Below, in pieces: positions 1 through 64,000 of a DNA stretch of 64,000 nt; positions within the stretch are counted from its first letter, which is position 1; the number at the start of each line of letters is the position of its first letter. The position numbers were made by a program, and so were the translations under genes. Source of the stretch: Clavelina lepadiformis (taxonomy: Eukaryota > Chordata > Ascidiacea > Aplousobranchia > Clavelinidae); the NCBI RefSeq assembly GCF_947623445.1, contig NC_135242.1, positions 23,250,001 to 23,314,000 on the forward strand, in the 5' to 3' direction. Below the pieces are notes generated by a model. The model searched no databases. It was not told where the DNA came from and saw only the letters and a program-made list of their open reading frames with translations.

Positions 1-158
1 ATGGGAGTTGTGACAAATTTATATAATTTTTTGACGTAATTCCATCAGCCTCAGACAGTCAGAATTCAGAGGCTTTAAGTTATATGAAAGGCATGATGTT
101 TTTCCATGCAATATTATTTCTGCAACTATTTACCCTCATCAATAATTTTTTTTTAGGC

Positions 159-1166
159 ATGTTTGTTAAAGCCATTCCTGTCCTGTCGACAACTGTGATG
201 CGAGCGGTAATTGTGTCAAAGTTTGGCGGTCCCGAAGTGCTAGAGGTGAGACGTGATATCCCGATACCGAAGCCTGAAGCAAGTGAAGTGCTGATAAAAG
301 TTGCTGCAATCGGCATTAATCCGGTTGATACTTACATTAGGGCGGGCAACTATGGTCGTCTACCCGAATTACCTTACATCCCAGGTAATGATGTGGCTGG
401 AACAATCGTGCAAGCAGGCGCCGACGTAAAAAACTTTAAAGAAGGTGACAGGGTTGCCACTTTCATGCGAGTCAAAAGTGGAGCGTATGCTGAGTACTGT
501 GTTACACATCCTGATTGGCTAATTCAAATTCCGGAGAATTGTGACTTTCGAAAAGGCGCCGCGGTTGGCGTCCCATACTTCACAGCTTATAAAGCTCTTC
601 TTTTAAAAGCGAAAGCGAAACCAACCGATGTTGTTTTAGTTCACGGAGCAAGTGGAGGCGTTGGACTCGCAGCGTGTCAGCTGGCACTGTCACAAGGAAT
701 GACGACACTTGGAACTGCTGGATCTGAAGAAGGTATGGAGGCTCTACGTGGCCTGGGAGTACATCACGTCTTTAACCACAAGGAAGAGGGCTACACGGAG
801 AAAATTACCAAAGTTACTGGCGGGGGACCTACTATTATCTTGGAAATGCTCTCGAACGTGAACCTAAATGAAGACCTTAAGCTGTTGGCACCAAATGGAG
901 TCGTGGTGGTTGTCGGTTGTCGAGGAACGATTGACATAAACCCACGACTGCTTATGGCAAAAGAAACGCAGATTCAAGGGGTAGCCTTGGGTGTGTCCCA
1001 ACCAGAGGAATTTGCTCTTATGAATCGGGCAATAAGTGCTGGGTTGAAGCAAGGCTGGCTGGACCCAGTTGTCGGCAAGGAGTTCTCTTTGAACAATGCA
1101 GCACGCGCACATGAAGAGATTATTCATAACACTGGTGCAAAGGGAAAAATGGTTTTGATTGTTTAG
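159..1166 (+). CDS. CRYZ: Quinone oxidoreductase, zeta-crystallin type
   Basis: The product is an NADPH-dependent quinone reductase of the zinc-free medium-chain dehydrogenase/reductase family, expected in the cytosol. The N-terminal GroES-like half includes FGGPEVL and GDRVAT. The Rossmann half includes the cofactor loop HGASGGVGLAACQ, and the protein ends in GKMVLIV. From the ATG at 159 it has 335 residues; from the more conserved ATG at 198 (MRAVIVSKFGGPEVL) it has 322, close to the human length. A good acceptor (poly-T then AG at 155-156) lies just before the first ATG, so the frame that stays open upstream is probably an intron or a trans-splice leader region. The whole coding region is one exon, whereas the vertebrate gene has many introns. 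UGGT follows in the same direction about 0.3 kb downstream. The family call is firm; one-to-one orthology is likely. Confidence 0.93.
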   Translation: MFVKAIPVLSTTVMRAVIVSKFGGPEVLEVRRDIPIPKPEASEVLIKVAAIGINPVDTYIRAGNYGRLPELPYIPGNDVAGTIVQAGADVKNFKEGDRVATFMRVKSGAYAEYCVTHPDWLIQIPENCDFRKGAAVGVPYFTAYKALLLKAKAKPTDVVLVHGASGGVGLAACQLALSQGMTTLGTAGSEEGMEALRGLGVHHVFNHKEEGYTEKITKVTGGGPTIILEMLSNVNLNEDLKLLAPNGVVVVVGCRGTIDINPRLLMAKETQIQGVALGVSQPEEFALMNRAISAGLKQGWLDPVVGKEFSLNNAARAHEEIIHNTGAKGKMVLIV

Positions 1167-1475
1167 TAAATACACTCCAGCACATAAAGGAAAATATCCT
1201 GCCTGCAACCACTAACACGGCTTATAGCTTACATATAATATTATGCATGGTTTAAATTTTATGGCGTATGTTGAGTGCAGTTTATTTTGCAGATAATATT
1301 CTGTTTCTATTTCTATAATTTCACTAAAGTAATTTACAGTTGTTGCATTTTTTGTTCAGTGTTTTCAGAGCATTTTTCCAGATATATTATGAATTTAATT
1401 CTAGACAAAAAACTTATGCAATATAATTTTATTTGATGCAGGAATAGGATGTGCATGTATTGGTAGGGTTCAAAC
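1167..1475. other. CRYZ-UGGT intergenic gap
   Basis: This AT-rich spacer holds no gene. A pyrimidine-rich tract ending in TGATGCAG at about 1441 sits 34 bases before the UGGT ATG. It could be the acceptor of a 5' UTR intron or a spliced-leader site, which would allow the two genes to be co-transcribed. No convincing AATAAA was seen after CRYZ. Confidence 0.4.
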
Positions 1476-4400
1476 ATGAAGCGGTTATTTGTTTTTGTTG
1501 TTGCGTACTTGGCTAGTTGGCCATTGGTAGATTGTAAATCAAAACCAGTTATAGCCGGTCTAAGCTCAAAATGGCCGGACACACCTATAATTCATGAGGC
1601 CAGGTTGGTTGCATTTTATTTTTTTGCAAATATCTTGGTTACTTTTTTAATCTTTTGCACAACGAAGTTAGACTTTATGGTGGCTGAATTTAAATTGGTT
1701 TCCAACCCTAACCCCCAAAATAAATGCGAACACGAACAAATTAGGAAAACAGTGAACATCTCACCCCTTGAAATCTAATCTGTGTTCTGTTTGGAAATCT
1801 ATAATTTAAATTGTATTCCTACATCACTGTTCCATTTTGTACTTTTTGTTAATATTATGATTAGCTTGCGATGTTTTTATTTACAGTTTTCTACTTTCAG
1901 TGAATTTTTAGCAGAAGAGAGTGAGGATTTATTTTGGAAATTTGTCGACACAATTGTCATGTTTCAAATCTACCAATCAGAGTCCTCACCTCGGATGCAT
2001 CACGAAGCAATCTTAAAAGCTGCAACTTTAAGCGGAATCAACGACCGACTAAAGAGAAACTTGCTCAAGTTTACGCTGGCCTTGCGGACATATTCACCCA
2101 CCGTAGAAATGTTTCATCAAGTCAGTATAGTCTGTATTTTATGTTGAATTTTTACATCATGAAGTTGCTTGAAGACCAGTTTACCACAATGCATTATTTG
2201 TGGTGTGTTTTTTAAGCGTTTTAGTGCTCATAGTGAACTGATTTAACTGCCCTTGTTGGTCTATGCTACGATATTTAATCTTGCAATATATCAGGTTGTG
2301 AAATTACCATGTTATTCTTTATCCTGGTTTATACAATATGTTGTTTACAATCAGCTTTGAGTGAGTATAATAAAGAAATTGCTAAATCCTGTTGATTTGT
2401 TTTCTCAGCTCGCTCAGCATAACAGTCCATCTCAGTGTGAGTTGTTTTATGATGTCCATGGAGATGTAACTTGTGCAAAGGAAGATTTGGATGGTTTGAT
2501 AGAGAAAGCAAAAGCAGAGAAGAAAGCGCCTTCTTCGTTTCATAGAGATCACATATATCCTGGTTTGTCAGTTTATTCAATTAATGTGTTTTAGTCATTA
2601 TTTCATAAGATATTTCAGCTTGTAACTATGTGTGTAAATTACATGTTCTTTTTTTTGCCAGATGCTTTTCTGACAAGGAAAGCGATTTTGGAAGTTTTAA
2701 CACCATATTCTTGTTGCAGTGTCACGGTCCCTCAATGAAACTGTCATCCTCTACGGGGATATGACATCTCTTGACTTCAAGCTCGCTCATGAATATCTAA
2801 AGAAGAAAGCAGAGGATGGTGTTTTTCGATATGTGCTTCGTCATTTTGTGAAAAACAGGCCGGAAAGAAAAGCAAGATTATCAGGTATATCTGTAACTAA
2901 GCACAACAGGAATCCAGTCGCATGTGAAATAAGTCTATGGGCGCTTAAAAGCTCAATATCTACGAGTACAGTCATAAATTTTGTTGTTATTAAACTGACA
3001 CATTTTTTTTATTTGTTTTCCAACCTCAGGTTATGGCATTGAACTTGCAATTAAGAGTACGGAATATAAAGCTGTGGACGACAGCCAAGTTAAGAGTAAG
3101 TTGATGACATCATTGGATCATCATAATGACATCATCATTGAAAGCTACATATGTTTATGTCGTTAAAAGACTTGATTGAACGTCGACTGTATTTAGGTGA
3201 TTCTGATGCTGGTACGACAGCGGATGACGATGATGTTGAACTAGAAGGTTTTGATTTTGCCATGCTTCGTCGACGTTACCCTGACATGTCGTCACAGTTG
3301 ACTGAGTTTCGCAATCATCTGATCGATTCCACCAATGAAATGCAACCAATGAAAGTTTGGCAACTGCAGGACCTAAGCTTTCAGGTTTAATTTGATTTTG
3401 CGATTTTTCACTCTCTGTGGCTGGTGTTACTTTAATTTGACAAACCTGATCACTGTCTGGTGATGTGGTGTGCTAGGAAACTTACTTCCGTGAGATTTTA
3501 TTAGCTTTATCAGCAGGCATAGTTTTTTGATAAATACAAATTAACAAAACCCACTCCTGTGTTTTGATGTAATTTGTTGTAAGAAATGGTTGATGCAAAC
3601 AATCTCAACACTTTGTTCCCTTAGGCAGCAGCCAGAGTATTAAGTTCCCCTCCAGAGGACCAGTTGAAAGTGCTCAGGGACATAAGTCAAAATTTTCCGA
3701 TAAGAGTTCGGTAAGTGGCAAACATATTTTGTACTGAATAAACAGTGAATATTTCGGCCATGTTTAATTGAATTTAAATTGTTCAGGTCACTGGTGAAAC
3801 AGCAAGTCCCTGATGAAGTAAGAAAGGAGATCCAGAAAAATCAACAGGTTAATTTTTTAATTTTATTAAATGGTTTGTCTCCGATATGTTGTGCAACTTG
3901 TGGTTCTTACTAAGTTATGATTTCTATGGCATGATTTACAATTCACAGGAAATATAAACCATGTAAATTAGTGCATAAATTATGAAAATACTACGTGGGA
4001 AAATTCGAAGTTAACTTTAAAAATCATATGGTTAAAATGACAAGTGCAGGGAACATGTTTATTTATTTACAAGTTAATGTCACACACTTCGAACATAAAT
4101 ATTTTGTACTGTGTAGAAAATAAAATTACGGAATTAATTATTATGCAATGAAATTTACTTTTGCTATTTTTGCAACCGTATAATATTATTATGCTAAAAA
4201 ACACAGATTATAACAGACAATTGTAATCCTGTAGTGATGATAACACAAACCATGACCCACTGGTTACCGATGCAATTATATCGTAGTTTTTCTCAGAAGT
4301 TGATCTCGATTCAGGGGATTCCCTCTTCATGCTAAACGGAATGACAATTGATCTCGATGATATGGACATGTTTGAGTAAGGCCACCCGACATTGCTTGTC

Positions 4401-7400
4401 TTAGAAATCCAAAACCTTAATTTAAACCTTGTAGCAAGCAGATATTATTAAAGCCTGGTAGTTGTTTTCCTGGGACTAATTTATAAAAGAGGGCTTGTTT
4501 TGATGTTGATGAAAATTCTTTTGTGATTTAAAAAAATCTTTAAAGGTGCCTCGCATCAGTGCCAAGTGGCAAGCAATGTTGTTGTGGTGATATTGATTTT
4601 TTTTATATAATTACTAATTTAAACTTAAATTTTTAGCAATTTCTTCGCCACCGACTTGCCCCTGGTGGATTTATGTTAAAAATCAACCAATTACCGATTA
4701 ACATTGACCAGTTTGATTTATTTGCGTGAGTTTTAGACGTGGTGATGCCTGGTAGTAGGTTGAAATTTGTATTCGTCGGCTAGCTTTAGCAGTGGTAGAT
4801 CTAGGATGGTCATGGGCTAATCAAGTTCATTTGGTTGCTGTAGTAGATTTAGCAATTTTAGCGCTCGATAATAATTAATCACATTGGGTTAAAATCCGTG
4901 TTATGTTTTCAAAAGTCACAAATGCATTTGAGTGTGGATTTTATGCAGGTTACTTGACTTACTCAAGGCCGAAGGTAGCTTGATTGGTGGCTTAAAGAAG
5001 CTTGAACTTAAAGGAAAAGTGCTGCAGAAAGTGATGAAATTGAACATCAAAGCAAGCTCAAATGACAAACATTTACTTGACATTCGTGATTCTTCCATTG
5101 TGGTGGGTTTAACAAAACCAAAAAAAATTTTTGCTTGAAGTATCCTAATTTTGTAAGTTAACAAGATTTCCCTCGAACTTTTTCTGCCAAAAAAAGGATT
5201 TAGTTTGAGAGATTTCCTTGAAAACGTAAAGTTTTGTAAATCTTGAACTTATTTTTTATACCACCAGTGGGTCAACGATATTGAACACGATGAGAAATAC
5301 ACTCGGTGGCCGGCCAACGTCCATGAACTTCTTCGTCCTGCCTTTCCTGGTACCTTGAGAAGGATCCGGAAGAACATGTTCCATCTTGTCTTCCTTATCG
5401 ATCCTACTCACGAGGATGCGAAATATTTAATTGAATCAGCCGAGATATTCTGGGCAAATGATGTTCCATTAAGAATAGGTTATTAACTATAATTGATTGC
5501 TGTTATAGTTGTTTTATTAGCAACAGACCAACGTAACTGGTCCCATTTCATGAGGTTTTTTAGCAAAATCAGGATTTTGTATCATATCTGTGGGTGCTAT
5601 TGTCTGCAAATTCAACCCATTTGCCACGTTACCAACTAAAAATGATATTTTTAACCATTCAGTGATTTGTTCCTCTTCATTTTGCCATTACTAAGCTATG
5701 CTTTTTACCAGTATTCAGTAACAATCTGAATGACTGCTTACTTTTGTGACGTCATTGAACACGGTAATGCAACATTTAAGACCAACAACTCTCTGATCAA
5801 ATTTCAATACATAAAAACAGCATTAAAAGTCTTTCGAAACCAAAACAATCATTTTAATGATAAATTGATCTTCATTGTTGCTGCTTGGTCCGATAACCAG
5901 TTTGTTCCTGATTGCAGGATTCTCGTTCCTCGTCGATGATGAAAAAGAAGCTGATGGCAACGAAGATGCGGGTGTTGCTCTCGTGCGAGCTTACAACTTT
6001 GTTCGGGATGAACTGGACGACAACAGCAAGGCTTTTAGCTTTTTGACCGGGGTGAAATGCTTTTTACTTAATCTACGTTAATGTAATGTAATAAACAGAT
6101 TGGATTGGTTCCGTGAGACCTTTACAGATTTTATGCTTATTTTGATTGATAGTTTTGACATTTGAAGTGTGAATTTGAATTGAAAATGAATTTGTCATTG
6201 TGCATGACTATGAAGATGAACCATAATCTTAAAGGCATTTGTTTTAGATTTATAAATCTTTAAATGATGATGAGACGATCTCAGTAGACCACATCAAAAC
6301 GAGGATCCAGAAGAAATTTAAACACGCAGATCTCGATGAAATTCTCAGCCCAGAGTAAGAAATAATCACAAATATATTTTGTCAAAAAGGTTTTTCAAAT
6401 TGTGCGTTGGATAAAGTGTAGAAGTATTTTAAATTTGACTTTTCAATTTTGCGTTAAAATTTTGCAGTTCAGAATTTGACGAGAACCGTGCTTTTGGGAA
6501 AGCTTATCACACCAGGTCCGGCCTTGAAGGACCGATCAATGTGTTGATGAATGGAGCTCTTCTTACCGATGATGAAATTTCACCAGATAATTTTGAACAG
6601 GTTTCTACGCTTAAATTTTTCGCTTGCAAAGTGCTTGGTAGTTTAAAAGGTTGCTTTATGGAAAACTTGTTTAACATCGAATTATGAAAAAAATTTCCAG
6701 CATTTGTGTGTCTCCTACCAAAAATACATTTTATTGTAATCTCCATTGTCACACGGTGTTATTGTTAAAAGACGGTGATCGAGAAAATTTTGGAGTCGAC
6801 TCCGTCACTGCAGCGGGCAGCTTACATGGGCCAGCTGACCAATGATATGAAAGCCCTCGATTATCTGATGTCTCTGCCAGAGGTTGTACCCAGGTTCAAC
6901 AACAGGATCCTTTTCGCAGCAAATAACTTCATCAACTTCCTCGGAAACGATCATGGAGGTGAGGATGGCAAGATCTTTTTATCAGATAAAGAAATTAGTT
7001 TATTATCTGTTACGTATATTTTCTGTGTCTTTTTGGTATTGTTGATGTGTCGTATGTTACGTTGTGTGGTTTTGACTGGTGTGCAACATTACTGTTTCTT
7101 TTTTCAGAAGCTGTTTATAGAAATGTGGGAGATTTTTCAAAACTTTCCTCGACTGACAAAAGTGCCACTTTGAGCAGCGAGCTTAGTGGCCTGTAAGTAA
7201 AATATACTCGTTAATCATCACACATTCCTATAATGTTTACCTTGACATAAAACTTACTCAAATCTGTTGTCTCTTCTTCTGTGATGACATCACACACTTG
7301 TGGTTCAGGTATTTATCGAAGAGCGACAGCCTAAAGCATGTGAGGCCCGTTACAATGTGGATTGTGGCAGACGTGGAGACAGCCAGTGGACGTGACTTTG

Positions 7401-10400
7401 TCCACAATGCCCTTCGTCATTTGGTTAGTAGAAACGTATCATGTGAATATCATATCATGCTCTTCATACGTTAATTAACCAACCAATTAATTATCCAACT
7501 TTGAAATTATCAAACGACGGTGGTGTTGTGTTGGCACCAATGTTCTTATTTTTCAATTGTTCTTATTTTTCCATATCCCCGCGAGTGTAAATTCATCAGG
7601 TCATGCAACGACCTGTTGAAAAGAATGAATTAACTTTTACATTAGCTCGCTACCAATAATTTTTCATATAATAATAATATGTACTTATAATAATATTAAC
7701 TCTAATGAAAGCATCTTTTTTTTAAATCTGCGTTTCAATTTGAATATTGGTTTTATTTTACAGAAAATAAGCAGTTCATGCAGGATCGCCATTATCCATA
7801 ATCCAGGATCAGAATTCAAGTTGGAATCTGCAACTTTTGTAAAAGCTTTTGAAGCTGCTCTGGCAACGTTGAAAAATAACAATGCCAGAAATTTCATCTC
7901 AAAATTGGTATACTGCTGTGAACATTTTTATGCAGTAAACTTTATAGTGTTTTAAATAACAACTAAAGTGTTTTGAAAATGGGTATTAATAAAAACTATC
8001 TTTGAAGTAGTTATAAAATTACGGTGAAACAAGAAAAATTTTACGTCTTCAAATTTAGATGAAAGAAGAAAACGCTCAACAAATAATTTCCGGAGAGAAA
8101 TCTTTGTCAGATTTCTATGTTGGTGGAATGAATGTTGGGGAATTTGAGAAAATGATGAAGTCGGACGATTTCCCGTACATCTATTCTCACGCTGATTGGT
8201 GTACGTCAGTTCTTGGTCTAAGGCCGGGGCAAAGTGCTGTGGTTGCGAGTGGCAAAGTAAGTGGTGCAAGGGGCAATGGTTAACTAGTGCTGGCTTATAG
8301 ACAGTAGTTAGTTAACGAATAGGTAGTTAACAGAATTAACGAATAGATAGTTAACAGTAATACACAATTGAAAAGAGTTAAGCAGAAACGTTAAATACTT
8401 TTTGGGTGTCGTTTAATTTTTTTAATTCACTTGATAATATTAATTGAAAGTTGTTAACTTTGATTAACACTACTTAGCTTCCAAACAAACATTAACATAC
8501 CTTCCAGTGTAAACTTACAAACGTAATTGTATCCAATTAATCCAATTGGTCAATAAAAAAGATTTACGCTGATTAATATTTATGTTATGGTGTTTTGTTC
8601 TCTCCAAACAACACTATGTTTGTGTGATGTTGAATTTACGAAGTGTAATATTTCTTTGAATCAAGGTCATTGGTCCATTAAACCCCGGTGAGAAGTTTCT
8701 CGTCGACGATTTCAATCTCATCGAATCAACTTCCTACTCCAGCTCTTCGGAAGTCCAAGATGCAGTCAATGGTTTAGGATTTGAAGCGCCAAAATGTAAT
8801 TATTTCGCGGTTGAATCTTGAAATTTACACCATTTGCATAACTTACTACTTTCTGTTTAAGAAAATCTGCAAAACACACCACAGTTGTGTTTTCAAATAT
8901 TGTACAAAGAATTGCTGTTTAAGACAATACATGTATATGTGTGAGTTGCTTCCAGTGTGGAAATGTTTTTGCCTTATTTTATGCTTCTTTTCATCATGCG
9001 TACATTATTCTTTTTAAAAAATTTTCAATTAAGTAATTATGGTATATTTAAAATTTGATAATTTTATCTAATTATTGTTTTCAAGCATTGTATTCATATT
9101 TAATTTTTATTTTTTTCTAATATCACAGTAAGTGACCTCATAATGAAGTTGACCTCTCATCTTTTGTCGCAAAACAAAATCGAAGCTGAACGTCGAGATA
9201 TTTCTCGCTACAGCGACCGCCATAGCGTCGTGAAGTTGCCGAGCAGTGCAGGAGAAGATTCCTCTTATGACATCACACTGGTGGTTGACCCAGCCAGTGA
9301 AAAAGCTCAGGAAATTGTGCCGGTTGTTATGGTCAGTCTGATTACGCTGCACAATTCGTAACAGTTAGTACAGAGCTTTTATGATAACATAATTGAGGTG
9401 TCTGTTGAAAAAATAAGTGCACCTCATTGCAAAAGGTTGCATCAGAGGAAAATGTATTATATTTTGACTCTAGCGGCAGTTTAAAGCTGCATGTGCTTTT
9501 ATTGTAACATCGTTAAGGTGATTAGTTCGCGAAGGTTTGCAGCAAGAAATAAAACTACTTCATCTGTAGGCACATTCAAATATCTTTGATGATCACTTTT
9601 TCACTTTCATAGATATTAAAAGAAGTGCTCGATGCCAACGTGAAGATTTTTATGAATTGCCGTGAGAAATTATCGGATATGCCGATCAAGCGATTTTATC
9701 GATTTGTTCTTGAACCAGAGTTGACTTTCAAGGTGATGCTTGAACCCAATTTTACAAATTATTTTTTGGTTTCTCTTTACAACCGGTTAATATGTTCCTG
9801 CTTGTAAACAGAAAATGTAAAATATGTGTGATTAGAAGTTGAAAACGTTGAAAAGTGGAAAAAAAAGTTGAAAAGTTTCCGAAAAAAGTTGAAAAGTTCT
9901 GTTTCCTTCATCCCTAAATCTCTTTCTTATTGAAGGTTGACAACAGCTTCTCAGATGGTCCGTTAGCAAAATTCTTCGACATGCCGTCAAAGTCAATATT
10001 AACGTTGACAATGCATCCACCAGAGGGCTGGATGGTGGAGGTGGTAGAGGCAGTTCACGATCTTGACAACATTCGTCTCGAAAAAATCCGCAGCAAAGTT
10101 GTCACGGCAGAATATGAACTTGAATATCTGGTGTTGGAAGGGCACTGCAGGGACCTAACCACAGGTTTGTTAAAATTTGAACAAGATTTGCAACTTCACA
10201 GGGGCTTGTATTTATAATATGATGTATAAATAGGCATTATGGTTGATTTATAACTTTTGTGATTGATCTGTGATTTGTAAGGTCTGTAATTTGTAAGTTT
10301 GGTTAGTTACCGGTATTAGTTAATTAGCCATAAATTATTCTCGAAACTTATTCTTAAAACGAAACTATTTTTATAGTATTGTGCTCATAAGCTTGATCAT

Positions 10401-13400
10401 CACCTGCATTGAGATTTCATTAAAAAAACAAAATAAATTATAAAAATCAGTAAAATTACTTGTAACGTTGAAACCCAGGTAGTCCGCCACGTGGACTTCA
10501 ATTCACCCTCGGTGCCACCCCTGACACGGTTGCCGTGGATACCATCGTCATGGCAAACTTGGGATACTTTCAGTTGAAAGCAAACCCTGGTGTTTGGTAT
10601 TTGAACCTTCGTGAGGGTAAATCACGTGATATCTATCAGATCACGTCACATGATAGCACGGACTCATTAAATGATGACGTCATAATCTTGATGGACAGTT
10701 TTAAAAGCAAAGTGATATTAATTAAGGTATTCCATTGTTCCTATTTGGTCGTTAGCGCAGAGTACTTTGGTTTTACCTTAAAGTAACAAAAGGTTAAAAG
10801 AACGTTGCAAAGTGTCCATAGACATTTCATTACTTAGGTTTCGCGCTTAGGTTTCGTTTCATTACTTAGGTTTCACGAAATCATAGTTATGTCATCAGTT
10901 CCTTATCTGTCATCATTTTCTCACATCATCTCCAGTTTCAGTGCAAATGTCATAAAAATGAAGTTTTAGAAAGTTATCGAAATGTGAAATGAAATTATGT
11001 GTGTCATCTTGGGGTTTAAAATTTTAGGGGAAAAGATTGCTGCAATAAACTGCATCACTGTGCTGTAATATCACGTCATGTTTTAATAATTCGGTTTATA
11101 CAATGTGTCTCGTAACACACCGAACCCTTCCGTAATGCAAATCTGCACATCTCAGGTGTCGAAACGTCCGGAGAAAATCGGATCGTCGTTGATCGAAGAA
11201 GATGACACGGAACCGGAAGAGGAAAAAGAAGGCGGAGGGATCTGGGATTCAGTTAAAAGGTGGATTGAAACGCGGTTGTCGTAAGTTTAAATAAAAAATT
11301 AAAAGCAAAATAAAAATTCTTGCTCTTATCTTTTACGGTTGCTGTCCTGGTTAAATATTGTTTTTTATCTTCAGCACGATTACCGGTGGTGGGAGTAAAA
11401 CTCAGGCGGTTGAAAATGCAGAGTCATCCACCGATGTGATCAACATATTTTCCCTCGCATCGGGACATTTATACGAGCGCTTGATGAGGATTATGATGCT
11501 TAGTGTCATGAGTCAGACTAAGACAAGGGTCAAATTCTGGATCCTGAAAAATTACATCTCGCCGCAGTTCAAGGTGGGATTTTAATTTTTTCAGTCTTGA
11601 ACTTGAAATTGATCTGCAGCATGCTGCACAGCACCAACTAGTAATGAGAAATCTTCACTAAATTCAGAGCAATTGAACCAGATTGTTTCTACGAGTAATA
11701 ACTTTCATTACCTTGAGGTTGCTCCATTCGACCAAGGACATGCAGACGTGCTGTGTGAAATAATTTAACAAGGGACAGAACGTGGCATAAACAGCTAATC
11801 GTGCTTTGATATTTCAGGATTTTATACCTCATTTAGCAAAGGAATATGGCTTTGAATATGAGCTGATCCAGTACAAGTGGCCGAGATGGCTTCACCAGCA
11901 AACTGAAAAGCAAAGAACTATGTGGGGGTGAGTTGTGCTTTTTATTCATTCATAAAGACTTTGTGGCAATTTTATAGAATGCTCATGCATTCTAGAAAAG
12001 GAAGCATTCATTCTAGAAAACGTTCATGAGCATTGAGCTCACAAAAACCATCACGTCACATTTAATCACGTCAGCATCACATTTACATATTTACAACTGA
12101 ACTAAAAACATCATTAAATCTGTTATTTCGTTAAAATCTCAGATACAAGATTTTATTCCTTGACGTCTTGTTCCCTCTGAGTATCGACAAAATCATATTC
12201 GTCGACGCTGATCAGATTGTGAGGGCTGACTTGAAGGTGGGCTTTTATTGCTTATTATTGAACAGATTACATTCTATCGCTGCATATAATAGATATTGTT
12301 AACTTGTTATAAATGGATCGGTAGCGGTGTTAGTTGGTTGTTGATGTCTTTGGCAAAGACACGAAATCATTGAAGTGAGTTACTTTCCTTGCTTCAGGAG
12401 CTGCGTGATCTTGATCTCGAGGGCAACCCCTATGGTTACACCCCCTTCTGTGACGACCGAAAAGAAATGGATGGATTCAGGTTCTGGAAAGGGGGGTACT
12501 GGGCCAGTCACCTAGCAGGGAGAAAATATCATATTAGGTGATGGTTGGATATATTATTTCGTTTTGTTCGAAATTTAAAACTTGAAATTTCAGGCTGCAC
12601 TCAACTATAATTGTGATACTTCAAGGATTGGATAAACATATAAGTTAATTAATTATAAAATTACCACTTTTTCTGGACAAAATTAAAAATCTTGATTTTG
12701 AAATTGCAGCGCCATCTATGTTGTGGATTTAAAAAAATTCCGCAAGATCGCTGCCGGTGACCGACTTCGTGGACAATATCAGGGACTTTCCCAGGACCCG
12801 AACTCTCTGGCCAACCTGGACCAAGACTTACCGAACAACATGATACATCAGGTTGGAATAAAATCCCTTCCCCAGGAGTGGCTGTGGTGCGCCACCTGGT
12901 GTAGTGAGGAATCAAAGAGCAGGGCGAAGACAATTGATTTGGTAAGATGTCTATGTAAAACTATCAAATTTAGAAAAACTGTCGATTTTAAAAAAGCTGC
13001 TGTTATACATTTGGAGCAAAACTATGTTTTGTCCTGTTGACTTTGATTTGATATTTCGACTTAAATTTGACTTTTTCCGACTTTTCAAAGTGCAATAATC
13101 CGCTGACAAAGGAGCCGAAATTGGAGGCTGCGGTTCGAATCGTTCCAGAATGGACAAACTACGACGAAAAAATTAAAGCTCTCCATGAAAGAGTGGAAAA
13201 TGCAAATAAAACCGACAAGTCTAAAGGTAAGTTTACCTTCATCAAATAAACCAAGATAAGATGCTGCGTATGCGTCCCCACTTTTTTCGCTGAGATTTAC
13301 CCATTCTGTATGTTGCAGAAAAAACAGTTGCTTCTCATGAGAAAGGTGAGTGTTGCGTTCTTAGCATCCGGCTTCAAAATTGTGTCGATTCTCTTAATTT

Positions 13401-13551
13401 GAACAATGACAGCAAACTGCCTTGTTCTGGCATGGTGGCGACTCGTAGCAGTAAAATTATTTTGGAAAAATTGATGAAGTGTTAATTGCTCTAAAACTTC
13501 AATTTTTTTTTCTTAGATTCATCTCAACGTAAAACTCATGACGAATTCTAA
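1476..13551 (+). CDS. UGGT1: UDP-glucose:glycoprotein glucosyltransferase, ER folding sensor
   Basis: The enzyme reglucosylates N-glycans on misfolded glycoproteins in the ER lumen so that they re-enter the calnexin/calreticulin cycle. About 30 exons can be joined in phase and align with human UGGT1 along its length. It opens with a signal peptide ([20 protein letters not shown]) and the ASEFLAEES block. Thioredoxin-like domains follow, and then beta-sandwich segments such as [12 protein letters not shown]. The GT24 catalytic domain lies at about 11.4-13.2 kb; its DxD metal site is in [15 protein letters not shown] (exon from 12142), followed by [13 protein letters not shown] and [15 protein letters not shown]. 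Early exons include 1476-1603, 1901-2120, 2409-2562, 2720-2884, 3030-3095, 3197-3384, 3625-3710 and 3787-3847. Two alternative 89-nt exons (4287-4375 and 4637-4725) encode the same segment. The last exon ends KTHDEF, a variant of the usual HDEL/REEL tail. I see one UGGT only, so UGGT1 versus UGGT2 is not meaningful here. Confidence 0.97.
4287..4375 (+). CDS. UGGT1: UGGT alternative exon a (conserved version)
   Basis: This exon runs from a weak acceptor (TCGTAG) to a GTAAGG donor, is 89 nt long, begins in phase 0 and leaves two bases. It encodes [20 protein letters not shown] followed by [10 protein letters not shown]. This matches the human UGGT1 segment that contains LQPGDSALFINGLHMDLD (shared GDS, LF, NG and DLD). 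It can be spliced from the exon ending at 3847 and into the exon starting at 4949 without a frameshift. It is part of the parent gene and is listed separately because a second exon encodes the same segment. Confidence 0.75.
4637..4725 (+). CDS. UGGT1: UGGT alternative exon b (diverged version)
   Basis: This exon has a strong acceptor (AATTTTTAG) and a GTGAGT donor. It is exactly 89 nt long with the same phases as exon a. It encodes [20 protein letters not shown] followed by [10 protein letters not shown], which aligns over the same 30 residues but lacks the GDS and NG signatures. Because 89 is not a multiple of three, including both exons would shift the frame of the rest of UGGT, so only one can be used per productive transcript. 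Confidence 0.72.
8290..8360. repeat. Short degenerate tandem repeat in a UGGT intron
   Basis: The unit GTTAACGAATAGRTAGTTAACAG is repeated imperfectly about twice between roughly 8310 and 8356. It lies in the intron after the exon encoding [10 protein letters not shown]. It is a minor local duplication with no apparent function. Confidence 0.5.
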
Positions 13552-14183
13552 TTAAAATCTCCAAATGAAATCCTTCGTTGCAGTTCCTATGCACTTTGCA
13601 CTGTACTGATTGTGTTTGCCAAGGAATGTTTTAGACAAAACGCTTGTCTTTTTACTTTCGACGAACTAGCTCGCTTTTTTTTGTCATTTAGAAAATTACC
13701 GGGTACATGTCAGTCAGAGTGTAGTGAAGTACCATTGTGAAGCTGACTACCAGTTCCCTGGCTACTTATTTAATACCGATAAATATCCTTATTTAGGGAT
13801 AATTAGATGAATAAGTTACTCTGTGGTGTGTGACCAACTTCATCTGAAAACAAGTAATTGAAAAAAGTACCCTATGACAGGTAACTGAATTCATGTTTTG
13901 AATAAGTAACCAGGAAACCGGTAACCAGGACATTTCTGTAGTCAGTCGAGACCAACTCAAGCATTAACATTCCAGTTTGGTTAGCAATGCTGATTTTAGT
14001 TAAAGTGCTTACGGGTTGACTACACGTGCAATAAAAATCCATATAATCTAGTTCCTCGTTCTGCCGAGTAACGCAGAAGTTGCAAAAGTCCAAACATGTT
14101 TCTGTACAACTCGCAAGGTCTCTTCACCAAATCAGGGTGACGAATATGTTTCAAAATTGAAAAAACAGCAGGATTTTGTTAGG
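13552..14183. other. Intergenic region downstream of UGGT
   Basis: No gene is supported here. An ATTAAA that could act as a weak poly(A) signal overlaps the UGGT stop region. An imperfect inverted repeat at 13748-13923 is listed separately. The rest is AT-rich with scattered stops in all frames. Confidence 0.5.
13748..13923. repeat. Small foldback (imperfect inverted repeat)
   Basis: The left arm at 13748-13773 (TACCAGTTCCCTGGCTACTT...) pairs with the reverse complement of the right arm at 13898-13923 (TACCGGTTTCCTGGTTACTT...) at about 22 of 26 positions, across a spacer of roughly 125 bases. The size and shape suit an old MITE or foldback element. No clear target-site duplication was found, so the family is unknown. 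Confidence 0.5.
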
Positions 14184-14330
14184 TTCGTGCACACTTAAAG
14201 ATATTTCTGAGCACACTAAATTATTACTTCGGGAACTAAGCTGCGGAAGTGACGTACTTGTCTGCCGCAGTGATAAGTGCGGGAAAGGTGGATTGCAACA
14301 AGTAGCCGCTGTGCTTCCACATTTTATTAG
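14184..14330 (+). other. Orphan exon-like open segment
   Basis: This GC-richer segment lies between an acceptor-like site (TTTTGTTAG) and a consensus donor (GTAAGT at 14331). The plus frame stays open across it and reads ...CTLKDISEHTKLLLRELSCG and then SDVLVCRSDKCGKGG, continuing open past the donor to 14430. The Cys/Lys-rich content and splice sites resemble a real exon, but I recognise no family and see no partner exons nearby. It could be a captured gene fragment, part of a decayed transposon, or chance. Confidence 0.3.
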
Positions 14331-14555
14331 TAAGTGTACGCCCGTAGATGTGCTTTCTCCTGCGCGAACCCGCTGTGTTCGGCGAAATGCAATTGAGCAA
14401 ACCACGAACAACAAGAGCGTTATTTATTAAAGTAATTGGAGCAGAGATAAACAATAAAACAGCATAAATAAAAAGCTGATGGATGTATAATTACAATTTC
14501 AACACAAATAGAATAAAGCATTACACATCAAGGATAGATGAACATGAGTAGCTAC

Positions 14556-15250
14556 CAGTGGTGGTCAAGGCAACCACATAAGTAACTATAGTAGAAGTAT
14601 TGTTCAACGTCTACTCCACTACAAATATGAAGTATTGCTGTTTGAAACTACTCAAGTAGGAAGTAGAAATTAGCACATTTTAAGCTACTAAGTAAGAAGT
14701 AGTTGCCGATATAAAATATGAGGTTGTGAAAGCACAAATTGCACGACCTTGCTGGCAGCAATACAACCAATGTTCCCTCTAATTTTTCACGAGTCTGAGC
14801 AAACACACTAACTCCCTGAGCGGTCCCTTGGACCACTGTGGGCAACATCAAACGTTCCACGTGCGCACTGCGGCCATTATTATGCGTTTATTTTATTTTC
14901 AATTCAGGTTGGATTTTTTTCTTATGCGCAGCACAGATTTTCTGTGCGCGGAGACAGTGTCAGCAGTGCGCAGCTTAGAGGGAACATTGAATACAACTGC
15001 AAGAAAATGCTGAATGAAGCTAAATAGTTTCAAACAGAATTTTGTCCTTTGTCAGAGAATTGTTACACGAAAATCATGCTGTATAGTGTATGCGAACGCT
15101 TTATGCAGATCTTGTTGCAAATGAAAATTATCTTTGAACTAAAACACTGACTGCTTTCTACTTGAGCATTTGGTAAACTTACTCAAGAGCGGAATTAGCC
15201 AAAGTAGAAGAAATCTACTTAGTAGACTATTTCTTTACTGACCACCACCA
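14556..15250. mobile_element. hAT-type MITE, outer copy
   Basis: This element of about 695 bp begins CAGTGGTGGTCA and ends TGACCACCACCA, which are inverted at 10 of 12 positions. It is flanked by near-identical 8-bp duplications, GTAGCTAC (14548-14555) and GTAGCTGC (15251-15258). Eight-base duplications and CAG-type ends are typical of hAT elements. It encodes no transposase, so it is non-autonomous. A second MITE is inserted within it at 14768-14989. Confidence 0.82.
14768..14989. mobile_element. hAT-type MITE, nested copy
   Basis: This 222-bp element has perfect 15-bp terminal inverted repeats (CAATGTTCCCTCTAA). It is flanked by a perfect 8-bp duplication, AATACAAC, at 14760-14767 and 14990-14997. 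It lies inside the larger MITE, so it inserted later; its perfect ends agree with a younger age. It has no coding capacity and presumably depends on a hAT transposase elsewhere. Confidence 0.92.
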
Positions 15251-15258
15251 GTAGCTGC

Positions 15259-16047
15259 AACACAAAAGTTGATGTGAGGTTAGGAATTGAAGTGTCTAAA
15301 GTTATCCTGATGGATACAAAGGTTTTCCTAAATTGAATAAATAAATGTTCTTGCTGCTTATTAACTTCGGTTAGCAACCATTACAACAGAAGCGACACTC
15401 ATTTAAAAGCAATGCAATATCTTAGGAACACCTTGAAACTGTGTTAATTGCAACACAATGCACACATATTTTCACAATATTACAATTGCATGATTAATGG
15501 AAATTATTGCACTAAGATGGATGTAAAATTAAATTGAAATTGGTTGAAACATTTCATACAAAATAATACTTTGGCACAATCAAGCAGAAAAGCTTAAAAT
15601 TGTCTTAAAGCACACGGCTTGCCCTTTTACCCACCAGTCAGAAGGCGAACGAGAAAGTGCCTACGTCATACTACGCTCTAGTGATTTTGAACTTGAGCAC
15701 ACAAAGCGTGGTAGAGTCTTTTAACCACCATTCACAAGGCGAATGAGAGAATGTCGCCTTGTGAATGGTGGGTTAAAGGCTTTAGTTTTGCAAACACAGT
15801 GACGGTAGATTTCCATGACAACGGGTAAAGAATGCAAATTAGTAATAAAATCAACTGTATGAAGCAAATAAATAGACAACTTAAGAGCAAGGCAACCAGC
15901 AAAGTTTTTACTGCAACTGTCAATCACTAAATGGGCTTGATTGACTTTAAGCTAATTTGAACAGAAAGCAAGCACCAACAGACGTGGTGTGGCTTTGTAA
16001 ATTTATGGAACGATTTTATAGACAGGCAATTTGAGTCGAAGGCGCTT
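15259..16047. other. Intergenic region before the ACSS3 3' end
   Basis: No gene is visible. The region holds the strong hairpin at 15721-15776 and a degenerate copy of its left arm at about 15625-15661. It probably includes the ACSS3 3' UTR, which is transcribed leftward. Confidence 0.5.
15721..15776. repeat. Near-perfect hairpin
   Basis: The arm at 15721-15742 (TTAACCACCATTCACAAGGC...) is inverted at 15754-15776 with a single-base bulge and an 11-base loop (ATGAGAGAATG). A degenerate direct copy of the left arm and loop lies about 95 bases upstream (ACCCACCAGTCAGAAGGCGA). It may be the tip of a foldback element or a structured 3' UTR segment of ACSS3. Confidence 0.65.
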
Positions 16048-19000
16048 TTATCTCATTTTATCGTTGTACAATTTCATTGCTTCTTCTAACTCAGGATAGA
16101 CTGTGTCGTCTTCTATCGTTGGAGTGACCTAAAGGAAAGGAAATTGACAGTTTTCAGATGGTGGCGAGAGTAACAAAAGTTTAGACTTCAACAGGCTTCA
16201 TATCGTAGCCTGATAATTTTATTCGTAAATGGTTAAAGAATCTTGTTTTAACCATCAAGTACTTTTTCGAAATATGCGTGATTTTTCTTGAAAAATTTAA
16301 AAATCTCAACTCTCAATCTTTACGTTTTAACCAGAACTAACCTTGTAAGGTTTCCCATTGCAAATCGCCTGCAGGGTATTTCTAGGGGTTTTCCCTGAAC
16401 GCGTTTTCGGAAGCCGCGGAACAAACACTGCGTCCCTGAATGCGGCAACAGGCCCGATCTCCGAGCGTACAAGAGAAACTACATCAGTGAGCAGTAGAGG
16501 CAGGTCCAATTTATCTGCAGTTACAGGAAGAATATCATTCCTTTAGCCAACTTCAACTACACAACAAAATGACAGGAACCTCTGGTTGAGTAGCTTTTAA
16601 ACACTACTAACTGCAAAACTAAAATGTTATCATATGAAAAAATCTTTCTCGCACGTAGAGGCTGAATGAACTGCACCTGGTTTGGGAACGATAAACGCAA
16701 ATGGGATCGACCCTTTAACTTTGTCATCTTTGGCGACGACTGCACTTTCAAGAACGCCGTCGTGGTTGGTAATCACCTATTACAACAATTCTTAATAAAA
16801 TTAACTCTGACAAAGTGTCCTTGATCAGTGCTTCTCTACCAATGGACTGCGAAGCTATTTATGGACCACGATGCTAGGAATGTTAGAGTAGAAAAAGCGA
16901 ATACTGTGGAACCTGACGGCGGTAACATTTTTGAAAAAGACAACATATTTTTAACTCATTTGTATAAACTGACTAAACAAGATTTTTCAGAAAATTTAGT
17001 TATCATACTTATTGGCCATGGGCCGCAAAACTAAAACGGTCAGTAAAATTAAGCAGCCAGTTGGACAAGGTTGAGAAGCAATGGCCTAAACAATGGGACA
17101 GAAAGTAGACCAGGAACATGATGGGGCAGCTCTTCCCATATGTCAACTATTTCTAAGAAAATCTACAACTCAACCACAGCAAGTATAAACAGAAAACATC
17201 ACGGTGTGTATCAACCTCTTCGATATGTCCGCAAGATAAACGATGTCCGGCTACATTAATGACATCATCAGTCCGTGACATCACAGAGACATAACCTTCC
17301 TCGTCCTGGATGCCGGCGTCCATTGTGTCATAGTAACCCTGGCAACGAAAATAAACTGTCAGGAAATAATGTGATCCTAAGTCAATCGGAATAAAACAGC
17401 ACAAGTCTTAAACATCTGATATTGAGAGGGTATTCATGGAAACAACCTAAAAAAATAACCTTCCAATATGTTGATATTCTACACAATCAATACCCATGTA
17501 GCTTACCTTGTACTTTGTGAAGTAGGCGTTTCTGAACCGGTCGTCATTCTCCCAAAGTGTGAGAAATGATCCAAGCGGCAACGGCAACTTCACGACGATA
17601 TTTCCCAACTGTCCACGAGGGACTTCACTGCCGTTGTCATCAACAATTCGCACTGAATTGGATTAAGTTTGTTAGTAATTGACCTGCAACTGCCAGGGGA
17701 TGACGTGGCAAGAAATACTCACGATCCCACCCTGGAACAGGAAGGCCGGCGCAACCATCAGGCGGGTCATGTCTGTTGCCAAGGCCCACACAAGAAGCGG
17801 TGATAGCATGCCCAGTCTCCGTCTGCCACCAATGGTCCAAAACTGGGACTTTAAACGCTTTTCGTGACCAATAGAGGGTGTCAGTGTCACAACGCTCCCC
17901 GGCAACGAAGAGCGTTCTTAAGCTGAAAACAACTTTTGTGAGCGGTTGGAAAAGTTTAGAACTGAAACTGGCTCTCAAAATTTATCGAAGAAAATTTTAT
18001 AAAATAATTGTCAGAATGCAATGAAAGCTCTATGAACTTCATCAAATCCACAACAAACTGAAACAATACAGTCGGATCTTTAATTCACCTGGAAATGTCA
18101 AATTGTTTTGCAAAATCTGCATTTGGGTCTTCACGCTTGATTGAACGCAAAGCTGTGGGGGCAACAAACAGTGCTGCCACCTGGTGGTCTTTTATTACAC
18201 GAAAAAATGTGGAAGCATCTGGGGTGCCAACTGGTTTGCCCTAAAATAACATAAATTTCAACAACAGAATAATCTTTCAGTGTCAATCTGCCACCATGCA
18301 TGCAGTTGTATTATTCTATTACATCAACTACCTACTTATCGCAACAGTAAATCCGTGCGAAAATTTTTCAACAATCGACAATAAACATGCATAATTGTAA
18401 AGTCAGTTTTCAACTAATTATTTTTACTCTATTCAATGTCAAGCCACAACAATGATGAACAAAGCAAGCCACGAACTCATCTAAGCCAGTCTTATTCCAT
18501 GCCAACAAATGTAGCTACTTTGACTTGACATTCCGATGTTATTTCAAAGTCATTACAAGCACCACGACATGATCAAGGTCATGCAAATTATCACCTCAAA
18601 AAGAATTGATTGTGACCCTTGCAATAACGGAGCGTACGAGCCGTATGAGTGGCCGACAGCCCAACCTAAGTCAGCCGCTGCCCAAAAAACCTAAGTTAAA
18701 ATTTACAGAAATTTAATTTGGCACCACAAATTTCTAAAATTTCGAACCTCAAACATTAGGGTTGTGTTTCCGTGGACCAGTGGAGCATGACAAATGTAAG
18801 AGTGTCCAACGATCCAACCAAGATCGGAAGCCGACCAAAAGACCTTCATTCAAAACTTACAAGTTCTAAACTCATATTGAGTACAGTTAAGATTGAAGCG
18901 AGCTGGCTAAACATACCAGCACTATGCTTGACAACATGCAAGACAGGCAGAGGACTTTTGCAGAGAAGTTTCTGTCCATTTTTAAGTATGCAAGAGTGGT

Positions 19001-20711
19001 TTTAAGATGTTTTCTGGGGGCTAAAACGGTGTTTTAAATTCTCTAATGACCTCTCAAAACTTATAGTTTTGCAACTACAGCAGAAATAAGAAGTTTGACT
19101 TTAAAGTGTAATAGTTGGGATCTGTTGAAATTTCTTAGCAGTAAGCAAAGTTAACTTTAAGAAAATCCTGTGTAAAATGGTGAAGGGGCAGCTCTATTTT
19201 GTCAACTATAGTGAAAAAGACTTGAAAACATCAATGTTAAAAACTTTAAATTGATTACCAACCTCGCCTGGATCCATGCCATATATGGCCTTCATACTCC
19301 AATGCAGGACAACAGAGTGGCCGGCAGTTGGACGAACGACTGCTTTCGGGACACCTGTTGTGCCGGAGGTGTAGAGGAGATACATCGGGTGATTTGATTC
19401 GACTGGAACACAATCGTGCCACCTTTCTCTTGATATTACATCGTCCCAGTCAAGGTCGCGACCTTTTAACAAAGCACCTCTGTCCTATGTGTGCAAGACA
19501 ATGATACAAATCAGAGTCAGATTTTAAATCACTGGAAATAATAATACATCCTATTACATATTTCTTAGTTGAATTTGTATATGCTTAAACATATTTGTGC
19601 ATTTTACCAAGTTGGGACGCTGATAAACGATGGTTTTAAGTGGCTTGTGCTGTGCAAGTTCGATCGCCTGGTCAAGCATCGGTTTATAATGGACAATTCG
19701 AGAAGGTTCAACGCCACAGCTGGCAGATATAATAACCCTGAAGTAAAGAAGCTCATTATCATCTATGTATAAACACACGCTGATGTCAAAAAGCTATCGA
19801 ACAGTGACAGAATCATCTTTCAACTCACTTTGGTTTACAATTGTCCATTCTCACTGACAACTCCTTAGCGGCGAAACCACCAAAGACGACAACATGAACA
19901 GCACCAATACGAACGGCCGCCAGCATCGCCACCACCGCCTGTCACAAACAATTAACATGTAAAGCCTACACCATTACAATGCCTACACCATGACAAACAA
20001 CTAACATTAATCAATTTATCACGTAAATACAACAGGATTAATTCAACACAACGACAGACCAGGGTTGTATAAAAAAATCTTATTCAATCGTTCACCTGCG
20101 GAATCATGGGCATATATATCATCACACGGTCTCCCTTCTTGACACCCATGTCTGAAAGCGCACCAGCTAAATGTGAAACCTGTGATGTTAAAAGAAGTCA
20201 ATTTAAAAGGAGCAAACAGCTGCAAAGGGTATGAATCAACCACCCTTGCACCTGTGTCTGCAGATCTTTGTAAGTCAACTTTGACGTAGAATTTGTGACG
20301 GGGCTATCGTGAACAATGGCAACCCTGTGTCCCGCCCCATCATCCACATGCCGGTCGATACAGTTGTAGCAGTGACTAATTTCACCCCCGGTGAACCTGA
20401 TAGGGTGATAAAGGCATTAGTAACTAAGCTTGCATAAAAAGTATTTTTATCTAACAAACAGCGTCTTTTTTTACAAGCTATATATCACAAATACATTGTA
20501 TGGTGAAAACAACTAACTGTGTTTTCTATAGTTCGGTCATAATTCTCACTATTCAAGTATTCTAACCATTTTGTAAATGGAGGGTTGGAATCGTCCAAAA
20601 CTTGATTCCACTTTTTGTGCCAGACCAGTTGACTCGCTGCCTCAGCCCAGTAATTGTCAGCTTCATGGATGCTTCGTCTATGGTGATCTTTGTATAACAG
20701 CTGCAACAATA
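16048..20711 (-). CDS. ACSS3: Acyl-CoA synthetase short-chain family member 3
   Basis: The family makes short-chain acyl-CoA, with propionate favoured in the vertebrate enzyme, and acts in the mitochondrial matrix. About 14 exons join in phase on the minus strand. In order, they encode [40 protein letters not shown], the adenylation motif [52 protein letters not shown] and the catalytic-lysine region [14 protein letters not shown]. The last exon is 16048-16128 and ends [11 protein letters not shown]. The most 5' exon I can support starts after an acceptor at about 20711 (LLYKDHHRR) and has no Met, so the first exon with the start and targeting peptide was not found. The family is certain, and ACSS3 is favoured over ACSS1/2 by the [14 protein letters not shown] and [12 protein letters not shown] blocks. 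Confidence 0.93.
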
Positions 20712-22104
20712 AACATCTTATTCAGAAGGCATGGGGCTAGCTGTATAGGACAACTCTTTCAATTATAAGTGTTTGAATATTAAGCTTTAGTATCAGTGTC
20801 AAAATTTGATTTTCTATTTTGAATATCGTCAACATTATAAGCTCACTACCTGCGCAGAAAACTGTAGGCCCCGTTTTGAACGCAAATTTGTCAACTTTGA
20901 AACTTGAATAAGTTTTCTGGATGCGAACGTTGATAAAGACATAATTAAATTTCATATGGGGATGATCACGTATAAACTGACTTTGATCTACTCAAGAATG
21001 ACAAATTAAAAAGTGACAATTCAACAAGGATTAGATGAGCAAGCAAGTAGATGTAAATCATTAATTTTTCATCACGACACTTCTCTACAAAGAGCAACAA
21101 GCACTTGAATAAAATCACTCATAAAGTAAAAGCAAAAGTATTTTACACGAATATAAGTGTTTTAATGATTCAATGAAAAAACATTACCGCAATAATACAA
21201 GAGATAAAAATACATCGACAACTGCAAATAAGAGTGCTATTATATTTAAATGCAAAAATATGGACTAAAAAAATAGGAACATATATCAGCAAACATTACA
21301 TTTATAACGGTTAATATCTAATAGTAAGTAGCATCTGCATGGATTATTTAGCTCAAATCTGTCACTGATAAATAATCGCAACTTAATTTCATCTTCTTAC
21401 AGGTCAATGCACCACTTATAACAGATAAATTTCATCATGTAACAATATTCCATAAATCAACGTGCATTAGAATGTAGAAAATCTTATGGCTACAATTATA
21501 AGCAAATAAAAATGTGAGCAATTGCACATTACTGCACTCATTCACTGTCACAGTGTGTGCCAAACATAGCAATAGATTTCAAAATTTATTCAAATTATAA
21601 ACGTTTGCTGCTTGAAATAAAGCACAAAATAAATGCTGCTGCATACAATAAAAATTTGATGAAACAAGAGAAATTTTGCGGCAAATTGTAGTTATGGACG
21701 ACAACGTGTAAATAAATTCCATTGGCATATTAAATTTTATCTGAAATAGTCGATCATCATAGTATATATGACAAATATGCATTAAAAGTTTAGCAAGTAA
21801 AATAGGTAGGCTGGTAGAATATACAGAATAGTCAATGCAACACCTATTATTTACATGCATTTTGGAAGAACAACATTTTTCATTGAAAACGTCTTGTTTT
21901 CATCAGAACGTAAATATAACGTAATCTACTTCAACTATAAATTTAGGAAGCCCAAATTAGTGACATGTAGAAATGTTAAGACACATAATTATAACACATT
22001 TATCTCAGCAATATCAATAAGGAAAACAAATGCGATTAGGTATATTTTAGCAGATAATCTTACTCTAAGTATAGATAATGAGGCTTGAATCCAACAGGAA
22101 ACAC
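20712..22104. other. ACSS3-RAB35 intergenic region and probable RAB35 3' UTR
   Basis: This very AT-rich stretch holds no supportable coding region. On the minus strand a possible poly(A) signal (AATAAA, plus-strand TTTATT) lies at 21585-21590 and would give RAB35 a 3' UTR of about 0.5 kb. The missing first exon of ACSS3 should lie in this interval or be supplied by trans-splicing. Confidence 0.45.
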
Positions 22105-22716
22105 TCAACAACAATCTCCTTTCTTTTTAGATTTTGTCTTTTTCGTGTGAAGGTTCACTCGATCGGCGTCTTGCTTGTCCAACAGGGATGTCTTCTTTTT
22201 TTGCAGAACCTGACGAGTTATCGCCACAAACATCTCCTCTACGTTTTTATTTTCTTTGGCACTTGTTTCAAACAATGATATGTTAATCTGCTCTGCAAAT
22301 GTTTCAGCATCTTCGGTCTCGACAACTTTCTTCTCTGGTTCGTCGTCTTTGTTTCCGACCAATATTCGATTCACCGAGTCACAATTCTGTTCGATTTCTT
22401 GCAGCCATCTCTTGACATTCACAAACGACTCAGCACGTTGTACGTCATAAACAACAATCACGCCGTGTGTTCCCCGGTAATAGGTTGAAGTGATCGTGCG
22501 AAATCGTTCCTGTCCTGCAGTGTCCCATATCTGTAACTTCACTTTTTCGCCATCAATCTCGATTGTTCGTAATTTGAAATCGACTCCGATTGTCGTTATA
22601 TAACTACCGGAAAAAGTGTTGTCGGCAAATCTCAGAAGTAAACTGCTTTTGCCAACACCACTGTCTCCAATTATCAACAATTTAAACAAATGATCATACG
22701 CCGCTGCACTGGCCAT
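22105..22716 (-). CDS. RAB35: Rab GTPase, Rab35 class
   Basis: This small GTPase controls endosomal recycling and cargo return to the plasma membrane. The 203-residue protein is a single exon. It shows the P-loop GDSGVGKS (residues 17-24), switch [12 protein letters not shown], the switch II motif [20 protein letters not shown]4 NKDD, G5 ETSAKEN, and a C-terminal Cys-Cys (KKGDCC) for double geranylgeranylation. The block [13 protein letters not shown] and the opening [13 protein letters not shown] are characteristic of Rab35 rather than Rab1 or Rab8. The neighbouring ACSS3 gene has many introns, so the uninterrupted coding region is notable. The start is the first ATG of the frame. Confidence 0.97.
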
Positions 22717-22843
22717 TAGTTTGATTACTTTCAGATAAATCCAAGAACGTTTACAGATGTTGTTTCAATGCAACAAACAGACAAACACAAATGGAATCAA
22801 ATGATCCAGAGTCTAAAATAGATCAGTTTTAAATCATCTGCAA

Positions 22844-25227
22844 CAGAGTTGGATCAATTACATTAATTCAGTTCAATTACAATTACAATTACAATTACTC
22901 CCTTACATGTTTCAATTACATTACAATTACAATTACTCCGTGCTAAAAATATCAAATTACAATTACAATTACAATTACATTACGTAATTAGCAACAATCA
23001 CAAACTATTCATGTTTCATTCATGATACGTAGAATACCCTTTAATTAAAAAAAATTCGAATGTTTTCGAATATTTCAACTATTCCTAATCATGAGTACTG
23101 AAAAATACAAACACAAAATTTTTTTAAGTGACTGTTAACAACCAAAAGTTTGAGCGACAGGCAACGACTAACAACGAATAGGCTACAAGACAGGCAATGA
23201 AATGTAATCAAACGAAAAGCTGATAGCGGTAAGACGACAGCGATAAGGATGATAGCGATAAGGAGTGTAAAATTAAAATAAATGCAAAAGGAAAGAAGCT
23301 CCTGATAACTACAAATTGCAAAATTTTGGTTCGCATTTACATTTTCACTTTCTCAAAAACTGTTGGATTGCATTTGATGAACATTAGGGTGCGTAAAGTT
23401 TCTGACCCCAGTAAATTTCTTCTTGCGTTACCCGCAATTGAAGATATTCTTTCTGACGGGGCTGATGTTGCTGTTAGTCCCAAATAATCCTTGGCTAAAG
23501 TAGCAAACGTGGGAAGTTCTTCTGACTTCTTTTTCCAATACATTAGTGGGTCTTCATCGAAATGCATGGTTTCTACCCCCAAATAGCTGTCGACTTCACT
23601 TATTGAATTTCTTGGTCTTTTCTTTTTTAAGCCTTCCGCCATGAAGTTAAATAGCTTTGGCTTTTTTGCAGGGTTTTCATCCTCTGTGCTACAACTCTCT
23701 TCGTAATCCTTGCCACATGAGTTTTTAGCAAACCTATTGCTTCTTCTTTTTCAACGTCATCTTCAATCCAGCTGTTTTTAAATCGTGGATCAAGAAGAGA
23801 TGCAAGTCTGTTGTCCGGAGAATTTATATATGGCAACAATCTTTTAGAAAGAGAGTCTTTAAGATTAGCTGCCAGTTTCTGGCAATAGTGGAAATTTGAG
23901 TTTTTTAGTTGTTCCATTGCTTTCAGTAAGCCAAGCACTACCGGACAAATGCAAGAGGATGTTACAATATTTTCTCCTTCAACTTGCTGCATTGCTTCCT
24001 TGAAAGGCAGTAGCACACTCACGAGCTCACTCAATGCCAAATAGTCTTGATTTGTTATTTTTTCCCGTGACTGGATCAAGGTGAGAGCCGCGTTAACTTC
24101 TTCGTGATCCATTAAGACACTTTGCAACATAACAAGCTGCGAATTCCATCTTGTCACATTCTGTGCTCTTAACGTTATTTTTTTACGTTGCAAATAAGAG
24201 GTAGCATTTACAGATTTTCTTACTGAATTTACAATTTTGGCCACCTTTCCCAGCTGCTTCCCAGACTTAGCAAACTCCGAATTTTGCAGACAATCCTTAA
24301 TACAAAGTAGTTGTGTATGAGCAAAACAGCTTACTCTTTCTGTTAAGAAATTGAGAAGAGCATGTAATGAGCACCTTCCTCGATCATTTCTTGTTCAGGA
24401 TCAGGAGTCAACTGCTTCTCATTGTCCTCATTGATTTCTTCACCAGTTTTATGCCAGTTATATACCAGTTTTTATGTGAAATCAGGAAGGGAAACCTGAA
24501 ATGCTTTTATCATGGAGGAAGCATTGTCTGACACAACCTTTTTTACTTTTGTTGTAAGTCTAAACTTTTCTATTACGTTGTCATAAGCCTCAGCAATGTT
24601 TTCAGCTGTATGCCGCCCTAAAAATGAGTCCACTGCCAGGACAAAGCTGCGTAGCTTCCATTCTGCATCAACAAAATGCATAGTGATGCCCAAGAAACTT
24701 GCCATGTTGCGGCCAGTCCAGAGATCAATTGTCAAGTAAACATTTGACAAACGTGCAAGTTCACGTCTCATCTCTTCTTCCACTTGCTGAATAACAACTG
24801 CAATACATGTACCAAATTGGCTGGGATTAAAGCTGATGCGCGACTAGATATGACACAACGAAACTGGACGCAAGCATGGCTCATCGGCTCTAATGAAAGG
24901 AATTCAAGGCAAAGAAACATGAGGTTAGATACACAATGACAAAGCTATTTGGAGTTTTGGGCGACCCAAATCTATATAAATCATTATCAGTTAAATCATA
25001 TAATTGGAATAGACAACAATGCTAATTTGGACGTTACACATACAGCACACCAGGTCTCAATAATAATGTAATTGAAATTGTAATTAGGCAAAATTTTTAT
25101 CAAATTACAATTACAATTACAATTACACAAAATAAAAATGCTTCAATTACAATTACAATTACAATTACATGAAAAATGTAATTAATTACATTCAGCTCAA
25201 TTACAAATTACAATTGATCCAACTCTG
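22844..25227 (-). mobile_element. hAT DNA transposon with decayed transposase
   Basis: This element of 2384 bp has perfect 16-bp terminal inverted repeats (CAGAGTTGGATCAATT). It is flanked by a perfect 8-bp target duplication, ATCTGCAA, at 22836-22843 and 25228-25235. Inside the ends lie arrays of the hexamer AATTAC (about 22860-22985 and 25075-25215). They read in the same direction at both ends, so they are direct rather than inverted subterminal repeats. The transposase is on the minus strand and broken into several frames. Perfect ends and duplications argue for a fairly recent insertion despite the damaged gene, so this copy may have been moved by a relative. Confidence 0.93.
23337..24783 (-). 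pseudogene. hAT transposase remnant (ZBED/Ac-like)
   Basis: At least three minus-strand frames make up the remnant. At 24783-24472 is the start of the catalytic fold (YLTIDLWTGRNMASFLGITM, VVSDNASSMIKAF). At 24244-23627 is the TRWNSQLVMLQS helix region and LASLLDPRFKNSW. At 23642-23337 is the hAT C-terminal dimerisation domain (FATLAKDYLGLTATSAPSER). Stops and frame changes separate the pieces. Only about 280 bases lie between the first piece and the transposon end, so the N-terminal BED zinc finger appears to be missing or degraded. It is not expected to make an active enzyme. Confidence 0.87.
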
Positions 25228-25514
25228 ATCTGCAATAACAAGTTTTCTTATTAGTTTATTTCATATAGTAGGCGATTCATGTATGGTTAATTTCAAGAGT
25301 CAACATCGCAAAAATAAATGATACTTTTAAACCCTGACTTGTAATTGGTACACTGGTATGGTGATCTTTACCTTAGGGACTGAGCAAAGTTTTTACACGA
25401 CTTAAACCCGAAAATGCTGATTCCTCATACTCGAGTCCCAATTACAGAGCTAGTTGTTGTGCAACTTCCAATTGTCACACATTTCATATTTTGTTTTTTA
25501 AATATAGTTATTCT

Positions 25515-25673
25515 CGAATTTAAAACTGAACACCAGGTCCACTGAACAGGAGCAAGTGGCGTTATGCCTTGCCCAGGGGCATTAGAACGGTATGTCGCCA
25601 CTGGGTATCGAACATGGAATACAAGCCACATTTGTTAGGAGACCAACTCTCCAACTACTCGGCTACCGAGCCG
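25515..25673 (-). repeat. tRNA-derived SINE
   Basis: On the minus strand the sequence begins GGCTCGGTAGCCGAGTAGTT, an A-box-like tRNA 5' half, and carries a B-box-like GTTCGATACCC about 55 bases later. It continues into CCCTGGGCAAGGCATAACGC, a body motif of a type common in animal SINEs. It is not a functional tRNA because the anticodon arm and acceptor stem do not close. The 3' limit is approximate. Confidence 0.65.
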
Positions 25674-27247
25674 GCAATTTTTGGGCATTTACGTATTAGC
25701 CTAGAATCTAAATATCAACAACTAGGCCTAAGAAATCGGACGTCAAACTACACAACTTCAAGTGCGGACGCTGTCTAACTTCTGACACCTAAGCATAAAT
25801 GCTGATCGAACATGTTAATTGTACACAAACAGTGACGTCAGCCGTCACGCTCAACAAAACAAACTGTGGCTTGAGCACGTATCAACGCATAAACGGAAAT
25901 TATCGTTCGGCGTTCGCCACACCTTCAAGGATATTCTCATTTTATCCCACACATTAAGCTAGCTGCTAGCACAGTTATCGCATTCGCACCATGCTCAGTG
26001 AGGCACATTTTTTCTTGTTAAAATAAAGTATTCTGGTTTATGAGGTTGAACATTCACGCTTTGATATTCTGTGATTATTGTACTTTACATTATTCCTTAA
26101 CTGATAACATTTCTTTATAACTCCAAGTTTCGCTGCTCTTACCACCTCCAATGAAAAGTATATTTTGAGCTTTCCGGTATCATGACTCATGATAATTGTG
26201 ATAAATGTAGTTGGCAAATGTCCGTCAAGGACCAAGCAATTCCTGGCACTAGGAAAATTTGGTATCGAAATTTGGTAGTTTTTGTTTGCCATTAAATAAC
26301 GTAACCAAAAAATGATAATTTTATGCATTGCGTTATAAACGGTTATACCCTCTAAAGATAGCATAAGGCAAATCTTGAAGCCAATCTAAAACCCATTGGA
26401 GACCTTTATTTGGTACAAAGTACAGGTCAGTACAAGTCAGTACAAGTACACCGCAGGTTATAGTTAAGATTCATTCGTTCATTCATTTTATTTTTCGTCT
26501 TCAATGTGGGGGACGAAAAGCTTGTGCTGACGCAGGTGGTCGCAAACATTTTAGCAGTTAATGACAATAATTTCCAAAAATTAGATGGGCAAATGTGACA
26601 AGGCCTCGAGGGTAAAAACGAGCATTACGGACTTATAAGAGAATGTAAAAAAGTTATTAGCGTCAACACGGCCACCAAACCCAAACTACAAAACGCATAA
26701 TTTAAACACATTTAATATAAAAAAAAGTTACGCTGATAGTTTGGCAGGAAACAAGTGCTGTGTCACCGTCAAGATGAAACCGACCTGTTTGTCTGGATGG
26801 AAGAAGAAAAACACCACGAAAATGAACTCCATCCATGAGATCAGAGTCCCGTTCAGGTGGCCTGTGCACACGGTAAGAATCTTTTACACAGGTCGGTTGT
26901 GAATGGAAGTAAAAGATGGTCAGCTATATCACTTATGATAAGATAATGATTAAGTTATCAACGCATAATAAAGTGCGCATTACCGCAGTTATTGCATGGT
27001 TAAAACGCAAAGATTTAAATAATTTACGATTGAAAAGAAATTTTTAACTTATACAGTAAAAGTAAGAGCTTTTTAATAATATAGACAATGGACGTATCAC
27101 CTTTAATTTATTGTGATCCATGTTTATCGACGCGGAACGAAAAGATTTGTTCAAAACGTCATGAAAGTTTGGATGTTTGACGCCATAAAAAGATAACTAA
27201 GTTTCGTCACTTTTTGGAGAATATTAAGCCTGAAGGAGCAAGTTGTT
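25674..27247. other. Intergenic region upstream of CCDC150
   Basis: Apart from the dispersed repeat at 26470-26865, the sequence has no supportable gene. A short ORF on the minus strand at about 26038-26364 has no recognisable domain and unremarkable composition. The CCDC150 promoter presumably lies in the last few hundred bases. Confidence 0.45.
26470..26865 (-). repeat. Dispersed repeat, copy A
   Basis: About 400 bases match 55205-55628 in the same orientation, at very roughly 85% by eye. Read on the minus strand it ends in TAAAATGAATGAACGAATGA, a short tandem tail like the 3' ends of some LINEs and LINE-mobilised SINEs. Both copies keep a minus-strand frame with MDGxHFxGxFLLPSR and GRFHLxGD. 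The family is unknown. The orientation is assigned from the tail. Confidence 0.75.
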
Positions 27248-30200
27248 ATGGAGAGAGACGATGCCGCGATTAAGGTAAATTTGCAGTTTGCAATTTCTTT
27301 GCAAACTTCGCGGTCATATTTATCATATTAGCTCGGTAACCGGGGCTCGAGCGATGAGGAATCATTGCCGGGTTTAAGTCGTGCAAAGACTCTCCTGAGT
27401 TCGAGGATAAACATTACCATACCATATACAAACAACAGTATTTGTATTTTAAATACAGAATAAACCCGCTGTGAGCATCCAATTTACCAAATGCGCTGCA
27501 GTTTTCACAGTTTGTGCTGCAGTTTTATACTAGGCTTAGATGTGATACATTTTATTGTATTTTGTATTCAAACAAAAACAACATAAGTTTAGTTGAGAAA
27601 AAAAATTTTTCCATATTTGTATATCATAAACATAAATGGTTAGCTTGTTCAAGTGAACTACTTGGAACTGAAACATTTGATTAAAGTTCTCTTGTTCAAA
27701 AAACATTGATTTGCAACATAATTTATTGCAAATACAAACTAATGATGCAAACATTTTGCGTTCACAAGAAATGTCATTTCTGCAAATGTTTTTAAAAAAT
27801 TATTTAACCTTGGATTAAACAAAACTGAGCTAATTAATTTTGTTCTTCAGCTTATGCAAGAACGATTAGCCGGTGCCGAAAATAACACCGAAAGTCTTGC
27901 AAAAATGTTATTGGAGCTTGGTATAAGCCCTACCACTGCTGCTAATGACAATAGGTATAAATTTATATCTTGTCATATTAATATTTTGTTTCATATTAAC
28001 AAATCGCTTTGGTGTTAGTTGTATTTCATAATCAACAATTCCTCAATGTTTTATATTAAAAATTGGCATATATTTGTCTTTATATTACCACACAGTTGTG
28101 CTGGTTTGTATAATATTAAAAAATTTTAGGCACCGCATCTTATTTTCGTATCTGAAAATAAATTTTATTTATTTCTTGTATGTTATGCTTATGTTTTTGG
28201 TGCAGATTTGAACAAGGTGATGGAGATGCTAAGAACATGCAGCCAACACATACAGCTTCCTCACACAAAGGTCTCATGCTTACGTCAATTTTCATAGAAG
28301 TTTGCTGAAAGTTTCGTTTAATTGTTTTTTTTATCCATACAGTGCAGAGTTAAATATGAATTTTTTGATGTGATGATGCCATTTATTGCAGGGTTTAAGC
28401 CTGGAGAAAAATCTGTTCGATTTGAAATGAGTTCAGAAGCAAAACAAAAACAGTCACAACGACCATCAATTCTTAAAAAACACCCCATCGAACCCTTAAA
28501 AGTTAATTTGGTAACTATGCAGTAATTGTAGTATCATGTAGCAGTTGAAATAAAGACACTTATTTTGAGTGTACTGCATAATAAATGTTTGTAACCCATA
28601 TATACAAAAAGAGCATGTTTTAAAGTCTTGGCCATGTCAAATGACTGAAGATGTGTATGGAAACATAAATTACGATTGACTTAATTTGACTGCAATTACA
28701 CAAAAGTTTCTTTTCAGAATAAGCTTAATATGAGGTCAAATCAGAAAGGAAATGTGCCCCCAGAAGAATACTCTAAACTTGTGGGTCGACTATGTAAGAC
28801 CGAAAGTGTTATTCTGTCGCTCAAGCTTAGTCTGTGCGCGATGCAAACATCTCACGAAGCCTCAGATCGAGAGAAAAACATTGTGATCGAAAAGTGAGTT
28901 TTGCTATTTTAATTTGAAGTTGGGCTGATTTTCTTGCATCTTATTATAACCTTGTGTTAGTTTTCTGCGATATCATTTGTCTCTGTCCTGGTGTTAAATC
29001 TCATTACAAATTTATGATGTAAGTTGTAGTTGTGTATATTTAACTTTTTAATGAATAACGTAATCTACTGTCTGTAGCAGTAAAAACCTTCACAACACCA
29101 TTATGATATATTTGCAATGTGCGTCTTATACTATTTTGAACAATGTTTCCTTCCAGGTTGAAAGAGGAAATAAGTGAGCTGGAAAATCAAGTAAAGAAAC
29201 AAGACAATGAGATGTTGATGGAGGCCAGGAGGAGAGATGACAGCACAAGGAGATGGGAGGAGGCAGAGAAGGAAGTGAAAGATCTTCATGAGAGATTGCA
29301 AGAGCAATCCCTGGTAATGATCTTGACAACTCGCTGGCACTTTTGTTTAGCTGAGTTTTGTTGTTGAGAAATCTTTTGTTTGTTTTAAAGAATAAATGAA
29401 GTCAAATTTATTAATTTATTAATTGAAGTTATTTAAGTAATACACTTAATTTAAATGTCAAAATATAAGGTATCATACTAAGTTACACATCAAGTTAAAA
29501 GAGTTTTCTTATCAATTTATTTTTTCTTTTAAAAATAATAATTGACTTCAATAATTTAATTCTTTTTATTTAAAACACAAAACACTCCAGAAAAGTAAAC
29601 AATCTACGGGTGAAGAGGAAGTGTTAAGGGCGAAATTTTCTCGCAAACTGGAAGAAGTAAAACAGGAAGTGGTACGAGAGAGAGAAGTGAGGACAGCGAT
29701 AGAAGACTCGCACCTTGCATTGTTGTCCAGAGTGCAAGACATGGAGGAAACAATCCAGCAGGAGCGCGCTCAGGTAAATGAAATTGAAGAATTGCCGGTC
29801 GATCCCGGCTAAACAAGATATAGACCAAGCGTCCAGACAAAATGAAGGTTGACGCTGATGATGATTCTTGGATACGGACAGCCACACATGAAAAACATGA
29901 AATGTTGATTAAAAGCAAGAAGTAGAAGTAACTAGATCCAAGAACATTTTCATAACTTAAGAAGCATTTGGGCTTCATCCTTGTCAGACCTTGACGCAGA
30001 GCCTGACAACTTTTTTAAATTAGTATTTCTTGTTGCCGTTAGCACTACAGGCAATAAATTGTAACTGCGAAAGCGATTTTTTGATATTCCTTATTGATGA
30101 CACTTAATTGTGTTTCTAATCAATACATAATTTTGAAGATGGAGTTGTATAAGGAAGAGGCCAGAAAATTCAAGGAGAAAAACGAAAATTTGGTAAAAGA

Positions 30201-33200
30201 AACCAAAAATTTCCATTTAAAAGCGAGTGATTTGGAAAAAACTCTAACCTCTTTAAAAGAAGAATTAAACGCAAAAGAAGAGGCGATCAGAAGGTTTGTT
30301 TAAATCAATAAGAATTCGTGACAATGTTTATAGATTGCACCAGTACAATTTGCCAGCGTAAAACTTACTTAATCATGAACAGGTTAATTCAAGAGCAACA
30401 TCACAATGAGGTGGAAAGTTCTTCTATAACCAATCAGCAAGCTTCTTTGCTGAAAGAATTGAAGCAATGCAACGTCATGCTTGATGTGCAAAAGGTTGCT
30501 TAGTTGTTATTCCTTCTGATAGTTACGACATTGATAGGCCAGAGATAGTCATGTTTTTTTTTGTAAATTGTTTTAGTTTCATTTCATTGACCAAGGCTTA
30601 AAAACTTAATGAATTTTTAAATGGTATAATATAGATGATTCTTACCCTCACTTGTAATTTTTATGAATATTTGTGGAACTTCATCTCTCAATTATTACAT
30701 CACAGGCTGCTCTTGGCAATCTTGAAGCAGAAAACTCGAAACTGAAAGAACAAATTGTAGAAGAGAGAAATAGAATGGAGAGAAAAGAGCAAAATGAAAG
30801 AGACAAAGAAGAGGAGGAAACGTCGAGGAGGAATGAGGAGAAATTAAAGAGAAAAGAAATAGAAGAGCAGCACAGAATTGAACTAAAACAGGTGGTTTGA
30901 TTGATGTGGGTTGAGATGATTAAAATAACTAACTTACTTGTCAATGTGTCGATCAATAAATTGCAAAAGCCTTAACTTCTGTTTTTCATATAACAGTGAA
31001 GTGTTTTAGAATAATTTTTTTGTAATAGTTTGCAAATCTAATCTGTCATTTTTTCTTTCCAAAAACTTAAGACGAAAACTGGTTTCAAGTTTTCTTCTAA
31101 ATATATAAACAGATTTTTGAACCTTTTTTGCTTTTGTTTACGATCAAGATATCAACATTAATAAATTGTTCTTCCTCTCCTCAGACTGTTAAAAATGAAA
31201 AGAAGCGTTTTAGAGAACTGGAGGAAAGAAGAGATTTGTTGGAACAATGCATCCGAGAGCAAGAGAAGAAGATAAACGAGAAGGAAGAAGAACTCCTGGA
31301 GAAGGAAAATGAGATGAATGAAAGGATTATCGCTGAGAAAAAGGTGGTCTTAAAACTTCCTGCTAATAATTTTTCTTCTACATTTTACAGATTTAAACTT
31401 ACCCTTTTAGTTTTGTAACAACTTGTATTAGTTAATTCTTTCATTTTATCATATATGTTTATGTGCTTTAAGCCTTTGAACAACAAGAAAGTCCAGAATT
31501 GCATTTTTGCAGAAAACTGCTCATGCCGTAAAAGAGAAGAAGCAGGCTGTCAAGGCTCGCGAGTCCCTGATGCGGGATCTGAACAGAGCCACATCTGATG
31601 TCGCTCGTGATAAAGAATTTCTTCAGCAACAACTGGAAGAAGTGAAGGTTTGACTTATCTTTTCATGCTTCACTTATGCCTCACTACCACGTACCAACCG
31701 TTGGAAACTCAATCATGACGTCAATATTTTTGAGCTGAAATGTTTGACAGTCGCCACACTAACAACAACTTGAGTATACTTTTCATGCAATGTTTTGTAT
31801 GGTGCAGTTATTTGTCTGTTCCCGTCAATATTACAGTTTTCGCCGCTGAAGTTATACCAAAAAACAACAGTCGCCAGCACATTGTTGTTAGCACGCACAT
31901 TACACAGTACGCTTGGGAGGTCAATATTCTTGAATAATTCGATAATAACATTCTTTGGCTCTTTCAGCTGGAGCATGAGGTGACGTCAAAGGAGAGACAA
32001 CAGCTCGAAGAAGAGAATCAGCGTCTTCTTCATCGTATAGCTGGAGTTGAGCAGCAGGAACAAGCCTACAAGAGGGCACAAGACCTAGCTCAAGCAAGTA
32101 ATGCTGCGAAAAGCCAACTTGCTTATGATAACGGACGTTTGCAGGTGAACCATGCGGCCAACTTTCGACTAATTACGCCAATAACAGTAACATACTATTT
32201 ACAATCGGGTTCTTGGAAATGTTAATCTTTCTTTCTTGTTATATTATTTATGAATAGCTCAGTGTTCATTGAAAAATTTAACTTCTAATGTGGTAACCGC
32301 GGTTTCATGCTATTTTTTCTGAAATCTTTACATTCTGTCACCGACAGACTCGAGTTGAACAATTAGAGGAGGAATTGCGGACAGTAGCATCAGTGCAGTC
32401 GCAGGTGGTTCAACTTCGAGCTTCTAACCGAGCGCTCGAACAAAAATATTCGAAACTGACATCGGAACTGGCCACAGCGAGGGTTGATTTGCAGAGGGGC
32501 AATGCTCATATGAAACAGGTTGCTAACTCGCATGCATTTTGCAACATTACGTTCAATCTTACTTTATGCTTAGCAAGTAGTATGGGTTGGAAATCACATA
32601 AGGACATATACTGCGTTCTGATCAAGCCCCTGGACAATTTTAGAGCAAATTATAATTCTAACTTTTAAACATGTCGTCAATATTTTCTGCAATTTGTCAT
32701 TTAAATAAATTTTTGTTTCTTCACCAGCTTCAGAGCGGTATGGAACGGAAAGAAGCGGATTTTAACCTGGCCATCGTGGCACGTGATGAGGCCGTCCAAG
32801 ACAAAGAAGCCGCCCTTGCTCAAGTCGACGTTATAAAGGTGGATGAGACCACATAGTTGATTGCATGATTATCGGAATTATAATAATATAATAGTATTTC
32901 GTTTTTCTTCTTTGTTTTGGTGTTCTTAGATTTGGGTTTGTTGATTTCTGACCGTTATTCACCAAAAATATGACAATGTAAGTGGCTCCTTCAGAATTTC
33001 AGCATTTTCTTTGCTGAGTATCGGGAAATACTTCTTCACAGGAACAGGAAAAGAATAAACAAGGCTTGCTCAAGCGTGACCTGGCCGATTGCCAGGCCGA
33101 CAACGAGCGGCTGACGACAACCATGCATGACGTGGCGACACGCCAAGCCGAAGTACAGAGCGTGCTTGATGACGTCCAAGGTCAACTTGGCAGGAAAGAC

Positions 33201-35658
33201 GCTCATCTTGCTGCACTTGCTACAGAGAGGTAGTTTGATGGGGGACTGTTGACGTGGTTGTTGTTGATGATGTCATTGCCTTGATGTTGTTGATGACGTC
33301 ATCAGCTTTCTTAGAGTTTTATTTCAATTTATGCGCCGTGAAAATACTTTTTTCATGAAATTGAAAAAAATGTAATTTGACATTGATTGGTTGCCGAATT
33401 TTAGTATTTCCACAAAGATTCAATAAATTAAATTAAAATTTCATGAAACCATGGCAGCCAAAATGAAACAAAGATTGGTGGAAAATGCTTCCATTGTTCT
33501 TAGGAATAAACTCGACCAAGAAGCGAACGACCTTAGAGCGCAGGTTGCTAGGTTACAGACATCGCTGGAAGATCGAGATACGGATGAACAATCCCGGTTG
33601 ACTCCGGCGTTAGAAGCACTGGAGAAGGCACGTCATGATAACGTCAGACTCGCTAATTCTCTTGATGACGTCATGAATGCAAATACAGCCCTGAAACAGG
33701 ATCTGGAAAAATGCAAGGTGAGCTACGAGCTTATGATATTGCATGTAGTACAACGGTACAGTGTTATATGATGAAATACGCGATATGAGACCGAACCACT
33801 TCAGTATGCGAAGCATAGAACAATTCCTTTTTTTTCGGCGATTAACAATAATCTGTTCAATTAATCGTGCTCACGTTGTAAATTTACTTCCTTGGTGAAA
33901 TCACTACCACCTACACATAACTGCTATAATGTCGCAACGTTATCCCGCATGCGCAGATTGACCTGGAGATTCAGCGAGAAAGAACAAACTCTCTGGTCGA
34001 ACAACAGGAAAGGAACGACAATGAAGCAATAGTGACGTCACAAACCCACTCTGACCGTATGAAACAGTTGAAGGAGCAATTTTCTCGGGAACGGTCTGCG
34101 ATAAGGAAGCAATATCAGGCCCAGATTGCCGAAGTAAGTTGATGACGTCATTACGTTTGGATTACGATGCATTCATTTCCGTTTCAGCGTTCATTCATTT
34201 TGCTTGGCTTCGAAAACTTGTCTTTTTGAAATTGTTACTTACTTAGTCTTAAGTCTTATTCTATTCTTGTAGACTCCAGTTTAAAGATGAATCATTATTA
34301 GATTTTATTAAATCTTAAAAAATTACTAAAGCATATCATTTTCTGCTGTTAGCTTCCTTTTTAATATTTAATTAACCTGTCATTAAAAGACGACAGTTTG
34401 CGTTGGAATGCAACATTTTAACGTCCAGCTGTTTTTCTGTGACCGCTCGCTATCACAGTTGTTGGCTGCTTTACAGTTGAAGAAGTCGCAAGACGCGTCA
34501 CAAAGCCGCAATTGTCAGCTCACAAAGGGCAACACCGACCTACGCAGCAGGCTAGCTGAGCGTGAACGTGCTCTGACCAAATTAAAAGAAAAATTAAAAG
34601 ATCAGAAACTTCAAATTGAGAGATACCAACGCGAGAGGAAAACACATTCCAACGCCGAACAGAAGTTCAAAGCAAGTCAACCAGCCTATCCATTATGACG
34701 TCACACAGTTGATTGTGATGCAAACTTCTCGTTGTTTTTGTCGCAGGCGCTGGATGTAGATTTGAATGAACTGGAGAAGACGAAGCAGAATTACATGGAA
34801 AAGAACAAGAAGCAGGCGGGAATCATTTCAACCTTCAACCAAGAGGTTCAACTCATCCTGTGTTGTTGGATCGCCGAGATACTCCAAATATCGCATCTTG
34901 TTTCAGCGGTTGATATTTACCTAATTGTAATTGACAGATGACGTCACTAAAGGATGACATCACGGCCTTGAGCGAGGCCCAGAAGATTGCCAGGGAGACA
35001 ACTCTGAGGTTGGAAGATGAAGTCAGTAAGGAGAGGAGTGAGAAAGAAATCCTCATCAAGAAAGTGGAGGTCGAGCAACTTGCAATGATTGAGTTCACTT
35101 AAACATAACCCGCTTCGTCACTCACCTTCTAATGCGCGAATAATTAAGCCGAGCTCCGCGATAAGAATCTTAACTTTTCAAGCAATTCCTACAATTTTAT
35201 GCAATGCTTTTGCTCAAAGTAGCTCCAAATGTCAGAGCCATCCAAAATATCAGATTAATCGGCAAACTTATTACTGTATTTTTAAGCTTTTATCTGTTGT
35301 GGGTTGGGACTATTTCGGCCTCGATATATTGACTTGAATGCCAATCTATGTATGCATGAGACAGAAACTAGAAAGCACTCTGCGGAAATTATTAGGTGTC
35401 TATGTTATTTGGCAGACGATGGAAGTTGCGATGAAGAGGGCGATCCGTCAGAAGCAGGAAGCTGAGGAGAAGCTGCGAAGAGTTGAAGTTGAGTCGATGA
35501 AAGTGCATGAAAATTTGCAGGTACTGTCGTGAGCTTATACAAAAAAGAAGTGCTGTTCTATGGTTTTTTCACAACCTGGTTTTGTTACGTCACAGGAAGC
35601 GCAATCGTGGTTCACAGACAAGTTTGAAAAATTGCAACATGAACTCACGCACAAATGA
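27248..35658 (+). CDS. CCDC150: Coiled-coil domain-containing protein 150
   Basis: This long, nearly all-helical coiled-coil protein is encoded by about 20 exons. The start exon (27248-27274, MERDDAAIK) joins 27851-27954 in phase. A basic, low-complexity linker (GFKPGEKSVRF) comes next, and heptad-rich exons begin at about 28719 (LVGRLCKTESVILSLKLSL). Blocks that match human CCDC150 include SQLAYDNGRLQ-TRVEQLEEEL, RALEQKYSKLTSELATARV-, LQRGNAHMKQ, and the C-terminal EAQSWFTDKFEKLQHELTHK. The stop is at 35656-35658. The function is poorly known; the vertebrate gene is expressed in testis and ciliated tissue. The many minus-strand ORFs inside it are antisense shadows of Glu/Lys-rich codons. Exon boundaries in the middle are approximate. 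Confidence 0.88.
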
Positions 35659-35837
35659 AAAAGAGATTTTGTACCCAAGCTCTCTTGTAGTGATGAAATT
35701 AAGTTAGAAATACAGTATGAGTGCGGCGGGTTTAACTGAGCTTTATCAAATCTGAATATTTCTTCATATATAGATGCGTCAGTACTTCATGGTACTCCTG
35801 CTTCATAACTGTGACTTGTAATCTACTTATTTTTGCT

Positions 35838-35843
35838 AATAAA
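35838..35843 (+). terminator. Probable CCDC150 poly(A) signal
   Basis: This AATAAA lies 180 bases after the CCDC150 stop in an AT-rich context. It is the first canonical hexamer I noticed downstream. Confidence 0.5.
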
Positions 35844-35989
35844 TTATTGAAATCGTGAAATTGACAAGTGCATATGTTGCTGTTGGGTGTAGTGCTGTAA
35901 CACAAACAGTATCTCAGTAATACTTCTCAGGCAGTTGATGTTGGCTGAACCGTGTTAACCAGATTTTCAAATAGTAAAATATAAAACAA

Positions 35990-36115
35990 GGTATATTTGG
36001 CACTCTAAAGGATAACTTTTTATTTTTCAACACTAGCTTTCGCAAGCATAAGGTTGCTTCTTCAGGTGTACTGCGAAAAGGCAGTGTAGCTTATAAATGT
36101 GCTTGAAGGGCAGTG
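35990..36115 (-). repeat. Possible retroelement 3'-end fragment
   Basis: On the minus strand the segment reads CCTGAAGAAGCAACCTTATG, then GCGAAAGCTAGTGTTGAAAA and AATAAAAAGTTATCC. From memory, blocks of this type recur in dispersed elements, possibly Penelope-like. Neither family nor borders can be fixed from one copy. Confidence 0.3.
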
Positions 36116-36470
36116 TGCTTGTATTTAGTTCTAGGCATAATTTTTGGGAGTAGCAATAAAATTAATAAAATATTTTGTAAAATTTAGAAAAAATATCTGT
36201 AAATTACTATATTTTTTGGTCTGGCACTAGTAATTTCAAGCCACTACTATAGAAATTAAGCAGTTTCTTGACAGGGGTATCCCCTTCGTTGTCATGGTAA
36301 ATTGAAAAGAGTGCATTTTAGAACAATTTTTTCATCGTATCAGGCTATTATGGGAGGTCCTAGTTGTGGATAATATTTTTGTTATAGTCTGGTTAAAGTT
36401 GCTATAAGAGTACAACAAAGTACTAATAGTAATGTAGAATTCGAAAACCGACAGCTAAGATTTTGAAGAT

Positions 36471-39400
36471 ATGGCCAGCGATAGCATTCACCCTCTGGAG
36501 TCTGCGCATCGAATTCATTCTCGTGTTACAGGGAAACTATATAAAGGTCGGTCTGTTGGTTATGTTAATGCATTTGACTATGTTATTATCGTAACGGTGG
36601 TTAACAATTTTTTTATAGGCTTAGACTGAGTGATTAACAGTTCATAATTCGTTTTATGTGGTCAAGGAGTCCGACCCTTCCTGCGGCAGATTTTTAATCT
36701 GCTGCAAACTTGTTGCAACTAGGCTTATAGGGTAGTCCTTGCTTTTGTACCCTAGGTTTACGTCTACTTAGTAGTGACTTAGCAGCTGCGCTAAATTTTG
36801 AAACTCCCGACGAAACAATTTACAACCAACTTCAAATACCTCACTGGTATCATGTGAGACGCAGTTCCTTTTGTGATTGTGTCTAGATGCAATATTTTTT
36901 GCACATAAGCATGTTAAACGACGAGGCTCAAAAAAAAAAATACAATGTCTGATCACTTAAAAATATTGCTCTACACTTTTGATTCAGGATAAGTTTAGTT
37001 TAAAATGTAAAACCTTTGGAGTATTTTTGGTAGATTTTTTACTGTTTTCAATTTCTGCTTCATGTGTTTGACTTTAGTGTAATATCCAACATCTAATTTT
37101 TGATATTTTCAAAGGTAATGGAATTACAGCTGCCACATCTTCGATTCCAACCAAATATCAAACTTTTGTGACGAATAATTCCGATCGCAAAGGATTTTCA
37201 AGTCAAGCAAAAAGATTTAGCGATGATTATTATGTGGTACTGTCTAATTGACTTGGCAATTAGGCTTTTGTTTATTTATTTGATTCGCGAAAGTAAAATT
37301 GAATCAACTTATGCTTAATGTCTTACAATGGATCAAGTGTTTGTTTGTTCAATCAAATTTGGATGAAACGAATTTAAATCTTGATTTATCTAAATTTATA
37401 TCAACTCAAATAAAGCCCCAAAATATTAAAATGTTTTTTAGAATGAAATTCCTGGCCCAGGGAATTATCAATGCACTCACAGGGAAATTGAAAAAAATTC
37501 TACGTCATTCTCCTCTAGAGGAACTGGAAGTTTTGCATCAAAAGTCAGTTCATTGCACTGTTGCTGATATTTTTGCTGTGCACTGTTTGTAAAAAGACAT
37601 GCTCTATTTGATAATTATTGTTCGATTGTTATGTCTTTTTATAGTTATGGGCAGACAATTAAAATAATTTCTTCAGAGCCGTAGAACAAAAAGCATTCCC
37701 ACAGGTGCTTTGCCAGGAGCAGGTTCCTACAATCTCCCCTCTCTGCTGACAACAAGAAAAGACTTTAATCAGGCAAACAGCAGCAGCTTCCACCATCCGA
37801 TCGCACAGAAGACGGATCATATTTTGATAACACCTCAAAGAGCACCGGCTCCGAACCGGTACAATGTACGCTGCTTAATTGTCATCAGTTTTAATCAAGA
37901 TTATTTGTGAAGCCTTCAAAGATCTTTTGCATTGTTGGTTGGGTGGTCCGGTTTTGTATAGTTCGTAATAACAAAATGATGTGTCTAATATCTAGAACAC
38001 ATATGGAAATAAACACAATTATAATGAGTGTAGCAATTAAGATATGTATATTACTAAGATAGTGAAATAAGAAGCTATTATATATATTACATAATCACCT
38101 GTTTGAAAGCTTTATTATAAATCCAAGGCCAGAAGCCTGTAACTCACAGATTTGTAACCAAAGAACAAGAGGCTGAATATTTATCTCAGTTTTGAGTGAA
38201 GTTTGAAAAATAGTTATATAACTGTAACCATTTTGTCGCTCTTTTAAATGCTCTGTTTGATAACCAAGACAAGAATGAAATGTATTAGCAACAGAGTGAT
38301 TCTTTTTATTTTAATTATAGAAATTCTGTTATCATACTTAATTTTTTCCTTTTGTTGTTATCACAGCTCTTTTTTTCTCTCTTTCCAGGTTCAAAATATT
38401 AACTTGGGTAAGAAGTATGTAGTGGCTGCTGAAGCTGCATTTAAATCTAAGACGGGACGTCAAGGAGCTGCAGTTGGTGCCACAAGGATACCTTCTCCCT
38501 GTGAGTTGAAGTTCAGAGTGACAGATATTTACATAGACTGAAATAGTTTTGATATATCCAGCATTTTGCTCACCTTGTTATTGCCATTCAAGTTATGGTT
38601 TAAAGTAATTGTGGTGCATGAACATTACACTTACATAGTTTGTAAATGTTTTTATTTTTCAACATCACATCAACACTGGTTCTGTAAATGGCCACTGTAT
38701 TACTTCTGATCCAGGCCACTATAACATTCGTAATGGTGAAGTCAACAAAGGCCCAATGTCCAGTTTTAATTCAACCACAAAGCGGCAAGTTATCGCCTCG
38801 CCCCTTGAAGTTCCAGGTCCTGGGACATACAAACCTTTCCAACCCGTGTCCCCACCACAGAAACTTCTTCTACCGTAAGAAAAACCTCAATAATTATTGT
38901 GTGATAACGGATTGGTTTGAAAACTACCAGTGTTATTTGGAAACAAATTATAGCAATGTCCATTGTGTGAGAGCGTGTTTATAGTGAGTGTGTTAAAGTG
39001 TTTATCACGTTTCTGGCGTTTAGAAATGTTGATTTCAACACAAGTGTTTTTTAAGGTCTTACTTTGGCGACTGCTAAGAAATTTTAAGAAGCCACTAATT
39101 TTCAAAGACTATAACTGCTAATTTTTCCGTTGTAGTTGCAGCAGAATAAATTTTGAGGGACCGTTGGAGTAATTTAAGTAACCGTTATGGTCCACAATAA
39201 CACCTTAAAAATACACTGATCACTACTATCCATACCAATGGTTGAGTTTATATTCTTTAAAAAGCCTGATTTCCGCAAAAATGTTATTTTTCTATGCAGG
39301 CGCAAACACTACTTATGCATCAGCGCTCCTGCAATGCCATTACCTCCACCTGTTGAAAATCCTGGTCCAGGATCCTATGACCTCGTTGATTTCGAAGGCC

Positions 39401-39567
39401 CATCAAAGCATTACATGTCATCCAGTGCATTTGTTTCGAACACGTCAAGATGGACGTACGACCACCTGCCAACTAAGGACAACCCTGGTCCATCAACCTA
39501 CCGACCTGAAAGAATCGGTCGTCAAAGTTTCATGTACAATGCACAGAATCGATGGATTCCTTTATAA
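36471..39567 (+). CDS. STPG1: Sperm-tail PG-rich repeat protein 1 (MAPO2)
   Basis: Eight exons join in phase. Exon 1 (36471-36546, MASDSIHPLESAHRIHSR) is followed by SSIPTKYQTFVTNNSDRKGF. Successive sperm-tail PG-rich repeats come next: NEIPGPGNYQ, LPGAGSYNLPSLLTTRKDF, LEVPGPGTYKPF, ENPGPGSYDLVDFEGP and DNPGPSTYRPE. The end is MYNAQNRWIPL. The IPTKYQTF and SSAFVSNTSRW blocks match vertebrate STPG1. STPG proteins are associated with ciliary or flagellar microtubules, and vertebrate STPG1 (MAPO2) has also been linked to mitochondrial apoptosis signalling. The coiled-coil gene CCDC150 lies directly upstream in the same direction. Confidence 0.9.
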
Positions 39568-40229
39568 TAACACATACATACTATTAACGCAAAACTTGTT
39601 GCTGAAACTTATTTTATTAAACACGATTTTAAACTGACGCACCTAAATGTTTGCGTTTACCTACTAAGTGGCAGCTTTTGCAGATTATGAGCTTGTGTTG
39701 CACTTTTTTCTACGTTTGTCACTTGTCAAATACAGGAATACTTAGCTTAGTGTTTATTTTACCTTAAAAAAACTTAACCAGAAAATGAAATATACTAATC
39801 TTCTACGAGGTCAACATTAGTCTTATACCTTGGTCATGACGACAACATAGAATTTTATGTGATATATGCATATATTGTAACTTGCTGTCTTACAGACTGA
39901 TCTACCACCACTGACAACTGTAAAACCAGCAAAGTTCTAGATGCAAAAAGATAACCAAATTGTTGTGCTTGATGAAAGTTGTAATACTTATTATCATGAA
40001 AACTGTTAAACAAATTATGAAATTTGCAGTTGTTTTGAAAGGTCAATGTAGTATTTTCACTTTAGTGTTCTCATTTCTTTTTAAAACATCTACTCATTAC
40101 TTCACAAATATCGTCCACCACGGAAAGAAAGCAATGCATACAGAAGTGAATGAACCTTGTCAAATAAAACATGAGGTGTTTCACTGAAAAACATTTTGTT
40201 TCCTCGATACTAGATTTGACAACACCTCT
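39568..40229. other. Convergent 3' ends of STPG1 and MRPL22
   Basis: STPG1 (+) and MRPL22 (-) converge here. No additional gene is supported; the small ORFs present are AT-rich and lack domains. Confidence 0.5.
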
Positions 40230-40934
40230 TCACAGACCATCGCGGATGGTCCTCCTTCTTAGTGATTCCACATATTCCAACGCGCTGTCCAAGGCGGTAA
40301 TTTTGGGTTCGGGTAACGGGGCCGGGCCCTCCCTGAGCATGACATAGTAGTTGGCAAAACGACAGTGACCAATAGCAGGTGGTCTTCCAGCTGCTCGGAA
40401 TATCGGAAATTTTATTTGAGAATGTCTCGACGTAAATGACGTTGCAACATGCAAATTTGATTTGAATTCAACGTTGTGTTCTTTCACAGCCAGCTCCTGA
40501 GCTTCAAGAAGGACTTCTCGGATAATTTTGGCACCTTTGTTGTTAATGTAATCTAGTTTTGAAATTGCCTCATCAATATTCATATTCAGAACTAAACAGG
40601 AAACGTGAATCATTTTCTTTGTGGGATAACGAATCTTTGCACGGCCATGATATATCTCGGCTGGCCGAATACCATCTTCAGGATTCATCGGTGGATACAA
40701 CATTTCATTCTTGTCGGTCCATTCACCAAGATCTCTGTGCCATTTATTGACGTGTTGTTGTGCTTGTTCTCTTATTCTTCTGTGTTGTCCCGGGTCACGC
40801 AAGGCCAACACGTGAGCGCTTTGGTGGAAACCACGAAAATGTGAACATGTGCCTAAAATATAACCAGAATTTTGCATCAGTTTTCCTAAAGTTCCACAGC
40901 ATCTCAGCAGAAAAGATGGCACTGTGGTTGCCAT
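40230..40934 (-). CDS. MRPL22: Mitochondrial large-ribosomal-subunit protein uL22m
   Basis: The product is a structural protein of the mitochondrial 39S subunit that lines the peptide exit tunnel. The 234-residue frame is a single exon. A basic N-terminus suitable for mitochondrial import comes first, then NEMLYPPMNPEDGIRPAEIY. The L22 core follows (KKMIHVSCLVLNMNIDEAI, KGAKIIREVLLEAQELAVKE, HNVEFKSNLHVAT) and then the tail SALEYVESLRRRTIRDGL, which matches animal MRPL22. An acceptor-like TTTTCAG lies 15 bases before the ATG on the minus strand, so the leader is spliced or trans-spliced. It is slightly longer than human MRPL22 (206 residues). Confidence 0.95.
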   Translation of the reverse strand: MATTVPSFLLRCCGTLGKLMQNSGYILGTCSHFRGFHQSAHVLALRDPGQHRRIREQAQQHVNKWHRDLGEWTDKNEMLYPPMNPEDGIRPAEIYHGRAKIRYPTKKMIHVSCLVLNMNIDEAISKLDYINNKGAKIIREVLLEAQELAVKEHNVEFKSNLHVATSFTSRHSQIKFPIFRAAGRPPAIGHCRFANYYVMLREGPAPLPEPKITALDSALEYVESLRRRTIRDGL

Positions 40935-41319
40935 GTTTCTTATTATCTGAAAAGAGTTTAAAATAATTCTGGTAAATCATACAATGAAGTTTAACAAAAA
41001 TTACTCTTTTTTCGGGTCCAGTATAAAAGTGCACAACCACAAAATACCTTTGTATAGTAGGCCCCAGCGACTCAAAGTGTGACGTCATCTGGTTGTGCAC
41101 TTGTATAGTAGACCCTCTATTTTACATAGTGTAAGCACTAAGCGCCATGCACTGTATGTAAGTCAAACTGACTGGTAAACAATTAAAAAGTTGACAGCAT
41201 TGCTAAAAACGCAAATGTTAAATGCTTTATTTAGAAAACGCATTCAAGACAAGTCCGATGAAGACACCATATTACAGGAAATGATACAACAACACATATA
41301 GTTGTACTTATTACACTTA
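40935..41319. other. MRPL22 5' flank
   Basis: The flank contains the palindromic repeat at 41014-41115 about 80 bases upstream of the MRPL22 ATG (on the minus strand), and then AT-rich sequence up to the Harbinger element. Confidence 0.5.
41014..41115 (-). repeat. Short palindromic element, copy 1
   Basis: This element of about 102 bp has inverted ends: left GGGTCCAGTATAAAAGTGCA and right (reverse complement) GGGTCTACTATACAAGTGCA, each continuing into CAACCA. The interior carries TGACGTCA. It is in the opposite orientation to the copies at 44518 and 51305 and matches the one at 56894. It sits just upstream of MRPL22. Confidence 0.75.
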
Positions 41320-41967
41320 GGGTGGGATGCACCACAACAGATCAACTTGATCAAGGATTAAGGATTAAACCAAGATCATATGATCCAGGTTTTAAGTGGG
41401 TCCTTAATTGTCATGCACCAAGTCCGATCTGGTCAAGATCATGTGATCGACGCATGATCTTGATCAACGTTAAAAGCCTAATGATTTGGAACCGAGATTA
41501 TATGCAGACTGCATGACATCCCATTGTTGAAGACAGCAATCACAGCATAAGTTAATACAGAGATAGATAGGCCAAGAACTTACTGACAGATTTATAAGCA
41601 ATGGACATCATTAGTTTGTTGATTGGCATTAGGCATCATTAGCCTGGGTGTCTATTTGTTTATGAGATCCTAACCCAGATGTTGCCCTAGGGCCTAGGCT
41701 ATCAGGGATACATCAGGCAAGCTCAGGCTTTGGTATTATAGATAGGCTACCATAAAGTTCGTAATATTTTAAAATTGTAACTAGGCTAGGCTGCCGATAG
41801 ACTGTTTAAATTGTACACGTACAGGTAAATTTGAACGGAAGAAAGTTCTGAATGGTTCTACAGTTCTATACATTGTGTTGCTGAATTTATAATACTGTTA
41901 TGTTTGTGTATAAACCTAGACTTAATTTTGAAAAGTTTTGTGCGGTTCAGGTGGTGTAATTTTCATC

Positions 41968-42190
41968 ATGGGAAGGAGAGTAAATTTTACAGTTACGGAA
42001 AAAAACATTTTTATTGACTTAATGAATAAGCCTAATTACATTAGTGTAATTGAATGCAAAAAAAACTGATAGTAAATCTTTGGAATCCAAGTCCACTGCT
42101 TGGAAGGAACTCTGTGCAGAATTCAATTCAGCATCAAGTTATTGTTTCCGATCAGTTGAACAACTGCAATTTCTCCTAGCACACCTGCAA
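41968..42190 (+). pseudogene. Harbinger Myb/SANT-like accessory gene remnant
   Basis: The frame starts MGRRVNFTVTEKNIFIDLMN and continues, after a frame break in an A-rich run near 42057-42070, as SKSTAWKELCAEFNSA and FRSVEQLQ. These are features of Myb/SANT-like (MADF-type) proteins that pair with Harbinger transposases. The downstream part is lost at the central deletion. Confidence 0.7.
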
Positions 42191-42593
42191 ACTGAGCAAT
42201 ATTTTTAAAATGAAACTTCACGTTGTTCAAATCCTGATTGCTTGGAAATCTTATGAACTGCTCGTGTCTGGTGGCAATTGCCCGTGTTACTCTATGAATA
42301 ACCCGGCAAGCACTGGATTGGTCAATGCCGATTAAGTCACCATCTGTCCGCTGAAAATGTCCTGCGGCATAAAACCGTAAAGTAGTGACAAGTTGAAGAA
42401 TTGGTGGTATGCAGTGATTACGATTTGTGCCATGCTCTAAATCAGAGGAAATCATCCCCAAAAGTTGAAGAACTGAATCCTTTCTAAAGCGAAAACGTTC
42501 GCGAAATTGCTCTTCTGTAAAATTTTCAAATGGGATTAGTCTGTCTTTTATGTTTCTTCTCGGTGGTGTCTCAATAAAATCAATACAATCCAT
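42123..42593 (-). pseudogene. HARBI1-like transposase, N-terminal half
   Basis: The 156-residue frame reads FTEEQFRERFRFRKDSVLQL, then LQLVTTLRFYAAGHFQRTDG and IDQSSACRVIHRVTRAIAT. This is the helical N-terminus of the DDE_4 nuclease of Harbinger elements. It breaks off after AQFAGVLG, just where the first catalytic Asp would be expected, and runs into sequence antisense to the Myb-like gene. The catalytic residues are absent. Confidence 0.88.
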
Positions 42594-44517
42594 TATAATA
42601 TTTGCAACGTTTTATTGCTAAATCTGACAGAAAATGACACAATAAACAAGGTAACATAAGGTAAGGTAACTAATCTATGTTAACAAAGGTTAACCGATGC
42701 TTGGTCTCATAGTTTTATTTGTATTCCATAAAAAATCTAGCTAACGCTTAATCTCTCTGCTATGTAGGTTGCAATTAATAATATAATGAAATAAAGCAAC
42801 GCAAGCCTCTGCTACCTGCCATATAAGTTCAACGGTTGATAGGCCTACCCTTCTGTAGTACTGTATTACTGCCATTGCATATAATATTGGCTCAAAGGCT
42901 AGTAGCACTTCCAATACACAACCTATAGCACTCTCCAATACTTCCATAAACTTGCTTTTCATCAATTATTCACATTGATCTAGACTTAAACCTCCTCGTC
43001 AGTAGGATTAAATTCAAGGATTAAATGCCTTATTTTAATCCTGGATTATCTCTGATCGTCGCTGGTGCATACCGTTAGTAAAGATCAACAGTAGTTAATC
43101 GCGGATCAAAAGTAATCTGTACTTGATCGGGTTTGGTGCATCCCACCCTTAGGGTCTCTTGTACTTTTGCAGTCTGACTGGAAAGTTAGTATGACGCCGG
43201 ACAAATCCGGCACAGAACGTTGGCTTTTGCCCCGAAAAACAAATATCGTCATGCAATAACAATCTCTCTACCTAAAATCGAAAATAAATTGTAAATAAAG
43301 TTAAGTAAATTCTAACTTCTAACTTTCTGCTTATAATTGTTAAAATTGTTTCTATGAATTAAAGGTCGCAATTTTGCTACAAATTGATTTATTAAACATT
43401 TACCACAAACTGCAGAGTCTTTCGAAAAATAAAACAAAATTGTGTTATTTTTCTAAAAATAACCAGGGCAATTTACGTTTATTTGCAACTAGATAAACGT
43501 ACGTAAATTAAAATTGCAAACTTGGTATTTACGTGTTGCACAATTCTCGACAAATCATAACCTTATAAATGACGGTGACGCGAAGAAGGAAATAGTTTTT
43601 AATTTTTTGTGGGGGTGCACATCACTTGGTGAACAAGAATCCCGGTTTGCCTAATGCCTATACCTAGGAACAACTAGGCTAGATTGAGTTGTGTCGTTAC
43701 TTCGTAAGCTTTACCACTTCATTTTACTTTTGGATTTGGTATTCTTTGAACATTATTCGTTTAAGATTAAAGTAAGCGGAAACGAGGTTAAACGATCATT
43801 AGCATTAAAGGTTAAATGACCATTAGCAAATATTCGAGTTGAGTGATCGTTAAAAAGATCTGGCTGTCATGTCGTACAGTTATGTTATAGGCTAGTGGTT
43901 GGCTAAATTTCTTTCACTTTTGCACAGTTTTTAAAATAGCCTACATTAAGATTTTGACGATATATTTATTCGCCAATTTTTTTCTGTTCATTGATTGTTT
44001 GTGAGCGTATTTGTTTTGACCAGTCTACAATGAGGTTAATAACATACTTTTCGCTCCCCACGGTCAATGGCGAAAAACAAATAATGCGAAATGTTGACCA
44101 TGGAGTAGCTTCCCGTATTCCGATTATCGTTACGGTAACAGTCAGGACTGCCGTTTTTAGCAAGATCTTAGGTGCGCCAAACAAAGAATGACAATTGCTC
44201 TGCCCAAAAGTGCTCAAACGCAATGAAAGTGCGCAATTACGTAGCAATGTATACAGTTTGACTTATTCAATCTATAAATCGATTGAAAATTGAATGCACA
44301 GAAGTTCTGTCCAAGTCATTACGCGCAAAACATCGCACCTTAACTGCGGCACTGAAGCTCATGAAAAGCAGTATTGATTGCACCTATGCAAAACTCTGTA
44401 GTCTGGGTAACAGTTAAGCAAAACCCTACCAGTATATGCTAAACGTCTGAACTGTCAGACTTTTCGTAGCTGTGTCAGTACGTGATGTATCTCTTTTTTA
44501 TTTTGTACTAGCAATTT

Positions 44518-44615
44518 GGGTCTAGTGCAAAGCCAAATGACGTCACAATTTAAGTAGCTGGGGTCTACTATACGAGTATATCCCCTATGGTTGTGCACTT
44601 ATTTACTATACCCCC
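44518..44615 (+). repeat. Short palindromic element, copy 2
   Basis: GGGTCTAGTGCAA... leads into TGACGTCACAATTTAAGTAG, then a central GGGGTCTACTATAC, and ends GGTTGTGCACTTATTTACTA TACCCC. It is degenerate at the left arm. It belongs to the same family as the copies at 41014, 51305 and 56894. Confidence 0.65.
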
Positions 44616-45918
44616 CAGCAACTTGATATATATTTAGGTAGAATAAACGTATCTTTTTTTCATTAGAAAATAAGGTAGCATATAGTCTAAGCAGATACTA
44701 GCATTTTCAGACCTAATATTTTAATATCCTTGGTTGGAACAGGTTGATCAGGAAATCAACATTTTAAGCTACATCTGTAGTACAAGCCCTGCTTAAAATT
44801 ACATTGGACAACAATTGGCTTCCTAGGAATTGCTTATAATTGCACTCAGAATTCCATTTTCTCTTTTACACTCAATTGGAAAGCACTTCATTCTCACATA
44901 AAAACATTTAAAACCAGCTTTATAAAGTAGTTGAATCCCCTAAACCTGTTATAAGAGGCCATCACACAACAAATTAATATGCTTGTTAGGGAAAGGTTTT
45001 GTTAAAGCTGAAACAAGTAGGCTATGGCTAAATTTCTTGTCAGGAGATAGCACCTTTCGGCTTTTTCACCCTTAAATGTTCGTTAGATAACCAAATTATA
45101 CAATCAAGTTAATCAAACATTACATGATAACCAAATTTTACTTACATCCCTCACTATAGTTGTGTACTTATCATAACTTATATAATAACAACAACTGGAA
45201 TAACTAATTTATTTCGTGACTGGCTTAGTTTGATATAGTTGCACATCTTTACACCGCCCCATTTATGTAATACAGCTTCTTTGTCAAGTAAGTCAGCTAC
45301 CCATAAAATAAGCCGTCTATAACTATACATCATATGCATAGTAATTTGCTTGATGTAAGAAAGAATGTAAGATACAGTTTATAATTATGATGTCACAAGT
45401 CTGGGATTTATATGTATATAAATTAAATATACGCTTTTTATCAAGAATGTGCGTTTTCTTCAAAAAGTACTCAATTTGCCAGCATATGCACATAGTAGAG
45501 TTCAATAAAACAAACCACTTCTTGTAAAGCTAAACTAATTAACTACCATCAGCACGTTTTTCGAACTATATTTCATATCTTTTCAGGGAAAATATACATT
45601 ATTGCCAACATACAAGCTTTCATACTAAATATTGTTCACTGTACTGACTAAACTTAAAGTCGGCCACTATTTCATTTAGCTAGCTATCATGAACAGAGAA
45701 TATGACAAGTTTTGCCTACAGTTGACTCTACAGAGACCAAAAATTTCTTTGCAAAGTTTGCCATGGTGTCAATTGCATTAAATAGTTAGATGTAGGCCTA
45801 TAAAAAAATAGACAGTTAATGTCATGTTTGTTTTTACAGCTAAATCTCCTTTGCTACCTTTCAGTTTCACTATCTCTGGCTTTCTTTATTAGTAAAATCT
45901 TAGCACAAGAGATTGATT

Positions 45919-45961
45919 GCAGTTTAATAGTTCAGTGCAGTTTAATAGTTCAGTGCAGTTT
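45919..45961. repeat. 18-bp tandem repeat, about 2.4 units
   Basis: The unit CAGTTTAATAGTTCAGTG is repeated head to tail. It is short and probably slippage-derived. Confidence 0.7.
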
Positions 45962-46161
45962 GACAAAGTATAACTATGATTAAATACAAATGTACAACAG
46001 CTAAAAATGTTTGAATTTTTTTTATTGATGTAAAGTGTTCTTATCTTTGTGAAATATTATAGTTTATACAAAATTGTACTGTTTTTTCAGACCGTACCGG
46101 TAGTTGGGATATCATTAAGAAATTGGTTTTGTTATTCATACACATAACACAGCAAAAGAGC

Positions 46162-49110
46162 ATGACTGTAAGTTGCTTTTTATTTGTCAGTGTTTCTTGT
46201 AACACATAGTTAAAGACTGTGTGCCCTATTGATGCAACATTAAATATATATGTCATGTATCTTGCAATGCATATAATATATAAATTGATACCTAGATTAG
46301 CGTATGTTTATGACTACATTATACCTAATGTGCAATATGGGGCAACAGATGTAGGATTTACGCATACATTTATATATTGTGTAGTTGCGTACTTAAATTT
46401 TTATCTCACGCCCAGGAAAAGCAACTGGACTGTGCCCTGGACCTCATGAGGAGACTTCCACCACAGCAAGTTGAGAAGAATCTGTCGGACTTGATCGATC
46501 TCGTTCCCGATCTTTGCGAGGAGCTTCTTGCATCCGTTGATCAGCCTCTTCGAGTTCTTCGAGACAAACAGACCGGCAAGGATTATCTTTTATGTGATTA
46601 CAACAGAGATGGTGACTCATACAGGTGTGTACGTGGATATAAGCATGTCATACTTAACAATACAAAATACTGATGCAATGCAGCAATATTTCCAGATAAT
46701 AATGTCGGTAATATGTTTGGTGGTGAATTGAGTTCTGTTATTGCATCTACCTGTTCATGCTTTGACTTTTTAGTATCTGTTTACTGTTTTTGTTCAACTG
46801 AGAAATCTTTAGTTTATATATTACTTGATATCATTTCTTTATAGGTCATTGTCAATGCTTTACATTGTTATTGTTAGAACTTTTGGTTTTGTTTATATCA
46901 ATAGATGTTCTATATATTATACTTTTTACATGACAATATTTGTCATTAAAAGTTGTGCATGAAATTGTTCAAGGTCACCATGGAGTAATACGTACGACCC
47001 CGCTATTGCTGATGGGGCAAAGCCTTCCGATAAACTTCGTGACCTTGAAGTAACCGCAAATTCTGCCTTTGACTCATATCGTGAAATGTATGTATAATTT
47101 CCTTGTATTTTACTTTAAGTTGTGATGTTAGCTCGATTGCAAAGTTAATCAGTCAATCAGAAGCTGGTGTGAGCTTTGCTTTGTGATAGATGATATGGTA
47201 ATTTTAATGCGCTTTATTTAAATGACATACTGTACGTACTTTATTTACATACTGTAATGTTGTAATTTAATACTTCTGTGCCATGCATACAACTCGCTAA
47301 ACCTCACGCTGTTGTTGTTATTATGAATAAATGTCACGTAAACGCGTATTTACGTAACTTGGCTTACTCTATTCATAGCATAGTTATAATTTGTTAACTT
47401 CTTGTTTACACATTTAAGTTGTAAGTATAATCATAGAGCATAAGTTATCTTTTTATTATCTAGGTGTTTATCAGTGCATATATATATATATTATATAATG
47501 TGTAATGCAGTATTATGACCAGTGTATACATCAGAAAATTCCGATGATGACGTCATTGGTTTCTTTAACTGATATATCGCCTCTATATTTTTATCATCTT
47601 TCGCTTTATCCAGCATGTATTTCATGTATAAAATATATAAGAATAGTCTTAATACCTTTCCAGGTACTATGAAGGCGGAATATCATCGGTGTATATGTGG
47701 GATTTGGATCACGGGTTTGCTGGAGCCATCCTTATCAAGAAAGCAGGCGATGCCTCCACGAAGATCAAAGGATGTTGGGATTCTATCCATGTTATTGAAG
47801 TACAAGTACGTTTTTTTTCTACTAAGATGTCCTGAATATATTCAAAGTCTAAAGACTAAGCCTGCGTTGGAATGAAAAGAAACATAGGAACAACAATAAA
47901 TAGAATTGCAGTGATGGTTTGTTAACTCAAACGTTTGTGCAACTTATTTATTTTAACTGATTCTCTACAAAACTGCTTACGTAATAGCATCAATTTTATC
48001 AACTTTGGATAGCTTAAATTTTTGATACTGTTCACTCAAAGTAAATGGTAACCAAATTGTTCTCTGTACAATTAATTTGTGCATAAAGTCTGTCATAAGC
48101 AATTAAGCATATTGTGAATTGTCCCTTTTTCTAAAATATTGCATCCAAATGCAGGAAAAAACTGGTGGAAGAAATGCTCATTATAAACTGACTTCAACCG
48201 TGATGTTGTGGCTCCAAACCAACAAAGCAGCATCCGGGACAATGAATCTTGGTGGAAGCCTTACAAGACAGGTAGATATGGCGTTGTGTAGAAATTAGAT
48301 AAATATTATTGTTGTGTTATTATGCCAATGTGTAAGTAATAATTTTAATTGGTTTGGGTATGTCAGCGGTTTAAGTTAATAGTGAATAAAGTTAGTAATG
48401 TGCTTTTATTGGTTTTAAGTTAAAACAGAAACATTATGCTCTTAGACATCTTAAATCTGTTAAACCTAGTTGTCTTTAAACTTAGATTGTTATTTTCTTT
48501 CAGCTGGAGAAGGATTGCCCTTTAAATGAAGGCAATTCCCACATCTCGAATATCGGCCGCATGGTCGAGGAAATGGAAAACAAAATGAGACACACTTTAA
48601 ATGAGATTTATTTTGGAAAGACAAGGGACATTGTCAACGACCTTCGGTGAGAAAATTTCCTTTGATGATGTGAAGCGCGTGGTTGTTAATAGGCTATAGG
48701 GTATCTCACTTTAACTTTCTATTTATTATTATTCAGTCTTTTCATTTTTACTGTCTTCTCTTCTAACTCCAACTTTCCTTTGCATTCCTTGCATATTTTC
48801 CCTTTTTCTTCCTTTCAGTTATCGCTGTCCGGAAGATGAGTCGTTTCAAATGATGAGTCAGAAAGCTCTGCATGACGTACTGAGTCATGACTTTTCTACT
48901 CATCCTCACAAGAAAAATTTCAAAAATTTCTCTGCTTGACTTCATTCTCTTACCTTAGCTTGTCAGTATTCTATTAACTGTTGTCTCATGCGTTAGTCGA
49001 TGTACTAATTAATTTTTCTTTCATCCAGATCCATTGTTCCCCTTTCTGAGGTCAATAAACAACGAAACGTCGCTAATGAACTGAAAGCAAAATTGGAAAG
49101 CAAAAATTAG
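46162..49110 (+). CDS. CAPZB: F-actin-capping protein subunit beta
   Basis: This is the beta subunit of the CapZ heterodimer that caps actin barbed ends. Exons are 46162-46167 (ATG ACT only), 46416-46624, 46974-47087, 47664-47805, 48155-48271, 48504-48646 and a last exon at 49029-49110, for a total of 270 residues. All junctions keep phase. Diagnostic blocks are [79 protein letters not shown] and [16 protein letters not shown]. The tail [13 protein letters not shown]...LESKN corresponds to the actin-binding tentacle. The two-codon first exon agrees with the tiny first coding exon of vertebrate CAPZB. An alternative last exon lies just upstream at 48819-48939. Confidence 0.97.
48819..48939 (+). 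CDS. CAPZB: CAPZB alternative last exon
   Basis: A strong acceptor (pyrimidine tract ending CCTTTCAG) precedes a 121-nt open segment that continues the split Arg codon of the 48646 donor in phase. It encodes [20 protein letters not shown] and [19 protein letters not shown], then TGA. Using it would give a 283-residue isoform with a different C-terminal tentacle. [15 protein letters not shown] vaguely resembles the vertebrate beta1 tail (F..xSKQ.AL...L). This is a prediction from splice sites and phase only. Confidence 0.5.
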
Positions 49111-51092
49111 CCACCTTCATCCTCATGTAGATCAATCATTTTCGGATTTCAGCTCATGCATTCTAATATCGTGGCTTTGATCTCTTTGTGGTTTAATTAC
49201 ATTAGCAAGTCCCATCACTTCACTGATTGATTATGGTGCAAAGCGATTGTATAAACCATACTTCTTTTCCTGTGTTGAGAATTACATATTTCATACAAGT
49301 ACTACGAATTTATCAGCGATTGAAATTCTTGACGTATACAATATATAATTATATATATATATATCCTTAATTAAGAAACCTTGTCCTTTGCTGTTGAAGC
49401 TACGCACAAGTGATGGTCACATAATACTTATAATGTACCTGCCCACCACTTGTGGTTATTAGAGTGTTAAAAACGCTGTATAGTTTCTTGTGATCCCCAC
49501 CCTGTTCCACTCGCTCATTTTAGGAGTGCTCGCTTTTCAAATAATCGTCTGGCTTCCGTAAATTATTCTCATTTGTCGCGGGTCGCAGTAGGTTACCACT
49601 TCCTGCATTTATTATCAGCCTAAATTTGCACTTGGTTGCGGTAGAATAATTTCATATACGGAAAATTTCTATTTATTTAGCTCTGTCGGGCGTATGTATG
49701 AATTGTCAGAAATCGGTCAACTTTTGTGCAGTTACAGCGCGATGTTTATGATTATATGGACTTGTGCTACTATTTCATTCAAATAAAGTCTTTTGTAACC
49801 AGACTGTGACATTTAACAATGAAGCCTCGTGAATTAAATCCGAGCTAGTTGTCATGCAGCGGTTGTTTCCGTAAGCGGCATACAAATGAAGGAAACGAGG
49901 AGAACAACGTAATGGAATCATACTGTGATAAGGGTTGGGTAAATATGACTGCGTTTTGCATCTAACATCGAAGTTTTACGAAACTTTCACCGAAGTTTTT
50001 TTGTGTGAACTAAAATTAATCAATTGTCTCCTTTAAACCTAAACAACACCCAGGTTAAGAATTTTTCAGCCAAGGGTAAGAGTAGGAAAATCAAAAATAA
50101 AGTTAACCTTCAGAGTGCCGCAGTAGCCTATATCTTGTTTCATATTTTACTATATACTGGATTAATACGATTCTGCCACCATCAACAGTGTAGGTAAGAA
50201 CAACTTTGAAAAAAACTGCAAATTACTTGTTAAGATCTGTTGCACATTGACGCAAGCAAGGAAAAGTTTGGAACTGAAGATATTGACACTTTACATGCAG
50301 AGTAACAGAACTGAAACTTTTATGAGATGTATCAAGTAGGCCTACACTCACAAAATCTTCCCCGTAAAAAATTTCTTCCTACGCCGACGCTACCACAGGT
50401 TAGGTTAAGGAAACATCAACCACAGCAAAGAGTTGTGAAAGATTTTCAGACATTACTTTAATTATACAGTATCATGAAGTAACAGCCTGAAAAAAACTTT
50501 TACATTTCAGTTCCGTAGTTTCTACTTTTTTAGAAGCCTATGGAAAACTCAATAGAATATACTTGCAACTTTTCGTTATAAGGTTTGCTTGTTAAATCCT
50601 TAAATAAATATATAAACGGACTTAAAATAGTATTAAGTGTCTTTGAAGGTAACTGACGGATATAAGCGTTTAGTGTCGATTTAGCTTAGGGTTTTTACTT
50701 TGTTTTGTAAAGAAAAAAATTGTACAGTTTTCCAACCCAACTAAGGGAAAGTACCTTACACTAGTGTGGTGGTGTGGTACTTTTGTGCTTCAATTTCCTT
50801 TCCTCTATTAATTGTGAAAACCTTTGATAGCAGACGGCTTTTGTCACCGAAAAATGCAGCTTTGAGTTCTCAGAAGTTTATTTTGTTGCGAAACCGTTTA
50901 CGCAATTTATAATGTTGCTGTAAATTGTAAATCACAATTAGCCTACCCAGTTTAAATGTCATTGGTTTATTGATATTTATTCTATTGATTTACCTACTAG
51001 GCCTATTGAATGTGTTGTGTTTGACATTCTTACTGTCACTTTAATAGACCTACTTCTGATTACCGTAGACTAAACTCTAGCTTCCAATCATC
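49111..51092. other. CAPZB 3' UTR and spacer before SUMF1
   Basis: The CAPZB 3' UTR probably runs to the AATAAA at 49782. A short (TA)n run lies at about 49346-49364. No other gene is supported in the following 1.3 kb. Confidence 0.55.
49782..49787 (+). terminator. Probable CAPZB poly(A) signal
   Basis: CAAATAAAGTC is followed by a T/G-rich stretch (TTTTGTAACC...GTGAC), a good match to a cleavage and polyadenylation region about 0.67 kb after the stop. Confidence 0.65.
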
Positions 51093-53677
51093 ATGCACCC
51101 GAATGATTTGAGAACATTGTTATTCCTCCTAATGGTATCTTGCTTTTGTCTTATCAGTGGAAAAGGTGACCTGTCATTATATTCATAATATATATATAAA
51201 AATTATTATTCTTGAATTTTTGGCTATAAATCGATCATTTTCTCATTTCATTGTAACTATAAGAATAGTTAATAGCACGTATGTTGCATATAATGTAACC
51301 TATTGGGTTTAGTGTACAAGTGCACAACCAGATGACGACACAATTTGAGTGACCGAGGTCTGGTAAACAAAAGCATCCTGTGATTGTGCACTCATATACT
51401 GTAACTAGATTCACCTATTGTATGCGGTAAGACTTTTTATGATGTTAATTTCTTTTCCAGGTGAGGAGCAGCCTGAATTTTCAGATGACGCATTCGTAGA
51501 AATCGAAGAAGATTCTCCGAAAAAACCTTCTACTGGGAGGTCACAACTTAAGACTTCACAATACACATTTGATGACGTCATAATGAAGGTAAAAAAGATG
51601 AGGAGATACAACCAAATGAACTTTATTCCAGGCGGGGTCTTCACAATGGGTACTGATGACATCATCACCAAAGATGGGGAAGCCCCTGCAAGAAAGTACA
51701 GCATTACATTATAATCAATTTTTTGTTGTTATCGAATGTCTACCCATGGCACTGAAATTATCGATGAAAAATTACATGGCAAAAGCTTTTCTTTTTTTAC
51801 AGAGTCACCGTGGATGGATTTTACATGGACATCTATGAAGCAAGCAATGTTGAATTTGCTCATTTTGTGAAAGAGACTGGCTATGTTACTGAGGCAGAGA
51901 AGTTCAAGAATTCATTTGTTCTAGAGATGTTAATCAGCAAGGAAGTTTTATCCAGAATCACACAGGCGGTTGCCGCATCCCCGTGGTGGTTGCCAGTGGA
52001 TGGAGCGGATTGGCTTCATCCTGAAGGTCCAGACACAAACATTTTGAAAAGGTGAGCTGCATTTTTTTAGTCTATTTGAAAATAAAACAAAATTACTTAA
52101 AGTTAGCTTTAAACAAAATGGTAAAAAGAATCAGAAATTTATGGAGTGTCAAAAAATTAACCATGATACACTGAAAATGATTGGACGAGCTAAAATAAAG
52201 TATTCATTGTTAGTAATTGGATGGTGCGTGAACACCACTTCTTGCAATTCTCAATATAATGGTACCATATATTTTATATATATATGTTTAATATATTGTT
52301 ATTCTTTATCATTTCTTCCTCTTTTGACATAAACAAATAATTTCATTTTCCACCACATACAGACTTGACCATCCTGTACTTCATGTTTCGTGGAACGATG
52401 CCACTGAGTTTTGTAGGTGGGCCGGCAAGCGTCTGCCCACAGAAGCGGAATGGGAGAGGGCAGCAAGAGGGGGGTTGGAAAACCGACTGTATCCTTGGGG
52501 AAACAAATTTCTTCCGAAAGGGAAACACATGTAGGCCAACTTTTATTTTCTATGATGATTTTCAATTTATTTTGGGTATTATCTTTTATCCATAACCACA
52601 TCATTGCCTTTGTTTTGATAATATTGCACGATAACTATTTGAGAGAGACATAGAGTAATTAGTGTATTTAAAGCAAAGTCACCAAACTACTGGCTGGATC
52701 TGGCGAGATTATTTTGCCTTGATATAAAGAATGTCTATAATGTAAATTTTAGGTTAAACATCTGGCAGGGGGAATTCCCCAAAGAAAACACAGCAGAGGA
52801 CGGTTATGTTGCTACAGCCCCAGTTGACTCTTTCCCACCAAACAAATACAGACTTTACAATACTGCAGGGAATGTATGGGAATGGGTACAGGACTGGTAT
52901 TCCACTTTTCACACTCCTGACCCGGTCGCAAATCCAGTATGTTTGCATATGATTCAACATGATCATTTTAGCATGATTTAAGCCTTACTGGTTTTACTCT
53001 TTGACTTTTTTGATTATATATCAAATTCGTTCAAGTTGTTAATGTTGTTAAACTTGATATATAACATTCTGTCTTTCTTCAAATTCTGTAGAAGAGTTTG
53101 CTTCCTATGTTTGCGACATTTTTATTATGTTACAGCCTGGACCTGAGGAAGGGAAAGTGAAAGTAAAAAAAGGAGGTTCATATATGTGCCATAAGGTGAA
53201 TATCTTGTGTCATGGAAACCCTTATCACACGATTTTTACTTAAAAGTTATAGCAGAAATCTGATTAACACACAAGTGAGCTAAGACAAAGAAAAATATAT
53301 CGTCTACCTCTAGCGGATGTTTCAATTGATACTAAATGTATGATCCTTATCGTGAAAACATATTTTAATAACATAGCATTTGCATTTGGTTGCAGTACCA
53401 GCCAAAAGCCCTGCTTCAAAAAATGTTTTCTATGTCTTTTCTTTGCTGTCCTGATCTTGCTGTATGTGAGGGAAAACTCCCAACATTTTACAATTTATAG
53501 TAGGCCTAATAATCACTTGTGTTTTTACTTATGTAGGACTTTTGTTATCGTTATCGCTGTGCTGCAAGAGGCGAAAACACACCAGATAGCTCCGCATCCA
53601 ATCTTGGTTTTCGATGTGCTACCTCCAAGCTTCCAGATTATTTAATTAGTGATGACACGAGTCACACAGAGTTATAG
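51093..53677 (+). CDS. SUMF1: Formylglycine-generating enzyme (sulfatase-modifying factor 1)
   Basis: The enzyme oxidises the sulfatase active-site Cys to formylglycine in the ER. Seven exons (51093-51165, 51461-51695, 51803-52051, 52363-52530, 52753-52936, 53136-53195, 53537-53677) give 369 residues. A signal peptide ([17 protein letters not shown]) is followed by [52 protein letters not shown] and [15 protein letters not shown]. The catalytic block [20 protein letters not shown] retains both copper-binding cysteines (human Cys336 and Cys341), which marks it as SUMF1 rather than the inactive SUMF2. The tail is extended beyond FRCATSKLP and ends SHTEL. There is no cysteine between the signal peptide and the core, unlike the human N-terminus. 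Confidence 0.96.
51305..51405 (+). repeat. Short palindromic element, copy 3
   Basis: GGGTTTAGTGTACAAGTGCA and CAACCAGATGACGACACAA open the element, and TGTGATTGTGCACTCATATA closes it. It lies in SUMF1 intron 1. The interior TGACG site is mutated from TGACGTCA. It belongs to the same family as the copies at 41014, 44518 and 56894. Confidence 0.7.
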
Positions 53678-55204
53678 ACACCGTTATCTCGTTGCACGAC
53701 TTGGGCTTAGCTGCACTTGGACTAGGTTTGCAAAACGGCATGAAATGGTAAAGCTTATGACATTTGACTTTTAGTAAAACCAGGTATTGGTACAACCAGC
53801 CTTCTTACTTTCTTTACGAACTTTATGACGGTAAAAAGTTTTTTGTTTCATAATCTATGGCAAGAGATTAAAAGAATATTACAAGAAGTAATGCCGATTG
53901 GACATTACTTGTCAGAACTTAAACAATTTTTTAAGTTTTAGTTGGCTTATGGTTGTAGTTGGCATACAGTTTAAAGACTTATTTTTCAAATCAATTGAAT
54001 GACAACGTTGGTGAAGTTGTTTTTTCACCATGTAGCATTCTTTTACTATTACACATATCTTTCATAAGTCGCTTGTTGTTATTGCCGCTTCCCTAGGTGA
54101 CGTTTTGTGAATTTTTTAAGCAATCTTAGCAAAGTATACTGCTGTGTGTATGCTGTGTAGCTTCAACCTTTGGATGATGGAGATTATTTTCAAGTAATAT
54201 GTAGCAGAAATTTTGATAAACATCCGAAATTTTCCAAATTTAATTCAAGCTTTTGTTTTATAATTTGTTTATTTTATTATGCATTCTGTCATTGATGCTG
54301 TTGATTGTGCAAGTTAATTTTTCTCATTGTAAAATTTTCTGGAAACGATTTTATTTTATTTGTACCAACGTGTGAATTCGATAATGATATTTTACATTCA
54401 TTGTATGTCAGACACACTTTTACTTAAGAAAAATTATTTTGATAATTGCTCTCAGTAATAAATTAACAAGTTTAAATCTGATAACTGATATGGAAAGATG
54501 GAAAATCACACAAACTACTTAATAGCATTTGTCATAATTTCGTACATGCTTGTGAACATTTATGCAAAAGTTTTTCACAGCCATACGAAAAGTGCAATAT
54601 TAATATAAAATATATTCTCTTGAGCAGAATGCATTATGGTATGTCAATGTACTGTGTGCTTGTCGATTGCTTAATTATATCGAGTTGAGTTTGTTCGATC
54701 AAGCCTTTGTCATTTGTGTCGCTTTAATTTTATCATCACCATTTAACTGCAATTGAATTTCAATGCAGATGCCAATTATATTGCATTTATTCATGAGCTT
54801 TTAAATTTCGTTTATTAACTTTTGGATTGAGGCTTAATCCAGGATTGGATGTAGGCAGAATTAGGGTTAAATTAGGATTAGTAAAATTTGCGTTATTATT
54901 TTCAAAAATTGTGTAACTCCAAATCAAGAAAATCATTTTGGTTGTGTAATTTATTGATGTCATGCCAAATCTGGACCTTTTTAAGTAAAAATTGCATAAC
55001 ATAATTCAGCGTATATTTCCCACTTGAGAAATGCTGTAAATTGAATAATAGATTGCCTTCCTGTCGAAATTGATTTTTAGGTTATAATTTAAACCGAAAC
55101 AAGTAAGGCAGCGGCTACCGGTATATAATATAATGTGTAAGGAGAGGCTACGATTTTGATTATTGGTTATTCAGTTAGTGATGTAGATGGAGATGTCAAA
55201 AAGC
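53678..55204. other. SUMF1 3' UTR and spacer
   Basis: The region is AT-rich with no supportable gene. The first good AATAAA after SUMF1 is at 54457. Confidence 0.5.
54457..54462 (+). terminator. Possible SUMF1 poly(A) signal
   Basis: CAGTAATAAATTAAC lies about 0.78 kb after the stop. It is canonical, but without a clear GT-rich element. Confidence 0.4.
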
Positions 55205-55628
55205 TTCATTCACTCATTTTATTTTTCATCTTCAATGTGGGGAACGAAAAAATTGTGCAGACGCAGGTGGTCGCAAACATATTAGTAGTTATCGACAATA
55301 ATTTCCACAAATTAGACCGGAAAAATGTGACAAGGCCTCGAGGGCAAAAACATGCATTACGGACCAATCAGAGAATGTAAAAAAGATATTAGCGTCCGCA
55401 CGGCTACCAACCCCAAATTATAAACACATTATTAAAACATAATTTAACACAAAAACACGTAATTAAACACATTTAATGTAGAAACAAAAGTTACGCTGAT
55501 AGTTTGGTAGGACATAAGCGTTGCGTCACCTTCAAGATGGAACCGACCTATGTGTCTGGATGGAAGAAGAAAAATCCCACTAAAATGAGCTCCATCCATG
55601 GGAATAGTTTCCCGTTCAAGTGGCCTGT
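55205..55628 (-). repeat. Dispersed repeat, copy B
   Basis: This is the second copy of the repeat at 26470-26865, in the same orientation. It differs by substitutions and an indel of about 35 bases in the AT-rich middle. Shared blocks include GACGCAGGTGGTCGCAAACA and GTGACAAGGCCTCGAGGG. The minus strand keeps the frame MDGAHFSGIFLLPSRHIGRF, and the tail reads AAAATGAGTGAATG. Confidence 0.75.
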
Positions 55629-56570
55629 TTACGCTTTTTTCCAACCAGATGATGCCCTTATATATAAGGTGTCTATGATTATATCCATCCACGCATGGTG
55701 GTTTTTGCGGCAATATTGATTGTTTTGCTTTTTGGCAATTCTGCAACTGTAGTCTCGGAATTGTCTCTCAGTTAAATGGAGTTGGGCACTACTGGGTAAA
55801 GTTGGCCTATACTTTGATACTGCTAACGTGCTATGTATATGATTGGGTAAATGACGCTATCACTGTATTTGCAGTTGCTGAAAGCATTGTTTACAAGATA
55901 GCCATATAGCTTTACTGCGGAAATTAGATTTTGTTTTGTATAGACTACACTTAGGCCAGATTACGTTGTCATTATCAGGCTAACTTCCTGTATTTACGAT
56001 TCCCTTGGAATTGCACCCATCTGACATTGACATACATACTCACACGATAAATCAGCTTTATACCAGACTGCAGAGTTTAGCTTCCATTAGCTTTGTGAGT
56101 GCATTGGTGCACTTTAGGTGCATAACTTTGTAGTTAGGCTATTGACTTGGAAAAAACTTTAGTGCTTTGTTCATTTATTAGTGTTCAATTGCGCACCATA
56201 GCCTACTTGCGTCCGAGTATTTCTGTGCACCAGCACTTGTCATTTTTTGAATGTTGTTTGGCGCACGCAAGATTTTGCTGAAAACAGCCATGTTTCATAT
56301 ATTTTGCAATCTGGGCTTTATTGCATAACATTTACTAATTTAACAGTTAAGAAGAATTACCGTAGAGGAATGCAACAAATTTTGCCTGGCCATTGTTGCA
56401 TGTAAATATGTACTTCATACTTATGCAATACCATGGTTGCCATAAATTGCAGATTGTATAAAATTTCTTTCAATAAATACAGAAATGCATTTGCAGATTA
56501 GACCATTAAAAGCAATGATTTTATAGGTTCGACATGCATTGGTTAGGACTTGGAGAGGTACCGTAACAAT
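55629..56570. other. Spacer upstream of the zinc-ribbon ORF
   Basis: No gene is visible. An acceptor-like TTTTATAG at about 56526 precedes a short upstream ATG (56534) whose frame closes within 11 codons, ahead of the zinc-ribbon ATG. Confidence 0.45.
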
Positions 56571-56807
56571 ATGGTATCAAAGCTGAGAGTGATATCTGTG
56601 TTTTGTCGAAAATGTGGCACTTTATTACTAGAATATCGAAAAGGAGGCTCAGGCAGTTTACAAAAGTGTTACCAACACAAAATCAAGAAAGATTTAACCG
56701 AAACACAGGGTGTGTGCCCCAGCTGCAATACCATCTTTGGCCGGCCAATGATAATAAAGCAGCTTCCCGCCCTCAAAATAGTTGGAGGAAAGGTTTTCTG
56801 GAGATAA
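56571..56807 (+). CDS. Small zinc-ribbon protein, function unknown
   Basis: A 78-residue ORF begins MVSKLRVISVFCRKCGTLLL and has a second metal pair, VCPSCNTIFGRP, with a conserved-looking end LPALKIVGGKVFWR. Two CxxC pairs about 35 residues apart suggest a single structural zinc ribbon. I recall similar small proteins without an assigned role and cannot name the family. The ORF lies 249 bases upstream of the first clear RECQL exon. Its exon also has a GTAAGA donor at 56837, in the phase used by RECQL in another frame. It may therefore be a separate cistron of one transcript or a 5' exon shared with RECQL. Confidence 0.6.
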   Translation: MVSKLRVISVFCRKCGTLLLEYRKGGSGSLQKCYQHKIKKDLTETQGVCPSCNTIFGRPMIIKQLPALKIVGGKVFWR

Positions 56808-56893
56808 ATAACTCAGCATTGTCTAACGCAGAACATGGTAAGACCTAATCTGCTAATGTGCAATTCTTACTTTGGGTAAATTACTCTTTTTTT

Positions 56894-56997
56894 GGGGTCA
56901 TGTATACAAGTTCACATCCACAAAATGCCTTTGTATACTAGACCTCAGCTACTCAAATTGTAACGTCATGTGGTTGTGTATTTGTATACTAGACCCC
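56894..56997 (-). repeat. Short palindromic element, copy 4
   Basis: GGGGTCATGTATACAAGTTC and the right arm GTGTATTTGTATACTAGACC (ending CCC) are inverted. This is the most symmetric copy. It lies in the intron between the zinc-ribbon exon and the first clear RECQL exon. The centre carries TAACGTCA. Confidence 0.75.
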
Positions 56998-57055
56998 TTA
57001 CTTTTAACTAGGCAATTTTTTTTTTTTTACTAACAAAATTGATGTAAAACTGCAG

Positions 57056-61247
<4,192 letters not shown>

Positions 61248-62281
61248 AGCCTTCAGGGGTGTTTTATATCTAAAGCGTCGTTTTAGTCGTCATAATACAA
61301 TATGCAATTATTTGATAACTCACACGCAATAGTATCTTGCTTTCATTGGGTTTCTGAGGCGACGATTGTTTTTTAAATATTACCTGGACCATCTAGAACT
61401 TTCTTTTGTCGTCGAAATCACTTGTTTTTATCATTTCTACACATTTTCATTCTGCTACTTATCGAGTCGTTATGGTTATTGAGCTTGGATCGTTATGAAC
61501 TTTTCTAGTCTTGTTTTAGTCAGCACAATTTCTATTTCTGCGGAGATTTGTTTGTGTTATTTTCTGCTTTCTTCAAAAGTGTTCAAGTAAAGTTCCGTTG
61601 TTGTGTAACCTCTCTTCGTATCTTGCCCATGTATGTGACACTGCCAACATTTTTTGTGGTCATTTTGTGCTATTTTCTAACCGCTATCTTTTGCAATAAA
61701 ATCACCAACTTAACTCAGACTTAAGGCAAAATTGTTGAAAATAGGTTTAAAGTCCTGCTAATCGATAATCGCATACAATCGACTTGATTTGAGGTGAGGA
61801 CAATAGTAAACAGGGCCAACATACGTCTGTTCGTTCAAGCAACTGTCTGACAAAACACAAGCTAATCCCGTGAAGTGTTTTTGACTTCCGCTAGTTGGCG
61901 TTTAAGTTCACAAGTACGCATTTTGTACAATCAGGCACCTTTGTCATTCAAACACCTAAGCTGAGCTGGAAAATTTCCCTCGCAGGACCAATAAAAGTTG
62001 ATTGAGCAAATAATGGGAGGGTTCTGCCACAGTTGAAATTTCAAATAGGGGGGCGGGGTGTTTGTTCTATTCTTCTACTGCGTTATAACCAGGTGAGGTA
62101 ATCCTCATAACGTTGGTTTCACGGCTTTGTTCGTTTTTGGAACTTCGACTTGTTGCGTCACAAAACCATCAACAGAACAAAGCTTTATTGCTCATATTTC
62201 CCAGGTGGTTTTCATTTCACTGGAGTACCGAAGGTAGTCGCAATATTTCACACATTTAACTTTGTCACTCTTTGGAAAAAC
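61248..62281. other. RECQL 3' UTR and intergenic region
   Basis: The probable RECQL poly(A) signal is at 61695-61700. Nothing else is supported; a GC-rich patch (GGGGGGCGGGG) occurs at about 62048. Confidence 0.5.
61695..61700 (+). terminator. Probable RECQL poly(A) signal
   Basis: TTGCAATAAAATCACC lies about 0.45 kb after the RECQL stop. It is canonical and is the first strong hexamer downstream. Confidence 0.55.
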
Positions 62282-62763
62282 ATGCCCGCTGATTATTATC
62301 CAACTGTCAATGACCACGAGTAAGATTCGGCCCTAAATCGACTTCAATTAATTGTTTTGCATTTCATTGCAGAAAAATTGACTCCAATGAAATTGGTATC
62401 TCAGATTTTGTGTTGACGTACCGTGGTTCACACACTTCACTTGTGGGGTTCAACAGATCTACAGTTGATTTGTACCATCCCGCTAGTCTGTATTTTCTTT
62501 CGTTTCCCATAAACGAAATATGTTTTTCAATCCATCACACCTGTTTGTATCCAGGATACCATTATTACGCAGTGGGATGTGATAATGCCAGCTGTAGCTA
62601 CCTATCCTGCCTTATAAAATATTTATTACAAGCAAGTTCCAAATCATTTTGCCTTCGCTTCAAACGCGTATTAAGCTGGTGGATCAATCAGAAGCTTGCT
62701 ATGCAATGCATTGTGAAGATACGTGCTTGTGAAACTTATTTTTGTTATGACAGTTTCAACTGA
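62282..62763 (+). CDS. Doubtful two-exon small ORF
   Basis: An ATG at 62282 (MPADYYPTVNDHE) runs to a GTAAG donor near 62320. A TTGCAG acceptor about 50 bases later continues in phase as KIDSNEIGISDFVLTYRGSH and stays open to a stop at 62763, giving about 149 residues. The C-terminal part is rich in Cys, Tyr and Leu, with YHYYAVGCDNASCSYLSC. I recognise no domain. An open frame of this length in AT-rich DNA plus a plausible short intron is suggestive only. Confidence 0.25.
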
Positions 62764-63387
62764 CTGACAATGCCAGCCTTAAGCATTAGTTTCATTGCAT
62801 TTTGAATCCTTGACTTTCGTAATTATCTTTCTGCTTTAACTGTTGCCTTTGTGGCTTTTTCTGGACTTAAACCGGCTCTGATAAAACTTGTGCTTGTCTG
62901 GGTTAATCAAACACACAACCTTGTTTCGATCGACATGTTTTAGTACACTATTTCGCTCAAGTAATAAGACAATATTTCAAAGTAACTATCAATGAAAATT
63001 TAAAATAAATCGCAGTAGTAAAACGAACAAAGGCAGAACCACTAGTGATCGGTTTTGCAACAAAATAGCCGCGGAAAGAAAATAAATACACAGCTCGAAC
63101 CGACAGAAAGTCGAAAAAATACTCGCAAAAACTCTAGGAACGGGCAGTATACCGCAAATAGATTCGTAGCACTGAGCTAATGGTACACAGTGGTATCAAG
63201 TCACGCACACGAAAATAATTCACGTCATAAAATTTGGCTCCGAGACGTCTATGATGATGTTAGTGTGAGAACGAGTGCGCTTCAGGACACACGATAGAAC
63301 ACTTTGTTGATGCGAGAAATATATAATTCACGAAAGACACTACACAGTGAATCAAGAAAGATGAGAAGGTCTGACAGCAGGAGCGCT
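62764..63387. other. Spacer and probable 3' UTR of the terminal minus-strand gene
   Basis: There is no coding signal. The right part is probably the 3' UTR of the gene whose stop is at 63388. Confidence 0.45.
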
Positions 63388-64000
63388 CTACACTTCGGCT
63401 GATCTTAGATTTGCGCAAATGTCGAAAGCTTTCTTATAAGCCAACTCCAGATCCACGTTCAACTGGTTCATCATCGTCGATAATTGTGACGTGTCGCCGA
63501 GCGATTGTTGATGCCTTGATACGTCATTTGACGTCACATGCGACTGACGATTATGACGTCGTTTATTGGGGGCTAAAATCCGCTCCAAACCGCGAACAAG
63601 CTTCTCACTGTTTGGAGTCAGAGCCCCAGGAGCTGGCTGGTCCCCTACGTATGACTCGGGCATGGGGGGAAGGGTGTCGGGGATCAGGGACAAGGACAGG
63701 GGACGCTGCTGTGGTGGGGGCGCGATTGGGTGATAAGCAGCACTGGGTGGCGGTAAAGGGGGGTTGGACATGCACAAGTCAAAGGAGTCGGTGGAGAGAA
63801 TACTGGAGTCACTGTAAGTACTTGCCGGCCTTGTTTGACTTCCTATGCTCGACCCATCGTCACTGCTTATGCTCACCGGGCGCCCGTCTACCGGGGACGG
63901 TGTTGGCATGAGATATTCCCGGGACCCGCTGGGAGGAGCGTGGGTTCGCGGGGGCAAGGTAGGGTTGTTGCTTCGCACTTGGCTCATCCTCGATGGGGTC
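63388..64000 (-). CDS. C-terminal part of an unidentified Pro/Ser-rich protein (partial)
   Basis: The minus-strand frame is open from the window edge to the stop at 63388, giving about 203 residues, so the N-terminal part lies beyond 64000. The Met at 63987 is unlikely to be the true start because the frame continues upstream. The sequence is low-complexity and proline/serine-rich (NNPTLPPRTHAPPSGSR, SNPPLPPPSAAYHPIAPPPQ), with PxxP motifs that could bind SH3 or EVH1 domains. A more ordered helical end follows (MMNQLNVDLELAYKKAFDIC ANLRSAEV). The higher GC than flanking DNA and the sustained frame support coding. It looks like the tail of a signalling scaffold or kinase, but I cannot identify it. 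Confidence 0.7.
   Translation of the reverse strand, partial: TPSRMSQVRSNNPTLPPRTHAPPSGSREYLMPTPSPVDGRPVSISSDDGSSIGSQTRPASTYSDSSILSTDSFDLCMSNPPLPPPSAAYHPIAPPPQQRPLSLSLIPDTLPPMPESYVGDQPAPGALTPNSEKLVRGLERILAPNKRRHNRQSHVTSNDVSRHQQSLGDTSQLSTMMNQLNVDLELAYKKAFDICANLRSAEV

Follow-up and report, generated by a model that had tools for sequence, protein, structure and literature searches.

A candidate pair of mutually exclusive exons in the UGGT gene of the ascidian Clavelina lepadiformis

UGGT, the checkpoint enzyme of glycoprotein folding, is commonly regarded as a single, all-purpose checkpoint. Mutually exclusive exons, by which one gene can encode alternative versions of a segment, are a known phenomenon. 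In the available part of the atlas of human mutually exclusive exons, which includes clusters derived from tandem exon duplication, a frame shift on joint inclusion is among the routes of regulation, and the criterion applied is that junction reads enter both exons and none joins the two, except for frame-shifting ones (PMC5740500). Similar to these clusters, the pair described here in Clavelina lepadiformis is made up of two adjacent, homologous exons that agree in length and phase, and their joint inclusion shifts the frame; unlike the clusters, it sits in UGGT and is described here from genomic sequence. In the descriptions available of U2AF1 (exons Ab/3), SNAP25 (exon 5) and OGDH (exons 4a/4b), one member of a duplicated or alternative pair is likewise chosen, and U2AF1 further resembles the UGGT pair in having a less and a more favourable exon copy. 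These are other genes, however, and the alternative forms there are reported as observed, unlike those of the UGGT pair. The word UGGT has 0 occurrences in the main text of PMC5740500 and in PMC9741552.

An alternative route to two UGGT forms is the duplication of the whole gene, in place of the exon pair within one gene found here: the available part of PMC7003075 describes UGGT1 and UGGT2 of vertebrates and uggt-a and uggt-b of Caenorhabditis as such duplicates, and in its main text the words ‘exon’, ‘Ciona’ and ‘tunicate’ each occur 0 times. A table of genes whose splicing is altered in human macrophages includes UGGT2, with no exon pair mentioned in the portion available (PMC5352146), and the accessible text of PMC5352146, PMC8936114, PMC12120171 and PMC6791201 reports no mutually exclusive exon pair in UGGT. 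An earlier sequence-only reading of this locus had known of no such pair in UGGT, and we found no report of one in the literature searched, a body of partly available texts that leaves most subscription papers and genome annotations outside its scope.

The UGGT gene and its two copies of exon 9

The window, by which we mean the whole stretch of 64,000 nucleotides analysed (contig NC_135242.1, positions 23,250,001 to 23,314,000), contains a complete UGGT gene that we modelled by hand, with no internal stop and with GT-AG borders at 31 of 31 introns. The final short exon of the model, 13517-13551, is the part held with least certainty. Numbered from the first letter of the window, the features are as follows.

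1476..13551, + strand: coding region of UGGT; 1541 aa from 32 coding exons when a single exon 9 is taken; C-terminus HDEF in the model
3787..3847, + strand: exon 8, the common upstream exon; its end, NQQ, is in phase 0; donor 8.2 bits
4287..4375, + strand: exon 9a, of 89 nt; starts in phase 0, ends in phase 2; 29 residues + (E); PF18401 129.7 bits in context
4297..4375, + strand: candidate shortened 9a from an internal TTTTTCTCAG acceptor; frame shifted, stop after 12 codons
4376..4636, + strand: intron separating 9a and 9b; 261 nt
4637..4725, + strand: exon 9b, of 89 nt; starts in phase 0, ends in phase 2; 29 residues + (A); PF18401 119.1 bits in context
4949..5102, + strand: exon 10, the common downstream exon; phase 2 on entry; acceptor 10.0 bits

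The 1541-aa model holds the complete UGGT set of Pfam domains (PF18400, PF18401, PF18402, PF18403, PF06427 and PF18404, under the names Thioredoxin_12, _13, _14, _15, UDP-g_GGTase and Glyco_transf_24), with TRXL1-4, the beta-sandwich and the GT24 domain of a UGGT within one protein. In a search of the genome (209.06 Mb, 95 contigs) in which only the best candidates were scored, no second UGGT locus was found, GT24 domain matches fell at this locus alone, in 6 pieces, and no further copy of exon 9a or 9b was found elsewhere. Two other genes sought in this genome gave no match: GH6, a tunicate marker that was likewise unmatched in 14 of 14 controls and is thus uninformative, and COX1, which had matches in 8 of 14 controls.

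Exons 9a and 9b are adjacent internal exons, identical in length (89 and 89 nt) and in phase (0 to 2), and AG and GT border both. Either copy alone leaves the UGGT model open over its full length. In model translation, the protein stops after residue 399 when 9a and 9b are joined together, after residue 358 when both are skipped and after residue 368 when the acceptor at 4297 is used; since all three give an early stop, a productive transcript needs exactly one exon 9, and 9a only from 4287. The sequence-only reading had placed the two exons at these coordinates, with 89 nt each, phases 0 to 2, junction partners at 3847 and 4949 and homology, all of which we confirm, and the early stops with both or neither exon bear out its claim that productive transcripts must choose one. 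We consider it likely that an old tandem duplication of UGGT exon 9 gave rise to the pair and that both copies are functional coding exons, spliced mutually exclusively between exons 8 and 10; this quality-control enzyme would then probably be produced in two versions in the animal.

Homology and coding constraint of the second copy

The 9a and 9b peptides align without gaps over 30 residues, of which 8 are identical and 14, counting these 8, score positive; the BLOSUM score is 34. First, we scored overlapping translated windows of both strands for similarity to three UGGTs, a stretch of human UGGT1 and two fungal sequences. Among 127,856 windows, 9a ranked first (40.3) and 9b second (30.0), the latter with double the best score of the other 127,854 (15.0). 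The scan was redone without the human stretch: with fungal references only, 9a scored 30.0, 9b 23.0 and the next of 127,858 windows 17.5, so that the margin of 9b shrinks while its rank stays second. Second, PF18401 scored 129.7 bits in context with 9a, 119.1 bits with 9b and 90.1-98.5 bits with eight shuffled versions of 9b, a gain of 21-29 bits for 9b over its shuffles; over a longer stretch, the scores were 128.7 (9a), 118.3 (9b) and 84.6 bits (exon 9 masked).

These comparisons bear on the possibility that 9b is an open frame arisen by chance in an intron and that it merely happens to resemble exon 9. Open frames of 29 codons are not rare, since the two strands of the 64 kb together contain 88 open AG-89-GT windows (9a and 9b included), and the fungal-only references leave 9b a modest margin. 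Yet 9b ranks second among these 88 windows as well, its three-reference score is twice that of any window other than 9a, it beats 8 of 8 shuffles, and its position, length and phase are those expected of a duplicate, making a chance resemblance exceedingly improbable. A scan for same-phase duplicates in the introns beside exons 2-31, which admitted candidates within 30 nt of the exon length, returned 23 open candidates, of which none scored above 0 except 9b and a shortened form of it.

A third copy of exon 9 was rejected: among + strand windows that begin within 3848-4948, the best after the two exons scores -4.3. Among viral contigs searched for relatives, 7 pattern matches yielded no relative; 206 pattern matches in genome contigs led to 2 loci in bacterial MAGs (L011 and L012), which match over 22-23 residues and hold no convincing equivalent of exon 9.

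At the nucleotide level, 9a and 9b are identical at 37 of 89 positions, distributed over codon positions 1, 2 and 3 as 14/30, 19/30 and 4/29; in a Fisher test, positions 2 and 3 differ with p 0.00014. Third positions look saturated and second positions do not, the pattern of long coding evolution. When 9a, which may differ from the true ancestor, was taken as the starting sequence and decayed neutrally to the observed identity, 16% of 20,000 runs remained open and 3.3% of the runs retained AG and GT; a single run of the 20,000 was open, had AG/GT and equalled the score as well. Across 24 core columns, the references are matched by both exons in 8, by 9a only in 5, by 9b only in 4 and by neither in 7; the residues kept in 9a only include the NG glycine, present in all three references and lost from 9b, and those kept in 9b only include two leucines that all three references share. 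Each exon thus retains UGGT residues lost by the other, and neither has the appearance of having been copied recently from its neighbour. The codon-usage score of 9b, positive in its own frame only, is 4.6 bits, compared with 17.2 for 9a; of 808 open windows in introns, overlapping ones included, about 1% score as high as 9b. Judging from the codon-position identities and the reciprocal UGGT residues, 9b is no recent dead copy, and by these measures both 9a and 9b carry marks of coding constraint.

The same data speak to a different history, in which 9b is a relic, an old duplicate once used and recently lost, and all present transcripts use 9a. Such a history would fit the closer likeness of 9a to human UGGT1, its advantage of 10 bits in PF18401 and, in 9b, the missing NG glycine and the weaker codon usage. 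It is harder to reconcile with a frame, a phase, two splice sites and second-position conservation that are all intact in 9b despite saturated-looking third positions, or with an acceptor and a donor that outscore those of 9a, and we regard it as unlikely.

Splice sites and the choice between copies

Both exons have plausible splice sites when scored with a matrix derived from the gene's other sites, a small sample of 30 introns from one gene. The acceptor of 9a has 1.7 bits, that of 9b 4.5 and the one lying inside 9a, at 4297, has 4.9, the other 30 acceptors ranging from -4.5 to 13.3; the 9a acceptor, near the low end of this range, is level with the second lowest of the 30, and the 9b acceptor is tied at about the 9th-10th lowest. 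Donors score 4.0 bits for 9a and 5.1 bits for 9b (others, 1.8 to 10.4). The weak 9a acceptor noted in the sequence-only reading therefore stands, but the strong one that it assigned to 9b was overstated, being middling on this scale. A branch-point-like TACTAAT lies, by eye, about 20 nt 5′ of the 9b acceptor.

The better-scoring acceptor at 4297 sits 10 nt inside 9a, and its use shifts the frame. This arrangement would suit a gene in which 9b is constitutive and 9a is silent or acts mainly as a poison exon that lowers UGGT output through acceptor 4297: the in-frame acceptor has 1.7 bits against 4.9 at 4297 and 4.5 for 9b, and the shortened exon runs into a stop after 12 codons. By contrast, 9a is the better-conserved coding exon of the two in PF18401 (129.7 bits), and its opening 10 nt, which code for FFS plus one base of the E codon, line up in register with the start of 9b, suggesting that the acceptor at 4287 has long been in use; we hold a silent or poisonous 9a to be quite unlikely.

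No docking or selector pairing above shuffles was found among the three introns by crude whole-intron duplex energies, shuffles being as low or lower in 88/100 cases for I8-I9, 40/100 for I8-I10 and 42/100 for I9-I10. The region 3700-5110 contains nine inverted pairs of 10-26 nt, mostly AT-rich; one of the nine, of 15 nt (93%), links 4493-4507 with 5043-5057, in exon 10. No Rfam family reaches its gathering score in 3000-6000. The spacing of 261 nt between 9a and 9b is seemingly too long for steric exclusion. With no RNA pairing above shuffles, exclusive use is, in silico, assured by the reading frame only.

The absence of structural enforcement in this pairing test, together with the early stops given by both exons and by neither, would also fit a gene whose two exons are coding and not strictly exclusive, double inclusion or skipping acting as a regulated switch to nonsense-mediated decay that sets the amount of UGGT, with the protein difference secondary. 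That scheme leaves the conservation of the 9b protein sequence unexplained, and we judge it very unlikely.

In the reading that we prefer, exon 9 would have been duplicated in tandem long ago, both copies would have been retained as coding exons, and exons 8 and 10 would be joined through one of them at a time, nonsense-mediated decay presumably eliminating any transcript that contains both copies or lacks both. The weakness of the 9a acceptor and its frame-shifting rival 10 nt inside suggest that 9a needs activation and that 9b is spliced more readily, and exclusion would be enforced at least through the reading frame. Counting against duplication with both copies in use are the weak 9a and middling 9b acceptors, the lack of pairing above shuffles, the length of the 261-nt intron, the NG glycine missing from 9b and the lower codon-usage score of 9b.

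The exchanged segment in TRXL4

Exon 9 maps to Thioredoxin_13 (PF18401), the equivalent of CtUGGT TRXL4, at about residues 325-349 of chain 5mu1. According to the available part of PMC8024514, TRXL4 of CtUGGT comprises residues 275-410 and 897-950; the 5mu1 index and the numbering of the paper may differ by at most about 20 residues, which still leaves exon 9 inside TRXL4. The same source names a disordered TRXL4 loop, 243-285 in its numbering, as a possible hydrophobic site, and this loop falls outside exon 9. In the portions available, PMC8024514 and PMC7687155 place TRXL4 in a relatively rigid portion of the enzyme and expect recognition to come mainly from TRXL2/TRXL3, whereas PMC12120171 terms it ‘required for substrate binding’; according to the latter, human p.Asp390_Gly397del, an in-frame deletion in TRXL4 from an infant case that was fatal, leaves glucosylation below detection. 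A domain required for substrate binding and a deletion that abolishes activity, as given in the accessible text of PMC12120171, indicate that the exon 9 segment matters. The sequence-only reading had the exon swap altering a thioredoxin-like substrate-sensing domain: the 5mu1 alignment places the segment within TRXL4, and on a sensing role the papers, as far as available, are divided between scaffold and substrate binding.

The deleted residues Asp390 to Gly397 are presumably DSALFING, the core of exon 9 and the sole 8-residue D-to-G run in the human UGGT1 stretch as taken here. At the corresponding place, 9a has DSLFMLNG and 9b has GFMLKINQ. Counted as K+R-D-E, the net charge amounts to -9 for 9a, +1 for 9b and -3 for the human segment in the form used here.

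Within TRXL4, the two predicted UGGT forms would differ over a segment of about 30 residues, above all in its charge (-9 against +1), at the presumed site of the human deletion that abolishes activity. Exchanging 9a for 9b would most likely change the fold stability, contacts or activity of TRXL4: the forms would differ in TRXL4 folding or in contacts with neighbouring domains, partners or substrate, and through these in activity, not at the catalytic site. A difference in client preference, as proposed in the sequence-only reading, is possible.

More tentatively, the pair may constitute a regulated isoform switch in a folding sensor of the ER, with an acidic and a neutral-to-basic form of TRXL4, different at a position essential for activity and chosen by tissue or stage, altering the strictness or the partners of glycoprotein retention. 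If true, glycoprotein quality control would be tunable by splicing, and splicing would do in this animal what two genes might do in vertebrates and Caenorhabditis. A natural isoform pair that differs in one 30-residue segment would further provide a ready-made experiment on the part of TRXL4 in misfold sensing, on which the cited papers, in the parts available, differ.

A possible second acceptor within exon 9a

Exon 9a opens with 10 nt (4287-4296), TTTTTCTCAG, that constitute a second 3′ splice site. This site scores better than the exon's own acceptor, and splicing at it would shift the reading frame.

Nearby, a 15-nt segment of the intron separating exons 9a and 9b (4493-4507) and one in exon 10 (5043-5057) form an inverted pair with 93% complementarity.

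Neighbouring open frames and bacterial resemblances

Three further open frames lie in the window, the alcohol dehydrogenase-like one directly upstream of UGGT.

Other open frames in the window
84-1166, zinc-type alcohol dehydrogenase relative, single 360-aa open frame (PF00107, PF08240)
22105-22716, minus strand, Ras-family GTPase, unbroken 203-aa open frame (PF00071, 212.6 bits)
40230-40934, minus strand, ribosomal protein L22 domain, 234-aa open frame (PF00237, 49.5 bits)

In two bacterial MAG contigs, short coding segments (L011:3326-3391 and L012:3601-3669) resemble a UGGT motif, matching at 52-55% across 22-23 residues; our guess is that this resemblance arose by chance.

The C terminus of the UGGT model

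The last modelled exon (13517-13551) encodes the C-terminal residues HDEF. ER retrieval signals are usually of the HDEL/KDEL type. For human UGGT1, a passage of PMC12120171 gives REEL as the C-terminal signal. Either the last exon of our model may be wrong, or HDEF may be a variant retrieval signal.
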